Below are positions 1 through 64,000 of a stretch of DNA of 64,000 bases, piece by piece; within the stretch, counting starts at the first letter, position 1, and each line of letters opens with the position of its first letter. The notes under the pieces are model-generated. The model was not told where the DNA came from. It was given only the letters and a program-made list of their open reading frames with translations, and did no database searches. The stretch lies in contig NZ_CP108569.1 in assembly GCF_036010505.1 (NCBI RefSeq), forward strand, positions 5,075,001 to 5,139,000, given 5' to 3'. Source of the DNA: Streptomyces sp. NBC_01197 (GTDB lineage: Bacteria > Actinomycetota > Actinomycetes > Streptomycetales > Streptomycetaceae). The position numbers and the translations under genes were made by a program.

Positions 1-998
1 TGCATACCCAGCGAGTCGGTGACGACGACGCCGTCGTATCCCAGCTCCTGGCGGAGGATGCCGGTGAGGATCGGCCGCGACAGGGTGGCCGGGTCGTTGC
101 TCGGGTCCAGTGCGGGGAACTGGATGTGCGCCGTCATGATCGCGTCGATCCCGGCGGCGACGGCGGCCTTGAAGGGCGGCGCGTCGATGGTCTCCCACTG
201 CTCGCGGGTGTGCGTGATGACCGGGATCCCGGTGTGGCTGTCGACGGCCGTGTCGCCGTGGCCGGGGAAGTGCTTGGCGGTGGCGGCGACCTGGGAGCTC
301 TGGTACCCCTGCACCTCGGCGGCCACCAGCCGGGCCACGGCGGCCGGTTCGGAGCCGAAGGAGCGGACGCCGATGACCGGGTTGGCGGGGTTGACGTTGA
401 CGTCGGCGTCCGTCGAGTAGTCCTGCCGGATGCCGATCGCCCGCAGCTCGGCCCCGGAGATCCGGCCGACCGTACGGACGTCCTCGCGCGAGCGCCCGGC
501 GCCGAGCGCCATCGCACCGGGGAAGAGAGTCGCCGGGTAGCCCACCCGGCAGACGATGCCGTGCTCCTGGTCGGTGGCGATCAGCAGCGGTACGGGGGTG
601 CGCTGGGCGAGACCGGCGCGCTGGATGCCGTTGGAGAGGGAGGTGATCTGGTGCGGGTCGCGGGTGTTGTGCGCCCAGCTGAAGTAGATGATGCCGCCGA
701 CGTGGTACTTCGCGATCAGCTCGGCGGCGGTGCGGACGCCGATCTCTTTCAGGTTGGCGTCGATGTCGGCCTGGTCGGGCGCGGTGGCGGAGTGTCCGTA
801 CACCCGCATCACGAAGAGCTGGCCGACCTTCTCCTCGATGCTCATACGGCCGATGAGCTTCTTGAGCCGCCGGTCGCGACCGCTTGGGTCGGGACCGGGG
901 CGGTGGGGATCGGCGTGTGCGGTGGCTCCCGTGGCTGCTGTGGCGACCGCGGCTGCGGTAGCGGTGAGCAGGGAGCGTCTGGAGGTGCGGTACTGCAC
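1..998 (-). CDS. Exported glycoside hydrolase family 3 (beta-N-acetylhexosaminidase-like), truncated by window edge
   Basis: The gene runs off the left edge, so only about 332 N-terminal residues are visible. The GTG start at 998 has a GGAAGGGG ribosome site just upstream. The protein opens with a twin-arginine signal (TSRRSLL, then an alanine-rich hydrophobic stretch ending in AHA), so Tat export is expected. The last visible residues read GYDGVVVTDSLGM, the nucleophile-region motif of NagZ/GH3 enzymes. GH3 enzymes cleave terminal beta-linked sugars; the motif favours N-acetylhexosaminidase over beta-glucosidase, but the C-terminal half is not visible. It lies downstream of a LacI gene and a sugar isomerase on the same strand, which suggests a role in extracellular saccharide breakdown. 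Confidence 0.85.
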   Translation of the reverse strand, partial: MQYRTSRRSLLTATAAAVATAATGATAHADPHRPGPDPSGRDRRLKKLIGRMSIEEKVGQLFVMRVYGHSATAPDQADIDANLKEIGVRTAAELIAKYHVGGIIYFSWAHNTRDPHQITSLSNGIQRAGLAQRTPVPLLIATDQEHGIVCRVGYPATLFPGAMALGAGRSREDVRTVGRISGAELRAIGIRQDYSTDADVNVNPANPVIGVRSFGSEPAAVARLVAAEVQGYQSSQVAATAKHFPGHGDTAVDSHTGIPVITHTREQWETIDAPPFKAAVAAGIDAIMTAHIQFPALDPSNDPATLSRPILTGILRQELGYDGVVVTDSLGM

Positions 999-1214
999 TG
1001 GTGCCCCTTCCGGCCATGCTGCGCAAGGAATCTGAAGGAAACTTCCAAGGAGCACGGATATCCGGAAAATAACTGTCAGGTCAAGGGTGCGGGCCGGATC
1101 GGGGCGGCATTGGCCCGTTTGGCAGCAAGCCGGGCCGGACCCCGGAGCGGATGGCGGAGGCCTGGCCCGGCTCGCCGCACTGTTGGGGCCGCCCCCGGCT
1201 GTGCTGCCGGACCG

Positions 1215-2015
1215 TCAGGCCGCGGCGCCGTCCCCGGTCACCAGCCGCTCCAGATGCTCCCTTCCCGCCGTCAGCAGCCCCGGCAGCTCGTCCGCGTGCG
1301 GATACCAGCGCTTCTCGTACTCCCAGCAGAGCCACCCCTGGTCCGGTGCGAGCAGTTCCACGCACTCGGCGAGCGGCAGTACCCCGGCGCCGAGCGCCAG
1401 CGGGGTGGTGTCCTCGGCCGACGCGATGTCCTTGACCTGTGCGTAGCCGAGGTGCGGCGCGAGTACGGCATGGCTGGCCGCCGGGGACTCGCCGCCCAGC
1501 CAGGTGTGCATCACGTCCCACAGCGCGCCGACGTTCCGGTGGCCGACCGGGCCGAGTACCCGTGCCGCGTCGGCGCCCGTACGGTGCGAGTCATGGGTTT
1601 CGAGCAGGATCCGTACGCCCTTGTCGGCGGCGACCTCTGCGGCCGCCCCCAGCCTGCGGGCCGCTGCCGCGTCGGCCTCGGCCGGTTCCTGGCCGCCACC
1701 GCCGGGGAAGACGCGGACGAACGGGGCGCCGAGGTCGGCGGCGAGGAAGACCAGCTCGGCGAGGTCGCCCTCGATCTCCTTGTCGTCGCCGGGCGCGGCC
1801 ACCCTTACGTATCCGGCCACCCCGAGGATCTCGACGCCGCCGCGGACGAACTCCTCGGCCGCCGCGGTCCGTTCCCGCAGTCCGGTGCCGGGGTGCACCG
1901 CCTCCTCGGGGTGCGCGCGCAGTTCGACCCCCTGGTAGCCGCTGTCCGCTGCGAGCCGCACCACGTCCGGGACGGTGATTCCTGGTACTCCGAGGGTGGA
2001 GAACGCGAATTTCAA
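1215..2015 (-). CDS. TIM-barrel sugar phosphate isomerase/epimerase
   Basis: This 266-residue protein belongs to the xylose-isomerase-like TIM-barrel family (AP endonuclease 2 fold). These enzymes isomerise or epimerise sugars and keto-sugars with a divalent metal. The N-terminus KFAFSTLG and the ILLETHDSH and ALWDVMHT segments carry the expected Glu, His and Asp metal ligands. The start is TTG at 2015, supported by a GGAAGGAA ribosome site about 8 bases upstream. It follows the LacI gene on the same strand by about 130 bases and precedes the GH3 gene, so it probably belongs to the same sugar-use locus as the second isomerase at 5729. The substrate cannot be told from sequence. Confidence 0.85.
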   Translation of the reverse strand: MKFAFSTLGVPGITVPDVVRLAADSGYQGVELRAHPEEAVHPGTGLRERTAAAEEFVRGGVEILGVAGYVRVAAPGDDKEIEGDLAELVFLAADLGAPFVRVFPGGGGQEPAEADAAAARRLGAAAEVAADKGVRILLETHDSHRTGADAARVLGPVGHRNVGALWDVMHTWLGGESPAASHAVLAPHLGYAQVKDIASAEDTTPLALGAGVLPLAECVELLAPDQGWLCWEYEKRWYPHADELPGLLTAGREHLERLVTGDGAAA

Positions 2016-2144
2016 CGGACTGTTCCTTCCTGAAGGCTGAGAGCTGCTGATGCCAGCACATCATTGGCGCACTCGGTGCCTTCCCGGTACCCCGCCTCGC
2101 GGGGCGGGACCGCGCTCCGCCCCGGCCGGCGCACGCCCGGCCCG

Positions 2145-3206
2145 TCACCGCCCCGGCGGGGCCGTCGACGCGCGGGTCACCAGTTCGCCGTGTATCACCG
2201 CGACGCCCCCCTTCGGCGCCGCCTCGCGGCCCATCGCAAGCCGCCCGGCCCGCGCCCCCGCCTCGTACAGCGGCAGCCGCACCGTCGTCAGCGCCGGTAC
2301 CGCGTCCACGGAGAACGGCAGATCGTCGAAACCGGCCACCGAGACGTCATCGGGAATCCGCAGCCCCCGCTCCCGCAGCGCCGCGCACGCCCCCAGCGCC
2401 ACGGTGTCGTTCGCCGCGACGATCGCCGTCAACCCGGGCTCTCTGCTGAGCAGTTCCAGGGTGGCGTGGTAGCCGGAGCGGCGGTCGTACGGGCCGTGGA
2501 CCGTGAGCGCCGCCCGGTCGTCGGGCAGTCCGGCCGCCGCCATGGCCAGCCGGTGGCCCTCCAGGCGGTCGCGGGTCGTCGTCCGTTCGGCCGGACCGGC
2601 CACGTAACCGATCCGCCGGTGGCCCAGGCTCAGCAGATGCTCGGTGAGGCGCTGTCCGCCGCCCCGGTTGTCGAAGGGCAGCGCGGCCACCGCGGACTCG
2701 CTGCCGGGGATCGACGGGCGCCCGCAGAGCACCACACGCGTCCCGGCGCCGGTGAGTTTCGCGAGCTTCGCGGAGACCGCGGTGGTGTGCTCCGGGTCCT
2801 CGATGGCGCCGCCGGTCAGCACGACCGCGGCGGCGCGCTGGCGCTGGAGGAGCGTGAGATAAGTGAGTTCGCGCTCCGGGGAGCCGCCGGTGTTGCAGAC
2901 CACGGCCAGCTTCTCACCGCCCGCGCGCCCGCTGCCCTCCTGGCCGCTGATCTCCGACTGGGCCGCGCCCGCCATGATGCCGAAGAACGGGTCGGCGATG
3001 TCGTTGACCAGGATGCCGACCAGGTCGGACGTGGCGGCGGCGAGTGAGCTGGCCGGGCCGTTCAGTACGTAGTCCAGCTCGTTCACGGCCGCCAGTACGC
3101 GCTCCCGGGTGGCCGCCGCCACCGGGTAGTTGCCGTTGAGCACCCGGGACACCGTCGCCGGGGAGACCCGTGCGCGGGCCGCGACATCCGAGAGGGTCGC
3201 CGTCAT
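2145..3206 (-). CDS. LacI-family transcriptional regulator of the adjacent sugar locus
   Basis: This is a 353-residue LacI/GalR regulator. An N-terminal helix-turn-helix (LSDVAARARVSPATVSRVLNG) is followed by a periplasmic-binding-protein-like sensor domain ending in the family pattern DDVSVAGFDDLPF. The ATG at 3206 is chosen over an earlier start because GGAGG lies 6 bases upstream. It is transcribed away from the oxidoreductase operon that begins at 3397. The shared 190-base region contains a palindromic LacI-type box at 3361-3372, so it probably represses that operon and perhaps itself. The inducer is unknown and is presumably a sugar or sugar derivative handled by the neighbours. Confidence 0.9.
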   Translation of the reverse strand: MTATLSDVAARARVSPATVSRVLNGNYPVAAATRERVLAAVNELDYVLNGPASSLAAATSDLVGILVNDIADPFFGIMAGAAQSEISGQEGSGRAGGEKLAVVCNTGGSPERELTYLTLLQRQRAAAVVLTGGAIEDPEHTTAVSAKLAKLTGAGTRVVLCGRPSIPGSESAVAALPFDNRGGGQRLTEHLLSLGHRRIGYVAGPAERTTTRDRLEGHRLAMAAAGLPDDRAALTVHGPYDRRSGYHATLELLSREPGLTAIVAANDTVALGACAALRERGLRIPDDVSVAGFDDLPFSVDAVPALTTVRLPLYEAGARAGRLAMGREAAPKGGVAVIHGELVTRASTAPPGR

Positions 3207-3360
3207 GTCTGCCTCCGTGCCACTCGCCCGCATCTCCTGTCATGTGTCATGTGATCTCAGCCCGTGCGCCTGACCACACCTCTTGCCGGGGCCTCTTGCC
3301 CGCCTCTTGCCCGCGCCTCTTGTCGGGGCCGGTGTGCGCAGGTTAGCTTCATAGCGCGTA

Positions 3361-3372
3361 GAAAGCGCTTGC
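3361..3372. promoter_or_regulatory. Putative LacI-type operator
   Basis: The core AAGCGCTT (3363-3370) is a perfect 8-base palindrome with a central CG, as LacI-family proteins prefer. It lies 25 bases upstream of the oxidoreductase start and between the divergent LacI gene and its likely target operon. Assignment rests on position and symmetry only. Confidence 0.6.
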
Positions 3373-3396
3373 TATGACCGTGTGGAGGGATCTTTC

Positions 3397-4548
3397 GTGA
3401 CACGTAAGACAGTGCGGATCGCCATGAACGGCGTGACCGGCCGGATGGGCTACCGCCAGCACCTGGTCCGCTCCCTCCTCGCGATCCGCGCGGAGGGCGG
3501 CCTGGACCTCGGCGACGGCACGGTGCTCTGGCCCGAGATCGTCCTGGTCGGCCGACGTGAGCACGCCCTCCGGGCGATGGCCGAGAAGCACGGGCTGGAT
3601 CAGTGGTCCACCGACCTCGACGGCGTCCTGGCCGACCCCGCCATCGACATCTACTTCGACGCCCAGGTCACGTCCGCCCGCGAAGAGGCGCTGCGCAAGG
3701 CCATCGCCGCCGGGAAGCACATCTACACCGAGAAACCGACCGCCACTGACCTCGACGGCGCGCTGGAGCTGGCCCGGCTGGCAGCGGCCGCCGGCATCAA
3801 GCACGGTGTCGTCCAGGACAAGCTGTTCCTGCCGGGCCTGCTGAAGCTCAAGCGGCTCATCGACGGCGGCTTCTTCGGGAAGATCCTCTCCATCCGGGGC
3901 GAGTTCGGCTACTGGGTCTTCGAGGGCGACTGGCAGGAGGCGCAGCGCCCCTCGTGGAACTACCGTGCGGAGGACGGCGGCGGCATCGTCGTGGACATGT
4001 TCCCGCACTGGGAGTACGTCCTGCACGAGCTGTTCGGCCGCGTCACCTCCGTACAGGCGCTCACCGCCACGCACATCCCGCAGCGCTGGGACGAGCGGTC
4101 CGAGCCGTACGAGGCGACCGCCGACGACTCCGCGTACGGCATCTTCCAGCTGGAGAGTGGCGCGGTCGCCCAGATCAACTCCTCCTGGGCGGTGCGCGTC
4201 AACCGCGACGAGCTGGTCGAGTTCCAGGTCGACGGCACGGAGGGCTCGGCCGTCGCGGGCCTGCGCAACTGCCGTGTGCAGCACCGCAGTTCCACCCCAA
4301 AGCCGGTCTGGAACCCGGACCTGCCCGCCACCCACGCGTTCCGCGACCAGTGGCAGGAGGTCCCGGACAACGGCGATTTCGGCAACGGCTTCAAGGTCCA
4401 GTGGGAGCTGTTCCTGCGCCACATCGTGCTCGACGAGCCGTACCACTGGGACCTGCTGGCCGGTGCGCGCGGAGTGCAGCTCGCCGAACTGGGGCTGAAG
4501 TCGTCCGCCGAGGGCCGCCGTCTCGACGTCCCGGAGATCTCGCTATGA
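3397..4548 (+). CDS. Gfo/Idh/MocA family NAD(P)-dependent oxidoreductase
   Basis: This 383-residue dehydrogenase has an N-terminal nucleotide-binding fold with GVTGRMG at residues 12-18 and the family EKP motif at 112-114, where the lysine acts in catalysis. The Gfo/Idh/MocA C-terminal domain follows. Members oxidise or reduce hydroxyls on sugars, inositols and related polyols. The GTG at 3397 is chosen because GGAGG sits 8 bases upstream; the GTG at 3382 overlaps that ribosome site. It is first in a three-gene operon and its stop overlaps the next start (ATGA). An inositol or amino-sugar dehydrogenase is possible, but the substrate is not readable from sequence. Confidence 0.9.
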   Translation: MTRKTVRIAMNGVTGRMGYRQHLVRSLLAIRAEGGLDLGDGTVLWPEIVLVGRREHALRAMAEKHGLDQWSTDLDGVLADPAIDIYFDAQVTSAREEALRKAIAAGKHIYTEKPTATDLDGALELARLAAAAGIKHGVVQDKLFLPGLLKLKRLIDGGFFGKILSIRGEFGYWVFEGDWQEAQRPSWNYRAEDGGGIVVDMFPHWEYVLHELFGRVTSVQALTATHIPQRWDERSEPYEATADDSAYGIFQLESGAVAQINSSWAVRVNRDELVEFQVDGTEGSAVAGLRNCRVQHRSSTPKPVWNPDLPATHAFRDQWQEVPDNGDFGNGFKVQWELFLRHIVLDEPYHWDLLAGARGVQLAELGLKSSAEGRRLDVPEISL

Positions 4549-5732
4549 CGATCCTGCTTCCCGGCGCGGGCGAAGGCGCAGGCGCGGGCGTGGGCGCCGG
4601 CGGTACATACGCCTACACGCCCCGCGCCGAACCCGCCGCGTTCACGGTGGGCGGTGCGCCGCTCGCCTCCCGTACGGTCTTCTCCGCCGCGCACGTCGTC
4701 GCCGACCCGTACGCCGATGTCTCGCCGGACGGGCCGCCCGCCGTCGACTGGGACGCCACCCTCGCCTTCCGTCGCCACCTCTGGTCCCACGGGCTCGGTG
4801 TGGCGGAGGCCATGGACACCGCGCAGCGCGGCATGGGCCTGGACTGGCCGGTCGCGGCGGAGCTGATCCGCCGGTCGGCGGCCGAGGCCAGGTCGGCCGG
4901 CGGGGCCATCGCCTGCGGTGTCGGCACCGACCAGCTCCCGGCCGGCGAAGTGACGCTGAACCAGGTCGCCGACGCGTACGAGGAGCAGCTCGCCGTCGTC
5001 GAGGAGACCGGCGCCCAGGCGATCCTGATGGCCTCGCGCGGGCTCGCGGCGGCGGCCAAGAGCCCCGACGACTACCTGGAGATCTACGGTCGGCTGCTGC
5101 GCCAGAGCGCGGAGCCGGTCATCCTGCACTGGCTCGGCCCGATGTTCGACCCGGCGCTCGACGGCTACTGGGGCTCACCGGATCTGGACGCGGCGACCGG
5201 GGCCTTCCTGGAGGTCATCGCGGCCCATCCGGACAAGGTGGACGGCATCAAGGTGTCGCTGCTCGACGCCGGGCGCGAGGTGGAGCTGCGCCGCAGGCTG
5301 CCCGACGGGGTCCGCTGCTACACCGGGGACGACTTCAACTACCCCGACCTGATCGCGGGCGACGAGCGCGGCTTCAGCCACGCCCTGCTCGGCATCTTCG
5401 ACCCGCTCGGCCCGCTGGCCGCCGAGGCGGTCCGCGTCCTGGACACCGGGGACAGCCAGGGGTTCCGCGACCTCCTCGACCCCACGGTCGAGTTGTCCCG
5501 CCATCTCTTCCAGACCCCGACCCGCTTCTACAAGACGGGCGTGGTCCTCCTGGCCTGGCTGGCCGGACACCAGTCGCACTTCACGATGGTGGGCGGCCTC
5601 CAGTCGGCGCGCTCGCTGCCGCATCTGGCGCGGGCGTACGAGCTGGCCGACCGCCTCGGCCTCTTCCCCGACCCGGCGCTCGCGGAGAGCCGGATGAAGT
5701 CCCTGCTCGGTGTGTACGGAGTCGCTCAGTGA
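4545..5732 (+). CDS. DUF993 / dihydrodipicolinate-synthase-like protein
   Basis: This 395-residue protein fits DUF993, a TIM-barrel family related to dihydrodipicolinate synthase-type aldolases. Recognised stretches are RTVFSAAHVVADP near the N-terminus, then EAMDTAQRGMGLDW, and DGIKVSLL in the C-terminal half, whose lysine could be the Schiff-base residue (inference). The family appears in actinobacterial sugar operons without an assigned reaction that I know of. The start codon overlaps the upstream stop (ATGA) and its own stop overlaps the next start (GTGA), so the three proteins are translationally coupled and probably act in one pathway. A glycine/alanine-rich stretch occupies about residues 6-20. 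Confidence 0.8.
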   Translation: MTILLPGAGEGAGAGVGAGGTYAYTPRAEPAAFTVGGAPLASRTVFSAAHVVADPYADVSPDGPPAVDWDATLAFRRHLWSHGLGVAEAMDTAQRGMGLDWPVAAELIRRSAAEARSAGGAIACGVGTDQLPAGEVTLNQVADAYEEQLAVVEETGAQAILMASRGLAAAAKSPDDYLEIYGRLLRQSAEPVILHWLGPMFDPALDGYWGSPDLDAATGAFLEVIAAHPDKVDGIKVSLLDAGREVELRRRLPDGVRCYTGDDFNYPDLIAGDERGFSHALLGIFDPLGPLAAEAVRVLDTGDSQGFRDLLDPTVELSRHLFQTPTRFYKTGVVLLAWLAGHQSHFTMVGGLQSARSLPHLARAYELADRLGLFPDPALAESRMKSLLGVYGVAQ

Positions 5733-6562
5733 CCGCAGACCTCGCCCGCTTCAGCATCAACCAGATGACCGTGAAGCAGCTCGGCCTCCCCGAACTCGTC
5801 TCCGCCTGCACCGACTTGGGCGTCCCGGGGGTCGGCCTCTGGCGCGAACCGGTCCAGCAGTACGGAGTGGAGGCGGCAGCCGCACTCGTACGGGACGCGG
5901 GCCTGAGCGTCACCACGCTCTGCCGGGGCGGGTTCCTGACCGCGACCGATCCGGCCGAGCGGGCGGCGGCGCTGGCGGACAACCGCAGGGCGGTCGACGA
6001 GGCGGTGACGCTGGGTACGGACACGCTGGTGCTGGTCTCGGGCGGCCTCCCGGCGGGCTCGAAGGACCTGCACGGCGCACGCGAGCGGATCGCGGATGCG
6101 CTGGCCGAACTGGGGCCGTACGCGGCCGAGCGCGGGGTGCGTCTCGCGATCGAACCGCTGCACCCGATGTTCGCCGCGGACCGCTGCGTGGTCTCGACCC
6201 TGGCCCAGGCACTGGACCTGGCAGAACGCTTCCCGGCCGACCAGGTGGGCGTGGCCGTGGACACGTACCACATCTGGTGGGACGACCAGTCTCCCGCGCA
6301 GGTGGCCCGGGCGGGAGCGGGCGGTCGCATCTGCACGTTCCAGCTGGCGGACTGGACCACGCCGCTGCCGGCGGGCGTCCTGAACGGGCGCGGCCAGATC
6401 GGCGACGGGTCGGTCGACGTGCGGGAGTGGCGGGAGCGGGTGGACGCGGCAGGGTACACGGGGCCGGTCGAAGTGGAGCTGTTCAACGAGGAGCTGTGGG
6501 CTCGGGACGGCGTGGAACTGCTGCGGGAGACGGCTGAGCGGTTCGTGCGGTACGCGATGTAG
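5729..6562 (+). CDS. TIM-barrel sugar phosphate isomerase/epimerase
   Basis: This 277-residue xylose-isomerase-like TIM barrel ends the three-gene operon. Its GTG start overlaps the stop of the DUF993 gene. Typical metal-site stretches are visible: LAIEPLHPMFAADRC (Glu and His), VAVDTYHIWWD (Asp and His) and VEVELFNEE near the C-terminus. With the upstream oxidoreductase and aldolase-like protein it makes a plausible oxidise, isomerise, cleave sequence on a sugar, though the order and substrate are inference. A strong hairpin terminator follows at 6589-6638. Confidence 0.88.
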   Translation: MTADLARFSINQMTVKQLGLPELVSACTDLGVPGVGLWREPVQQYGVEAAAALVRDAGLSVTTLCRGGFLTATDPAERAAALADNRRAVDEAVTLGTDTLVLVSGGLPAGSKDLHGARERIADALAELGPYAAERGVRLAIEPLHPMFAADRCVVSTLAQALDLAERFPADQVGVAVDTYHIWWDDQSPAQVARAGAGGRICTFQLADWTTPLPAGVLNGRGQIGDGSVDVREWRERVDAAGYTGPVEVELFNEELWARDGVELLRETAERFVRYAM

Positions 6563-6588
6563 CGGTCGTGGACCGGCAGCGTCACAGC

Positions 6589-6638
6589 AGCACAGCAAGA
6601 AGGGCGACCAGCCAGGCGGTCGCCCTTCTTGCTGTGCT
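6589..6638 (+). terminator. Strong hairpin terminator of the oxidoreductase operon
   Basis: Positions 6589-6609 and 6618-6638 are perfect reverse complements, giving a 21-base-pair stem with an 8-base loop. The hairpin starts 27 bases after the isomerase stop and separates this operon from the 2-MIB cassette. There is no long T-run, as is common in Streptomyces. Confidence 0.85.
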
Positions 6639-6871
6639 CCTTCGCGTCGCTCGCACTGTCCGGATTTCGTCGGTCATCCGATAAACCCGATGCGGGGCGA
6701 GATCGCTGCATCGAAGTAACTCGGCTGTCCACCCGGGCGGGTTGGACGAACGGGCCCTTACGGTTCTCGTGAATCTGGACGGATTGCCTGCGATTCGCCC
6801 CGCTTCATTCCTCTTTCATCGGTCGGCGCGTGCGTTGCCGATCACCGCCGTCGCAAAGGAGAACTCGCCTG
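6639..6871 (+). promoter_or_regulatory. Leader/promoter region of the 2-MIB cassette
   Basis: This gene-free stretch must hold the promoter of the encapsulin-led cassette. An imperfect inverted repeat (GTCCACCCG ... CGGGTTGGAC, about 6727-6746) is visible. No convincing -35/-10 pair could be assigned by eye. A ribosome site AAAGGAGA at 6855-6862 serves the encapsulin start at 6872. Confidence 0.4.
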
Positions 6872-8281
6872 ATGACAGTTGAGACCGGCCCGGAAACAGA
6901 GCCGGCGCCGTCAGGGCAGTCCAGCCTGAGCACAGCGGCCGCCCGCAACCTCGCCACCACCACCAAGTCCGCTCCGCAGATGCAGGAGATCACCTCGCGG
7001 TGGCTGCTGCGGATGCTCCCCTGGGTGAAGACCAAGGGCGGCACCTACCGGGTGAACCGCCGTCTGACCTACACCGTCGGCGACGGACACATCGAGTTCG
7101 TCCAGGACGGTGCGGGGGTCCGGGTGATCCCCCGCGAGCTCGGCGAACTGGCCCTGCTGCGCGGCTTCGACGACGTCGACGTGCTCACCGCGATCGCCGA
7201 CCGGTGCGTCCAGCGCGACTTCCGCGCCGGCGAGGTGCTGGCCGAGCGGGGGAACCTCGCCGAGCAGATCCACCTGGTCGCGCACGGCCGGATCAAACAG
7301 ACCTCCGCGGGCAAGTACGGCGACGAGGTCTCCGTCGCCCTGCTCGCCGACGGTGACCGGTTCGGGGAGAACGCCCTTCTGGACACCGACGCCAGGTGGG
7401 ACTACACAGCCACCGCCGAGACCTCCGGCACCCTGCTCACCCTGTCCCGCGCGGACTTCGACGCCGTGGTGTCCGGCGCGCCGAGTCTCCAGGCCCACCT
7501 CGATCAGTTCAGCTCGCTCGCGCTCCGGCCGCAGACCCGGCACGGCGAGGCCGAGATCGCGATGTCGGCCGGTCACACCGGCGAAGCCCAGCTCCCGGGC
7601 GCCTTCGTCGATTACGAGCTCAACCCGCGTGAGTACGAACTCTCCGTCGCGCAGACGGTCCTGCGCGTCCACACGAGGGTCGCCGACCTCTTCAACGGGC
7701 CGATGAACCAGACCGAGGAGCAACTCAGGCTCACTGTCGAGGCGTTGCGTGAGCGCCAGGAGCACGAGCTGATCAACAACCGGGAATTCGGCCTGCTCCA
7801 CAACGCCGCCTTCAAGCAGCGGATCCAGACCCAGTCCGGCCCGCCCACCCCGGACGACCTCGACGAGCTGCTCTGCCGCCGCCGGGGCACCAAGCTCTTC
7901 CTCGCCCATCCCCGGACGATCGCGGCGATCGGGCGCGGGTTCAACGCCTGCGGGCTCTACCCGGACCACGTGGACCTCGGTGGCCAGCAGGTCCCGGCCT
8001 GGCGCGGGGTTCCGATCCTGCCCTGCAACAAGATCCCCATCAGCAAGGACAACACCAGCTCAATCCTTGCCATGCGCACCGGCGAGGACAACCAGGGGGT
8101 CATCGGACTCCACCAGACCGGCCTGCCGGAGGAGTACGAGCCGGGGCTTTCGGTGCGTTTCATGGGCATGAACGAGCAGGCGATCATCTCGTACCTGGTC
8201 ACCACCTACTACTCCGCCGCCGTCCTGCTGCCCGATGCGCTCGGCGTGCTGGAGAACGTACAGATCGGCCACCGGAGCTAG
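6872..8281 (+). CDS. Family 2B encapsulin shell protein with cyclic-nucleotide-binding-like domain
   Basis: This 469-residue protein matches the family 2B encapsulins, HK97-fold shell proteins that carry an inserted cyclic-nucleotide-binding-like (CNB) domain. The order seen is an N-terminal arm with [20 protein letters not shown] (residues 45-64), a CNB-type beta-roll (about 95-215, with GEVLAERG and [11 protein letters not shown]), then the HK97-type shell portion with [10 protein letters not shown] and a C-terminal [21 protein letters not shown]. Such shells enclose 2-methylisoborneol synthase in streptomycetes. The ATG at 6872 has AAAGGAGA 9 bases upstream. The gene leads the cassette, 57 bases before the cyclase gene. 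Whether the CNB domain binds a ligand is not evident from sequence. Confidence 0.93.
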
Positions 8282-8338
8282 TGCCGCGGCAGGCACCTGG
8301 TCCCGGGGCAGCCCACCCACCTGACCAAGGAGTTACGG

Positions 8339-9481
8339 ATGCCCGATCCCGGGCCTTCACTTCTGCAGCCGAGCGCTGCTCTGCAACGGATCCTGTGCGG
8401 CCCCAGCGGTCTGGGCACGTCGGGACTGCACCTGGGACGGCGCGCGGAACCTCCGGCTCCTGCCGAGCCGGAGGCCGGGCCCGAGGCCGATCCTCCGGTG
8501 GAGGGCACACCGGTCCCGGGTCTCTACCACCATCCGGTGGCGCCCCCCGACCCGGCTCGGGTGGAGGAGGTCAGCCGGCGGATCAAGGTGTGGGCGGTGG
8601 ACGAGGTCCAGGCGTACCCCCCGGAGTGGGAGGACCAGTTCGACGGCTTCTCCGTCGGCCGCTACATGGTCGCCTGCCACCCGGACGCGCCCACCGTCGA
8701 CCATCTGATGGTCGCCACCCGGCTGATGGTCGCCGAGAACGCGCTCGACGACTGCTACTGCGAGGACCACGGCGGGTCACCCGTCGGACTCGGCAGCCGA
8801 CTCCTGCTGGCCCACACGGCTCTGGACCCCCTGCACACGACGCCGGAGTACGCGCCGGAGTGGGCGGAGTCGCTCCAGTCGGACGCGCCCCGGCGCGCCT
8901 ACCGCTCCGCGATGGAGTACTTCAACCAGCAGGCCACCCCCTCGCAGACCGACCGGTACCGGCACGACATGGCCCGGCTGCACCTGGGTTACCTGGCCGA
9001 GGCCGCGTGGGCCCAGGCGGACCACGTACCCGAGGTGTGGGAGTACCTGGCGATGCGCCAGTTCAACAACTTCCGCCCCTGCCCCACCATCACCGACACC
9101 GTCGGCGGCTACGAACTCCCCGCCGACCTGCACGCCCAGCCGGCCATGCAGCGGGTCATCGCACTCGCGGGCAACGCCACCACCATCGTCAACGACCTGT
9201 ACTCGTACACCAAGGAGCTCAACGGCCCCGGCAGACACCTGAATCTGCCCGTGGTGATCGCCGACCGGGAGGGCGTCTCCGACCGGGACGCCTATCTGAA
9301 GGCGGTCGAGGTCCACAACGACCTCATGCACGGCTTCGAAAGCGAAGCCGCCGCGCTGGCAGCCGAGTGCCCCGTCCCGAGCGTGCTGCGTTTCCTCAGG
9401 GGAGTGGCCGCGTGGGTCGACGGCAATCACTACTGGCACCAGACCAACACCTACCGATACAGCCTGCCCGATTTCTGGTAA
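8339..9481 (+). CDS. 2-methylisoborneol synthase (class I terpene cyclase)
   Basis: This 380-residue cyclase converts 2-methylgeranyl diphosphate to the earthy odorant 2-methylisoborneol. Both magnesium-binding motifs are present: DDCYCED at residues 137-143 and NDLYSYTKE at 285-293, the former typical of 2-MIB synthases. Residues 1 to about 65 are rich in Pro, Ala, Glu and Gly and look disordered; in family 2B systems such a tail directs the enzyme into the encapsulin. The ATG at 8339 has AAGGAG upstream at 8327-8332. The gene lies between the shell gene and the methyltransferase that makes its substrate. Confidence 0.95.
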   Translation: MPDPGPSLLQPSAALQRILCGPSGLGTSGLHLGRRAEPPAPAEPEAGPEADPPVEGTPVPGLYHHPVAPPDPARVEEVSRRIKVWAVDEVQAYPPEWEDQFDGFSVGRYMVACHPDAPTVDHLMVATRLMVAENALDDCYCEDHGGSPVGLGSRLLLAHTALDPLHTTPEYAPEWAESLQSDAPRRAYRSAMEYFNQQATPSQTDRYRHDMARLHLGYLAEAAWAQADHVPEVWEYLAMRQFNNFRPCPTITDTVGGYELPADLHAQPAMQRVIALAGNATTIVNDLYSYTKELNGPGRHLNLPVVIADREGVSDRDAYLKAVEVHNDLMHGFESEAAALAAECPVPSVLRFLRGVAAWVDGNHYWHQTNTYRYSLPDFW

Positions 9482-9496
9482 GGAGCGGACTTCACC

Positions 9497-10375
9497 ATGA
9501 CCAGCACCGAGCTCACCACTGACGCCTCCGTTTTCATCCCGGCCCCGGCGTCGCCGTACCAGGGTGACATCGCCCGATACTGGGACCGTGAGGCCAGGCC
9601 AGTGAACCTGCGTCTCGGCGACGTCGACGGGCTCTACCACCACCACTACGGCATCGGCGACGTCGACCACGCCGCCCTCGGGGACGCTCGCGACGGCGAG
9701 TACGAGAAGAGGCTCATCGCCGAGTTGCACCGCCTGGAGTCGGCGCAGGCCGAAGTCCTCCTGGACCACCTCGGCTCCATCGGGCGTGACGACATGCTGA
9801 TGGACGCCGGCTGTGGCCGGGGCGGTTCGATGGTGATGGCGCACCAGCGGTTCGGATGCAAGGTCGAGGGCGTCACGCTGTCGGCCAAGCAGGCCGAGTT
9901 CGGCAACCGGCGCGCACACGAACTCGGCATCGACGACCACGTCCGCGCCCGGGTGTGCAACATGCTCGACACGCCCTTCGAGACGGGCCGGGCCGCGGGC
10001 TCGTGGAACAACGAGTCGAGTATGTACGTCGACCTGGACGACCTCATGGCCGAGCACTCCCGGGTCCTCGGGGTCGGCGGCCGTTATGTGACCATCACCG
10101 GCTGCTGGAACCCGCGTTACGGCCAGCCCTCGAAGTGGGTCTCGCAGATCAATGCGCACTTCGAGTGCAACATCCACTCCCGCCGGGAGTACCTGAAGTC
10201 CATGGCCGACAACCGTCTCGTACCGCAGACCATCATCGACCTGACCGCGGCGACGCTGCCCTACTGGGAGCTGCGGGCCACGTCCTCGCTGGTCACAGGC
10301 ATTGAAGAGGCGTTCATCAACTCGTACAAGGACGGCTCGTTCCAGTACCTCCTGATCGCGGCCGACCGCGTCTGA
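9497..10375 (+). CDS. Geranyl diphosphate 2-C-methyltransferase
   Basis: This 292-residue SAM-dependent methyltransferase has motif I DAGCGRGG at residues 103-110, with the SMT/cyclopropane-synthase-like layout. It methylates C2 of geranyl diphosphate to give 2-methyl-GPP, the precursor used by the adjacent cyclase. Its ribosome site (AAGGAG) overlaps the cyclase stop, so the two are co-translated. The conserved stretch NNESSMYVDL follows the SAM domain core. It completes the encapsulin-cyclase-methyltransferase cassette and faces the ribose operon across a hairpin. Confidence 0.94.
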   Translation: MTSTELTTDASVFIPAPASPYQGDIARYWDREARPVNLRLGDVDGLYHHHYGIGDVDHAALGDARDGEYEKRLIAELHRLESAQAEVLLDHLGSIGRDDMLMDAGCGRGGSMVMAHQRFGCKVEGVTLSAKQAEFGNRRAHELGIDDHVRARVCNMLDTPFETGRAAGSWNNESSMYVDLDDLMAEHSRVLGVGGRYVTITGCWNPRYGQPSKWVSQINAHFECNIHSRREYLKSMADNRLVPQTIIDLTAATLPYWELRATSSLVTGIEEAFINSYKDGSFQYLLIAADRV

Positions 10376-10397
10376 CCGGGCCGCCGCGGGAATGCGG

Positions 10398-10428
10398 AGG
10401 GGACCCGGTCCAGTGGTCCGGGCCCCCT
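10398..10428. terminator. Hairpin terminator between convergent 2-MIB and ribose operons
   Basis: AGGGG-a-CCCGG (from 10398) can pair with CCGGG-c-CCCCT (to 10428) around a 9-base loop, with one internal mismatch. It lies between the methyltransferase stop and the convergent rbsD stop, so it could end transcription from both sides. Confidence 0.55.
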
Positions 10429-10472
10429 CGGCACGTCGTGGCCGGGTCATCCCCCCCAGTCGGCCGTCCCGT

Positions 10473-10862
10473 TCAGAAGAAGACCCCGCACCGCAGCAGC
10501 ACATTCGCGTACGGGCGTGCCTCTCCGGTGCGGACCACCAGGCGGGTGGCAGCCGACAGGTCCTTGAGGTCGTCGTGCGGGACCAGCCGCAGGTCCGGGA
10601 AGCGGGCGTCCAACAGTTCCGCTGTCGCCGGGTTCGCCTCCCGTACCTCGCGGGCGGCCGTCGCGCCCTCCACGACCAGTTCCGCGAGCAGCCCGTCGAG
10701 CACCTCCGCGAATGACGGGGTCCCGGCCCGGAACGCCAGATCGACCAGGCGGGGCCCGTCCGGGACCGGCATCCCCACATCGCAGATCAGCACACCGTCG
10801 CCGTGGCCCAACTCGGCCAGGGCGCCCGCGAGATGGCGGTTGAGGATTCCGGACTTCTTCAT
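10473..10862 (-). CDS. rbsD: D-ribose pyranase
   Basis: This 129-residue protein has the RbsD pattern: MKKSGILNRHLAGALAELGHGD at the N-terminus with the catalytic His, then LICDVGMPVP, and a C-terminal ANVLLRCGV. RbsD interconverts the pyranose and furanose forms of ribose so that ribokinase can act. Its ATG overlaps the rbsK stop (ATGA), making it the last gene of the ribose operon. Length is normal for the family. Confidence 0.95.
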   Translation of the reverse strand: MKKSGILNRHLAGALAELGHGDGVLICDVGMPVPDGPRLVDLAFRAGTPSFAEVLDGLLAELVVEGATAAREVREANPATAELLDARFPDLRLVPHDDLKDLSAATRLVVRTGEARPYANVLLRCGVFF

Positions 10863-11824
10863 TCCGCCCGTGCCTCTTCCTGTGCCTCGTCCTGTGCCTG
10901 GTCCTGTGCCTGGTCACGCGTCTCTTCCCGCACCTCGTGGGCGGTCGGGTAGGACTCCTGCGCGCCGGGCCTGGTGACGGCGGTCGCGCCCACCCGGGCG
11001 GCGAACGCGGCGGCCTGCGCCAGGTCCTCGCCCTGCCCCAGGCGCCAGGCCAGCGCCGCAGTGAAGGCATCGCCCGCACCGGTGGTGTCCACCGCGTCGA
11101 CCTTGAGGCTCGGTACGTGCGCGCTCGTCCCCTTACGGCCGTCGGCGACCAGCGCGCCCGCCGCGCCCAGGGTGATCACAACGGAGCGCGGCCCGAGCGC
11201 GAGCAGCGCCCGCGCCCACCCCTCGGGGGAGTCGCCCGCCGCGTCGCCCAGCACCGTCCTGGCCTCGTGCTCATTGACCACCAGCGGGTCGCAGGCCGCG
11301 AGGATCTCGTCGGGCAGCGGCTGCGGCGGAGACGGGTTCAGTACGAACCGGGTCCCGGCAGGCAGCGCCCGTACCAGCTCGGTGACCGTCTCCAGTGGGA
11401 TCTCCAGCTGCGTCGACACCACCCGGGCCGCCTCCAGCAGGCTGCCCGCCGCGCGGATGTCGGCCGGGGTGAGCCGGGCGTTGGCACCGGGGGATACCAC
11501 GATGCTGTTGTCGCCGGACGGGTCCACCGTGATCAGGGCGACACCGGTGGGCGCGCCGCCGACGAGGACGCCGGCGGTGTCGACGCCCGCCGCGCGCTGG
11601 GACTCCAGCAGCAGCCGTCCGTTGGCGTCGTCCCCGACCCGGGCCAGCAGGGCGCTGCGGGCACCGAGCCGGGCCGCGGCCACCGCCTGGTTGGCGCCCT
11701 TGCCGCCCGGGTGGATGACGAGGTCGGAGCCGAGCACGGTCTCGCCGGGCGTGGGGCGGCGTTCGACGCCGATCACCAGGTCGGCGTTGGCCGACCCTAC
11801 GACCAGCAGGTCGTAGTCGTACAT
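10859..11824 (-). CDS. rbsK: Ribokinase with a repetitive C-terminal tail
   Basis: This 321-residue PfkB-family kinase phosphorylates ribose to ribose-5-phosphate. GGKGANQAVAAARLG (residues 40-54) and the catalytic DTTGAGDAF (246-254, base D252) are intact. The normal ribokinase fold ends near residue 297. It is followed by a charged Gln/Asp/Glu/Ala-rich tail of about 24 residues encoded by 12-base tandem repeats at 10873-10920. The ATG at 11824 has AGGA upstream. It lies 66 bases after the fused transporter gene and overlaps rbsD. The tail probably does not affect catalysis (inference). Confidence 0.95.
   Translation of the reverse strand: MYDYDLLVVGSANADLVIGVERRPTPGETVLGSDLVIHPGGKGANQAVAAARLGARSALLARVGDDANGRLLLESQRAAGVDTAGVLVGGAPTGVALITVDPSGDNSIVVSPGANARLTPADIRAAGSLLEAARVVSTQLEIPLETVTELVRALPAGTRFVLNPSPPQPLPDEILAACDPLVVNEHEARTVLGDAAGDSPEGWARALLALGPRSVVITLGAAGALVADGRKGTSAHVPSLKVDAVDTTGAGDAFTAALAWRLGQGEDLAQAAAFAARVGATAVTRPGAQESYPTAHEVREETRDQAQDQAQDEAQEEARAE
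10873..10920. repeat. Four 12-base tandem repeats inside the end of rbsK
   Basis: Units of CCTSKTCCTGTG type occupy 10873-10884, 10885-10896, 10897-10908 and, more diverged, 10909-10920. Being multiples of three, they keep frame and encode an Ala/Gln/Asp/Glu-rich tail on ribokinase. Replication slippage is the likely origin. Confidence 0.85.
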
Positions 11825-11890
11825 ATCAGTCCTGCTTTCGGAGTGGGCGGTCTCTCGGAGGGCCGGTCTTCCGGCGGGGCCGGCGGGCCG

Positions 11891-13867
11891 TCAGGAGAAG
11901 TCGGCCGCGTTCTTCTCTGTGACGACCTTGACCGGCACCTTCACCATGCTGCTGACCTTCTTGCCGTGCGAGGCCCTGACCGCGTTCTGGACCGCCAGCT
12001 TGCCCAGCTCAGCGGGCTGCTGGGCGACCGTGGCGTACAGGGTGCCCGCCTTGACGGCCTTCAGCCCGTCGGGCGTTCCGTCGAAGCTGACCACCGGGAT
12101 CGACGTGCCCGCCTTGGAGCCGAGGGCCTTGATGGCGCCGAGGCCCATCTCGTCGTTCTCGGCGAAGACCCCGGTGAGCCCGTGGTTCGCCTGGAGCAGG
12201 TTGGTCATGACGTCCAGGCCCTTGGTGCGGTCGAAGTCCGCGGGCTGCCGGGCGACGATCTTGATCCCGGGGTACGCCTTCATGCCCTCTTCGAAGCCCT
12301 GGCCGCGCTCGCGGCTGGCCGAGGTGCCCGCAGTGCCCTGGAGGACGACGATCCGGCCCTTGCCGCCGAGCTTGGCCGCCAGGGTCTTCGCGGCGAGCTT
12401 GCCGCCCGCGATGTTGTCGGACGCGACGAGGGTCGCGGTGTCCGCCTTGTTGACGCCGCGGTCGGCCGCGACCACCGGGATGCCCGCCTTGTCGGCGGCG
12501 CGTACGGAGGGGGCCGCCGCATCCGAGTCCACCGGGTTGATGATCATGGCCTTGACGCCGGCACTGGTGAAGTTCTCGATCTGGTTGGCCTGCTGGGAGG
12601 CGTCGTTCTGCGCGTCGGTGACGGTCAGGTCGACGTTCTCGGCCTTGGCCTCCTGCTGGGCGCCCGCCTTCATCTGGACGAAGAACGGGTTGTTCATGGT
12701 GGAGAGGGAGAGCCCGACCTTGGTCCTGCCGCCCGACGACGAACCGGAGTTGAAGTACGTCACGGCGCCGATGACGGCCGCCACACAGACGACGGCGATG
12801 CCCGCCTGCGCCGCCTGCCTGCCCTTGCCGCCAGAACCGCCGGCCCCGGCACCCGCACCTGCCTGACCGGCACCGGCGCCCGCACCGGACCCGGCGCGGC
12901 GGCGCAGCGTGTCGAGCAGGACGGCGAGCGCGATGACCACGCCGATCACGACCTGCTGCCAGAACGCCGACACCGAGAGGAGGTTGAGGCCGTTGCGGAG
13001 CACGGCCAGGATCAGCGCGCCGATCAGGGTGCCGGACGCCTTGCCGACACCGCCCGCCAGGCTGGCCCCGCCGATGACGACGGCCGCGATGGCGTCCAGC
13101 TCGTACCCGTCGGCGGCCTGCGGCTGCGCGGAGGAGAGCCGCGACGCGAGGACGATGCCCGCGGCGGCGGCGAAGAGTCCGGAGAGCGCGTAGATGGCGA
13201 GCTTCTGCCGCTTGACCCGCAGTCCGGAGAGCCTGGCGGCCTCCTCGTTGCCGCCGATGGCGTACATGGAGCGGCCGATGTACGTACGGGCCAGGATCAG
13301 CGCCGTGATCAGCCCCATCGCGATCATCACGATGACCGGGACCGGGAGCCAGCCGCCGAGCGTGTCACCGAGCGAGGAGACCGAGCCGGGGAAGGCGATC
13401 GGGCTGCCCTGCGAGATGACCAGCGAGAGACCGCGGCCGATGGAGAGCATGGCCAGCGTCGCGATGAACGGCGGGAGTTTGCCGTACGAGATCAGTACGC
13501 CGTTGACCAGACCGCAGGCGATGCCGGTGGCGACGGCGAGGATGATCGTGATCCAGACCGGTATCCCCTCGGAGGTCGCCGTCCACGCCAGTACGGTCGC
13601 GGAGAGCGCGGCTACCGAGCCGACCGAGAGGTCGATGCCCGCCGAGACGATGACGAAGGTGACACCGAACGCGAGGATCGCGGTCACGGCGGCCTGTACA
13701 CCGACGTTGAGCAGGTTCTGGGTGGTCAGGAAGTCGCCGGAGAGCAGCGACATCGCCACCACCAGGACGACCAGGGCGCTGAGTGCGCCGTTGTCGAGCA
13801 GGATGCGGCGGACGACCGCAGAGGCGCCACTCGCGCCCGTATTGCTCTTGAGCGTGTCAGTGGTCAC
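11891..13867 (-). CDS. Fused ribose ABC permease and sugar-binding protein (RbsC-RbsB)
   Basis: This 658-residue protein joins two usually separate transporter parts. Residues 1 to about 322 are an RbsC-type permease with many membrane segments and the motifs SAGIDLSVGS and GRSMYAIGGNEEAARLSG. A Gly/Ala-rich linker (325-350) leads to one more membrane helix (353-371). Residues from about 381 form an RbsB-like periplasmic binding domain (VGLSLSTMNNPFF, VVAADRGVN, VVSFDGTPDG). The extra helix would place the binding domain outside the membrane, tethered to the channel. No internal stop or frameshift is seen. The GTG start overlaps rbsA by 11 bases. It imports ribose together with RbsA. Confidence 0.92.
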   Translation of the reverse strand: MTTDTLKSNTGASGASAVVRRILLDNGALSALVVLVVAMSLLSGDFLTTQNLLNVGVQAAVTAILAFGVTFVIVSAGIDLSVGSVAALSATVLAWTATSEGIPVWITIILAVATGIACGLVNGVLISYGKLPPFIATLAMLSIGRGLSLVISQGSPIAFPGSVSSLGDTLGGWLPVPVIVMIAMGLITALILARTYIGRSMYAIGGNEEAARLSGLRVKRQKLAIYALSGLFAAAAGIVLASRLSSAQPQAADGYELDAIAAVVIGGASLAGGVGKASGTLIGALILAVLRNGLNLLSVSAFWQQVVIGVVIALAVLLDTLRRRAGSGAGAGAGQAGAGAGAGGSGGKGRQAAQAGIAVVCVAAVIGAVTYFNSGSSSGGRTKVGLSLSTMNNPFFVQMKAGAQQEAKAENVDLTVTDAQNDASQQANQIENFTSAGVKAMIINPVDSDAAAPSVRAADKAGIPVVAADRGVNKADTATLVASDNIAGGKLAAKTLAAKLGGKGRIVVLQGTAGTSASRERGQGFEEGMKAYPGIKIVARQPADFDRTKGLDVMTNLLQANHGLTGVFAENDEMGLGAIKALGSKAGTSIPVVSFDGTPDGLKAVKAGTLYATVAQQPAELGKLAVQNAVRASHGKKVSSMVKVPVKVVTEKNAADFS

Positions 13868-15425
13868 GGGAACCCTCTGCTTCCTTCACTTCGTTGTGGG
13901 AGGTGGCCGCGCTGACGGCGAGTGCCATCACCGCGTCCTGGGTCGCTTCGTGCGCGGGGAGTTCACCGGCGATCCGGCCCTGCGCCATCACCAGCACCCG
14001 GTCGCTCATACCGAGCACCTCGGGCAGATCGCTGGAGATCATCAGGACCGCGTGGCCGGACGCCGTCAGCTCGTTGATGAGCTGGTAGATCTCGACCTTG
14101 GCGCCGACGTCGATACCGCGCGTCGGCTCGTCCAGGATCAGGATCTTCGTGTCGGCGAGCAGCCACTTGCCGATGACGACCTTCTGCTGGTTGCCGCCGG
14201 ACAGTGTGCGTACGTGCTGGCCGAGCCCGGCCATCCGTACGCCGAGCTGTCCGGCGACCCGGGCTGCGGCGGCCTGCTGGCCCTTGATGTCGACGAGGCC
14301 CGCGCGGGTGGCCGAGCGCAGCGTGACCAGGCCGAGGTTCTCCTCGACCGAGGCGTCGAGCAGCAGGCCCTGGCCCTTGCGGTCCTCGGGGACCAGGCCG
14401 ATCCCGGCGCCCATCGCCGCGTTCACGTCGTGCCGGGGCAGCCGTCTGCCGATGACGTCGACGGTGCCCCTGTCGTACGGGTCGGCGCCGAACACCGCAC
14501 GGGCGACCTCGGTCCGGCCCGCCCCGACGAGTCCGGCGATGCCGACCACCTCACCGGCCCGCACCTCGAAGCTGACGTCGTGGAAGACGCCGTCCCGGCC
14601 CAGACCGCGTACGGAGAGCAGCGGGGCCGGGGCATCCCCGGCCGTGGGGTCCTCGGGGCGGGCGGCGGTTGGACGCTGCCGGGGGTACTGCTGCTCGATG
14701 CTGCGGCCCACCATCAGCCGGACCAGTTCGTCCTCGGGGGTGTCGGCGGGCACCTGGTCGATGCTGCGGCCGTCGCGGATCACCGTGACCCGGTCGCCGA
14801 GCGCGGCGATCTCTTCGAGGTGGTGGGTGATGAAGACGATGCCGACGCCGTCGTCGCGCAGCGCGCGGACGAGTCCGAACAACTTCTCCACCTCGCCGGA
14901 TGTGAGCACCGCGGTCGGTTCGTCCATGATCAGAACGCGCGCTTCCAGGCTCAGCGCCTTGGCGATCTCCACCATCTGGAGCCGGGCGATGCCCAGTTCA
15001 CGGACCTTGGTCCGGGGCGCGATGTCGAGGCCGACCCGGGCCAGCAGCCCGGCGGCGTCCTGCTCCATCCGGGCCCGGTCGATCATCCCGAAGCGGCGCG
15101 GCTGGCGGCCGAGGAAGATGTTCTCGGCGACCGTCAGATCGGGCACCAGGTTGAACTCCTGGTAGATCGTGGCGATCCCGAGGCGCTCGGCGTCCTGCGC
15201 GCCGTGGATACGGACCTCGCGGCCCTCGGCGAAGATCCTGCCGCTGTCGGGGCGGTAGGCACCGGAGAGCATCTTGATGAGGGTGCTCTTGCCCGCGCCG
15301 TTCTCGCCGAGCAGGACATGGACCTCGCCGCGGCGCAGGTCGAAGTCGACGCTGTCGAGCGCGACCACTCCGGGGAAGGTCTTGCGTATGCCTTCGATAC
15401 GCAGCAACTCTTCGGGGACGCTCAC
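13857..15425 (-). CDS. rbsA: Ribose ABC transporter ATP-binding protein
   Basis: This 522-residue protein contains two ABC cassettes in tandem, as in RbsA/MglA. The first has GENGAGKST and LIMDEPTAVL. The second has a degenerate Walker A, LSGGNQQKV and LILDEPTRGID. It powers sugar import through the fused permease downstream. The GTG at 15425 is chosen because GGAG sits 6 bases upstream and it overlaps the regulator's stop (GTGA), coupling the two genes. The longer open frame upstream lies inside the regulator gene. Confidence 0.94.
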   Translation of the reverse strand: MSVPEELLRIEGIRKTFPGVVALDSVDFDLRRGEVHVLLGENGAGKSTLIKMLSGAYRPDSGRIFAEGREVRIHGAQDAERLGIATIYQEFNLVPDLTVAENIFLGRQPRRFGMIDRARMEQDAAGLLARVGLDIAPRTKVRELGIARLQMVEIAKALSLEARVLIMDEPTAVLTSGEVEKLFGLVRALRDDGVGIVFITHHLEEIAALGDRVTVIRDGRSIDQVPADTPEDELVRLMVGRSIEQQYPRQRPTAARPEDPTAGDAPAPLLSVRGLGRDGVFHDVSFEVRAGEVVGIAGLVGAGRTEVARAVFGADPYDRGTVDVIGRRLPRHDVNAAMGAGIGLVPEDRKGQGLLLDASVEENLGLVTLRSATRAGLVDIKGQQAAAARVAGQLGVRMAGLGQHVRTLSGGNQQKVVIGKWLLADTKILILDEPTRGIDVGAKVEIYQLINELTASGHAVLMISSDLPEVLGMSDRVLVMAQGRIAGELPAHEATQDAVMALAVSAATSHNEVKEAEGSRDH

Positions 15426-16474
15426 CGGTTGCTCCTGTTCGGCGTGGGGGCGGGGGACGTGGGGGGCGGGGAAGCGGGCGGCGGTGGCTCGCCGCACGAG
15501 CGGCGGACCACCAGCCGCGCGGGGAGAATCGCGGACTCCGGTTCGCGTCCCTCAAGCCGGTCGATCAGCGCGCGCACGGCGGCCCGGCCGAGTTCGCCGG
15601 TCGGCTGGGCGATGGCGGTGATCGGGGGTTCGGTGTGCACGAACCACGGGATGTCGTCGAAGGCCGCCAGCGCGATGTCCTGCGGGATGCGCAGGCCGTG
15701 GGCGCGGATCGCGTCCATCGCGCCGAGCGCCATCAGGTTGTCGGCGGCGAAGATCACGTCGGGGGGCTCGGCGAGCGCCAGCAGCCGGGTCGCCTCGCGG
15801 CGCCCGCTGCCGGCCTGGAAGTCGCCGTGCCCGATCCGGGCGTCCGGCAGCGGTAGTCCGTGCTCGCGCAGCGCCTCGCGGAAGGCGTCCACCCGTTCGC
15901 TGCCGGTGGTGGTCGTGGCCGGGCCCGCGATGATGGACAGCCGGCGGTGACCCAGCGCGTACAGGTGGGCGACCAGGTCGCGGACCGCGCCGCGCCCGTC
16001 GGCCCGTACGACGGGGACGTCCACGCCCGGGATCCAGCGGTCCACGAAGACCATCGGCACGCCGGCCCTGACCGCGTCGAGCATCAGCGGTGAGCCGCCA
16101 TCGGTGGGGCTGACCAGCAGGCCGTCTATCCGGCGGTCGACGAGGGTGCGGATGTGGTGGTCCTGGAGGGCGGGCTGCTCGTCGGCGTTGCCGATGATCA
16201 CGCTGTAGCCGTGCGCCCGCGCCTCGTCCTCGACGGAGCGGGCCAGCTCGGTGAAGTACGGGTTCAGCACATCGCTGATGACCAGGCCGAGGGTGCGGGT
16301 CTGCTGGGTGCGCAGCGACCTGGCGACCGCGTTCGGCCGGTAACCGAGGGCCTCCACGGCGGCCATCACCCGGGTGCGGGTGTCGGGCCTGACCGACGGA
16401 TGACCGTTGAGTACCCGGGACACCGTGGCGACGGAGACCTCCGCGCCGGCCGCGACGTCCTTGATGCTCGCCAT
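15422..16474 (-). CDS. LacI-family regulator of the ribose operon
   Basis: This 350-residue LacI-type regulator has an N-terminal HTH (IKDVAAGAEVSVATVSRVLNG) and a sugar-binding sensor domain with ALAAFDDIPW near its end. A Pro/Ser-rich tail of about 25 residues closes it. It is the first gene of the ribose operon and is coupled to rbsA, so it likely represses itself and the whole operon, being released by ribose (RbsR role, inferred). AAGGAGG lies about 9 bases before the ATG. Two identical 14-base near-palindromes lie 28-63 bases upstream and are the probable binding sites. Confidence 0.92.
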   Translation of the reverse strand: MASIKDVAAGAEVSVATVSRVLNGHPSVRPDTRTRVMAAVEALGYRPNAVARSLRTQQTRTLGLVISDVLNPYFTELARSVEDEARAHGYSVIIGNADEQPALQDHHIRTLVDRRIDGLLVSPTDGGSPLMLDAVRAGVPMVFVDRWIPGVDVPVVRADGRGAVRDLVAHLYALGHRRLSIIAGPATTTTGSERVDAFREALREHGLPLPDARIGHGDFQAGSGRREATRLLALAEPPDVIFAADNLMALGAMDAIRAHGLRIPQDIALAAFDDIPWFVHTEPPITAIAQPTGELGRAAVRALIDRLEGREPESAILPARLVVRRSCGEPPPPASPPPTSPAPTPNRSNR

Positions 16475-16501
16475 CGCTGGACCACCTCCTTGTGGGCCGC
16501 A

Positions 16502-16537
16502 TGGAATCGATTACACGGGAGATTGGAATCGATTACA
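16502..16537. promoter_or_regulatory. Twin LacI-type operators upstream of the ribose operon
   Basis: TGGAATCGATTACA occurs at 16502-16515 and again at 16524-16537. Each copy is a near-perfect palindrome around a central CG, as LacI-family sites are. The copies are 22 bases apart start to start, about two helical turns, so two dimers could bind the same DNA face. They sit 28 bases upstream of the regulator's start codon. Confidence 0.75.
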
Positions 16538-16661
16538 TGGGTGGCGGTCAAGAGGAGTCCCGCACTCCGTAATCCGATCGTGACGGTCGGGCCGGGGTGC
16601 CGCGGACGGCCGGACGGGCCTCCCGTACCGGGCTGTCGGACTCCGGCGGTAACGTCGTGCC

Positions 16662-18932
16662 ATGTCCAACATGGCAGTGCTGGAAGGGGTCCTGGAGCGG
16701 ATCACGTACGCCAACGAGGAGAACGGCTACACGGTCGCCCGCGTCGACACCGGCCGCGGTTCCGATCTGCTGACAGTCGTCGGCTCGCTGCTCGGCGCCC
16801 AGCCCGGCGAGTCGCTGCGTATGGAGGGCCACTGGGGCTCCCACTCCCAGTACGGCAAGCAGTTCACCGTGGAGAACTACACGACGGTCCTGCCCGCCAC
16901 CATCCAGGGCATCCGGCGCTACCTCGGCTCCGGGCTGATCAAGGGCATCGGCCCGGTGATGGCCGACCGGATCACCACGCACTTCGGCCTGGAAACGCTC
17001 GACGTCATCGAGCAGGGGCCCGAGCGCCTCATCGAGGTGCCGGGGCTCGGCCCCAAGCGGACGAAGATGATCGGCGCCGCCTGGGAGGAGCAGAAGGCGA
17101 TCAAGGAAGTGATGATCTTCCTCCAGGGGGTCGGGGTCTCCACCTCCATCGCCGTCCGGATCTACAAGAAGTACGGCGACGCCTCGATCTCCGTCGTGAA
17201 GAACGAGCCGTACCGGCTGGCGGCCGACGTCTGGGGCATCGGCTTCCTGACCGCCGACCGCATCGCCCAGGCGGTCGGCATCCCGCACGACTCGCCGGAG
17301 CGGGTCAAGGCCGGACTCCAGTACGCGCTCTCCCAGTCCACCGACCAGGGCCACTGCTTCCTCCCCGAGGAGCAGCTGATCTCCGACGCGGTCAAGCTGC
17401 TCCAGGTCGACACCGGCCTGGTCATCGACTGCCTGGCCGAGCTGGCAGCCGACGAGGGTGTCGTACGGGAGCGGGTGCCGGGGCCCGAAGGCGGCGAGGA
17501 GCAGGTCACCGCGGTCTATCTGGTCCCGTTCCACCGGGCCGAGGTCTCGCTCGCGTCGCAGGTGGTCAGGCTGCTGCGTACCGAGCAGGACCGGATGCCC
17601 GCCTTCCGTGACGTCGACTGGGACAAGGCGCTGCTCTGGCTGGCCGGGCGCACCGGCGCCGAGCTGGCGCCCGAACAGCGGGCGGCCGTCCGTCTCGCGC
17701 TCACCGAGAAGGTCGCGGTCCTCACCGGAGGCCCCGGGTGCGGCAAGTCCTTCACGGTCCGCTCCGTGGTCGAGCTGGCCCGTGCCAAACAGGCCAAGGT
17801 GGTCCTTGCGGCACCCACTGGCCGCGCGGCCAAGCGGCTCGCCGAGCTGACCGGGGCCGAGGCGTCCACCGTGCACCGCCTGCTCGAACTCAAACCGGGC
17901 GGCGACGCCGCGTACGACAGGGACCGCCCGCTCGACGCGGACCTGGTCGTCGTGGACGAGGCGTCGATGCTCGATCTGCTGCTTGCCAACAAGCTGGTCA
18001 AGGCGGTCGCCCCGGGTGCGCATCTGCTACTCGTCGGCGATGTGGACCAGCTGCCGTCCGTCGGCGCTGGTGAGGTGCTGCGCGATCTGCTGTCGGCCAC
18101 CAGCCCGGCGCCGAACGTCCGGCTGACCCGGATCTTCCGCCAGGCCCAGCAGTCCGGGGTGGTCACCAATGCCCACCGGATCAACTCCGGGGTGCACCCG
18201 GTCACCCAGGGCCTGCCGGACTTCTTCCTCTTCGTGGAGGACGAGACCGAGGAGGCCGGGCGGCTCACGGTCGATGTGGCGGCCCGCCGCCTCCCGCAGA
18301 AGTTCGGGCTCAACCCGCGCCGCGACATCCAGGTGCTGGCCCCCATGCACCGCGGCCCGGCCGGCGCGGGCACGCTCAACGGGCTGCTCCAGCAGGCGAT
18401 CACCCCGGCCAGGCCCGGCCTGCCCGAGAAGCGGTTCGGCGGCCGGGTCTTCCGGGTCGGCGACAAGGTCACCCAGATCCGCAACAACTACGACAAGGGT
18501 GCCAACGGAGTCTTCAACGGCACGGTGGGCGTGGTCACTTCACTCGATCCGGAGGGCCAGAAGCTGACCGTGCTCACCGACGAGGACGAGGAGGTGGAGT
18601 ACGAGTTCGACGAGCTGGACGAGCTGGCGCACGCGTACGCGGTGACGATCCACCGCTCGCAGGGCAGCGAGTACCCCGCCGTGGTCATCCCGGTCACCAC
18701 GGGGGCCTGGATGATGCTCCAGCGCAATCTGCTCTACACGGCCGTCACCCGGGCCAGGAAGCTGGTCGTCCTGGTCGGCTCCCGGAAGGCGATCGGCCAG
18801 GCGGTCCGCACGGTCTCCGCGGGCAGGCGGTTCACCGCGCTGGACCACAGACTGGCCGGGGGCGGGGCGGACGACAGACCATGGGAATCGTCACCCCGGG
18901 GTTCCGGAACCGGGGCGAAGAGGGCAGGATAA
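16662..18932 (+). CDS. recD2: ATP-dependent DNA helicase, RecD2-like (SF1B)
   Basis: This 756-residue protein matches RecD2, a 5'-3' superfamily 1B helicase that works without RecBC. An N-terminal OB-like domain and helix-hairpin-helix repeats (GIGPVMADRI, VPGLGPKRTK) precede the motor. Walker A is GGPGCGKS at residues 356-363 and Walker B is DEAS at 432-435. The C-terminal motor half has AYAVTIHRSQGSEYP and LLYTAVTRARKL. The ATG has no strong ribosome site. It likely acts in DNA repair or replication-fork processing. It stands alone, with a hairpin terminator after it. The last 30 or so residues are low-complexity. Confidence 0.92.
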   Translation: MSNMAVLEGVLERITYANEENGYTVARVDTGRGSDLLTVVGSLLGAQPGESLRMEGHWGSHSQYGKQFTVENYTTVLPATIQGIRRYLGSGLIKGIGPVMADRITTHFGLETLDVIEQGPERLIEVPGLGPKRTKMIGAAWEEQKAIKEVMIFLQGVGVSTSIAVRIYKKYGDASISVVKNEPYRLAADVWGIGFLTADRIAQAVGIPHDSPERVKAGLQYALSQSTDQGHCFLPEEQLISDAVKLLQVDTGLVIDCLAELAADEGVVRERVPGPEGGEEQVTAVYLVPFHRAEVSLASQVVRLLRTEQDRMPAFRDVDWDKALLWLAGRTGAELAPEQRAAVRLALTEKVAVLTGGPGCGKSFTVRSVVELARAKQAKVVLAAPTGRAAKRLAELTGAEASTVHRLLELKPGGDAAYDRDRPLDADLVVVDEASMLDLLLANKLVKAVAPGAHLLLVGDVDQLPSVGAGEVLRDLLSATSPAPNVRLTRIFRQAQQSGVVTNAHRINSGVHPVTQGLPDFFLFVEDETEEAGRLTVDVAARRLPQKFGLNPRRDIQVLAPMHRGPAGAGTLNGLLQQAITPARPGLPEKRFGGRVFRVGDKVTQIRNNYDKGANGVFNGTVGVVTSLDPEGQKLTVLTDEDEEVEYEFDELDELAHAYAVTIHRSQGSEYPAVVIPVTTGAWMMLQRNLLYTAVTRARKLVVLVGSRKAIGQAVRTVSAGRRFTALDHRLAGGGADDRPWESSPRGSGTGAKRAG

Positions 18933-18937
18933 GCAGG

Positions 18938-18960
18938 TTGGCGGCACTGAGTGCCGCCAA
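18938..18960 (+). terminator. Hairpin terminator after recD2
   Basis: TTGGCGGCA (18938-18946) pairs perfectly with TGCCGCCAA (18952-18960) around a 5-base loop, six bases after the helicase stop. A short AT stretch follows. Confidence 0.75.
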
Positions 18961-19065
18961 ATAGCCCAACGGGCGACCCCGAGTGCACTCTGCTGAGCCA
19001 AGTGGGGGATGGTAGAGACAGTCAGGGCACCTCGAAGAAGAGGCACTACGTCGGTGAGGGATGAC

Positions 19066-20364
19066 GTGAGCGAGAACGCTAACAAGGCTGTAGTACTGCG
19101 GTACGGCGATGACGAGCACACCTACCCGGTGATCGACAGCACCGTCGGCGACCAGGGTTTCGACATCGGGAAGCTCCGAGCCCAGACCGGGCTGGTCACA
19201 CTGGACAGCGGATACGGCAATACCGCCGCCTATAAATCCGCGATCACCTACCTCGACGGCGAGCAGGGCATCCTGCGCTATCGCGGGTACCCGATCGAGC
19301 AGGTGGCCGAGCAGTCGACCTTCCTCGAGACGGCCTACCTGCTGATCAACGGCGAGCTCCCCAAGGTCGACGAGCTGGCGACCTTCAAGAACGAGATCAC
19401 CCAGCACACGCTGCTGCACGAGGACGTCAAGCGCTTCTTCGACGGCTTCCCGCGTGACGCGCACCCGATGGCGATGCTGTCCTCGGTGGTCAGCGCCCTG
19501 TCCACGTTCTACCAGGACAGCCACAACCCCTTCGACGAGCAGCAGCGGCACCTTTCGACGATCCGCCTGCTCGCCAAGCTTCCGACCATCGCGGCGTACG
19601 CGTACAAGAAGTCGATCGGCCACCCGTTCGTCTACCCGCGCAACGACCTCGGGTATGTGGAGAACTTCCTGCGGATGACCTTCTCGGTCCCCTCGCAGGA
19701 GTACGTGCCGGACCCGGTCGTCGTCTCCGCGCTGGACAAGCTGCTCATCCTGCACGCGGACCACGAGCAGAACTGTTCGACCTCCACCGTTCGTCTGGTC
19801 GGCTCCTCGCAGGCGAACATGTTCGCCTCGATCTCCGCCGGTATCAGCGCGCTGTGGGGCCCGCTGCACGGTGGCGCCAACCAGTCGGTGCTGGAGATGC
19901 TCGAAGGCATCAAGCAGTCCGGCGGCGACGTCGACACCTTCATCCGCAAGGTGAAGAACAAGGAAGACGGCGTGAAGCTCATGGGCTTCGGGCACCGCGT
20001 CTACAAGAACTTCGACCCCCGGGCGAAGATCATCAAGGCGGCGGCGCACGATGTCCTCTCGGCCCTCGGCAAGGATGACGAGCTGCTCGACATCGCGCTG
20101 AAGCTTGAGGAGCACGCGCTGGCCGACGAGTACTTCGTCGAGCGGAAGCTCTACCCGAACGTGGACTTCTACACGGGTCTGATCTACCGCGCCATGGGCT
20201 TCCCGACCGAGATGTTCACCGTGCTGTTCGCGATCGGCCGGCTGCCCGGCTGGATCGCCCAGTGGCACGAGATGATCAAGGAGCCCGGCAGCCGTATCGG
20301 CCGCCCGCGTCAGATCTACACCGGTGAGGTCCTGCGCGACTTCACGCCGGTCGAAGGCCGCTGA
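19066..20364 (+). CDS. Citrate synthase
   Basis: This 432-residue GltA-type citrate synthase condenses oxaloacetate with acetyl-CoA at the entry to the TCA cycle. The catalytic triad is visible: H268 in LHGGAN, H310 in GFGHRVYK and D367 in VDFYTG. The N-terminal small domain (VLRYGD, YPVIDSTVG) is typical of the longer bacterial type. The GTG at 19066 is preferred because GAGGG lies 5 bases upstream and the protein then begins like its relatives; an in-frame start at 19009 would add 19 residues. It is monocistronic with about 130 bases of upstream DNA. Confidence 0.95.
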   Translation: MSENANKAVVLRYGDDEHTYPVIDSTVGDQGFDIGKLRAQTGLVTLDSGYGNTAAYKSAITYLDGEQGILRYRGYPIEQVAEQSTFLETAYLLINGELPKVDELATFKNEITQHTLLHEDVKRFFDGFPRDAHPMAMLSSVVSALSTFYQDSHNPFDEQQRHLSTIRLLAKLPTIAAYAYKKSIGHPFVYPRNDLGYVENFLRMTFSVPSQEYVPDPVVVSALDKLLILHADHEQNCSTSTVRLVGSSQANMFASISAGISALWGPLHGGANQSVLEMLEGIKQSGGDVDTFIRKVKNKEDGVKLMGFGHRVYKNFDPRAKIIKAAAHDVLSALGKDDELLDIALKLEEHALADEYFVERKLYPNVDFYTGLIYRAMGFPTEMFTVLFAIGRLPGWIAQWHEMIKEPGSRIGRPRQIYTGEVLRDFTPVEGR

Positions 20365-20956
20365 CCCCGGTCGCCTGCCTGGCGGCCGTACCGCACGGCG
20401 GTCGCACCACGCCGTAGGCGCACCCGCGGTGGTCACAACCGCAGCAGTCACCGCGCACAGCGCATCGAAAAGCGCCCCGCCGCCGATCCCCCCACGGGTC
20501 GACGATACGGGGCGCTTCCCGTTTCCCCGGGCGGATTCCCCCCACGGGATCCGGTCCGGGCGTCTGTTGGGCGCGGACGCCACTCCGCGTACTGCTGCTG
20601 CCACGGCACGCGATCTGCCGGGGTACGTACTCGACGGGTGGGCCGCTCAAGCTCCCCGTAGCACGTGCCCCGGCCAACGCTTGCCCGGAACATCCCCCAA
20701 GATGTTCCGCCGGACGTCCCCCAAGACATCCTTGGCATCGTTCACTTAGACACTCGGGGCGCCGTAATGGTTACCCCTCAAATCCTGTGATCTAAGTCTC
20801 GTTGTGAACGTCCTGTGAAGGTACGCAATTACGGGCCGTTTGTCACTACGAACAGCGAAGAGTTGGCCATGGCAATACCTGCGGACAGGGCTTCGGGCGG
20901 CCCGGTCGCCAGAAGATCTCCACGTACGGGCGCGGATCGGGCCCGGTCATTGGTGA
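20365..20956. other. 592-base gene-free region with candidate terminator and a possible gene remnant
   Basis: No convincing gene is present. AAGCGCCCC (20470-20478) can pair with GGGGCGCTT (20509-20517), a possible terminator for citrate synthase. Around 20690-20735 a CCCCCAAGA motif is repeated. The less GC-rich stretch 20735-20830 looks like a promoter region. A short frame from an ATG at 20870 (MAIPADRASGG) runs into the antisense of the metal-binding gene and may be a truncated gene start. None of this is strong. Confidence 0.45.
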
Positions 20957-20959
20957 TCA
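20948..20959. repeat. 12-base direct repeat, left copy
   Basis: CATTGGTGATCA here is repeated exactly at 21705-21716. This copy contains the stop codon of the metal-binding gene. The two copies bracket the small HMA and HTH genes. Confidence 0.7.
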
Positions 20960-21298
20960 GGCCCGGCCCACGAGTTCGTAACCCGCCTCGCCCAGCACGG
21001 AACGCACCGTCCGGTCGTCCAGCGGGGCGAGCGAGACCACGGTCACCTGTCCGGTGGCGGCGACTGCCGTGACGCCCGTGACGCCGGGAAGCTCGGCGAG
21101 TTCGAGCGAGACAGCGCCCTCGCAGTGCTCGGAGGCCATCCCGGACACCTGGTAGACGGCGGTGACCGAGCCTGCGTCCGCGTCGGAACCGCCCCCGCAG
21201 CACCCGCCGCCGCAGCAGCCGGATTCGGGGGCGGCCTCGGCGGGCGGGCCGGACTGGGGAATTCCGAGATAGGCGGTGTTCTCTCGCTCAGCGGTCAT
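20957..21298 (-). CDS. Small heavy-metal-associated (HMA) domain protein with an N-terminal Cys/Gly cluster
   Basis: This 113-residue protein joins a Cys-rich N-terminus (SGCCGGGCCGGGS, Cys pairs at 28-29 and 33-34) to an HMA ferredoxin-like domain (about 47-113). The usual GMTCxxC metal loop reads GMASEHC (53-59), so only the second Cys (C59) is kept; the Cys pairs or H58 might supply ligands instead (inference). HMA proteins move copper and similar metals in the cytosol. The ATG at 21298 has GAGGAG 7 bases upstream. A small HTH gene lies 147 bases upstream on the same strand. No metal ATPase is nearby. Confidence 0.8.
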   Translation of the reverse strand: MTAERENTAYLGIPQSGPPAEAAPESGCCGGGCCGGGSDADAGSVTAVYQVSGMASEHCEGAVSLELAELPGVTGVTAVAATGQVTVVSLAPLDDRTVRSVLGEAGYELVGRA

Positions 21299-21445
21299 GC
21301 TGGTCTCCTCTGCCGTACGGATGCGCGTGTACCCATCCATCGCGTGTACCCATCCATGGTGCGCCCGGGGCTCCTGACGGTCACCGGGGCCCGGGGTGTC
21401 GCCGGGGCGTTCGACCCCGGTGCGGCGGCGGCCGTTCTCCGGGGG

Positions 21446-21637
21446 TCAGCGGCCTCTGTTCCTGGGCCTGCGCGACACCCAGAGCCGGACGGTCTCCGCG
21501 TACCAGTACGGCTTCCCGTTCTCCACCTGGTCGGGAGGCGGCAGCAGTCCGTGCTTCCGGTACGAGCGGACGGTGTCCGGCTGCACCCGGATGTGTGCGG
21601 CGATCTCCTTGTAGGACCAGAGCTTCCGGTCGGTCAT
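21446..21637 (-). CDS. Small helix-turn-helix protein
   Basis: This 63-residue protein is almost entirely a winged helix-turn-helix of MerR/AlpA type (LWSYKEIAAHIRVQPDTVRSYRKHG, residues 6-30, then YWYAETVRLWV). Such small proteins serve as excisionases or single-domain regulators. The ATG at 21637 has GGGAGG 8 bases upstream; the earlier in-frame GTG overlaps that ribosome site. It is followed on the same strand by the HMA gene, which it may control, and both sit between copies of a 12-base direct repeat. Confidence 0.75.
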   Translation of the reverse strand: MTDRKLWSYKEIAAHIRVQPDTVRSYRKHGLLPPPDQVENGKPYWYAETVRLWVSRRPRNRGR

Positions 21638-21704
21638 GTCCAGCACCTCCCTGCCTGCCGCGCGACGCCGGCCGGAAGGCCGGCGGGGGAGTCGCGGAGC
21701 TGCG

Positions 21705-21716
21705 CATTGGTGATCA
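21705..21716. repeat. 12-base direct repeat, right copy
   Basis: This is an exact second copy of CATTGGTGATCA (see 20948-20959), 757 bases away. It lies 67 bases upstream of the small HTH gene in a gene-free stretch. Confidence 0.7.
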
Positions 21717-21916
21717 ATTCACCCTCTCCCCGGACAACGGCGTCCGAAGGGGGCAGGAGAGGGGCTGTCGATCTCCTGTGACCGAAAGGCCGCGTAACGC
21801 GGACATGCGTGACGGAAAGGTAACTCCTGTGGCTCAAGCGGCACATGAGGGGACAGAGGCGCACACCGTGAGCAACCGCCGGTCCTTCAGGCCCAGCTGC
21901 CCCAGGCCCCGCTGTC

Positions 21917-22807
21917 TCAGGACCCGCAGGAGCGGAGGAACGCACGGGTGCGGCGGGCGATCGGCAGCGGCCGGTCGGGCGGGCACGGATACATGTCCTG
22001 CTCGACGACCGCGAACAGATCGGTCTCCAGCTTCCGCGCCGCGTCGAGCACCGGCTCCAGCGCCGGGACGCCGCCCGGCGGCTCGCACATCACTCCGCGT
22101 GCCACGGCGGGGCCGAACGGCAGCCGTTCCGCCCGCACCTGCGCCAGTACCTCCGGGTCCACCTGCTTCAGATGCAGATAGCCGATCCGCTCCCCGTACG
22201 TCTCGATGAGCCGCACGCTGTCCCCGCCGCAGTACGCGTAGTGCCCGGTGTCCAGGCAGAGCGAGACCAGCTCCGGGTCGGTCGCGTCCAGGAAGCGGGC
22301 GACGTTCTCCTCGGTGTCGATGTGGGTGTCCGCGTGCGGATGCACCACGATCCGCAGCCCGAACCGCTCCCGCACCTCGTGGCCCAGACGCTCGGTCAGC
22401 CCGGTGAGCTGCCGCCACTGGCCGGCGTCGAGAGTGTCGGGTTCCTTGACCTCACCCGTCTTGTCGTCGCGCCAGAACGACGGGATGACGACGAGATGCC
22501 CGGCGCCGGCCGCCTGCGCGAGCGCGGCGACACCGGCGACATGCGCCCAGGTCGCGTCCCAGACGTCCGGCCCGTGGTGCAGCCCGGTGAAGACGGTCCC
22601 GGCCGACACCCGCAGCCCGCGCCGGGCGGTCTCCTCGGTGAGGCGGACCGGATCCGTGGGCAGATAGCCGTACGGGCCCAGCTCGATCCACTCGTAGCCG
22701 GACGCGGCGACCTCGTCGAGGAAGCGGGTCCAGGGGACCTGGAGCGGGTCCTCCGGGAACCACACCCCCCAGGAGTCGGGTGCGGAGCCGATCCGGATCT
22801 GCGTCAT
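21917..22807 (-). CDS. TIM-barrel sugar isomerase/epimerase of the inositol locus (IolE/IolH/IolI-like)
   Basis: This 296-residue xylose-isomerase-like TIM barrel begins IGSAPDSWGVWF. It shows VVHPHADTHIDTEEN, CLDTGHYAYCGGD and YLHLKQVDP, which carry His, Asp and Glu metal ligands. It diverges from the iolC operon across a 170-base control region, which ties it to inositol use. Among inositol enzymes it could be an inosose dehydratase or isomerase; its N-terminus is unlike Bacillus IolE, so no symbol is given. The ATG at 22807 has a weak GGAAG upstream; an in-frame start at 22867 lies inside the control region and is less likely. Confidence 0.82.
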   Translation of the reverse strand: MTQIRIGSAPDSWGVWFPEDPLQVPWTRFLDEVAASGYEWIELGPYGYLPTDPVRLTEETARRGLRVSAGTVFTGLHHGPDVWDATWAHVAGVAALAQAAGAGHLVVIPSFWRDDKTGEVKEPDTLDAGQWRQLTGLTERLGHEVRERFGLRIVVHPHADTHIDTEENVARFLDATDPELVSLCLDTGHYAYCGGDSVRLIETYGERIGYLHLKQVDPEVLAQVRAERLPFGPAVARGVMCEPPGGVPALEPVLDAARKLETDLFAVVEQDMYPCPPDRPLPIARRTRAFLRSCGS

Positions 22808-22856
22808 GGACCAAGGCTTCCGCCAGGCCCGGAAAGCTGTCAAGTGTTCGTCCGAA

Positions 22857-22866
22857 TGTCCGGACA
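22857..22866. promoter_or_regulatory. Palindrome in the divergent inositol control region
   Basis: TGTCCGGACA is a perfect 10-base palindrome, 49 bases upstream of the TIM-barrel start and just upstream of a possible -35 box for iolC. Its position suits an operator for a regulator encoded elsewhere, since no inositol regulator gene lies in this window. Confidence 0.5.
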
Positions 22867-22871
22867 ATGCG

Positions 22872-22902
22872 TTGACATGGGTCCGAGGGGGGAGTTAGAC
22901 CT
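22872..22902 (+). promoter_or_regulatory. Candidate promoter of the iolC operon
   Basis: TTGACA at 22872-22877 is a consensus -35 box. TAGACC 18 bases later is a partial match to the Streptomyces -10 pattern. The pair is 76 bases upstream of the iolC start and next to the palindrome at 22857-22866. Confidence 0.45.
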
Positions 22903-22977
22903 GAGGGCCCGATACCGGCCCCGCCGCCCGGCCCGTCACCCGGTCGGGGCCGCCCGCCGATGGAGAGGACGTGCACG

Positions 22978-23943
22978 GTGTACGACCTGATCACGATGGG
23001 CCGGATCGGGGTGGACCTCTACCCCCTCCAGGCCGGTGTGCCCCTGGCACAGGTCGACACCTTCGGCAAGTTCCTCGGCGGCTCGGCGACGAACGTCGCG
23101 GTCGCGGCGGCGCGGCTGGGGCGCCGGACGGCGGTCGTCACCCGGACGGGCGCCGACCCGTTCGGTGAGTATCTGCACCAGGAACTGCGGGCGTTCGGCG
23201 TCGACGACCGCTGGGTGACCCCCGTACCAGGCCTGCCCACGCCGGTGACCTTCTGCGAAATGTTCCCGCCGGACGACTTCCCGCTGTACTTCTACCGGCA
23301 GCCGAAGGCGCCCGATCTGGAGATGTACGGGGAGGAGCTGGACCTGGGGGAGATCCGGGCCGCGCGGGTGTTCTGGATGACCGGGACCGGGCTCTGCGCG
23401 GAGCCCAGCCGGACGGCGACCCTGACCGCACTGGCGGCCCGCGGCGACACCCTCCGGGAGCCCACCCCTCCCGGGCCCCGCGCCACCGTCTTCGACCTGG
23501 ACTGGCGCCCGATGTTCTGGACCGGCGACCCGAAGCCGCACTACGTCCGCGCACTGCGCCACGCCACCGTGGCCGTCGGCAACATCGACGAGGCCGAGAT
23601 CGCCACCGGTGAGCGCGAACCCCGCGCGGCGGCCGAGGCGCTGCTCGCCCAGGGCCCCGAGCTGGCCGTCGTGAAACAGGGCCCGGGCGGCGTCCTCGCC
23701 GTCCACCGCGACGGCCGCACCGCCGAGGTGCCGCCCGTGCCGGTGGAGGTCGTCAACGGCCTCGGCGCGGGTGACGCGTTCGGCGGGGCGCTCTGCCACG
23801 GCCTGCTCGCCGGGTGGGAGCTGGAGCGCACCATGCGGTACGCCAACGCGGCGGGCGCCATCGTCGCCTCCCGGCTGGCCTGCTCGTCCGCGATGCCGTA
23901 CGCGGCCGAGGTCGACGCGGCCCTCCGGGGAGTGCGTCCGTGA
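22978..23943 (+). CDS. iolC: 5-dehydro-2-deoxygluconokinase
   Basis: This 321-residue PfkB-family kinase phosphorylates 5-dehydro-2-deoxygluconate in myo-inositol breakdown. The N-terminus YDLITMGRIGVDLYPLQ and FGKFLGGSATNVAVAAARLG match IolC proteins, and the catalytic GAGD is at residues 263-266 (base D266). The GTG at 22978 is chosen because GGAGAGGA lies 8 bases upstream; an in-frame ATG at 22960 overlaps that site. It heads a five-gene operon and its stop overlaps the next start (GTGA). Confidence 0.93.
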   Translation: MYDLITMGRIGVDLYPLQAGVPLAQVDTFGKFLGGSATNVAVAAARLGRRTAVVTRTGADPFGEYLHQELRAFGVDDRWVTPVPGLPTPVTFCEMFPPDDFPLYFYRQPKAPDLEMYGEELDLGEIRAARVFWMTGTGLCAEPSRTATLTALAARGDTLREPTPPGPRATVFDLDWRPMFWTGDPKPHYVRALRHATVAVGNIDEAEIATGEREPRAAAEALLAQGPELAVVKQGPGGVLAVHRDGRTAEVPPVPVEVVNGLGAGDAFGGALCHGLLAGWELERTMRYANAAGAIVASRLACSSAMPYAAEVDAALRGVRP

Positions 23944-24851
23944 CCGGCGCCGCGGCGGTCTCCGTCGGTGATCTGGTGGCCACCAGGACCCGCCACCCGG
24001 AAGCGATCGCCGAGGCCGCGGTCCGCCGCGTCCGCAGACCGCTGCTCGGCGACCGCGGCCGGCTGATGATCGTGGCCGCCGACCATCCGGCCCGCGGCTC
24101 GCTCGGCGTCGGCGGGCGGGAGCTCGCCATGGCCAACCGGCACGACCTGCTGGAGCGGCTCTGCCTCGCCCTCTCCCGGCCGGGCGTCGACGGCGTGCTC
24201 GCCACCGCCGACATCCTGGAGGACCTGCTGCTTCTGGGCGCGCTGGAGGACCGGGTCGTGATGGGCTCCATGAACCGTGGCGGCCTCGCCGGGGCCTCCT
24301 TCGAGCTGGACGACCGTTTCACCGGCCACCGCGCCCAGGACCTGGCCCGCCTCCGCTTCGACGCGGGCAAGCTGCTGCTCCGGATCGACTACGAGGACCC
24401 CGGCTCACCGGCCACCCTGCACTCCGCCGCCCGAGCCATCGACGAGATGGCCGCCCGCGCGCTGCCGGTCTTCGTCGAGCCGTTCATCTGCCACCGGGTG
24501 GGCGGGCGGCTCCACAACGACCTCACAGCCGACGCGGTCACCCGCTCCCTCGCCATCGCGTCCGGGCTGGCCGGCACCTCCGCGTACACCTGGCTCAAAG
24601 TGCCGGTCACCGCCGACCCCGACGACATGGCGCGGGTCATGGAGACCACCACACTGCCCGCGGTGCTGCTCGGCGGCGAACCGGGCGGCGACCAGGACGC
24701 GACCTACGAGAAATGGCGCACAGCACTCCGACTGCCCACGGTGCAGGGCCTGGTGGCCGGGCGCTCGCTGCTCTACCCGGCGGACGGGGACGTGGCGGGC
24801 GCCGTGGACATCGCGGCGGGCCTGCTCCAGCCGCCCGGGAGGGACGTATGA
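23940..24851 (+). CDS. Cgl0158-type (beta/alpha)8-barrel protein, aldolase-like, of the inositol operon
   Basis: This 303-residue barrel protein resembles the Cgl0158 family, named from a Corynebacterium protein and found with iol genes. Segments such as LMIVAADHPARGSLGV and TSAYTWLKVPV look like class I aldolase strands, and the lysine of WLKVP could be the active lysine. It may therefore replace IolJ in cleaving 2-deoxy-5-keto-gluconate 6-phosphate (inference). The GTG start overlaps the iolC stop and its own stop overlaps the iolB start, so it is coupled to both. Confidence 0.8.
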   Translation: MTGAAAVSVGDLVATRTRHPEAIAEAAVRRVRRPLLGDRGRLMIVAADHPARGSLGVGGRELAMANRHDLLERLCLALSRPGVDGVLATADILEDLLLLGALEDRVVMGSMNRGGLAGASFELDDRFTGHRAQDLARLRFDAGKLLLRIDYEDPGSPATLHSAARAIDEMAARALPVFVEPFICHRVGGRLHNDLTADAVTRSLAIASGLAGTSAYTWLKVPVTADPDDMARVMETTTLPAVLLGGEPGGDQDATYEKWRTALRLPTVQGLVAGRSLLYPADGDVAGAVDIAAGLLQPPGRDV

Positions 24852-25744
24852 ACGACAGTCGTCCGCACGACGAGGCCCTGGTGGTACGGGCGGGCAGCGC
24901 GGCCCGCGCCCCGTACGCCCTGGACATCGGCCCCGAGCGGGCCGGCTGGGACCGCTCGGCGCTGCGGATCCTGGAACTCGCCCCCGGAGGTTCACACCGC
25001 CTTTCCACGCAGGACAGCGAATGGATCGTGCTGCCGCTCGCCGGTGGCTGTACGGTCCTTGTTGACGGAGAGAGCATCGAACTGCGGGGCAGGGCAGGGG
25101 TATTCGCCGGAGTCACCGACTTCGCCTACGTGCCGCGTGACGCCCGCGCTCAGATCTCCTCCGGTGCGGGAGGCCGCTTCGCCCTGGCAGGAGCGAAGTG
25201 CGGGCGACGTCTCCCCGCCCGCTACGGCCCCGCGCCGGAGGTCCCGGTCGAACTGCGCGGCAGCGGCAACTGCTCGCGCCAGGTCAACAACTTCGCCGCC
25301 GCCGACACCTTCGAGTGCGACCGGCTCATCGCCGTCGAGGTGCTCACCCCCGGCGGCAACTGGTCGTCGTTCCCGCCGCACAAGCACGACGAGTACCGGC
25401 CGGGCGAGGAGTCGGTCCTGGAGGAGATCTACTACTTCGAGATCGCGGACGGCGGCACCGGCTACCACCGGGTCTCCCCGTCCAGGCCCGGCGGCACCGA
25501 CCTGCTCGCCGAAGTCCGCAGCGGGGACACGGTGCTGATCCCGGACGGCTGGCACGGCCCGTCGATGGCCACCCCCGGCCACCACATGTACTACCTCAAC
25601 GTGATGGCGGGACCGGGCGCGGAGCGCGAGTGGCTGATCAGCGACCACCCCGACCACGGCTGGATCCGGCAGGCCTGGGAGACGCAGCCCGTCGACCCGA
25701 GGCTCCCGCTGTACGGCAACGGAGCACAGGAGAACCGCCGATGA
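24848..25744 (+). CDS. iolB: 5-deoxy-glucuronate isomerase
   Basis: This 298-residue bicupin protein matches IolB, which turns 5-deoxyglucuronate into 5-dehydro-2-deoxygluconate. The second cupin shows SSFPPHKHDEY, EEIYYFEI and IPDGWHGPS, giving metal-binding His and Glu residues. The ATG overlaps the upstream stop and the iolD ATG overlaps its stop (both ATGA). Length is normal for the family. It acts between IolD and IolC in the pathway. Confidence 0.95.
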   Translation: MNDSRPHDEALVVRAGSAARAPYALDIGPERAGWDRSALRILELAPGGSHRLSTQDSEWIVLPLAGGCTVLVDGESIELRGRAGVFAGVTDFAYVPRDARAQISSGAGGRFALAGAKCGRRLPARYGPAPEVPVELRGSGNCSRQVNNFAAADTFECDRLIAVEVLTPGGNWSSFPPHKHDEYRPGEESVLEEIYYFEIADGGTGYHRVSPSRPGGTDLLAEVRSGDTVLIPDGWHGPSMATPGHHMYYLNVMAGPGAEREWLISDHPDHGWIRQAWETQPVDPRLPLYGNGAQENRR

Positions 25745-27645
25745 CTGCCCGTCAGCCGGATGTCCGGCACACCGCCACCCGCCGGCTGACCACCGCCCAG
25801 GCGCTGGTGGCCTTCCTGGCGCGCCAGTACACCGAGCGCGACGGCCGCAGGCAGCGGCTGATCGCCGCCACCTGGGGCATCTTCGGCCACGGCAACGTCG
25901 CCGGGATCGGCCAGGCGCTCATCGAGTGCGGCCAGGACACGATGCCGTACCACCAGGGCCGCAACGAACAGGCGATGGTGCACGCGGCCGTCGGATACGC
26001 CCGGCAGTCCGGCCGGCTCTCCGCGCACGCCGTCACCACCTCCATCGGCCCCGGCGCCACCAACCTGGTCACCGGCGCCGCCCTCGCGAGCGTCAACCAC
26101 CTGCCGGTGCTGCTGCTCCCCGGCGACACCTTCGCGGCCCGCCCGGCCGACCCGGTGCTCCAGCAGCTCGAAGTCCCGTACGCGGGCGATGTCTCGGTCA
26201 ACGACTGTCTGCGGCCGGTCTCGAAGTACTTCGACCGGATCACCCGCCCCGAGGCGCTGATCCCGGCCGCGCTCGCCGCGATGCGGGTCCTGGCCGATCC
26301 GGAGCTGACCGGGGCGGTGACGCTCGCGCTGCCGCAGGACGTGCAGGCCGAGGCGTTCGACTGGCCGGAGGAGTTGTTCGCCGAGCGGATCTGGCGGGTG
26401 CCCGTACGGCGGCCGGACGCCACCGAGTTCGCAGACGCGGTCACCGCGATCCGCGCCGCGCACCGCCCGCTGATCGTCGCGGGCGGCGGCGTCCGCCACA
26501 GCGGCGCCCAGGACGCCCTGCGCGCCCTCGCCGACGCGACCGGCATCCCGGTGGCCGCCACCCAGGCCGGCAAGGGCGCGCTGCCGTACGACCACCCGGC
26601 GGACGTCGGAGGTATCGGCCACACCGGCACCGCCACCGCCGACGGGCTGGCCCGCGCCGCCGACCTGGTGATCGGCGTCGGCACCCGCTACACCGACTTC
26701 ACCACGGCTTCCGGGACGCTCTTCCAGCACCCCGGGGTCCGCTTCGTCAACATCAACATCGCCGGGTCCGACGCGCACAAGCTGGCCGCCCTCCCGCTCG
26801 TCGCGGACGCCCGCGCCACCCTTGAGCGGCTGACCGGCGCGCTCACCGGCCACCGGGTCTCCGCCGCGTACGAGGGCGCGTACCAGGCGGCGAAGGCGGA
26901 GTGGGAGGTACGGGTCACCGCCGCCTACGCGGGCAGCGAGGACGCCGCGCCCACCCAGGCCCAGGTGCTCGGGGCGCTCGACGCGCTTGTGACCGGCGAC
27001 GACATCGTCATCAACGCGGCGGGCTCGCTCCCCGGTGATCTGCACCAGCTGTGGCGGACCCGCTCCGCCGACCAGTACCACGTCGAGTACGGCTACTCCT
27101 GTATGGGATACGAGATCCCGGCCGCGATCGGGGTCCAGCTGGCGGCGCCCGGCCGGCCCGTCTGGGCGCTGGTCGGCGACGGCACGTATCTGATGAATCC
27201 CACCGAGATCGTCACCGCGGTCCAGGAGCGGCTCCCGGTCAATGTCGTCGTCCTGCAGAACCACGGGTACGCCTCGATCGGCGGCCTCTCGGAGTCGGTG
27301 GGCGCCGAACGCTTCGGCACCGCGTACCGCTTCCGGGCGCCGGACGGCACGTACACCGGCGACCCGCTGCCGGTCGATCTGGCAGCCAACGCGGCCAGCC
27401 TCGGACTGACCGTCCTGCGCGCCAAGACCCTGCGTGACCTGCGCGAAGCCCTGGCCGCCGCGCGTGCGTCGGACCGTCCCACATGTGTCTACGTGGAGAC
27501 CGAAACGGCAGACACAGTGTCGGGGCCGCCCCCGCCGCAGGCGTGGTGGGATGTTCCTGTGGCCGAGACCGCCACCCGCCCCTCGGCGGTCGGGGCCCGG
27601 GAGGAGTACGACCGGCAGGTCGCAGCCCGACGCCGTCATCTCTAA
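25741..27645 (+). CDS. iolD: 3D-(3,5/4)-trihydroxycyclohexane-1,2-dione hydrolase
   Basis: This 634-residue thiamine-diphosphate enzyme opens the inositol-derived ring. The N-terminal domain has GNVAGIGQAL and GRNEQAMVHAA, the cofactor-activating glutamate region. The C-terminal ThDP motif starts GDG at 479-481 and runs to the N of LQNHGY. The SIGPGATNLVTGA stretch is typical of acetolactate synthase relatives. The ATG overlaps the iolB stop (ATGA). It follows inosose dehydratase action, so the upstream dehydrogenase and dehydratase must be encoded elsewhere or by the divergent TIM-barrel gene. Confidence 0.95.
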   Translation: MTARQPDVRHTATRRLTTAQALVAFLARQYTERDGRRQRLIAATWGIFGHGNVAGIGQALIECGQDTMPYHQGRNEQAMVHAAVGYARQSGRLSAHAVTTSIGPGATNLVTGAALASVNHLPVLLLPGDTFAARPADPVLQQLEVPYAGDVSVNDCLRPVSKYFDRITRPEALIPAALAAMRVLADPELTGAVTLALPQDVQAEAFDWPEELFAERIWRVPVRRPDATEFADAVTAIRAAHRPLIVAGGGVRHSGAQDALRALADATGIPVAATQAGKGALPYDHPADVGGIGHTGTATADGLARAADLVIGVGTRYTDFTTASGTLFQHPGVRFVNINIAGSDAHKLAALPLVADARATLERLTGALTGHRVSAAYEGAYQAAKAEWEVRVTAAYAGSEDAAPTQAQVLGALDALVTGDDIVINAAGSLPGDLHQLWRTRSADQYHVEYGYSCMGYEIPAAIGVQLAAPGRPVWALVGDGTYLMNPTEIVTAVQERLPVNVVVLQNHGYASIGGLSESVGAERFGTAYRFRAPDGTYTGDPLPVDLAANAASLGLTVLRAKTLRDLREALAAARASDRPTCVYVETETADTVSGPPPPQAWWDVPVAETATRPSAVGAREEYDRQVAARRRHL

Positions 27646-27664
27646 GGCTTTAGGAGCGTTCACC

Positions 27665-29163
<1,499 letters not shown>

Positions 29164-29164
<1 letters not shown>

Positions 29165-29187
29165 GGCGGGTACGCCCGGGCCCGCCT
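29164..29187 (+). terminator. Possible hairpin terminator after iolA
   Basis: AGGCGGG (29164-29170) can pair with CCCGCCT (29181-29187) around a 10-base loop, right at the iolA stop codon. The stem is short, so the call is modest. Confidence 0.4.
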
Positions 29188-29347
29188 GGGTCCGGTTCGC
29201 CGTCGACGGCCGTATGGCCCGGCGGTGAACTCTCGGGGAACTCCCGCCGGGACGGCTCCCGTACGGCAGTTCGGGGGCGGAACGGATGCCTAGCATGAGC
29301 GGCGTCCGACCGCCCCCGCTCGCCTGCCGTACGAACGGAGCCACCCT

Positions 29348-30613
29348 GTGCCCACCCGCGCTGCCGGCCCCGATCCCGGCTCCGGCTCCGGCTCCGGCTC
29401 CGGTGAGGCTCCCGCCGTCGGCCGCCGTATATGGGTGGCGGTTGCCGTCACCGCGACCGCCGCCGCGGTCGCCCTCGGTGCGCTCCTGACCGTCGACGGG
29501 CCCGGCGCGGCGGCCGGGCACCCGGCCACCGCGTCCGACGGGCTGCGCCACACCGCCGTCGAGGTCGCGCCCGGCTCCTGCGGCCGTGGCTGGACCAGGC
29601 CGCACCCGGGAACGCAGGTCTTCGACCTGACCAACACCTCCAACGGTCCGGCCGAGGTGGACCTCACCGACCCGCGCACCGGCGCCGTCTACGCGGAGAC
29701 CGAAGGGCTCGCGCCCGGGACGACCCGCGCGATGCGGGTCACGCTCGGCGGCGGCTCGTACGCCTTCACCTGTCTGCCCGACGACACGGACGCGGTACGC
29801 GGCCCGACCGTGCACATCGCGGGCGGCGCGCGGGGGAGCGGCCCGCACTCGGTGCCGGTGACCGAGCACGATCTGGTCCCGCCGACCCTCGCCTACCAGA
29901 AGTGGATCGGCGCCAGGGCCGCCGAACTCGCCCGGAAGACCGGCGTACTGAGGAAGGCCGTGGACAGCGGTGACCTGGTCGCGGCCCGTGCGGCGTGGCT
30001 GCCCGCACATCTGGTGTACGAGCGGATGGGCGCGGCATACGGCACCTTCGGCGAGGCGGACACCGCCATCAACGGCACCGGTGCGGGACTGCCCGGCGGC
30101 CCCCACGACCCGGACTTCAAGGGTTTCCACCGCGTCGAGTACGGGCTGTGGCACGGCGAGTCCGCCGCCTCGCTGCGCGGCCCCGCCGACCGGCTCGACG
30201 CGGCGGTCCGCGCACTGCGCGACGGCTGGCCGCAGCAGCGCATGGACCCGGCGGACCTGGGGCTGCGCGCCCATGAAGTCCTGGAGAACACCGTCCAGTT
30301 CGAGCTGACCGGACGCACCGACCGCGGCAGCGGCACCAGCCTGGCCACCGCCCGCGCCAACCTCGACGGCACCCGTGAACTCCTCTCCGTACTGCGGCCG
30401 TTGCTCACCTCCCGCGATCCGGAGCTGGCGCGTCTGGACTCCTGGCTCGACCGCACCCGGCGCGCCCTGGACGGATTCGGCCACGGTGGCAGCTGGACCC
30501 CGGTGGACCGGCTGAAGACCGCCGACCGGGAGCGGCTCGACGCCGACGTCAGCCAGACGACCGAGCTGCTGTCCTCGGTGGCAGCCCTCTGCGACCTGCG
30601 CAGAACGGCATGA
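29348..30613 (+). CDS. efeO: Iron uptake protein EfeO (cupredoxin plus M75 domain)
   Basis: This 421-residue protein has an N-terminal signal anchor (hydrophobic at about 27-50), a cupredoxin-like domain (about 65-160) and a C-terminal imelysin/M75 domain. The M75 hallmark AHLVYERMG is at 220-228 (H221, E225), with [11 protein letters not shown] and [12 protein letters not shown] following. EfeO binds iron outside the cell and works with EfeB and the EfeU permease. The GTG start has CGGAG upstream. EfeB follows 149 bases later; no EfeU gene lies next to either one. A Gly/Ser repeat (GSGSGSGSG) sits before the anchor. Confidence 0.9.
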
Positions 30614-30762
30614 GTACGTGGATGGGACGGCGTGAACAAGCGCATGGGCGGTGTCTTGCGGGACGGCGTGCGGCACGAAAACATGCGGGACTGCGGTATG
30701 CGGTGCGGCCGTCCGTCGGACGGGAGCTCGCGGCACGGCACGGGAACAGCAGGAGGAGCGGT

Positions 30763-32025
30763 ATGAGCGGGAACGGCGGGACCGGCGGGACCGGCGCGAA
30801 CGACGTGCGCAGGCGCGGATTCCTGCGGAGTGCGGCGCTGAGCGTGGGGTCCGTGGCAGCGGGGGCCGCCCTGGTGGGCGCCGACCGGCCCGCCGCGCTG
30901 TCCGGTACCCCGGCCGCCCCGGCCGCATCCCGTACGGACTTCCACGGCGCCCACCAGGCGGGAATCCTCGGGGCGCCGCAGCGCGCCACCGTGTTCGCGG
31001 CCTTCGACGTCACCGCCGACAGCCGCAGGGAACTCACCGAACTGCTACGCACCCTCACCGCGCGGGCCCGGTTCCTGACCACCGGAGGCACCCCGCCCCC
31101 GCTCGGCATCACCGCCCCGCCCAGCGACTCCGGCGTGCTCGGACCGCAGGTCCCAGCGGGCGGGCTGACCGTCACGGCCGGTGTCGGCGCGTCCCTCTTC
31201 GACGGCCGCTTCGGGCTCCACAGCCGCAAGCCGCTGCGGCTCAAGACCATGCCGTCCTTTCCCGACGACGACCTCGACCAGGCCCAGTGTCACGGCGATC
31301 TCAGCGTGCAGCTCAGCGCCGAAAGCCCCGATGTGGTGCTGCACGCGCTGCGGGACATCGCCCGGCACACCCGGGGCGCGATGCAGGTGCGCTGGCGGAT
31401 GGACGGCTTCAGCAGCCCGTCCCGGCCCAGCGGGACCCCCCGTAACCTGCTGGGATTCAAGGACGGTACGGCCAACCCCGACGCACACGACGCCGCCGCG
31501 ATGGACCGGCTGGTCTGGGTGGGAGGAGGCGCCGAGCCCGACTGGACGGCGGGGGGCAGCTACCAGGTGGCGCGGCTGATCCGGATGCTGGTGGAGTTCT
31601 GGGACCGGGTCTCGCTGACCGAGCAGGAGCGGATGTTCGGCCGGGCCCGCGACACCGGCGCCCCGCTCGACGGGAACCACGAGTTCGACTCCCCGCAGTA
31701 CGCGCAGGACCCGAAGGGGGATGTGATCCCGCTGGACAGCCATATCCGGATGGCCAATCCACGGACACCCAGGACCGAGGGGCAGCGGCTGCTGCGCCGG
31801 GCCTACAACTACGACCGGGGCATGGACTCCAACGGCAACCTCGACATGGGGCTGCTCTTCTGCTGCTACCAGCAGGACCTGGCACGGCAGTTCGAGACCG
31901 TGCAGAAGCGGCTGGCCGGGGAGCCGCTGGTGGACTACATCAAGCCGTTCGGCGGGGGCTACTTCTTCGCCCTGCCCGGCGTACGCGACCGTACGGACTG
32001 GTTCGGCCGGACGCTTCTCGCCTGA
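30763..32025 (+). CDS. efeB: Deferrochelatase/DyP-type peroxidase EfeB, Tat-exported
   Basis: This 420-residue protein begins with a twin-arginine signal ([10 protein letters not shown]) and continues as a dye-decolourising peroxidase. GFKDG at residues 231-235 is the DyP GxxDG motif, and H327 in DSHIRMANP is the expected haem ligand. EfeB takes part in iron uptake and can draw iron from haem. The ATG at 30763 is chosen because AGGAGGAG lies just upstream; the frame extends further but without a ribosome site. It is probably co-transcribed with efeO. Confidence 0.93.
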
Positions 32026-32214
32026 ACCTGCCCGGCAATCGCGGCCGGCAGTCCCGAACTTCCTTCTCCCAAGGAACGGTCAAGTCTTCCCCCGGACTTC
32101 GTGACTGGCTGTTCACCCCGGCGACACGGACGCGCAGCCACCCGGTCGTGGCGCCCGCGCAGCATCCTCCGCGTGAGCGATAAGCCGACAGCCAACAGCG
32201 GAGGCACGGAGAGC

Positions 32215-34095
32215 ATGGTCAGCACAGGGAGAACGGCGGGGCCCGGACGGCGGGCGATACGGTGGGGCGCCTTCGCCGGAGCTGCGGCGCTCACCGTCCT
32301 CGGGGGTTCGGCCCCCGCGTTCGCGAGCCCCCAGGGGCCCGGACACGGTCAGCACGGCGGCAGCCACTCGACCGCCACCCCGGTCAAGCACCTGGTGGTG
32401 ATCTTCCAGGAGAACGTCTCCTTCGACCACTACTTCGGTACGTACCCGAAGGCGGCCAACACCGACGGTACGAAGTTCACGGCGGACCCGCGCACCCCGA
32501 AGAACATCAACACCCTGAGCAACGCCGGGCTGCTGAAGAACAACCCGAACCAGTACACGCCCCGCAGGCTCTCCTCGTCGCAGGCGCTGACCTGCGACCA
32601 GAACCACAACTACGGGGCCGAGCAGTACGCGGCCAACGGCGGCAAGGCCGACCAGTACGTCCAGAACACCGACTCCGGCAAGTGCTCGGGCAACCTCTTC
32701 GGCGAGCCCGGCCTGGTCATGGACTACTACGACGGCAACACGGTCACCGGACTGTGGAACTACGCCCAGCACTACACGCTCGGCGACAACTCGTACAGCT
32801 CCAACTACGGCCCCTCCACGCCCGGTGCGCTCAACCTGATCTCAGGCCAGACGCACGGCGTGACCTCCGTCGACCCGGCGTCCGGCACGGAGCACCCGGA
32901 CCAGACGGCGAAGCCCGACGCGTACACGGTCGTCTCACCGGACGCCAAGGGCGTCGGCACGGTCATCAACGACCCCGACCCGGCATACGACGACTGCTCG
33001 AACAGCGACCACACCAGCAAGAACACGCTGGCCGCGATGCACGGCAGCAACATCGGTGACCTGCTGAACAAGAAGAACGTCAGCTGGGGCTGGTTCCAGG
33101 GCGGCTTCCGGCCCAGCACCGCCTGGAGCGGCAAGCAGGGCGACTACGCGAAGTGCGCGGGGAACACCCACACCAACGTGGGCGGCGCCGCGTCCGTCGA
33201 CTACAGCCCGCACCACTCACCCTTCCAGTACTACAAGTCGACGTCCAACCCGCACCACCTGGCCCCGAAGAACGTCGGCGAGATCGGGCACAGTGGGCAG
33301 GCGAACCACAACTACGACCTGACCGACTTCGACAGCGCCCTGAAGGCGGACCGGCTGCCCGCGGTGAGCTTCCTGAAGGCGTCGGAGTTCCAGGACGGCC
33401 ACGCCGGGTACTCGGACCCGACCGACGAGCAGCACTTCCTCGTCGGGCAGATCAACAAGCTCCAGAAGTCCCCGGAGTGGAAGGACACCGCCGTCGTCGT
33501 CGCCTACGACGACTCGGACGGCTGGTACGACCACGCGTACGCAAAGCCCCAGAACGGCTCGAAGGACACCACGACCGGTTCCAACGGCAAGGCCACCGAC
33601 AGCCCGGCCTGTCAGGCCGGCCCCCGGTCGGCCGGCGGCTACGCCGACCGCTGCGGCCCCGGCACCCGGCAGCCGCTGCTTGTCATCTCCCCGTACAGCA
33701 AGGTCAATTCGGTCGACCACACCCGCACCGAGCAGGCGTCGGTCACCAGGTTCATCGAGGACAACTGGCACACCGGCCGTATCGGTGATTCCTCCTTCGA
33801 CGCCCGCGCGGGTTCCCTGACGTCGGCCTTCGACTTCAAGCACCCGAACAACCAGCAGGTGCTGCTCAACACGGACGGATCGGTGCAGTCGGTGCGGCAT
33901 ATCCCGGCGCAGCCGTCGCGTCCGTCGCACCCACACGGCTCGGTGGCCGCGACCCGCTCCGACCTGGCGTCCAGTGACGTCGCGGCGAGCGCCCCGTCGT
34001 CGGCCGCCCTGCCGGCCGGGATCGCGGCGGTGCTGGTGGCAGCGGGAGGCGCGGCCTTCGTGGTGCGCCGCCGCAGGGGCCGTACGGAGGGCTGA
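32215..34095 (+). CDS. Secreted phosphoesterase (phospholipase C/acid phosphatase family) with C-terminal membrane anchor
   Basis: This 626-residue protein has a signal peptide ending in APAFAS and then the phosphoesterase-family opening HLVVIFQENVSFDHYFGTYP, where E and N help bind metal. VVVAYDDSDGWYDH in the second half is the matching metal site of this PLC/acid phosphatase superfamily. The C-terminus has a Ser/Ala-rich spacer, one hydrophobic helix and RRRRGR, so it is probably held on the membrane rather than released. The ATG at 32215 has GGAGG 10 bases upstream. The natural substrate (phospholipid or small phosphate ester) is not evident. Confidence 0.88.
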   Translation: MVSTGRTAGPGRRAIRWGAFAGAAALTVLGGSAPAFASPQGPGHGQHGGSHSTATPVKHLVVIFQENVSFDHYFGTYPKAANTDGTKFTADPRTPKNINTLSNAGLLKNNPNQYTPRRLSSSQALTCDQNHNYGAEQYAANGGKADQYVQNTDSGKCSGNLFGEPGLVMDYYDGNTVTGLWNYAQHYTLGDNSYSSNYGPSTPGALNLISGQTHGVTSVDPASGTEHPDQTAKPDAYTVVSPDAKGVGTVINDPDPAYDDCSNSDHTSKNTLAAMHGSNIGDLLNKKNVSWGWFQGGFRPSTAWSGKQGDYAKCAGNTHTNVGGAASVDYSPHHSPFQYYKSTSNPHHLAPKNVGEIGHSGQANHNYDLTDFDSALKADRLPAVSFLKASEFQDGHAGYSDPTDEQHFLVGQINKLQKSPEWKDTAVVVAYDDSDGWYDHAYAKPQNGSKDTTTGSNGKATDSPACQAGPRSAGGYADRCGPGTRQPLLVISPYSKVNSVDHTRTEQASVTRFIEDNWHTGRIGDSSFDARAGSLTSAFDFKHPNNQQVLLNTDGSVQSVRHIPAQPSRPSHPHGSVAATRSDLASSDVAASAPSSAALPAGIAAVLVAAGGAAFVVRRRRGRTEG

Positions 34096-34111
34096 GCCCG
34101 GAAGGCACGCA

Positions 34112-34138
34112 CCCGCCCGTCCGTCGCGGACGGGCGGG
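34112..34138. terminator. Bidirectional hairpin terminator
   Basis: CCCGCCCGTCCG (34112-34123) pairs perfectly with CGGACGGGCGGG (34127-34138) around a 3-base loop. It lies between the convergent phosphoesterase and lipoprotein genes and could serve both. Confidence 0.75.
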
Positions 34139-34153
34139 CGGGTGCATGCCTGC

Positions 34154-35074
34154 TCAGCGCATCAGGGGTGCCGTCTGTCCCGACGTGTCCATCTGGCCCG
34201 GCGGGCGCGTCTGCATCTGCCGCAATGTGTCGCTCAGGTCCGCTGTGTCCGAGGCCGACGGCGTCTGCACAGGCTTCGCGGGACCGAACTTCTTGAAGTC
34301 GACCAACACCTTCATGGAGTCGAGGTCCTCCTTCATCCTGACCGGCATGTCATGGTTGTCGACCCAGACATCGAAGGTGATCGAGTCCACCGAGCCGGGG
34401 AACTGCTGGAGCAGTCGCTTCTTGTCATCGGACCCGAGCGCGGATCCGGCCGCTCCGAGATCGTCCTTCGACAGCGTGGCGTGGTAATGGGTCGTTTCCC
34501 TGCCGAGCACGGTCTCCTTTCCGACTCGCCTGACATTCCGGGTGTACTTCAGGGACTTGAGCCCCTGCGTCGGATCGTCACTGCCGCCGGTCAGCGCGGC
34601 GGCACCGGATTCGCCCACGACGGCCGACAAATCGACCCGCACCCAGTGCTTGCCCTTCAACTGGCCACTCGCCCGCGGAACGACGTGGTAGTAGTACGCG
34701 CCGTTCACCAGCAGCATGTTGACGCTCTTGCCGGACGTCAGCCCGTCCAGTCCGGTGGACTTCGCGTCCGTCTGCACATCGAAGGAGAGGCCGTCGCCCC
34801 AGGAGTACGTCCCCTCCATCGTGATCGGCTCATTCTCGGAGGACGATCCCACTATGGTCGAGTGCGCGGGGAACGATGTGGTCATGCGCACCTCGGCCGA
34901 GCCGTACTTCTCCGTGCTGTCCATCGCGCGCTGAAGAGCGGCCAGCGGCTGGACGGCGACCTTCGCCACCCCCTCGGCCGTCTTCTTCGCCGTGTGAGCG
35001 GAGCAGCCGGTCATCCCCACGACCGTCGCAACCGCCGCCGCGCACAGCGCGACTCTGCTCACCTTCGTACTCAT
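34154..35074 (-). CDS. Secreted lipoprotein, LppX/LprG-like fold likely
   Basis: This 306-residue protein has a lipoprotein signal with the lipobox VGMTGC (Cys near residue 24), so it should be anchored outside the membrane. The rest matches the pattern of actinobacterial LolA-like lipoproteins (LppX_LprAFG type): KSVNMLLVNGAYYY, HWVRVDLS, DSITFDVWVDNHDMPVRMK. These bind lipids or take part in envelope transport; the specific role here is unknown. The ATG at 35074 follows a purine-rich GGTGGGG stretch. It is monocistronic and convergent with the phosphoesterase. Confidence 0.82.
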   Translation of the reverse strand: MSTKVSRVALCAAAVATVVGMTGCSAHTAKKTAEGVAKVAVQPLAALQRAMDSTEKYGSAEVRMTTSFPAHSTIVGSSSENEPITMEGTYSWGDGLSFDVQTDAKSTGLDGLTSGKSVNMLLVNGAYYYHVVPRASGQLKGKHWVRVDLSAVVGESGAAALTGGSDDPTQGLKSLKYTRNVRRVGKETVLGRETTHYHATLSKDDLGAAGSALGSDDKKRLLQQFPGSVDSITFDVWVDNHDMPVRMKEDLDSMKVLVDFKKFGPAKPVQTPSASDTADLSDTLRQMQTRPPGQMDTSGQTAPLMR

Positions 35075-35212
35075 GTTTATGTCCCCACCCCTTGAATTCG
35101 CTTGTGACCGGAGGAGTTTAGACCGCTGGTAATCGGGATGCGGGTGGCCTTTGTCCCCGGATACGTTGGCGCGACGGACCGTGCGACGGGACGGCGCAGC
35201 AGGAGGAGCGCG

Positions 35213-36082
35213 ATGGTGACAACAGGACAGGCCCCCGGCAACCGGGCCCGCCTGATCGCGCGCTTCGGGCCCATGGCCGACCCCTGGTACGACGCGCTTC
35301 CCACGCTCGTGGACGGCCTCGCCCGCCGCTGGGGCCTCGACGTCGGAGAGGCCGGCGGTGGTGGCACCTCCCGGGTGTACCGCTGCCTGCGCGACGGGGG
35401 CCACGAGGGGACCGCACCCACCGTGTGGCTGAAGCTGACGCCGGATCCGGTCGTCGCCACCCAGGAGGCAGAGGCGCTGAACGCCTGGTCCGCCACGACG
35501 TCCGTCGTCCGGCTGCTGGCCAGCGATCTCGGCGCCGGGGCACTGCTGCTGGCCGGGGTCGAACCGGGCACCCGGGTGCGGGAGAGCGGCTGGCGGACGG
35601 CGGACATCGCCCGGCTCCTCACGGACCTGCGTACGGCACCACACACCCGCACACCGCGGCTCCCGCCGCTCAGTGAACGCATCACCTTCATGTACGACAT
35701 GGCGGCCCGGCGTGCTGCCCACGGCCCGGAGGTACTGGCACGCGGACGCGCCGCCGCGCTCGCTCTCGCGCGGACCGGCCCGGCCGACGGCCTGGTGCAC
35801 GGCGATCTGCACCCGGGGAACGTGCTGGCCGGCCCGGGGCGGCGGCTCGTCGCCATCGACCCCCGTCCGACCTTCGGCGACCCGGACTTCGACGCGGCCG
35901 ACTGGGCCATCGAGGGGGTGAAGGACGAGGAGGCGCTGCGCCGCCGGATCGCCGCACTGACAGCGCTGGTGCCCGGGATGTCAGCGGACCGGGTGCTCGA
36001 CTGGTGCCGCGCCACCGCGCCGCTCACCGCGGGCGCTCCGGCGTTCCTGCTGTCGGATGGCCGGACGGCACGGGTGGAGTGA
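35213..36082 (+). CDS. Aminoglycoside phosphotransferase-family protein, APH(6)-like
   Basis: This 289-residue kinase-like protein has the catalytic loop LVHGDLHPGNVL and the metal-binding AIDPRPTFGDPDFDAADW, as in the APH(6)/hydroxyurea phosphotransferase group. That group includes streptomycin 6-kinases, but many members in Streptomyces have no known drug target. The ATG at 35213 is chosen because AGGAGGAG lies directly upstream. No antibiotic cluster is adjacent, so it may be a metabolite kinase or a latent resistance gene. Confidence 0.8.
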   Translation: MVTTGQAPGNRARLIARFGPMADPWYDALPTLVDGLARRWGLDVGEAGGGGTSRVYRCLRDGGHEGTAPTVWLKLTPDPVVATQEAEALNAWSATTSVVRLLASDLGAGALLLAGVEPGTRVRESGWRTADIARLLTDLRTAPHTRTPRLPPLSERITFMYDMAARRAAHGPEVLARGRAAALALARTGPADGLVHGDLHPGNVLAGPGRRLVAIDPRPTFGDPDFDAADWAIEGVKDEEALRRRIAALTALVPGMSADRVLDWCRATAPLTAGAPAFLLSDGRTARVE

Positions 36083-36123
36083 GGGGTATCCCCGCGCCGC
36101 CGCTTTCCGCTATTCGGGCTGTC

Positions 36124-37554
36124 TCAGAACCAGTTCGCCGGGTTCGCGTGCTTGGCCAGGCTCTTGGCGCCGTCAGCGATGCCGCCTCCCATTTTGGATG
36201 CCTTGTCGCCTACCCAGTCGGCAGCCTTCCCGGCGCCCTTCTTGATGTCGCCCCAGTGCTGGACGATCTTCGCGCCACCGTAGACGACCCCGAATCCCAC
36301 GGCGAGGCCGATGGTGACGGGGTTGGGCGCGATCATGGCAGCAGTCATCGACGCGTTGAAGCCCGCTTCGGCGACATCGGCGACGTAGCCGGCGCCCTCC
36401 CTCTTGAAGGCTGCCACGGGGTTGCCCTGGGCGATGACATTCGCGGTGCTGAACCCGGTGGCGGCCACGCTGCCGACGATGCCGACACCCCGCAGGGCTC
36501 CTGCGACCTTCCCAGCACCGGCCAGTCCCTTCGCCAGTGATGTGGTACGGCTGAAGTTGAGGCTGCGAGCCTTCGAGTAGACATTGCCGGTAACCCTCAA
36601 AAGGTTGGCATTGCCGGCTCGTGACACCGCCTGGCCTGCGTGGGTGGTGCCTCCGTATCGTGCCGCCAGGGAGTCCGATCCCACTACGAAATCGATGGCC
36701 CGGTTGACGGAAACACCCTTCCAGAGGGGCGACTTCATGAGGGAAAGGCGGCGCACAACGTCGTAGCCCTCGCCTGTCCAGTCCCCGATGGTTCCTCGCG
36801 TTCCCGGAATCTTCTGTGCCCACTGGCTGAGCTTGCTCGGGAACCAGCTTCCTGGCGCGCCGAGTGAGCGGATCTTCGGGGAGTAAGCGACGATTTTGGG
36901 CCCGGCCCACTTGAACAGGCGGTTGCTGGAGTTCGCAAGTGCCGTGCCGATGCGGTCCTTCCAGGGCGCAAGGACCCCCGCTTTGAGCGAGTTGCCCACC
37001 AAGACCTTGGTGAGCACCGTTCCCTGCATGGTCACGGTCGCCGTGGTGCCGCCGACCGACTTCCAGTCGCCATACAGGTCCATGATGCTGACGATGGTCG
37101 CCGCATGCGGCTTGAGCCCGGGTATCTGTTCCAGTGCATGGGCCTTGATCCGGCCGATCCAGTGGCTCAGTGACTCGTTGGACTCCCTCTTGAACGCCGA
37201 CGCCTTGGGGCTCGTGCTGTCGGCGACAGAGTTGGCGAGCAGGATCTCGTCCGGTGACAGCCCTGTGCCGTCGTGCTCCTTGAGATATTCCTCAAGGTCC
37301 TTCGACGAAAACCCGGCCCACCGCATTCCGGCTTCTGGATCACCGCTCTCCAGTCTGGCGATCGACGCCCGCTTGCGGAGATCCGGGCCGGTGTCATGGG
37401 TCCAGGAACGCAGCGGTTTGAGTGATGCCAGATGGCCGGAGACGCCTAGTTGAGATGCCCTGGTGAACGCCTCATCCAAATTGTCCTGTACGCCACCTTT
37501 CCCGTCCAGGAGCTTGGCGAGCTGTTCCAGATCATCGGGATTGGCCATCCTCAT
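36124..37554 (-). CDS. Unknown protein with two C-terminal hydrophobic segments (possible polymorphic toxin/effector-like)
   Basis: I do not recognise this 476-residue protein as a named family. Residues 1-115 are a charged helical domain (DDLEQLAKLLDGKGG, DLEEYLKEHDGTGLSPDEILLANSV). The middle is mixed. The C-terminal third has two Gly/Ala-rich hydrophobic stretches (about 349-375 and 401-432) and ends DGAKSLAKHANPANWF. Paired hydrophobic Gly/Ala segments at the end resemble pore-forming or membrane-inserting effectors, but that is inference. No signal peptide is seen. The ATG at 37554 has GAGGAAA 9 bases upstream. Codon use is visibly less GC-rich than in the neighbours. The gene upstream, at 38353, is probably in the same operon. 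Confidence 0.7.
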   Translation of the reverse strand: MRMANPDDLEQLAKLLDGKGGVQDNLDEAFTRASQLGVSGHLASLKPLRSWTHDTGPDLRKRASIARLESGDPEAGMRWAGFSSKDLEEYLKEHDGTGLSPDEILLANSVADSTSPKASAFKRESNESLSHWIGRIKAHALEQIPGLKPHAATIVSIMDLYGDWKSVGGTTATVTMQGTVLTKVLVGNSLKAGVLAPWKDRIGTALANSSNRLFKWAGPKIVAYSPKIRSLGAPGSWFPSKLSQWAQKIPGTRGTIGDWTGEGYDVVRRLSLMKSPLWKGVSVNRAIDFVVGSDSLAARYGGTTHAGQAVSRAGNANLLRVTGNVYSKARSLNFSRTTSLAKGLAGAGKVAGALRGVGIVGSVAATGFSTANVIAQGNPVAAFKREGAGYVADVAEAGFNASMTAAMIAPNPVTIGLAVGFGVVYGGAKIVQHWGDIKKGAGKAADWVGDKASKMGGGIADGAKSLAKHANPANWF

Positions 37555-37666
37555 GTGGGCTGATTTCCTCGGGGGGTTCAGTTCGCCGGGCATGGGTCGG
37601 CGGCGCCCGGACTTGAGAATGCGTGAGGCCCAGCTCATCGGCTGACGGAGCGGGCCACGCGCCGTG

Positions 37667-38353
37667 CTACTTGTCGCCGACGAGGGCGAACGCGAAAGCC
37701 AGACGGCGGTCGATCCAGGCAGCACAAATATTGATCTTCGTGCTGCCCAGGGATGTGATGACGACCTCGTCTCCGGAGCGCCACTCCAGGGGCCGGTATC
37801 TGCTCCCAGGCTGATCGCCTTGGCCCGGGTTGAGCAAGTCGTCGAAGACGCCGGTGACAAACCTGCCCGCAGCCCGGCCTGCCACTTCCTTGGCGCTGCC
37901 ACTCGCCATCTTGTTGCGTCCGACGATCTCCGGACGTCCTGGCTGATCGATCCGCCAGGTGTGCTTGAACGGGCGCTTGGGCGGAACGCGCCGCAGGGTT
38001 CCGATGACGTCCCCCCGCGCGTCCCGCACCACGTGATGCCTTTCGCCCTTCACTTCCTGTGGGGCATCGAGGTAACAGAGCAGTTGTTGCTGCTCGATGT
38101 CCTCGTAAAGAGTCAGACCGGGTTCAGAAGGGAATGTGTGCTTCTCCGCGGTCGCCACGTAAGCGCAAGGAGCGAGGACTTGCATGTCCTTTTCGCCCTG
38201 CGGCACTCGTACGGCGCGAGGGCCGAATCCAGAACGTGTGCGCTTCGCTGTCTTGGGTCGTTCGACTGATCCAAGAACGAACTCGTTGACATCCGCCCAG
38301 GGAACTGGCTCCACCGGAGGTTCCGCGACCTTCTTGTCCCTGCCGAATCCCAC
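37667..38353 (-). CDS. Unknown protein, possibly LURP-one/Tubby-C-like
   Basis: This 228-residue protein is not a family I can name with confidence. HHVVRDARGDVIGTLRR, HTWRIDQPGRPEIVGRN and WRSGDEVVITSLG recall the strand pattern of LURP-one-related/Tubby-C-like domains, which bind lipid or act as scramblase relatives; this is a weak resemblance. The GTG start has AGGAGGAGG about 7 bases upstream. It lies 112 bases upstream of the larger unknown gene on the same strand. Both share less GC-biased codons, suggesting an acquired two-gene unit. Confidence 0.65.
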   Translation of the reverse strand: MGFGRDKKVAEPPVEPVPWADVNEFVLGSVERPKTAKRTRSGFGPRAVRVPQGEKDMQVLAPCAYVATAEKHTFPSEPGLTLYEDIEQQQLLCYLDAPQEVKGERHHVVRDARGDVIGTLRRVPPKRPFKHTWRIDQPGRPEIVGRNKMASGSAKEVAGRAAGRFVTGVFDDLLNPGQGDQPGSRYRPLEWRSGDEVVITSLGSTKINICAAWIDRRLAFAFALVGDK

Positions 38354-38596
38354 CGTTGCCTCCTCCTGAACCCCACTGACGAGCGAGACGATCTGAGCCC
38401 GGACCGATCCTATGGTGGTTGAGACGACGCCCCGCGCCGTACTCCGTCATGCTCCACATTGCTGGACAGGGGCGGAGCCTCCTGGGTGGCTACTCCCCCC
38501 GCGGTACGCCGCCCCGGTCGGCTACTCCGCCAGTACACCCCGCAGTTCCACCCCGTGGCCCGCCGCACTGTCCGAGCAGGCGCTTAGGGTTCAGGC

Positions 38597-41212
38597 ATGA
38601 AGCTACGCAAACCCCGCGGCCGGGTCCTCGCGAGCGCGGCCGCCGCGCTCGCCGTCCTCGCCGGGGCTGGTACCTGGACGGCCGTCGCGTCCGACGGGCC
38701 CGCGCCGGTGCACCGCGAGGACCGGCTGATGGCGGTTGACGGGGTGCGTATCGACACGTCGTACTTCACCGCAGGCGGCTCCGGGCGGCGGCCCGCCGTG
38801 CTGGTCGGGCACGGCTTCGGCGGCAGCAAGGACGATGTGAAGTCCCAGGCGCAGCAGTTGGCGCGGGACGGGTACGCGGTGCTGACCTGGTCGGCACGCG
38901 GCTTCGGGAAGTCGACCGGTGACATCGGGCTCAACGACCCCGGCCACGAGGTCAAGGACGTGTCCCGGCTGATCGACTGGCTGGCGACCCGCCCCGAAGT
39001 CCAGCTGGACAAGCCCGGCGACCCGCGCGTCGGCGTCACCGGAGCCTCGTACGGCGGTGCGATCTCGCTGCTCGCCGCCGGGTACGACCACCGCGTCGAC
39101 GCCATCGCGCCGCAGATCACCTACTGGAGCCTGGCCGACTCGCTCTTCCCGGACGGGGTGTTCAAGAAGCTCTGGGCCGGGATCTTCATCAACTCCGGCG
39201 GCGGCTGCGCCCGTTTCGAGAAACAGCTCTGCGCGATGTACGACCGGGTCGCCGGGAGCGGCAAGCCGGACGCCGCCGCCCGCAAGATGCTCGACGAGCG
39301 GAGCCCATCGGGGGTGGGCGGCCGGATCAAGGTGCCCTCGCTGATCGTCCAGGGCCAGACTGACTCCCTCTTCCCGCTGGGCCAGGCCGATGCCGCGGCG
39401 AAGCGGATCAAGGCCAACGGCGCGCCCGTATCGGTCGACTGGATCGCCGGCGGGCATGACGGCGGCGACGGGGAGAGCAGCCGGATCAACGGACGGATCG
39501 CCTCCTGGTTCGACCGCTATCTCAAGGGCGACAAGGGCGCCGACACCGGGCCGGCCTTCCGTGTCACCCGTACGGGCGGGGTCGATTCGACCGATGGCGC
39601 GGCCCAGTTGAGGGGTGCGAGCAGTGGCCACTACCCCGGCCTGGAGAGCGGCGGGCACCCACTCGCGCTCACCGGCCGCGAGCAGACCGTGGAGAACCCG
39701 GCAGGCGGCGCGCCGCCCGCGATCTCCGCCGTACCGGGCGTCGCCGCGCTCTCCCAGCTCTCGGGGCTCGGGGTCGGGCTCTCGCTGGACTTCCCAGGCC
39801 AGTACGCGCACTTCGACTCCGCACCGGTGACCACCGCCCTCACCGTCACCGGCGCACCGAAGGCCAGGGTCAGGGTCACGTCGTCCTCGCCGGACGCGGT
39901 CCTGTTCGCCAAGGTGTACGACGTGCCGCCGGACGGCAAGCAGCAGGTGCTGCCCCACCAGCTCGTCGCCCCGGTCCGGATCACCGGGGCGAAGGCGGGC
40001 CGGACGGTCGAGCTGACCCTTCCGGCCATCGACCACAAGGTCGAGGCCGGACACCGGCTGCGGCTGGTCCTCGCGTCGACCGACCTCGGTTACGCGTCCC
40101 CGGCGTCCCCCGCCACGTACACCGTCTCGTCGGCCGGACCACTGACCGTCCCCACGGTGCCGGCGCTGCGCACCGCGAGTGCCGGGTTCCCCTGGTGGGT
40201 GTGGGGACTTCCGGCGCTGGGCGCGCTGATCGCGGCCGTGCTGCTGGTGCCGCGGCGGGTGAGGTCCGTCCCCGCACCCGACCCCGAGCTGGCGCATCTG
40301 CCGCTGCGGATCACCGGGCTGACCAAGAAGTACGCCAGGTCCGCCGACCGGTACGCGGTCCGTGATCTGTCCTTCGACGTGGGAAAGGGCCAGGTGCTCG
40401 GCCTGCTCGGGCCCAATGGCGCGGGCAAGACCACCACGCTGCGGATGCTGATGGGGCTCATCACGCCTGACGGCGGCGAGATCCGGGTGTTCGGCCACGC
40501 GATCCGGCCGGGTGCGCCCGTCCTCTCGCGGGTCGGCGCTTTCGTCGAGGGGGCCGGGTTCCTGCCGCACCTCTCCGGGCGGGCCAACCTCGATCTGTAC
40601 TGGCAGGCCACCGGCCGCCCCACCGAGGACGCGCACGTCGCCGAGGCGCTGGAGATCGCCGGTCTTGGCGACGCGCTGGACCGCGCGGTCCGTACGTACT
40701 CGCAGGGGATGCGGCAGCGGCTCGCCATCGCCCAGGCCATGCTCGGCCTGCCCGACCTGCTGATCCTGGATGAGCCGACGAACGGACTCGACCCGCCGCA
40801 GATCCGCGAGATGCGGGACGTGATGATCCGGTACGCGGCCGAAGGCCGGACCGTGATCGTCTCCAGCCATCTGCTGGCGGAAGTCGAGCAGTCCTGCACG
40901 CATCTGGTCGTCATGGACCACGGACAGCTCGTCCAGGCCGGACCCGTCGCCGAGATCATCGGCAGTGGGGACACCCTCCTCGTCACCGCCGCCGAGGAGA
41001 TCACGGAGGCGCTGGCCGGGAAGGTGGCCGCGCTGCCCGGCATCGGCTCCGCCGTACGCACCGACGACGGACTGCTCGTCCGGCTGGACGGAGCCACCCC
41101 GGCGGTCCTCGTCGCGGAACTGCTGCGGCTGGACGTGCCGTTGACCGGCATGGGACCGCACCGCCGCCTGGAGGACGCGTTCCTCACCCTGATCGGAGGC
41201 CAACCCGTATGA
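38597..41212 (+). CDS. Fusion of exported alpha/beta hydrolase (CocE/S15-like) and ABC transporter ATPase
   Basis: This 871-residue protein joins two activities. Residues about 5-30 are a signal anchor. Residues about 45-310 are an alpha/beta hydrolase with HGFGGSKDD, nucleophile motif GASYGG (S151), acid D256 and H287 in AGGHDG, followed by a beta-rich domain (about 400-515) like that of CocE/X-Pro peptidases. A membrane helix (about 531-551) leads to an ABC ATPase with GPNGAGKTT (605-613), YSQGMRQRLAIAQ and LLILDEPTNGLD. This places the hydrolase outside and the ATPase inside. The stop overlaps the permease start (ATGA), so the two form one transporter. Substrate unknown. Confidence 0.9.
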   Translation: MKLRKPRGRVLASAAAALAVLAGAGTWTAVASDGPAPVHREDRLMAVDGVRIDTSYFTAGGSGRRPAVLVGHGFGGSKDDVKSQAQQLARDGYAVLTWSARGFGKSTGDIGLNDPGHEVKDVSRLIDWLATRPEVQLDKPGDPRVGVTGASYGGAISLLAAGYDHRVDAIAPQITYWSLADSLFPDGVFKKLWAGIFINSGGGCARFEKQLCAMYDRVAGSGKPDAAARKMLDERSPSGVGGRIKVPSLIVQGQTDSLFPLGQADAAAKRIKANGAPVSVDWIAGGHDGGDGESSRINGRIASWFDRYLKGDKGADTGPAFRVTRTGGVDSTDGAAQLRGASSGHYPGLESGGHPLALTGREQTVENPAGGAPPAISAVPGVAALSQLSGLGVGLSLDFPGQYAHFDSAPVTTALTVTGAPKARVRVTSSSPDAVLFAKVYDVPPDGKQQVLPHQLVAPVRITGAKAGRTVELTLPAIDHKVEAGHRLRLVLASTDLGYASPASPATYTVSSAGPLTVPTVPALRTASAGFPWWVWGLPALGALIAAVLLVPRRVRSVPAPDPELAHLPLRITGLTKKYARSADRYAVRDLSFDVGKGQVLGLLGPNGAGKTTTLRMLMGLITPDGGEIRVFGHAIRPGAPVLSRVGAFVEGAGFLPHLSGRANLDLYWQATGRPTEDAHVAEALEIAGLGDALDRAVRTYSQGMRQRLAIAQAMLGLPDLLILDEPTNGLDPPQIREMRDVMIRYAAEGRTVIVSSHLLAEVEQSCTHLVVMDHGQLVQAGPVAEIIGSGDTLLVTAAEEITEALAGKVAALPGIGSAVRTDDGLLVRLDGATPAVLVAELLRLDVPLTGMGPHRRLEDAFLTLIGGQPV

Positions 41213-42129
41213 GCACGACCGTCCTCCCGGACCCAGCCGCCCCCGACCCCGCCCTCCGGGGCCCCGCTCGTCCTGACCCCGCGACAGCCACCGCGCCCGG
41301 ATACCGCGCACGGCACACGCTGCCCCTGCTGGTCGAGGCGAAACGGCAGTTCAGGCGGCGGCGCACGCTGGCGATGGGCGCGGTGCTCGTCGCGCTGCCG
41401 TTCATCCTGGTCGCGGCGTTCGCGGTCGGCGGCACCCCCAGCGGCAGCGGCCGGAACGGTCCGACGCTGCTGGACACCGCGACGGCTTCCGGCGCGAACT
41501 ACGCGGCGACCTGCCTGTTCGTGTCGGCGGGCTTCCTGCTGGTGGTGCCGGTCGCGCTGTTCTGCGGCGACACAGTGGCATCGGAGGCCGGCTGGTCATC
41601 GCTGCGCTATCTGCTCGCCGCGCCCGTGCCGCGCGCCCGGCTGCTGTGGAGCAAGCTCACGGTTGCCCTCGTCTTCAGCCTGGCGGCGATGGTGGTGCTG
41701 CCGGTGGTGGCGCTCGCGGTGGGCACGGTCGCGTACGGCTGGGGGCCGCTGGAGCTGCCCACCGGGGGCTCGCTCGCAGCGGGGGACACGGTGCCGCGGC
41801 TGGTGCTCGTGGTGGCGTTCATCTTCGTGTCCCAACTGGTCACGGCGGCACTCGCGTTCTGGCTCTCCACCAGGACGGACGCGCCGCTGGGAGCGGTCGG
41901 CGGCGCGGTCGGTCTGACGATCGTCGGGAACGTCCTGGACGCGGTGACCGCGCTCGGCTCCTGGCGCGACTTCCTGCCCGCGCACTGGCAGTTCGCCTGG
42001 GCGGACGCACTCCAGCCTCAGCTCGAATGGGGCGGCATGGTCAAGGGCGCGGCCGTGTCGGTGGCGTACGCGCTCGTCCTCTTCGCGCTGGCCTTCAGGG
42101 GGTTCGCCCGGAAGGACATCGTGTCGTAG
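41209..42129 (+). CDS. ABC transporter permease partner of the hydrolase/ATPase fusion
   Basis: This 306-residue membrane protein has about six hydrophobic segments in the ABC-2 permease pattern, including LFCGDTVASEAGWSSLRYLLAAPVPR, typical of drug- and lipid-export type permeases. The first 35 residues are Pro/Ala-rich and cytoplasmic. Its ATG overlaps the stop of the fusion gene, so both products are made together and presumably form an exporter linked to an extracellular hydrolase. No regulator is adjacent. Confidence 0.87.
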   Translation: MSTTVLPDPAAPDPALRGPARPDPATATAPGYRARHTLPLLVEAKRQFRRRRTLAMGAVLVALPFILVAAFAVGGTPSGSGRNGPTLLDTATASGANYAATCLFVSAGFLLVVPVALFCGDTVASEAGWSSLRYLLAAPVPRARLLWSKLTVALVFSLAAMVVLPVVALAVGTVAYGWGPLELPTGGSLAAGDTVPRLVLVVAFIFVSQLVTAALAFWLSTRTDAPLGAVGGAVGLTIVGNVLDAVTALGSWRDFLPAHWQFAWADALQPQLEWGGMVKGAAVSVAYALVLFALAFRGFARKDIVS

Positions 42130-42159
42130 CGGAGGGCGGCCCCGCGGCGGCCATGCGGG

Positions 42160-42444
42160 GTGGGAAGAGAGAGCGGGGCCACCGCCGGCGCGCTCAGCCT
42201 GGCCGAACCCCTGGCCGCCGCGGTGCTGGGGATCGCGCTGCTCGGGGAGCGGCTGAGCCCCTCAGGTGTGGCGGGCGGGGTGCTCCTGCTGGGCGGGCTG
42301 GTACTGGTCTCCGCCCTGCCCAGCGCTGGAGGCTACGGCTCCCATGCGGAGGGCGGCGCCAGGCCCCGGCTCCCGTGCTGCCCGGACGGGGAGCGGGCGC
42401 GGAGACGTAGGTGCTCGGTATCCACGGCGTTACGGCAGCGGTGA
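42160..42444 (+). pseudogene. Remnant of an EamA/DMT-type transporter C-terminus
   Basis: The frame carries a short stretch matching the last two helices of EamA drug/metabolite transporters (TAGALSLAEPLAAAVLGIALL, then GERLSPSGVAGGVLLLGGLVL), coded at about 42178-42320. Everything upstream of that is missing and the end is not family-like. It has no ribosome site and is too short to be a transporter, so it is read as a decayed fragment. Confidence 0.65.
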
Positions 42445-42497
42445 TGCTGGTGATCAGCGTGCTCCTGCTCAGCGCGTAACCCCTTGCCACGGTGGCG

Positions 42498-42531
42498 CCT
42501 TTGCGTCGGTGGCCCCTTTGCGTCGGTGGCC
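42498..42531. repeat. 17-base tandem duplication
   Basis: CCTTTGCGTCGGTGGCC occurs at 42498-42514 and again at 42515-42531, directly adjoining. It lies in the gene-free stretch between the transporter remnant and terB. Function is not evident. Confidence 0.8.
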
Positions 42532-42588
42532 CCTCGCCTCACACCGTGGTCATCACGGAGTGGGGCAAGGGGCGGGCGCCACCTCGGA

Positions 42589-43044
42589 CTACAGGTCGAA
42601 CTCCGTCGGCGCGATCCCCAGCGCGAAGCACGCCTCGCGGACCACGGCCCGCTCGGACTTGTCGAAGTCTCCGTCGGCGCCGCCGATCACGATGCCGATC
42701 TGGATGACGGCGCGGGCCTCGGTGGGCTTCTTGCTGACCTTGCCGATGGTCTGCAGGATGCTGACCTTGCCGAAGTCGAAGTCGGCGGTGAGCTTCTGGC
42801 AGTAGTCGTTGAAGCGCGCCTGCAGGTCGTCCGCCGTGAAGTTCGTCAGGACGTCATTGGTGGCGATCAGCGAGGCGACGCGCTGGCGCTCCGCGGGGTC
42901 GATCGAGCCGTCGGCCGCGGCGACCAGCGCGCACATGGCCATGCTGGCATCCCGGAATCCGCCGCTCTTGAGGTCGTTCTTCTTCGCGTCGAGCTGCGTC
43001 TGCATCGTCTTCGCAGAGTCCTTCAAGCGGTCCCACAGGGCCAT
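42589..43044 (-). CDS. TerB-family tellurite resistance protein
   Basis: This 151-residue protein is a TerB-like helical metal-binding protein. Acidic motifs AADGSIDPAERQ and GGADGDFDKSE mark the two conserved sites. TerB proteins go with tellurite and stress resistance at the membrane; no terZ, terD or other ter genes are adjacent, so this is a stand-alone copy as often seen in Streptomyces. The ATG has GAGGAG upstream. Confidence 0.88.
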   Translation of the reverse strand: MALWDRLKDSAKTMQTQLDAKKNDLKSGGFRDASMAMCALVAAADGSIDPAERQRVASLIATNDVLTNFTADDLQARFNDYCQKLTADFDFGKVSILQTIGKVSKKPTEARAVIQIGIVIGGADGDFDKSERAVVREACFALGIAPTEFDL

Positions 43045-43205
43045 CAGCCGTCTCCTCGTTCACCACGTGACCATTTTGATCACTCTTTACGGAGAGACAA
43101 CGGCCGGACCCGTCAGGAAGTGCCCGCTGCGGTGTCACTCGGCGATGGCCGCCGGGCCCGGACGGCGGCCGGCGGTTCCGGTGCGCGTGGCAGACTGGCT
43201 GTCCG

Positions 43206-44108
43206 ATGAACCTCGACTCCACCGACCTCGCGCTCGTCCACCTCCTCCAGGAGGACGGCCGCACGTCCTACGAGACGCTCGCCGCGCGCGTCGGTCTCTC
43301 CCGCGCCGCCGCCCGCGCACGGGCGCTGCGGCTGACCGAGGAGGGGGTCCTGCGGATCGTCGGTGTCATCCACCCCGCGGTGCTCGGGCGCACGGTCAGC
43401 GCGCATGTGGCCATTGACCTCGTCGGGCCCGCCGAACCCGTCGCGCGGACCGTGGCCGGGCTCTCCGAAGCGGTCTTCGTGACGCTGACCGCAGGCCGGC
43501 GCCCGGTCATCGCGGAGCTGCGGACGTCCGATTTCGACGCGCTGAGCGCCCTGGTGGCGGACGTGGCGCGGCTGCCCGGTGTACGGGGTGTCGACACGAC
43601 CCCGTACACGCGCGTACTCAAGGACCCCTATCTGCCGGTGACTTCGCCCGGCGTGGTGAGCCTCGACGAGACGGATCACGCGATCCTGCGGGCGCTCCAG
43701 GCCGACGGGCGCATGTCCTACGCCGAGTTGGCGGACCGGATCGCCATGTCGGCCGCCGCCGCGCGGGCCCGCTCACTGCGCCTGCTGGACGCCGGTGTCT
43801 TCCGGGTCGCGGCCCTGGTCCGTCCGGGAACGCTCGGTATGGGCCATCTCGCGGGCTTCTCGATGCGCCGCTCCGGTGACGTGCGCGGCGCGGCGGCGGT
43901 GGGCGGTCTGCTGGCCACCGAGCAGGTGCAGTTCGCCGCCGAGTGTGTGGGCCGCGCGGACGTGATCGGCACGGTGGGCGGCGAGACTCTCGCCGATGTG
44001 CTGGTCTCGCTGGAGAAACTGCGCGCGCTGGACGGCGTACACGGTCTGGAGAGCTGGCTCCACCTGGAGCTGGTCAAGGAGCGCTACGACTCGCTGACCA
44101 CGAGCTGA
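43206..44108 (+). CDS. Double-unit Lrp/AsnC-family regulator
   Basis: This 300-residue regulator contains two AsnC units in tandem. HTHs lie at about residues 4-50 (STDLALVHLLQEDGRTSYETLA) and 155-200 (ETDHAILRALQADGRMSYAELA), each followed by a RAM-like sensing domain. Lrp/AsnC proteins respond to amino acids or related small molecules. It is upstream of an amidohydrolase and an NCS1 permease on the same strand, which it may control through the AT-rich dyad at 44216-44263. No clear ribosome site precedes the ATG. Confidence 0.9.
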   Translation: MNLDSTDLALVHLLQEDGRTSYETLAARVGLSRAAARARALRLTEEGVLRIVGVIHPAVLGRTVSAHVAIDLVGPAEPVARTVAGLSEAVFVTLTAGRRPVIAELRTSDFDALSALVADVARLPGVRGVDTTPYTRVLKDPYLPVTSPGVVSLDETDHAILRALQADGRMSYAELADRIAMSAAAARARSLRLLDAGVFRVAALVRPGTLGMGHLAGFSMRRSGDVRGAAAVGGLLATEQVQFAAECVGRADVIGTVGGETLADVLVSLEKLRALDGVHGLESWLHLELVKERYDSLTTS

Positions 44109-44442
44109 CAGCGGTCTCCTCTTCCCTTTCCTCCTTCCCCGTCACCGCCACCCATTTCCCACACCCGCCCGTCCCTCCCCGTCCGCACGCGGTTCGCTCG
44201 CGCCCGCCCTCCACCGCAAGTGAAAAGTTCTTCATCCACCCCTCTGGATAATTTTTCGCTTGCGTCGTACTGTCGCACTCAGCGAATCGCTCGCACATGC
44301 CTCTCTCGGGTGTCGATTCGTTTCCCGTGGCGCTGGGCCGCCCGGTGCCTGTTTGAACCACATAAGCCGACGCCCGGCCCCGGCAGCAGCGCCCGCCCAC
44401 CGGGAGACCGCACGCCCCTCCCCGTACTACCGGAGCACCCAC
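44109..44442. promoter_or_regulatory. 334-base control region upstream of the amidohydrolase, with an AT-rich dyad
   Basis: GCAAGTGAAAA (44216-44226) pairs with TTTTCGCTTGC (44253-44263) with one T-G wobble, and ATCCA (44234-44238) pairs with TGGAT (44245-44249) inside it. This AT-rich nested dyad stands out in a GC-rich setting. It could be a binding site for the upstream Lrp/AsnC regulator or that gene's terminator. GGAG at 44432-44435 serves the amidohydrolase start. Confidence 0.55.
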
Positions 44443-46101
44443 ATGGCCACCACGCCCGCAGCACACCCGGACCGCACCCTTCTCATCACCGGCGGCACCG
44501 TCCACACCCTCACCCCGGCGGGCCGCGCCGAGGCCCTCGCGGTGCGCGGCGAGCGCATCGTGCACGCGGGCACGGCCGAGGAGTGCCGGGCCGCACTGGA
44601 CGGCCGTGTGGACGAGCGGCTGGACCTGGGCGGACGCCAACTGTTGCCCGGTTTCGTCGACGCGCACTGCCACCCGGTGATGTACGGACAGAACCTCGCC
44701 TGGGCCGACGTACGGCCCGAGACCGTCGCGGACATCGACGGGCTGGTCGCCGCGCTCCGCCGCCACGCGGAAGGGCTCCGGCCGGACGCCGCCCTGCGCG
44801 GCTTCGGCTACGAGCACCGCAGGCTGGCCGAGGGCCGCCACCCCACCTGCCATGACCTCGACCGGGTCGCCACCGACCGCGAGGTCTACGTGATGAACGC
44901 GTCCGGCCACGGTGGTGTCGTGAACACCTACACCCTGCGCAAGTACGGCATCACCGCAGGCACCCCCGACCCGCTCGGCGGCCGCATCGGCCGTACGCCC
45001 TCCGGCGAGCCCAACGGCGAACTGTGGGACGGCGCCTGCGATCTGCTGACCGGCCCCGACGGCGTGAAGATCACCAACCACGGCCCGAACTTCCACCTCG
45101 ACGACCCGGCCGACGTCATGCGCGGCCATCTGCTCCGCGCCCAGCAGACCTTCCTCGCCGCCGGGGTCACCACCATCGGCGACGCCCAGGCCTCCCGCCG
45201 CGAGCTCTCCACCTATCTGCGCGCCCGCGACGCGGGCGACCTGCGGATGCGCACCTCCGTCTATCTGACGTCGGCGCTGCTCGACACCGCCCTCGACCTC
45301 GGTCTCGGCAGCGAGCTCGGCGACGACCAGCTGCGGATCCAGGGCGTCAAGCTCTACGCGGACGGAACGCTGGGCGGCTGGACCGCGTACTTCCCCGAGG
45401 GCTATGCGGCCGACTGCTGCAACCACGGGCAGCTCTACCACGACCCCGCCGAGTACGCGGACCTGGTGCTGCGCGCCCACCGGGCCGGCTTCCAGACTGC
45501 GACCCACGCGCAGTCCCCGTACGCGATCGGCATGGTCCTGGACGCCGTCGAGAAGGCGCTCGCCGACACGCCCCGCGCGGACGCCCGGCACCGCGTCGAG
45601 CACTGCGGGCTGCCCACCGACGCCGAGATCGCCCGAATGCGGGAGCTGGGTGTGCACGGCGTGCTCCAGCCGCAGCACCACCTCCGTACCGGCGACGGCA
45701 CGCTCACCGCGATCGGCGAGATGGGCCACCGCTACAACCCGGCGGGCCTGCTCCAGTCGGCGGGCACGGAGTTCGCGTTCAGCTCGGATGCGCCCGTCGC
45801 GCCGCCCCGGCCGTTCGAGGCGGTCGCCGCCGCCGCGAGCCGGGAGACCGTGCTCGGTACCCGGCTCGGCACGCCGGAGATGCGGCTCGCCGTCGCGGAC
45901 GGCATCCGCGCGCACACGCTCGGCGGAGCGCGGGCGCTGCACCGCGAGAACGAGGTGGGCAGCCTGCGCGCCGGAGCGTTCGCCGACTTCGTCATCACGG
46001 CCGCCGACCCGTACGCGACCGACGACCTTGCCCAGCTCGCCACGGCCGGCGTCGACGAGACCTGGATCGGCGCCCGCCTGGTCTGGTCCGCCACGGCCTG
46101 A
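44443..46101 (+). CDS. YtcJ-like amidohydrolase (amidohydrolase 3 family)
   Basis: This 552-residue metal-dependent hydrolase has the opening LLITGGTVHTLTPAGRAEALAVRG, the metal motif GFVDAHCHP, internal His residues (NASGHGG, TATHAQSP, HRVEHCGL) and a closing FSSDAPVAPP with the catalytic Asp. Members hydrolyse amide or cyclic-amide bonds; substrates are usually unknown. The ATG at 44443 is chosen for the GGAG 7 bases upstream. It is followed after 140 bases by an NCS1 permease, suggesting uptake and hydrolysis of a nitrogen heterocycle or related amide (inference). Confidence 0.88.
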   Translation: MATTPAAHPDRTLLITGGTVHTLTPAGRAEALAVRGERIVHAGTAEECRAALDGRVDERLDLGGRQLLPGFVDAHCHPVMYGQNLAWADVRPETVADIDGLVAALRRHAEGLRPDAALRGFGYEHRRLAEGRHPTCHDLDRVATDREVYVMNASGHGGVVNTYTLRKYGITAGTPDPLGGRIGRTPSGEPNGELWDGACDLLTGPDGVKITNHGPNFHLDDPADVMRGHLLRAQQTFLAAGVTTIGDAQASRRELSTYLRARDAGDLRMRTSVYLTSALLDTALDLGLGSELGDDQLRIQGVKLYADGTLGGWTAYFPEGYAADCCNHGQLYHDPAEYADLVLRAHRAGFQTATHAQSPYAIGMVLDAVEKALADTPRADARHRVEHCGLPTDAEIARMRELGVHGVLQPQHHLRTGDGTLTAIGEMGHRYNPAGLLQSAGTEFAFSSDAPVAPPRPFEAVAAAASRETVLGTRLGTPEMRLAVADGIRAHTLGGARALHRENEVGSLRAGAFADFVITAADPYATDDLAQLATAGVDETWIGARLVWSATA

Positions 46102-46241
46102 CCGGCCTGGGTCCCTGCGTCGCACCTCTCCACGTCCGTACGTCCGCCGATCCGGCGCCCCACTGAACCCAGGCTGTTCACCGATTACGGCACACCCCGC
46201 CCGCCCTCACCGGCGACCGCCACCGTGAAGGAGCACCACCG

Positions 46242-47711
46242 ATGAGCACCACCGCACATCCGGACCGGCCAGGGGCCGACGCGGCCGAACGCACAGGCGG
46301 CGGCCCCGCGTCGGGCGCGGTCGAACAGCACGGCTACGACTTCATCCCCGAGTCCGAGCGCTATATGACCCCGCGCCAACTGGGCTTCTTCTGGGCCGGG
46401 ATCAACTCCTACCAGTTCTTCTTCGTGCTCGGCGCGGGTGCCATCGCCCTCGGCCTCTCCCTCGTCCAGGCCCTGGTCGCGGTGGTGGTCGGCAACGCGC
46501 TGTTCGGCCTGGTCGCGTACAGCTCGATCGCAGGACCGCGCGCCGGACTGCCCGCGCTCACGCTGAGCCGGGCGCCCTTCGGCGTGTTCGGCAACCGCGT
46601 CAACGCGCTGTTCACCTGGGCCATGTCGCTGGGCTTCAAGACGGTCAACGGCCTCCTCGGGGTCTTCGCCGTGCTCGCCCTCTTCGGCCGGCTCGGCTGG
46701 CACCACTCCGGCGCGCCCGGCAAGGTCCTGGCGACCCTGCTCGTGCTGGGTGCGGCCATCGTCATCGCGGTCACTGGCCACCGGCTGCTGGTGAAGGTCC
46801 AGCCGTACTTCGCGGTGGCGGTGGCCGTGGTCTTCGCGCTGCTGCTCTGCTTCACCATCGGCGGGGTGGACTGGAACTGGCAGCCGCCGCATCCGGCTTC
46901 GGGCGGCCACTGGCTCGCGCTGATCGTCTCCGCCGCCGCGCTGATCGCGTCCGGTTCGCTGTCGTACCTGGTGGTCTCGCCGGACTACGCCCGCTACCTC
47001 CCATCGGACACCCCGGTCCGCAAGGTCTTCCCGCGGGTACTGGGCGGCGGCGCGGGAATGGCCGTCTACCTGGGCATCGCGGGCGTCCTGATCGCGACCC
47101 GTACGGATCTCACCGACCCGGTGGCGGGCGTCCGGCCACTGGTGCCCAGCTGGCTGTACGTCCTCTACATCGCCGCCTGCTTCCTGGGCTCGATCTCCAA
47201 CAACGCCTCGGTGTTCTACTCGTCGGGGCTGGCCATCCAGGCCGTCGGCATCCCGCTCAAGCGCTGGCTCGCCACCGCCCTGGACGCCACCCTGGCGCTG
47301 GCCGCGGTGCTGCTGATCCTCTTCGTGTACGACTTCGAGACCGCGCTGAACGAGTTCCTCTCCCTGGTCAACGTCTGGGCGGGCCCGTTCGCCGCCGTCT
47401 GGATCGTGGACGGCATCCTGCGCCGCTGGCACTACGACCAGCACGACATCCACACCAGCGACCGGAGCAGCCGCTACTGGGGTATCGGCGGTATCAACGT
47501 CCAGGGTCTGATCGCGCTCGCCTGCGGCATGGCCACCGGCCTGCTCACCATCAACTCGCCCCTCCTGCCCAGCTGGCTGAGCGGCCGGCTGGGCGGCGCC
47601 GACCTCTCCTGGTTCCTGCCGATCGTGGTCTCGGGGGCGGCCTATCTGCTGCTGGCGGGGCGGCGGGTGCGCGGGGAGCGGGAGAGGGACGGGCTGGTGA
47701 GCCGCCCGTAA
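46242..47711 (+). CDS. NCS1-family nucleobase/cytosine permease-like transporter
   Basis: This 489-residue transporter has about 12 hydrophobic segments and NCS1 patterns: RYMTPRQLGFFWAGIN near the N-terminus, GPRAGLPALTLSRAPFG, and SPDYARYLP in the middle. NCS1 carriers import purines, pyrimidines, hydantoins or related compounds with Na+ or H+. AAGGAG precedes the ATG. With the upstream amidohydrolase and Lrp/AsnC regulator it makes a small uptake-and-hydrolysis unit. Substrate not readable. Confidence 0.88.
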   Translation: MSTTAHPDRPGADAAERTGGGPASGAVEQHGYDFIPESERYMTPRQLGFFWAGINSYQFFFVLGAGAIALGLSLVQALVAVVVGNALFGLVAYSSIAGPRAGLPALTLSRAPFGVFGNRVNALFTWAMSLGFKTVNGLLGVFAVLALFGRLGWHHSGAPGKVLATLLVLGAAIVIAVTGHRLLVKVQPYFAVAVAVVFALLLCFTIGGVDWNWQPPHPASGGHWLALIVSAAALIASGSLSYLVVSPDYARYLPSDTPVRKVFPRVLGGGAGMAVYLGIAGVLIATRTDLTDPVAGVRPLVPSWLYVLYIAACFLGSISNNASVFYSSGLAIQAVGIPLKRWLATALDATLALAAVLLILFVYDFETALNEFLSLVNVWAGPFAAVWIVDGILRRWHYDQHDIHTSDRSSRYWGIGGINVQGLIALACGMATGLLTINSPLLPSWLSGRLGGADLSWFLPIVVSGAAYLLLAGRRVRGERERDGLVSRP

Positions 47712-47887
47712 CGGGAGAGCTGCTCGAAGGCGCACCTTCGGGGGCTTGTGGGCCCCGGCAACGCATCGGCGACAAAGTATTTCGGTATCCGATGTAATCT
47801 TCTTCTGTGGGACGAACCCCGGCGACGGCTCCTGCCGTCGTGTTCGCGGGGACGCGGCCCGGCACCCGGCGTGCGAGTGGAGGAGAC

Positions 47888-49339
47888 GTGAGCAGGCGCA
47901 TGGCCCTTACCGGTGGACGGCACCCTTCGTGGATGGGCGTCCTCCTGCGGGAGCGTGCCCGGCCGGAGCGGATCCGGCTGCGGCCGGGCGCCTGGTGGCT
48001 CGCGGTGGGCACGGTGTGCTTCGGGGCCTTCATGGGGCAGCTGGACGCGAGCATCGTGACGCTGACGTACGGCAGTGTGCGCACGGAGTTCCACGCGTCG
48101 CTGGCGGCCGTCGAGTGGGTGTCCCTCGCCTACCTGCTCACGCTGGTGGCCCTGCTGGTGCCGATCGGCCGGCTGTCGGACGCGCACGGGCGCAAGCTGT
48201 TCTACCTCTACGGTTTCGTGGTCTTCACCGCGGCCTCGGCCGCCTGCGGTCTCGCCCCCTCGCTGGCGACACTGGTGGCCTTCCGGGTGGTGCAGGCGGC
48301 GGGCGCCGCGATGATGCAGGCCAACAGCGTCGCGCTGGTGGCCACCAGCGCGCCGCGGGAACGGATGCGGACCGCGCTGGGCGTGCAGGCCGCCGCCCAG
48401 GCCCTCGGCCTCACGCTGGGGCCGACGGTCGGGGGCGCGCTGGTGGCGACGCTCGGCTGGCGCTGGGTCTTCGGCATCAATGTGCCGATCGGGCTGTTCG
48501 CGCTGGTCGCGGGTCACTATCTGCTGCCGAGGACGCGCAGCCGACTGCGGTCGGAGGGCTTCGACCGGGCAGGCCTGGCGCTGCTCGTCGTGGCGACGAC
48601 CAGCGGGCTGCTCGGGGTCTCGGCCGCGTCCGGACTGCCGGTACCCGGCTGGGGTGTCGCCGCGCTGTTCGTGCTGGCCGCAGGGGCCGGCTGGGCGTTC
48701 GCGGTGCGCCAGCGGGTGGCCGCCGTGCCGCTGCTCGACCTGGCGCTGCTGCGGGTGCGGGCGGTGTCGTCCGGGCTGATCGGGGCGCTCTGCGGCTACC
48801 TGGTGCTCTTCGGCCCCCTGGTGCTGGTCCCGGTCGTGCTGACGGGCAGCGGCTCGTCGGAGCTGACGGCGGGGCTGGTGCTGACCGCGCTCCCGGTCGG
48901 CTTCGCGGTCGCCGCCACGGCAGCGGACAGGGCCCTGCCCGCGGCGCTGGGCGACCGGGGCCGCTGTGTACTGGGCGCGCTGATCTGTGTGGCGGCGCTG
49001 GTGGCGGTGGTCCTGGCACCGCTGACTCCCGGACCGCTGACGCTGCTTCTCGCGGTGCTCGGGCTGGGGCTGGGCATCTTCACCCCGGCCAATAACACGC
49101 TGATCATGGGGGCGATCCCGGCGCGTTCGTCGGGCACCGGCGGCGGACTGGTCAACATGGCCCGTGGCCTGGGTACGGCCCTGGGCGTCGCGCTGGTGGC
49201 CCTGGCCCTGCATCTCGCCCCGGCGCACGGAGTGCCGGACGGCCCGCGCTGGGCCGTACTGGTCCTGCTCATGGCGGCGCTGGTGGCGGTGTACGCGGCG
49301 GGTTCGGGGCCCCGGGCGGGGGCTCGGTCGCGTACGTGA
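47888..49339 (+). CDS. MFS transporter, DHA2-type drug exporter
   Basis: This 483-residue protein has about 12-14 membrane segments with the major-facilitator motifs [13 protein letters not shown] (motif D1-like), [10 protein letters not shown] (motif A) and [21 protein letters not shown] (motif C), as in DHA2 multidrug exporters. The GTG at 47888 follows GGAGGAG closely; an ATG at 47900 is an alternative. No regulator or target cluster is adjacent, so the exported compound is unknown. Confidence 0.85.
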
Positions 49340-49418
49340 TCAGTCGCGTACGTAAGCGGGGACTCGGCCGGGGCAGGGCTGGGTACGGCTGGTGGTGTGC
49401 GCGTCACTGGTGCGTGCG

Positions 49419-50474
<1,056 letters not shown>

Positions 50475-50721
50475 CGGCGGGACCGCTCTCGACGTGAGGT
50501 TGCCGACCGGGGCCGGGGGAACCCGAGCGAGATTACCTCGGAGACCGAAACTTCCGCCTGTGGCCCCTGCGGTCGGGGGCCGTGACCCCCTGCGAGCGCG
50601 GGCTGTGCAGCTGCGGCGCCTGCCTCCGCAGCGGGTGTCCGCGTGGCCGTTGTTGCTGCCGCTGCTGCCGCTGTGGCCCCGAGCCTGTGACCCCGGTGCT
50701 GGGGGTCAGTAAAGTTCGCGT

Positions 50722-51210
50722 ATGCCGCCCCAGCCCCGATCCGGGACCCGTAAGCCGTCGGACGACCACACGTCCGACGCGCGACTGCTCACCGAGGCCG
50801 TCACGCGCCTGCGCCGTTCGCTGCGGGCGTCGATCCGCACCGACTACCCGTGGGAGACCCTGCCCATGGCCCAGGTGGAACTGCTCCAGGTCCTCGCGGA
50901 ACACTCCCCGGCCCGCATCAGCGACCTGGCCACCCGCCAGCATCTGGCGGCCAGCACGGTATCGGGCCTGATCGGGCAGATGATCACGGCCGGTCTGGTG
51001 ACCCGCGATGTCGACTCGGCCGACCGACGGGCCTCCGTCGTCGTCCTCACCGACGCGGGCCGCGCCCAGCTCACCGCCTGGGCTCAGGCGCACGAACGCC
51101 GCCTGGGCGCCGCGCTCGCGGCCCTGGGCGACGCGGACCGCGACACGGTCCGGGCGGCCCTGCCGGCCCTGCTCCGGATCGCGGAACACCTGGACGACTC
51201 CGGGGAGTGA
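50722..51210 (+). CDS. MarR-family transcriptional regulator
   Basis: This 162-residue protein has the MarR winged helix: ISDLATRQHLAASTVSGLIGQM as the recognition region and DVDSADRRASVVVLTDAG as the wing. Flanking helices would make the dimer. No strong ribosome site is seen. The nearest possible target is the small unknown gene to the right, which is convergent, or an unlinked gene. Ligand unknown. Confidence 0.87.
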   Translation: MPPQPRSGTRKPSDDHTSDARLLTEAVTRLRRSLRASIRTDYPWETLPMAQVELLQVLAEHSPARISDLATRQHLAASTVSGLIGQMITAGLVTRDVDSADRRASVVVLTDAGRAQLTAWAQAHERRLGAALAALGDADRDTVRAALPALLRIAEHLDDSGE

Positions 51211-51246
51211 CCGTGGCAGCCCCGCCCGGCAGGCTCATTTTGCTGC

Positions 51247-51534
51247 TCAGTTGGAGTTCGCGCCGTTGATGCGACGGCCGTCGAGGTAGGTCGTGACGCG
51301 GTAGGCGTAGCCGCCAGGGGTGAGGTAGAGGGCGTGATTGGTCGCCCCGCGAGGGTCCCCAGGGGGCACGTCCACCCAGCCGATGAGGACGGACCGGGGG
51401 GTCGGCACCCTGACCTCGGCGAGCTCCGCTATCACCTTGGGGTCGAGCGGCACGGTGTGCAGCTCAAGCGGCCCGCCGCTCGCCCACAGTTCGCCGGACT
51501 CCGTCTGGGTACGCGTTGACGTTGCAGTGCTCAT
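51247..51534 (-). CDS. Unknown small protein (95 residues)
   Basis: I do not recognise this protein. It is 95 residues with no signal peptide or membrane segment. The C-terminal half (SVLIGWVDVPPGDPRGATNH, then YLTPGGYAYRVTTYLDGRR) suggests a small beta-rich fold. The ATG at 51534 has GGAG 6 bases upstream and third positions are GC-rich, which supports real coding. It is convergent with the MarR gene and preceded by a long gene-free stretch. Confidence 0.6.
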   Translation of the reverse strand: MSTATSTRTQTESGELWASGGPLELHTVPLDPKVIAELAEVRVPTPRSVLIGWVDVPPGDPRGATNHALYLTPGGYAYRVTTYLDGRRINGANSN

Positions 51535-52101
51535 GACTTCTCCTGCCGATCGGTTGGATTCCCGGGGCTCGGGCTCGGGGCACGATCCGGCGCCGGAAGC
51601 TCCAGGCTTGTGAGGGCTCTTATGAGGGCTCGTCCCGTACATGACCGATCGTCACCGGCTGATGACGGCCGAATCCATGCTGTGACTTTAGGTGTACTCA
51701 ACGTGATCGTGGTGTCACGAAGGCTCGAATGGCTCATTCCCCGTGCTGAAGTGGCGCTTCACGACGGCTCCTTCGGGTGGCCTTCCGGCACCGTGTGTGC
51801 CGATGGGTTCCACCCTGCCGGAGGCATCCTGAAGCTGACCTGAAGCATCCTGAAGGCGCCTTCAGGTTCGGCCCGTTGAGCGCGGGTGCCGTTGCCGACC
51901 GCGGTGGGCGAGGGAAGGCTCGCTCTCCGGACTCCGACGCCGTCACGACAGCCGGACGGCGTCGGACCCTCCCCGTGACCTGGGGAGGTTTCGGGCGCTT
52001 ATGTGCTCGCTACAGGGCTCTCGCTACGGTGCCATCACCAGCGACCCGGACCAGCGAAAAGGCCCTCCCGGTGGGAGGGCCCGGCCGCTGTGCGGCGAGA
52101 G
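51535..52101. other. 567-base gene-free region with phased repeats and an 18-base palindrome
   Basis: No credible gene is present. CTGAAG recurs at 51829, 51840 and 51850, about one helical turn apart. GCATCCTGAAG is repeated exactly at 51824-51834 and 51845-51855. CCTGAAGGCGCCTTCAGG at 51849-51866 is a perfect 18-base palindrome. The arrangement looks like a regulatory array, but no adjacent start is an obvious target; the small protein gene at 51534 points away from it. Confidence 0.55.
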
Positions 52102-52174
52102 TGCCCCCGGCAGGACTCGAACCTGCGGCCAAGCGCTTAGAAGGCGCCTGCTCTATCCACTGAGCTACGGGGGC
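52102..52174 (-). tRNA. tRNA-Arg (anticodon TCT)
   Basis: Read on the minus strand, the sequence folds as a complete cloverleaf: acceptor GCCCCCG/CGGGGGC (7 pairs), D stem GCTC/GAGC, anticodon stem GGCGC/GCGCT with loop CTTCTAA, T stem GCAGG/CCTGC with loop TTCGAGT, and discriminator A. The anticodon TCT reads the rare arginine codons AGA/AGG. CCA is not encoded. No integrated element is seen at its 3' end. Confidence 0.95.
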
Positions 52175-52505
52175 CGGATCGTGGCCTCGGCGGCCTGGAG
52201 CCCCGGTTGTACGGGTGCGCGACCTTGCCAGGGACCAGGATAGGGCTCCATTCACCTGCTCCCCGTTGCTTCACCTCCGTGGCACGATGTGGAGGTTCAG
52301 TGAAGCGAACTGATAATCGCAGGCGGGTGCGGATCTCGCACCGCTTTTGGCTCCTCGGGTCCCGGGTGTTGTGCAGTCGTTATGCCTGCGTCCCACTCGT
52401 CCCGAGTGGTCCGGGTGTCCGAACGGCCCTGATCGCCCACTATTGGCCCGCACAAGGGCCTATACGCTTCAAAAAGCCAATGAAATTGGGCATTCTTCGC
52501 ATGTG
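52175..52505. other. 331-base leader of the dynamin operon with a short leader reading frame
   Basis: No normal gene is present. CCACTCG (52393-52399) and CGAGTGG (52403-52409) form a small hairpin. A nine-codon frame plus stop, coding MKLGILRMW, runs 52480-52509; its stop overlaps the GTG chosen for the dynamin gene. That gene lacks a clear ribosome site of its own, so coupling through the leader is possible. No firm promoter could be assigned. Confidence 0.4.
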
Positions 52506-54113
52506 GTGACCTTGGATGTACGGCCTCAGCTGATTGACGCACTCTCCGCCCTGCGTGACCGAGTCGCCGCCGTGCGCCTTCCGCTCCCGTTGCCAGGCGC
52601 ACCGCGCGCCCGCCGGACGCGGACCGAGCTGCTCGCGCAGCTCGACGACTACCTGGTGCCCCGGCTCAGAGCTCCGGAAGCACCCCTGCTCGCCGTGATC
52701 GGCGGGTCGACCGGCGCGGGGAAGTCCACGCTCGTCAACTCGCTGGTCGGCCGCCGGGTCAGCGAGGCCGGAGTGCTGCGGCCCACCACCCGGACGCCGG
52801 TCCTGGTCTGCCATCCCGACGACCACCACTGGTTCGCCGGGCTGCGCGTGCTGCCGCGCCTCACCCGCGTATGGCTTCCGCAGCAGGACGACACCGGCGA
52901 CGACGGCACCCCGGAGCCGCACGGGGCCACCAGCGGTGCGCTGCGGGTCGAAGTGGCGGCGAACCTGCCGCGCGGGCTCGCACTGCTCGACGCACCCGAC
53001 ATCGACTCGCTCGTCGCGGGCAACCGGGCACTGGCCGCCGAGTTGATCTGCGCCGCCGACGTGTGGGTCATGGTGACCACCGCGTCCCGGTACGCCGACG
53101 CGGTGCCCTGGCATCTGCTGCGTACCGCGAAGGAGTACGACGCGACGCTCGTCACCGTGCTCGACCGGGTGCCCCACCAGGTCGTCGGCGAGGTGTCGCG
53201 GCAGTACGGCGCGCTGCTCACCCGGGCCGGGCTCGGGGACGCGCCGCGCTTCACGATCCCCGAACTGCCCGAGTCCGCCGGCGGCGGCAGCGGACTGCTG
53301 CCCACCACCGCCGTGGCACCGCTGCGCGCATGGCTGACCCAGCACGTGCAGGACCCCGCGACCAGACAGCAGTCGGTCGACCGTACGGCGCGCGGGGTCA
53401 TCGATTCGCTCGGTGCGCGGATGCCCGAACTGGCCGCTGCCGTCGCCATGCAGTACTCCGCCGCGGTACGGCTCACCGGCACCGTCGTGGAGGCGTACGG
53501 GAGCGAGGGCAAGCGTGTACGGGCGCGTCTCAGGGCGGGCGCGGTGCTGGCCGGGGACGCCAGGACCCGTTGGCGCGGCTATCCGCTGGACAGCTCGTCG
53601 GGCGAACTGCTCGACGCGCTGTCGGACAGCCTCGCCGTGCTGCTCCAGTGCGCGGTGGCCGCCGCCGACGAACGGGTCCGCGAGAGCTGGGGGCGCGAGC
53701 CCGCGGCGGCCGGTCTTGAGGCGGAGGCGGGGGAGGCGGGCGAGCGGGTCGGCCTCGCCGTGCGGCGCTGGCGCCGTGTCCTGGAGGAGCTGGCCGAGGA
53801 AGAGGTGCGGGAGCTGGAGCGCTCGGCCGCGCCGGAACCCGAGGCGGTCGCCGCGCTGCTGGCCGCCGCACTGCTGGGCGGGCGCCGGACGCGCAAGGCG
53901 GGGGAGCGGCTGGCCGAACGGATCGGCGCGCAGGGGGCGCTGAGGCTGCGCGACAAGGGCGCCGAGCTGGTCAGCACATATATCGACGACGTGCTCGGCG
54001 CGGAGCGCGACCGCCGGCTCGCACCGCTGGACGCCCTCGACGTGGGTCCCGAGTCGCAGGCCGAACTGATCGCCGCGCTGTCCGTACTACAGAAGGAGAA
54101 GTGCCTGCGATGA
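52506..54113 (+). CDS. dynA: Dynamin-like GTPase DynA (sporulation septation)
   Basis: This 535-residue GTPase has a P-loop GSTGAGKST at residues 67-75, a switch-like [10 protein letters not shown] and a DAPDIDS G3 motif, then a long helical region. It precedes a second dynamin and an SSB gene, the arrangement of the Streptomyces dynAB locus, whose products stabilise FtsZ rings in sporulation septa. The start is uncertain: GTG at 52506 (or 52503) begins [13 protein letters not shown], without a good ribosome site. Its stop overlaps the dynB start (ATGA). The DynA name rests on gene order and motifs. Confidence 0.8.
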
Positions 54114-56392
54114 CCGAGGCGACCGAGGTGACAGATGTGGTCGGAGCGGCTGGGGCGACCGGAGCGGCTGGGGTGACCGGAGCGGCTGGGGTGACCGGAG
54201 TGGCGGAGGCGGGTGCGGGACCCGAGCGGTCGGGGGCCAGGGAGAGCCAGGAGCCGCCGCAGGGGGTGCGGGAGCCGTACGCGGCTCCCGCGCCCGGGGC
54301 CTCCGGCGTGGCGCCGGGGACGGCATCGGCGATGGTGTCCAGCGACGCGGACACGGCTTCGAAGACGGCGTCCGGCGCGGTACCCGGCGACTCGGACACG
54401 GGCTCCGTCACGGCTTCCGGCATGTCCTCGGGGGCAACCCTGAATACACCGGCCGCCGTCTCGTCCGGTCCGCTCGGCCCGTCGGGACCGCCCGGTCCGT
54501 CCCGTCCGTCGGATCCATCCGGTCCGTCCGGTCCATTCGTTACGTCCGGGGCCTCCGAGCGGTCAGGGCCGGCGGAGATGTCTGGAGTGTCAGGGATGTC
54601 GGGAGTATCAGGGATGTCAGGGCTCTCCGGCCAGGCCAAAATGCCCGAGCAGGCCGGCCACCGCTGGGACGACGGGTTCATCGCCCGGCGCGCCGCCGAC
54701 CGCGGCGACAGCGCACCGGGCACCGCACGCGACTTCAGCCTCGGCCCCCTGCCCGAGTCGTACGAGGACTTCCCGCGCTCCGTCTCGTACGGCGCCGAAC
54801 TGCGCGCCAGGCTGGACGCGCTGCGGGAACTGGTCGGTCTCTCCCGTACGCGTCTCGACGGCCCGACGCTGGCCGAGGCCGGGCGGGTGCTGGACGAGGC
54901 GTCGGCCCGGCAGCGGCTCTCCTCGCAGCACACCGTGGTCGCCATCGCGGGCGCGACCGGCAGCGGCAAGTCGACCCTCTTCAACGCCCTTGCCGGGGTG
55001 GCGATCTCCGAGACCGGGGTGCGCAGGCCCACCACCTCGGCGCCCCTCGCCTGCAGTTGGACGGACGGCGCCGCCGGGCTGCTCGACCGGCTCGCCATCC
55101 CGGGGCGATTGCGCCGCAGGCCCTGGATGAGTGCGGGACCCGGCGACGAGCTGCACGGGCTGGTCCTCATCGACCTGCCGGACCACGACTCGGCCGTGAC
55201 CGCGCACCGCGACCAGGTGGACCGCGCGATGGCGCTGGTCGACGCGGTGATCTGGGTGGTCGACCCGGAGAAGTACGCGGACGCCGCACTCCACGACCGC
55301 TATCTCAGGCCGCTCGCGGGCCACGCCGAGATCACCTTCGTGGTGCTCAACCAGATCGACCGGCTGCCCGGCGAGGCTGCCGACCAGGTGCTCGACGACC
55401 TGCGGAGGCTGCTCGACGAGGACGGCATGGCGCTGGGCGAGCACGGCGAGCCCGGGGCGACCGTGCTCGCGCTGTCGGCGCTCACCGGTGAGGGGGTGGG
55501 CGAACTGCGGGAGCTGGTCGGCCGGTTCGTACGCGAGCGTGGTGCCCCGGCGCGGCGGCTGGCCGCCGATGTGGACGCGGCGGCGGACGACCTGAGGTCG
55601 GTGTATGTGGCCGAGGGTCACGCCGGGCTCGGAGAGCTGGCGCGTGAGCAGTTCGGTGACCGGCTCGGCGACGCGGTCGGCGCCCTGGCCGCGGGCGAGG
55701 CCGCGGAGCGCGAGTGGAGCCGGAACGCGGTGAAGGCGTGCGGAACGCCGTGGATGCGGATCTGGCGCTGGTACGAGTCCACGCGCGCGCCCGGCGGCCC
55801 TGAACCGGTACCGACGGAGCCCGGCCCGGGGCCCGGGGGCACCGAGGCCACTGCCCGGCAGGAAGTGGAGCTGGCCGTGCGTACGGTCGCCGACGAGGCG
55901 GCCGACGGGCTTCCGGCGCCCTGGGCGCAGGCGGTGCGCGAGGCGGCCGCGCGCGGGGCCGAGGGGCTTCCCGAGGCCCTGGACGAGCTGGCGGTGACCA
56001 CCGTCGCGCAGGAGCCGGGGGGCCGTTCGGGGCGGCCCGCCTGGTGGCCGGCGGCCGTGCTGGCCCAGGTGATGACCACCGTGCACCAGATTCTGGGTGT
56101 GCTCTGGCTGCTGGGGGTGATGGTGGGCGTGCTCGACGTCGCTCCGCTGACGCCCGTCCTGGTGATGCTGGCGGGAACCGTGGGCGGCCCGCTCGTGGAG
56201 TGGGCGTGCGGGATGGCCGTACGGGGGCCCGCGCACCGGTATGGGCAGGAGGTGGAGCGCAGGCTGCGGGAGGCGGCCGCCGCGTGCGGCAGGGCGAAGG
56301 TGCTCGATCCGGTCGCGGCCGAGCTGGTGCGCTATCGGGAGGTGCGGGAGCAGTACGTGACGGTGAACGGGTTGTCCACAACCGGCAAGTAA
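54110..56392 (+). CDS. dynB: Dynamin-like membrane GTPase DynB (YfjP-type)
   Basis: This 760-residue GTPase has P-loop GATGSGKST at 281-289, LIDLPDHDS (G3) and VLNQIDR (G4). Two hydrophobic stretches (about 650-704) should insert it in the membrane. The first 200 residues or so are low-complexity (Gly/Ala/Val, Pro/Ser/Gly and Ser/Gly/Met repeats) partly coded by tandem DNA repeats. The ATG at 54110 overlaps the dynA stop, so the two partners are made together. In Streptomyces the pair acts with SepF/FtsZ at sporulation septa. Confidence 0.82.
54143..54196. repeat. Three 18-base tandem repeats in dynB
   Basis: GGAGCGGCTGGGGYGACC occurs at 54143-54160, 54161-54178 and 54179-54196, with a partial fourth copy after. 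It encodes a repeated six-residue Gly/Ala/Thr/Val pattern in the N-terminal variable region. Confidence 0.9.
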
Positions 56393-56532
56393 TCCACAGG
56401 CGCGAGCGGAGCGGGCCCTCGCCGGGGCAGCATGGGAACCGGATCAGCAACCGGTGGCAACCGGAAGCATCCGCGGGGCCGTTACGGGACGGCCCCCGCA
56501 GGACCATGGCGGGACGGGGGAAGGCAGGGCTC

Positions 56533-56934
56533 ATGAACGACACCTTGGTGACATTGGTGGGAAATGTGGCGTCGCAGCCTGAATACCGGGATTCGGTCAC
56601 CGGAGGAAGGGTGCGATTTCGCTTCGCGGTCACCGCACGCCGCTGGGACCGGCAGAAACAGGTCTGGGCCGACGGGCCGACCAGCTTCTACACGGTGTGG
56701 TCTTGGCGGTCGCTGGCTGCGAATCTGGCTGGATCCGTGTCCCTGGGCGAACCACTCGTCGTACACGGCAGGTTGAAGGTGCGCGATGAGGACAAGGACG
56801 GACAGCGCAGATTCTCGGCGGACATCGAAGCGCTTGCGGTGGGGCACGATATGACGCGTGGAACCAGCGCTTTCAAGCGTGTAGCCAGGGCTGATGCGTC
56901 TCTGACGGAGCGCCCCAAGGACCTGGTGGCCTGA
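56533..56934 (+). CDS. ssbB: Single-stranded DNA-binding protein without acidic tail (SsbB-type)
   Basis: This 133-residue protein has the SSB OB-fold (NDTLVTLVGNVASQPEYRDS, RFRFAVTARRWD, FYTVWSWRSLAANL, LVVHGRLKV). The usual acidic C-terminal tip that recruits repair partners is missing; it ends ERPKDLVA. This matches Streptomyces SsbB, a second SSB needed for chromosome segregation at sporulation. It sits 140 bases after dynB in the same direction, so its place next to the septation dynamins fits that role. Confidence 0.88.
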   Translation: MNDTLVTLVGNVASQPEYRDSVTGGRVRFRFAVTARRWDRQKQVWADGPTSFYTVWSWRSLAANLAGSVSLGEPLVVHGRLKVRDEDKDGQRRFSADIEALAVGHDMTRGTSAFKRVARADASLTERPKDLVA

Positions 56935-57020
56935 ACGGGGCCAGTGTGGCACCTAGGCGCCATCGGGCCCTCAGAGGTGGCGATTTGTCGAAATGGTCGG
57001 GTCGCGGAGGGGATTCACGG

Positions 57021-57045
57021 TAACGATTCCGATTCGGAATGGTTA
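57021..57045. promoter_or_regulatory. 25-base near-perfect dyad upstream of the surface-protein gene
   Basis: TAAC-g-ATTCCGA-t-TCGGAAT-g-GTTA spans 57021-57045: eleven of twelve arm positions pair around a central T. It is AT-rich for this genome. It lies 87 bases after ssbB and about 150 before the next start, a place that suits an operator; as a terminator its stem would be unusually AT-rich. Confidence 0.6.
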
Positions 57046-57193
57046 TCAGACGCCTTGTATGGAGAGCGAGTTGCTCCTGCGTCCTTAGGATTCCCAGATA
57101 CTCACGGGGCATTTGAGTCTGCCGGCGAGGAACTTCCCCCACGCGCGCCATGATGCGCATCGCGCGAAGAGTCCTCGCCCGAAGGGGAATTCT

Positions 57194-58624
57194 GTGTTTT
57201 CTGCGGTTTCTGCGGTTTCTGTGTTCTCTGCGGGATCTGGTTCTCGCATACGGCGGCTGGGTACCTCCCGGCTGGCCGCCGCGGCCCTGGCTGCGGGGCT
57301 GGTCGCCGGTGGCGCGATGGCAACGGCCACGCCTGCTCTGGCCGACGACTCTCCCACCACCACCTCCTCCGGCGTCACCGCCACCCTGGACAACCCCGGG
57401 GTGTCGGTCGGGGACAAGGTCGTGATCGATGGCGCCGACGAGACGGCCGGGCTCTTCGAGCTCAAGGTCGACGGCGGCGGGTCCATCAAGACGTACTGCA
57501 TCGACCTGCACAACCACACGCAGGCCAACACCTCCTACAATGAGGTCACCTGGGGCCAGTCCTCGCTCGCGGGCAACAAGGACGCCGGCAAGATCCGCTG
57601 GATCCTGGAGCACTCCTTCCCGCAGGTGACGCCCGCGTCCCTCGGCGCGAACCTCAACGTCACGCTGACCGACGCCACTGCCGCCGCCGCGACCCAGGCC
57701 GCGATCTGGCACTTCTCGGACCACGTCGACGCGGTGCCGAAGGACGAGGCCGGCCGGAAGCTGACCGAGTACCTGGAGAACTCCGCGGTCAACGTCGCCG
57801 AGCCGGCCGCGTCGCTCTCGCTCGGCCCCGCCGATGTGGCGGGCCACCCGGGCGAGCCGCTCGGCCCGGTGACGGTCTCCACCAACGCCGCCAGGGCAGA
57901 GGTCTCCCTCGCCCCGGACGCGCCGCAGGGTGTCACCGTCGTCGGCAAGGACGGTAAGCCCGTCACCAGCGCGGTCAACGGCACGCAGCTGTTCTTCAAG
58001 GTCCCGGCCGGTACGCAGCCCGGCTCGGCCAAGCTGAACGTCACCGCGCAGACCGCGGTGCCGATCGGCCGGGCCTTCGTCAGTGACTCCAAGAGCCAGA
58101 CGCAGATCCTCGCGGGCACCAGCACCGCTTCGGTCAGCGCGGTCGCCACGGCTAACTTTGCCAGCAAGGGCGCCGTCCCGGCCCTCTCCGCCATGAAGGA
58201 CTGCGCCAAGGGCGGCGTGGACATCACCGCCGCCAACAAGGGCGATGAGGCGTTCACCTTCGAGCTGGCAGGCCAGAAGCACACGGTCGAGGCAGGCAAG
58301 TCGCAGACGGTGACCGTCCCGGTCGCCGAGGACCAGGCCTACGACTTCACGATCAAGGGCCCGAACGGCTTCGAGAAGCGTTTCCAGGGCGTCCTCGACT
58401 GCAAGACGGCCGGCAGTACGCCCGCCCACAGCGGCACCCCTTCCCCGAAGCCCAGCGCTGCCTCGGCGGGCGGCAGCACCTCCGGTACCAACGGCGGCGG
58501 CCTGGCCGAGACCGGCAGCTCCAGCTCCACCCCGGTGATCGCCGGTGTCGCGATCGCCCTCGTGGTGCTCGGTGGCGGCGCGGTCTTCATGCTCCGCAGG
58601 AAGAACAGCACCGCGGGTCAGTGA
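57194..58624 (+). CDS. Thioester-domain (TQXA) sortase-anchored surface protein
   Basis: This 476-residue protein has a signal peptide, a thioester domain, Ig-like beta regions and a cell-wall anchor. Cys102 in TYCIDL and Gln168 in TQAAIW are the residues that form the internal thioester in TED adhesins. The C-terminus has a Ser/Gly/Pro stalk, the sortase motif LAETG (437-441), a membrane helix and RRK. Such proteins are displayed on the wall of aerial hyphae or spores and can bond covalently to surfaces. The GTG at 57194 is chosen for the GAAGGGG just upstream; an earlier in-frame start at 57113 has no signal-like beginning. Confidence 0.88.
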   Translation: MFSAVSAVSVFSAGSGSRIRRLGTSRLAAAALAAGLVAGGAMATATPALADDSPTTTSSGVTATLDNPGVSVGDKVVIDGADETAGLFELKVDGGGSIKTYCIDLHNHTQANTSYNEVTWGQSSLAGNKDAGKIRWILEHSFPQVTPASLGANLNVTLTDATAAAATQAAIWHFSDHVDAVPKDEAGRKLTEYLENSAVNVAEPAASLSLGPADVAGHPGEPLGPVTVSTNAARAEVSLAPDAPQGVTVVGKDGKPVTSAVNGTQLFFKVPAGTQPGSAKLNVTAQTAVPIGRAFVSDSKSQTQILAGTSTASVSAVATANFASKGAVPALSAMKDCAKGGVDITAANKGDEAFTFELAGQKHTVEAGKSQTVTVPVAEDQAYDFTIKGPNGFEKRFQGVLDCKTAGSTPAHSGTPSPKPSAASAGGSTSGTNGGGLAETGSSSSTPVIAGVAIALVVLGGGAVFMLRRKNSTAGQ

Positions 58625-58771
58625 CCCGGGACCGGTCACCGGAGAGCGGTACTCCCGGTGACCGGACCGCGAGCGGCCCGACTGCGGGCGGCCGGACTAT
58701 GGGCGGCCGGGCTGCGAGCGGTAAGTGAAGCGAGTGAGTGGCCACCGGACAGGATGGCCATGGTGGTACAG

Positions 58772-58803
58772 CGGCTCCGGTACGCCTCGGCGTACCGGAG
58801 CCG
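58772..58803. terminator. Hairpin terminator after the surface-protein gene
   Basis: CGGCTCCGGTACG (58772-58784) pairs perfectly with CGTACCGGAGCCG (58791-58803) around a 6-base loop. It lies 148 bases after the surface-protein stop and about 95 before the next start. Confidence 0.65.
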
Positions 58804-58898
58804 TCTGCCGTCGTCCGCACCCCGGGACGCTGCCGCATCGCGCGAAGCCCGCTCGGCATACTGCCTTCGCCAGATCACCGCGATACGCAGGAGGAGTT

Positions 58899-59477
58899 AT
58901 GGCAGGCAATTTCAAGACCGTCATCGACGTGGGCGCGGACCACCTCGACCAGGCCCGAGCCATCGACCGGGTGTTCCAGGAGGCGATTGCCCCCGCGACC
59001 GTCAACTTCGACTTCGACAACATCCGGGAGGCCGCCGCCGCCATACCCGACGGAGCAATCGTCAAGATGATCCGCGGCTGGGGGCTTCAGGAGCACGCCG
59101 CGATGGGGGTGATCGTGCTCTCGCTGAAGGAGGCTGTGCGCCAGGCCCTGCCGGATGCGCTCGCCGATGCTGCGTTCTGGGACACGATCGATGAGGAGTT
59201 CGTGCGCGCCTTCACCGGCCTCGGCGCGCAGGAGGGCGAGCCCGGGCTCTCGTTCTACGAGGAAGGCGTGGAACGCACCAGCTTCTACCGGGACCTGTTC
59301 TTCGCCCTCCAGGACGAGGAGACCGGGGCAGGGGTGTACGCCATTGCCTTCTGTGTGGACGCGACCATCGGCCTGGACAAGACCCGGGTCGGTGCCCTGA
59401 AGATCTCGGATGTCGCCCCGTTCGTGGTTCGGCTCAATGCGATCGTGGTGCGTCAGGAACTGCAGCCGGCTGCCTGA
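58899..59477 (+). CDS. Unknown conserved-looking protein (192 residues)
   Basis: I do not recognise this protein. It is 192 residues, soluble, with no signal or membrane segment. Features are an N-terminal VIDVGADHLDQARAID, a central FWDTIDEEFVRAFTGL and a C-terminal GVYAIAFCVDATIGLDKTR and PFVVRLNAIVV, suggesting a mixed alpha/beta fold. CAGGAGGAG directly precedes the ATG and codon use is typical, so it is a real gene. It is monocistronic and convergent with MarR. Confidence 0.72.
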   Translation: MAGNFKTVIDVGADHLDQARAIDRVFQEAIAPATVNFDFDNIREAAAAIPDGAIVKMIRGWGLQEHAAMGVIVLSLKEAVRQALPDALADAAFWDTIDEEFVRAFTGLGAQEGEPGLSFYEEGVERTSFYRDLFFALQDEETGAGVYAIAFCVDATIGLDKTRVGALKISDVAPFVVRLNAIVVRQELQPAA

Positions 59478-59628
59478 CCGCCTTCCTGACGGGCAGTAGC
59501 CCCGTCCGCCCGGCCCGCCGTCCCGGGCCGGCCGGCCCGATGGCGGGCAGTACCGCTGCGCTTCGCAGCTCTCGCCCGGTACCGGAGCCCGGTTCGACCG
59601 CGGCCACATTCCCGAACCGGTCGGACCG

Positions 59629-60153
59629 CTACGGCTTCTTCGGTGTCAGTTCCGAGAGGGCCGGCGGGGCCGAGAGGGTCTGCAGAGCTCGGACGAACGC
59701 GTGCCGATCCGCGGTCGGCAGTAGCAGCAGGAACTCCTCCTCCCGTCGCTGGATGGCCGATTGCGTGGCATCGCGCAGCCGTTGCCCCTCGGCGGTGAGC
59801 GACAGCAGCCGCGCCCGCCGGTCGTGTGGGTCCGGTCGGCGGCGGATCAGCCCCCGGGTCTCCAGACCGTCGAGCACGCCGATGATGCGGGTCTTGTCCG
59901 CCCCGATCGCCTCGGCGAGTGCGCTCTGGGTGCGGATCGGTTCTTCGTCGAGCCGCAGCAGTACCGCATATGCCCACATGGTCAGACCGTGCGCGTCGAG
60001 GATCGGCTGTTCCGCGGCCATCATGGCGCGGCCCAACGGCACGACCATCGCCGCCAGGTCGGGGCGACGATCGGGGCGGCTCGCCCGATCTCCGGACAGG
60101 GCGCCGTGGGCGGCAGTGTTCCCGGCTGTGTTCTTGGCTGCTTTCTCGGCCAT
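59629..60153 (-). CDS. MarR-family transcriptional regulator
   Basis: This 174-residue regulator has the MarR winged helix: QSALAEAIGADKTRIIGVLDGLETRGLIRRRPDPHDRRAR. It is divergent from the isomerase-family gene at 60206, with only 52 bases between starts, so both promoters overlap and it probably regulates that neighbour and itself. No ribosome site is visible before the ATG, which suggests a leaderless message. It is convergent with the unknown protein gene. Confidence 0.87.
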   Translation of the reverse strand: MAEKAAKNTAGNTAAHGALSGDRASRPDRRPDLAAMVVPLGRAMMAAEQPILDAHGLTMWAYAVLLRLDEEPIRTQSALAEAIGADKTRIIGVLDGLETRGLIRRRPDPHDRRARLLSLTAEGQRLRDATQSAIQRREEEFLLLLPTADRHAFVRALQTLSAPPALSELTPKKP

Positions 60154-60205
60154 GCACAAGAAAATACGCCTTGACAGATCATGTGCACGAGCAGATCGTA
60201 AGCGT

Positions 60206-60874
60206 ATGCCTACCAACTTCGAGGACACCGGGAATTTCGGGAACTGGGAAAGCCTCAGGAAGCTCCATACGGGGGCTGTGCGGGACAGTGCGTCGCTGGT
60301 GAGCCGGGTGTCTCCCGCGGATCTGGCCCGGCCCACACCGTGCTCGGCGTGGACCCTGACCGAACTGCTCGTCCATATGACAGCCCAGCACCGAGGGTTC
60401 GCGGCGGCCGTGAACGGTCACGGCCAGGACCCGGCGAACTGGTCGCACCACCCGCTCGGCGAGGATTTCGCGGCGGACTACCGGCACGCATCGGATGAGG
60501 CCATCGCGGCCTTCGCGGCCGTGGACCGGCCCGACCGCGCGTGTGTGCTTCCCGAGGTAACGGAAGCCCGGACGTTCCCCGCCGTCCAGGTGCTCGGCTT
60601 CCATCTCATCGACTATGTCGTCCACGGCTGGGACGTCGCCCGAACCCTGGACCTCCCGTTCGACCCCGACCCCGACGTGCTGCGAGCCGCGCTCCCGATC
60701 GCCGGGGCGGTCCCGCAGGGCGACCACCGCCTCGCCCCCGGTAGCGCCTTCCGTCCGGCCCTGGCCACGGACGGCGATGCGAGCACCCTGGACCGCATCC
60801 TGACGACGCTGGGCCGTTCACCGTCCTGGCACGCCACACCGCCCGCCCGCGGAGAAGTTCCCCGGGACCGCTGA
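60206..60874 (+). CDS. Maleylpyruvate isomerase-family protein (mycothiol-dependent, DinB-like)
   Basis: This 222-residue protein resembles the actinobacterial maleylpyruvate isomerase-like family (TIGR03086 type). It has the N-terminal metal-binding domain with TPCSAWTLTELLVHM, the central QVLGFHLIDYVVHGWDVA (His residues that bind the metal) and a short C-terminal domain. Family members use mycothiol for isomerisation or detoxification. It diverges from the MarR gene, a pairing often seen for stress- or xenobiotic-induced enzymes. The substrate is unknown. Confidence 0.82.
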   Translation: MPTNFEDTGNFGNWESLRKLHTGAVRDSASLVSRVSPADLARPTPCSAWTLTELLVHMTAQHRGFAAAVNGHGQDPANWSHHPLGEDFAADYRHASDEAIAAFAAVDRPDRACVLPEVTEARTFPAVQVLGFHLIDYVVHGWDVARTLDLPFDPDPDVLRAALPIAGAVPQGDHRLAPGSAFRPALATDGDASTLDRILTTLGRSPSWHATPPARGEVPRDR

Positions 60875-61045
60875 CGTACACGACGGCGACCGGCAGTGCC
60901 AGGCCGTGCCCGGGTGGCCGCCTGCCCCGGGACCGCAGTGAAATCCCAGGTCAGAGCCCACCGGCGATACGGGTTTCCGCCCGGCGGTGGCTGTCAGGCA
61001 AGATGGGGTGTATCTGCCCACACATCTAATGCCGGACGGTTTCTC

Positions 61046-62710
<1,665 letters not shown>

Positions 62711-62712
62711 CC

Positions 62713-63135
62713 GTGCGGCACATCTACTCCTGCCCCCTGCGCTGGTCGGACATGGACGCCTTCGGGCACGTCAACAACGTCGTCTTCCTGCGGTATCTGG
62801 AAGAGGCGCGGATCGACTTCATGTTCCGGCTGGCGCCGGGGGACGGTTCGCCGTCGTTCTCCGGCGGTTCCGTCGTGGCCCGCCACGAGATCGACTACGT
62901 GCGCCCGCTCGTGCACCGGCACGCGCCGGTCACCGTCGAGTCCTGGGTGACGAAGATCTCCGCCGCGTCGCTGACCATCGCGTACGAGGTGAAGGACGAG
63001 GACCAGGTGTACGTACGGGCGTCGACGGTCGTCGTCCCGTACAACCTGGAGGCGCAGCGTCCGCGGCGGATAACCGCCGAGGAGAAGTCCTTCCTCCGGG
63101 AGTATCTGGACCAGCCTGGAGTGCTCGCCGCATGA
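62713..63135 (+). CDS. Acyl-CoA thioesterase (4HBT hotdog family)
   Basis: This 140-residue hotdog-fold protein has the YbgC/4HBT motif WSDMDAFGHVNN (Asp15 and His19 at the active site). It probably hydrolyses acyl-CoA thioesters. The GTG start is 2 bases after the ettA stop, and its stop overlaps the next start (ATGA), so the three genes are co-translated. This ettA-thioesterase arrangement recurs in actinobacteria as I know them, but the shared purpose is not clear. Confidence 0.9.
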   Translation: MRHIYSCPLRWSDMDAFGHVNNVVFLRYLEEARIDFMFRLAPGDGSPSFSGGSVVARHEIDYVRPLVHRHAPVTVESWVTKISAASLTIAYEVKDEDQVYVRASTVVVPYNLEAQRPRRITAEEKSFLREYLDQPGVLAA

Positions 63136-63857
63136 CGGGGCTCCCGGCGCGGCTGGCTTTCGCCGACGCCGGGGAGGCGGCCGATCTCGCCGCCTTCCTG
63201 GCCCGGCTGATCCACTACGACCGTGCGGCGGCGGTGCGGCTGCAGGCACGGGCGGACGGCGGTACGGGGCAGAGCCTGGCCGTCTTCGGTCGCCCGCCCT
63301 CGTTCGAGGTGCTGGCCGTGCGGACAGCACGGCTGGCCGCCCCGGCCGAACTGGACTTCACCGTCTCGGCGGGTGAACTGCTGGAATCCATCGACGAACG
63401 GGGCGCCACGGCCACCGTTCCCGCTGCTGTCACCGGCCCGCCCTGGGCCGGTCTGCTGCCGCCCCGCAGCGGCTGGCGGCAACTGCCGGGGCTGCCGTCG
63501 CCCGATGCGCTGCACTCCGCGGTCGCGGCCGTCGTTGCCGAATTCCGGGTACGTACCGAGGAGTTGCCGGCCGACCGGCGCACCCGTGCCGAACTCGACC
63601 GGATCGGGCGGGAGATCTGGTCCCGGCCGGTCGGCGACACCGCCCTCCCGGTCCGCGCGGCACACGCCGCCCAGTCGCTCGGCTTTCTGCGCCCGGTACG
63701 GGTGACTGTCCCCGGCCTCTCCCCCGGCGGGGCCGACCACCCCGGCCCGTACACGCTGCTCTGCGCCGGCTCCTGGCTCCGGCTGCGCACCCCGTATGGG
63801 TCGACCGCCGTCCGTGAGGCATCCGCACTGGGCGGGCTCAGCGTCACTCCCAGGTAG
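63132..63857 (+). CDS. Unknown actinobacterial protein, translationally coupled to the thioesterase
   Basis: I cannot name this 241-residue protein. It is soluble, rich in Ala, Leu, Arg and Pro, with no signal or membrane helix. Visible stretches are DLAAFLARLIHYDRAAAVRLQ, PPWAGLLPPRSGWRQL and RPVGDTALPVRAAHAAQSLGFL. Its ATG overlaps the thioesterase stop (ATGA), so it probably works with that enzyme or with EttA. It is followed by hairpins facing the globin gene. Confidence 0.7.
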   Translation: MTGLPARLAFADAGEAADLAAFLARLIHYDRAAAVRLQARADGGTGQSLAVFGRPPSFEVLAVRTARLAAPAELDFTVSAGELLESIDERGATATVPAAVTGPPWAGLLPPRSGWRQLPGLPSPDALHSAVAAVVAEFRVRTEELPADRRTRAELDRIGREIWSRPVGDTALPVRAAHAAQSLGFLRPVRVTVPGLSPGGADHPGPYTLLCAGSWLRLRTPYGSTAVREASALGGLSVTPR

Positions 63858-63864
63858 CCCGGCC

Positions 63865-63904
63865 GGCCCTGCTGCCAGGGCCCGCCCACCCGTGTGAGGT
63901 GGGC
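63865..63904. terminator. Two adjacent hairpins between convergent genes
   Basis: GGCCCTG (63865-63871) pairs with CAGGGCC (63876-63882), and GCCCACC (63884-63890) pairs with GGTGGGC (63898-63904). They lie between the convergent unknown gene and globin gene and may terminate both. Confidence 0.6.
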
Positions 63905-63934
63905 CGCCTTCCTGGGGCGGGTAGGTGGTTCCGG

Positions 63935-64000
63935 TCAGCCGTCGGTGTTGACCATGGAGGCCGCCGCGTAGGTGAGGTACTTCCAGAGCTGCCGCTCGTG
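63935..64000 (-). CDS. Truncated globin (GlbO-type), only the C-terminal end in the window
   Basis: Only the last 21 codons and the stop are visible. They read HERQLWKYLTYAAASMVNTDG, which fits the C-terminal helix of group II truncated haemoglobins (mycobacterial HbO ends in a similar ELLDYLEMAAHSLVN pattern). These bind oxygen and handle nitric oxide or peroxide. The haem pocket lies outside the window, so the call rests on the tail alone. Confidence 0.7.
   Translation of the reverse strand, partial: HERQLWKYLTYAAASMVNTDG

Follow-up and report, generated by a model that had tools for sequence, protein, structure and literature searches.

A family 2B encapsulin, a 2-methylisoborneol synthase with a candidate cargo-loading motif and a geranyl diphosphate 2-C-methyltransferase in an eshA-mibA-mibB-type operon of Streptomyces sp. 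NBC_01197

Among the described systems close to the locus considered here is the eshA-mibA-mibB operon of Streptomyces venezuelae (vnz_35035-35045), which is activated by BldC and in which eshA is reported not to be required for biosynthesis of 2-methylisoborneol (2-MIB), a terpene with a musty smell (PMC6428758). In 2-MIBS-like cyclases, GPTGLGT in the N-terminal domain has been put forward as a possible targeting sequence (PMC8346489, in extract). An extract of PMC12407261 states that the cyclic-nucleotide-binding-fold (CNB) domains of family 2B encapsulins do not bind cyclic nucleotides, are located above a large two-fold pore and possibly have another ligand, and that the pores of the S. 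lydicus shell measure 14 by 60 Å and are partly covered by these domains.

The window, a stretch of 64,000 nucleotides from Streptomyces sp. NBC_01197, carries at 6872-10375 three ORFs on one strand, with intergenic gaps of 57 and 15 nt and a good ribosome site, as read from the sequence, before each. Gene content and gene order both agree with those given in the extract on S. venezuelae, and by its sequence the locus is an operon of the published eshA-mibA-mibB type, unremarkable within a system that has been described before. An earlier, sequence-only reading of this DNA had remarked that the system is known in streptomycetes, in agreement with the published operon (PMC6428758, in part). Since the system is published and common, the locus carries little weight as a discovery. 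Its features are the following.

6590..6637, no strand assigned: hairpin, long and near-perfect, that separates the operon from the sugar-metabolism gene upstream (RNA fold)
6678..6687, plus strand: element CCGATAAACC, some 190 nt ahead of the shell ATG, conserved upstream of 2-MIB-type shells
6708..6719, plus strand: element GC(A/T)TCGA(A/G)GTAA, conserved upstream of 2-MIB-type shells
6772..6785, plus strand: element (A/G)ATCTGGACGGATT, some 90-100 nt ahead of the shell ATG, conserved upstream of 2-MIB-type shells
6855..6861, plus strand: shell ribosome-binding site AAAGGAG (read from sequence)
6872..8281, plus strand, ATG to stop: family 2B encapsulin shell (EshA / Sg Enc orthologue), 469 aa (NF041163, PF19307, PF00027, 9bhu)
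7169..7516, plus strand: CNB insertion, about residues 100-215, Pfam core 115-200 (PF00027; matches 9bhu and the CNB domains of cGMP-dependent kinase)
7367..7396, plus strand: CNB phosphate-binding-cassette region, from Glu166 (7367-7369) to Arg175 (7394-7396) (HMMER alignment)
8327..8332, plus strand: synthase ribosome-binding site AAGGAG (read from sequence)
8339..9481, plus strand, ATG to stop: 2-MIB synthase, 380 aa, putative encapsulin cargo (NF041167, 3v1v)
8399..8419, plus strand: candidate cargo-loading motif GPSGLGT, synthase residues 21-27, in a short N-terminal domain (pattern search)
8747..8767, plus strand: metal-binding motif DDCYCED, synthase residues 137-143 (sequence; aligned with 3v1v)
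9191..9217, plus strand: metal-binding motif NDLYSYTKE, synthase residues 285-293 (sequence; aligned with 3v1v)
9480..9485, plus strand: ribosome-binding site AAGGAG of the methyltransferase, overlapping the synthase stop TAA (9479-9481) (read from sequence)
9497..10375, plus strand, ATG to stop: geranyl diphosphate (GPP) 2-C-methyltransferase (GPPMT), 292 aa, without the loading motif (NF041943, 4f84)

The E-values against the NCBIfam models (8e-229 for the shell protein, 9e-151 for the synthase and 9e-143 for the methyltransferase) exclude a chance match for all three genes. The shell protein scores 760 bits against NF041163 (cut-off 400), and Pfam recognizes an HK97-type SrpI-like shell domain (PF19307, 3.5e-137) and a CNB domain (PF00027, 3e-15, residues 115-200), as the earlier reading had recognized; against NF041162, the family 2A model, it scores 350, under the cut-off of 380. 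On this domain make-up, an HK97-type shell domain with the inserted CNB domain that separates 2B from 2A, the protein is a member of family 2B. Its nearest relative, 96% identical, is already named family 2B encapsulin in Streptomyces. The nearest solved structure by sequence is 9bhu (E 1e-250, residues 1-466), listed in the database only as 'Nucleotide-binding protein', which we take to be EshA / Sg Enc, the family 2B encapsulin of Streptomyces griseus. The two proteins have in common the aligned residues 1-466, the CNB insertion and the cassette Glu and Arg, whereas the sequence differences are concentrated in the CNB region, as across the clade at large. In the S. griseus shell, the synthase is reportedly loaded via its N-terminal domain, and no cAMP is said to be bound.

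The synthase scores 502 bits against NF041167 (family 2 encapsulin cargo terpene cyclase; cut-off 400), and its nearest solved structure by sequence is 3v1v (E 1e-196, residues 6-380), which, like 3v1x, 4la5 and 4la6, is presumably the 2-MIB synthase of Streptomyces coelicolor. DDCYCED, NDLYSYTKE and the C-terminal half are all as in 3v1v; the class I terpene synthase metal motifs and the near identity to a characterised enzyme identify the window protein, on sequence grounds, as a 2-MIB synthase. It differs from 3v1v in having a much shorter N-terminal domain (8339-8750) and in its loading-type motif, GPSGLGT as against GPTGPGT. Only one of 113 DDCYCED-bearing homologs has a shorter N-terminal domain, and a near relative (L158) has a similarly short one; a naturally short cargo-loading domain of this kind should be useful to specialists. 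The methyltransferase scores 475 bits against NF041943 (cut-off 400) and aligns over nearly its full length with the GPP 2-C-methyltransferases 4f84 (E 1e-168, the nearest solved structure by sequence) and 3vc1 (E 1e-162), from which it shows no notable difference; its score above the equivalog cut-off and the alignment to a solved enzyme assign it, by sequence, to the same function. The sequence-only reading had placed an encapsulin of family 2B, a 2-MIB synthase with the two metal motifs and a GPP 2-methyltransferase in one run, had seen that the ribosome site of the last overlaps the synthase stop, and had proposed aligning the shell protein to encapsulins and the cyclase to 2-MIB synthases. 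All of this is borne out: the coordinates are exact, every model cut-off is passed and both alignments agree with the identities given.

The operon looks insulated, since a sugar-metabolism gene and the hairpin precede it and oppositely oriented genes for a D-ribose pyranase and a ribokinase-type sugar kinase (NCBIfam; the kinase, at 297 bits, falls just below the model cut-off of 300) follow it. The hairpin has 22 bp and a folding energy of -43.9 kcal/mol (z -9.0), with none of 200 shuffles as good; it lacks a T-run and is likely an insulator or terminator. A scan of 6540-10480 returned neither sigma-70 promoters nor T-tailed terminators (shuffle means 0.2 and 1.2), as expected for a high-GC actinomycete. 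Three elements recur among 32 regions upstream of 2-MIB-type shells: CCGATAAACC with at most one mismatch in 18 (5 of 96 shuffles), GC(A/T)TCGA(A/G)GTAA with at most two in 19 (0 of 96) and (A/G)ATCTGGACGGATT with at most two in 16 (0 of 96). Because these mononucleotide shuffles preserve base composition only and the regions are related, so that shared descent contributes, the counts speak for conservation and not for function. BldC activation is published for the S. venezuelae operon (PMC6428758, in part). We rejected the possibility that the synthase begins further upstream, as the in-frame shell stop TAG lies 60 nt before its ATG with no ATG, GTG or TTG codon between. The shell stop and the synthase start are thus in the same frame (8279-8339), with 19 start-less codons between them, and read-through of the TAG would yield a shell-synthase fusion.

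Within the genus, 227 of 392 sampled genomes score above the cut-off of the GPPMT model; a phylum-wide sample of 396 genomes yields seven, one of which is the window's own. We examined 87 loci, namely the window and a selection of 86 others: six from the remaining phylum genomes and 80 from the genus matches. Among the matches listed, these 80 comprise 50 of the 52 that score above 500 bits and 30 of those that score 489 bits or less. Sorted by the identity of their cyclase to that of the window, 34 loci reach at least 68%, six fall at 48-68%, 41 lie below 48% and six have no cyclase; because only 34 of the 87 belong to the first group, the GPPMT hits are not all 2-MIB operons. Among the matches listed, neighbors of non-2-MIB cyclases (L079-L128) score 507-542 bits and members of 2-MIB operons up to 489. 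Since non-2-MIB loci outscore 2-MIB loci, hits to the model should not be taken as 2-MIB capacity. A full-length shell gene lies upstream in 32 of the 34 2-MIB-type loci, the window included, in the same gene order. Of the other two, one (L142) comes from a genome that is only 55% complete, and its shell is spread over three frames. The other (L147) holds only a shell remnant (4326-4925) that matches residues 211-465 with large gaps and has no CNB domain; a shell search at E 1e-3 found nothing beyond it. The enzymes of L147 are apparently intact, with a 458-aa synthase that has the motif and a 91%-identical methyltransferase, which makes this natural shell-loss 2-MIB operon useful to specialists. 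The same genome (G750) holds three further 2B shells elsewhere. In the window's own genome, a GPPMT paralog that is 41% identical and, at 347.5 bits, under the model cut-off is clustered with a small terpene cyclase and a pair of ORFs resembling prenyl synthases (L035:7000-11900, C1 about 5379000-5383900); no shell was found in the 18-kb stretch around it, and the sequence suggests a possible shell-less methylated-terpene cluster.

The N-terminal motif occurs in its strict form in 27 of the 34 2-MIB-type synthases and in all 34 in a relaxed form devised after inspection of the sequences that miss the strict one (shuffle expectation 0.04), and in none of the 34 in the catalytic part. Among 47 other cyclases, 34 have the strict and 43 the relaxed form (expected 0.08), and a protein search found the strict form in 113 of the 120 nearest synthases. 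The motif is a correlate, and in the source strain a putative signal. One shell-adjacent cyclase of another type (L042) lacks it. Eight cyclases with the motif or nearly so have no shell in the examined stretch, yet a 2B shell gene is present elsewhere in each of the eight genomes: at a distance of about 110-190 kb in five cases, on another contig in two, and in one (L041) about 7 kb away, only slightly beyond the examined stretch. We rejected the idea that the motif vanishes once the local shell is lost, as seven of these eight cyclases fit the relaxed form and the eighth (L127) is a one-letter variant. The distant shells match what would be expected of loading in trans, without demonstrating loading, and cyclases with the motif and a distant shell may interest specialists for this reason.

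The gene identities, the operon layout, the motif on the synthase only and the make-up of the CNB pocket are observed, and from them we infer the loading, the location of the methyltransferase, the route of the metabolites and the role of the CNB domain. The proposal as a whole, an eshA-mibA-mibB-type operon with the synthase encapsulated, the methyltransferase outside and 2-methyl-GPP entering the shell, is very probably correct. The methyltransferase would convert GPP and S-adenosylmethionine to 2-methyl-GPP, probably outside the shell, and the N-terminal GPSGLGT region would draw the synthase into the family 2B shell. 2-Methyl-GPP would enter via the large two-fold pores, above which the CNB domain would stand, and the synthase inside would cyclise it to 2-MIB, a neutral volatile that could exit.

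The division of the two enzymes is suggested by the motif: it is found on the synthases, is absent from the window methyltransferase and occurs in none of 88 GPPMT-like proteins, so that in all likelihood the shell encloses the synthase alone and 2-methyl-GPP has to come in from outside. The sequence-only reading had spoken of a complete encapsulated pathway, which the motif supports for the synthase and does not support for the methyltransferase. Encapsulation of both enzymes is decidedly unlikely on this ground, even though the operon is tight, with 15 nt between synthase and methyltransferase, the gene order is similar across relatives and the methyltransferase could, to judge from sequence, ride in on the synthase. 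A different possibility is that the shell protein, as EshA with its link to ppGpp accumulation, acts chiefly in the regulation of development or stress and has a secondary link to 2-MIB. In its favor are the need for EshA in adequate (p)ppGpp synthesis and antibiotic production (PMC6627660, in extract), 2-MIB production without eshA (PMC6428758, in part) and the shell remnant beside the apparently intact 2-MIB enzymes of L147, but the shell gene that precedes the synthase at 32 of the 34 2-MIB-type loci and the motif on every 2-MIB-type synthase examined argue against it, and we consider it unlikely. Given the reported dispensability of eshA, the shell may have another function or just modulate the pathway; together with the retention of the enzymes in L147, this weakens the need for a shell in the chemistry of the encapsulated-synthase proposal.

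As for the CNB domain, the sequence-only reading had left its role open; a partial answer is in print, namely the lack of cyclic-nucleotide binding and the position above the two-fold pore (PMC12407261, in extract). We compared 80 shell ORFs of more than 200 bits (L142 and L039 give two each, and the L147 remnant lies below the threshold) and the 120 nearest proteins, excluding rows with a gap at the residue (1 of 34 and 2 of 46). Glu or Asp stands in the cassette of every one of the 120 nearest shells and of 32 of the 33 shells of the 2-MIB type, but only 7 of the 44 from other loci have it. The Arg is found in 22 of the 33, and among the 120 nearest there are 49 with Arg and 49 with Thr; in other-cyclase shells this column is a gapped stretch, which makes its counts alignment-dependent. 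Since Arg varies and Glu/Asp is retained, the phosphate-binding Arg is not strictly selected and the acidic residue is clade-specific. Among 32 2-MIB-type shells, the CNB region (mean pairwise identity 73%) varies faster than the shell fold (87%).

The alignment of Glu166 and Arg175 with the FGE...R of cGMP-dependent kinase (HMMER) could suggest that the domain genuinely responds to cAMP or cGMP and thereby opens the pore. Sg Enc (9bhu), however, has the same Glu and Arg, and the available part of PMC12407261 reports no cyclic-nucleotide binding by such domains; Arg is variable even among the nearest shells, and a loose search for the canonical cassette in 200 aligned shell rows matched two (L114, L096), which inspection by eye places away from the true position and which were rejected as pattern accidents. 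Such a cyclic-nucleotide switch is therefore extremely unlikely; the domain more likely serves as a lid on the pore or senses a ligand other than a cyclic nucleotide. The analysis narrows the CNB question a little, in that the clade-specific pocket residue restricts the candidate ligands. Because the acidic, ribose-contacting residue is retained where other terpene shells have lost it (32/33 versus 7/44) as the phosphate Arg drifts, one might propose that the CNB domain of 2-MIB-type shells senses a ribose-bearing ligand that is not a cyclic nucleotide, such as (p)ppGpp, an S-adenosyl compound or some other nucleotide, and sets the opening of the two-fold pore. This specific version is quite unlikely as it stands; if true, it would link 2-MIB output with the old EshA-ppGpp phenotype.

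The window's genome encodes a second 2B shell (C1:2292240-2293589, 771.6 bits), which is 65% identical to that of the window. It is followed by a polyprenyl-synthase-like ORF, and a divergent ORF there resembles, by eye, an Rrf2-type regulator.
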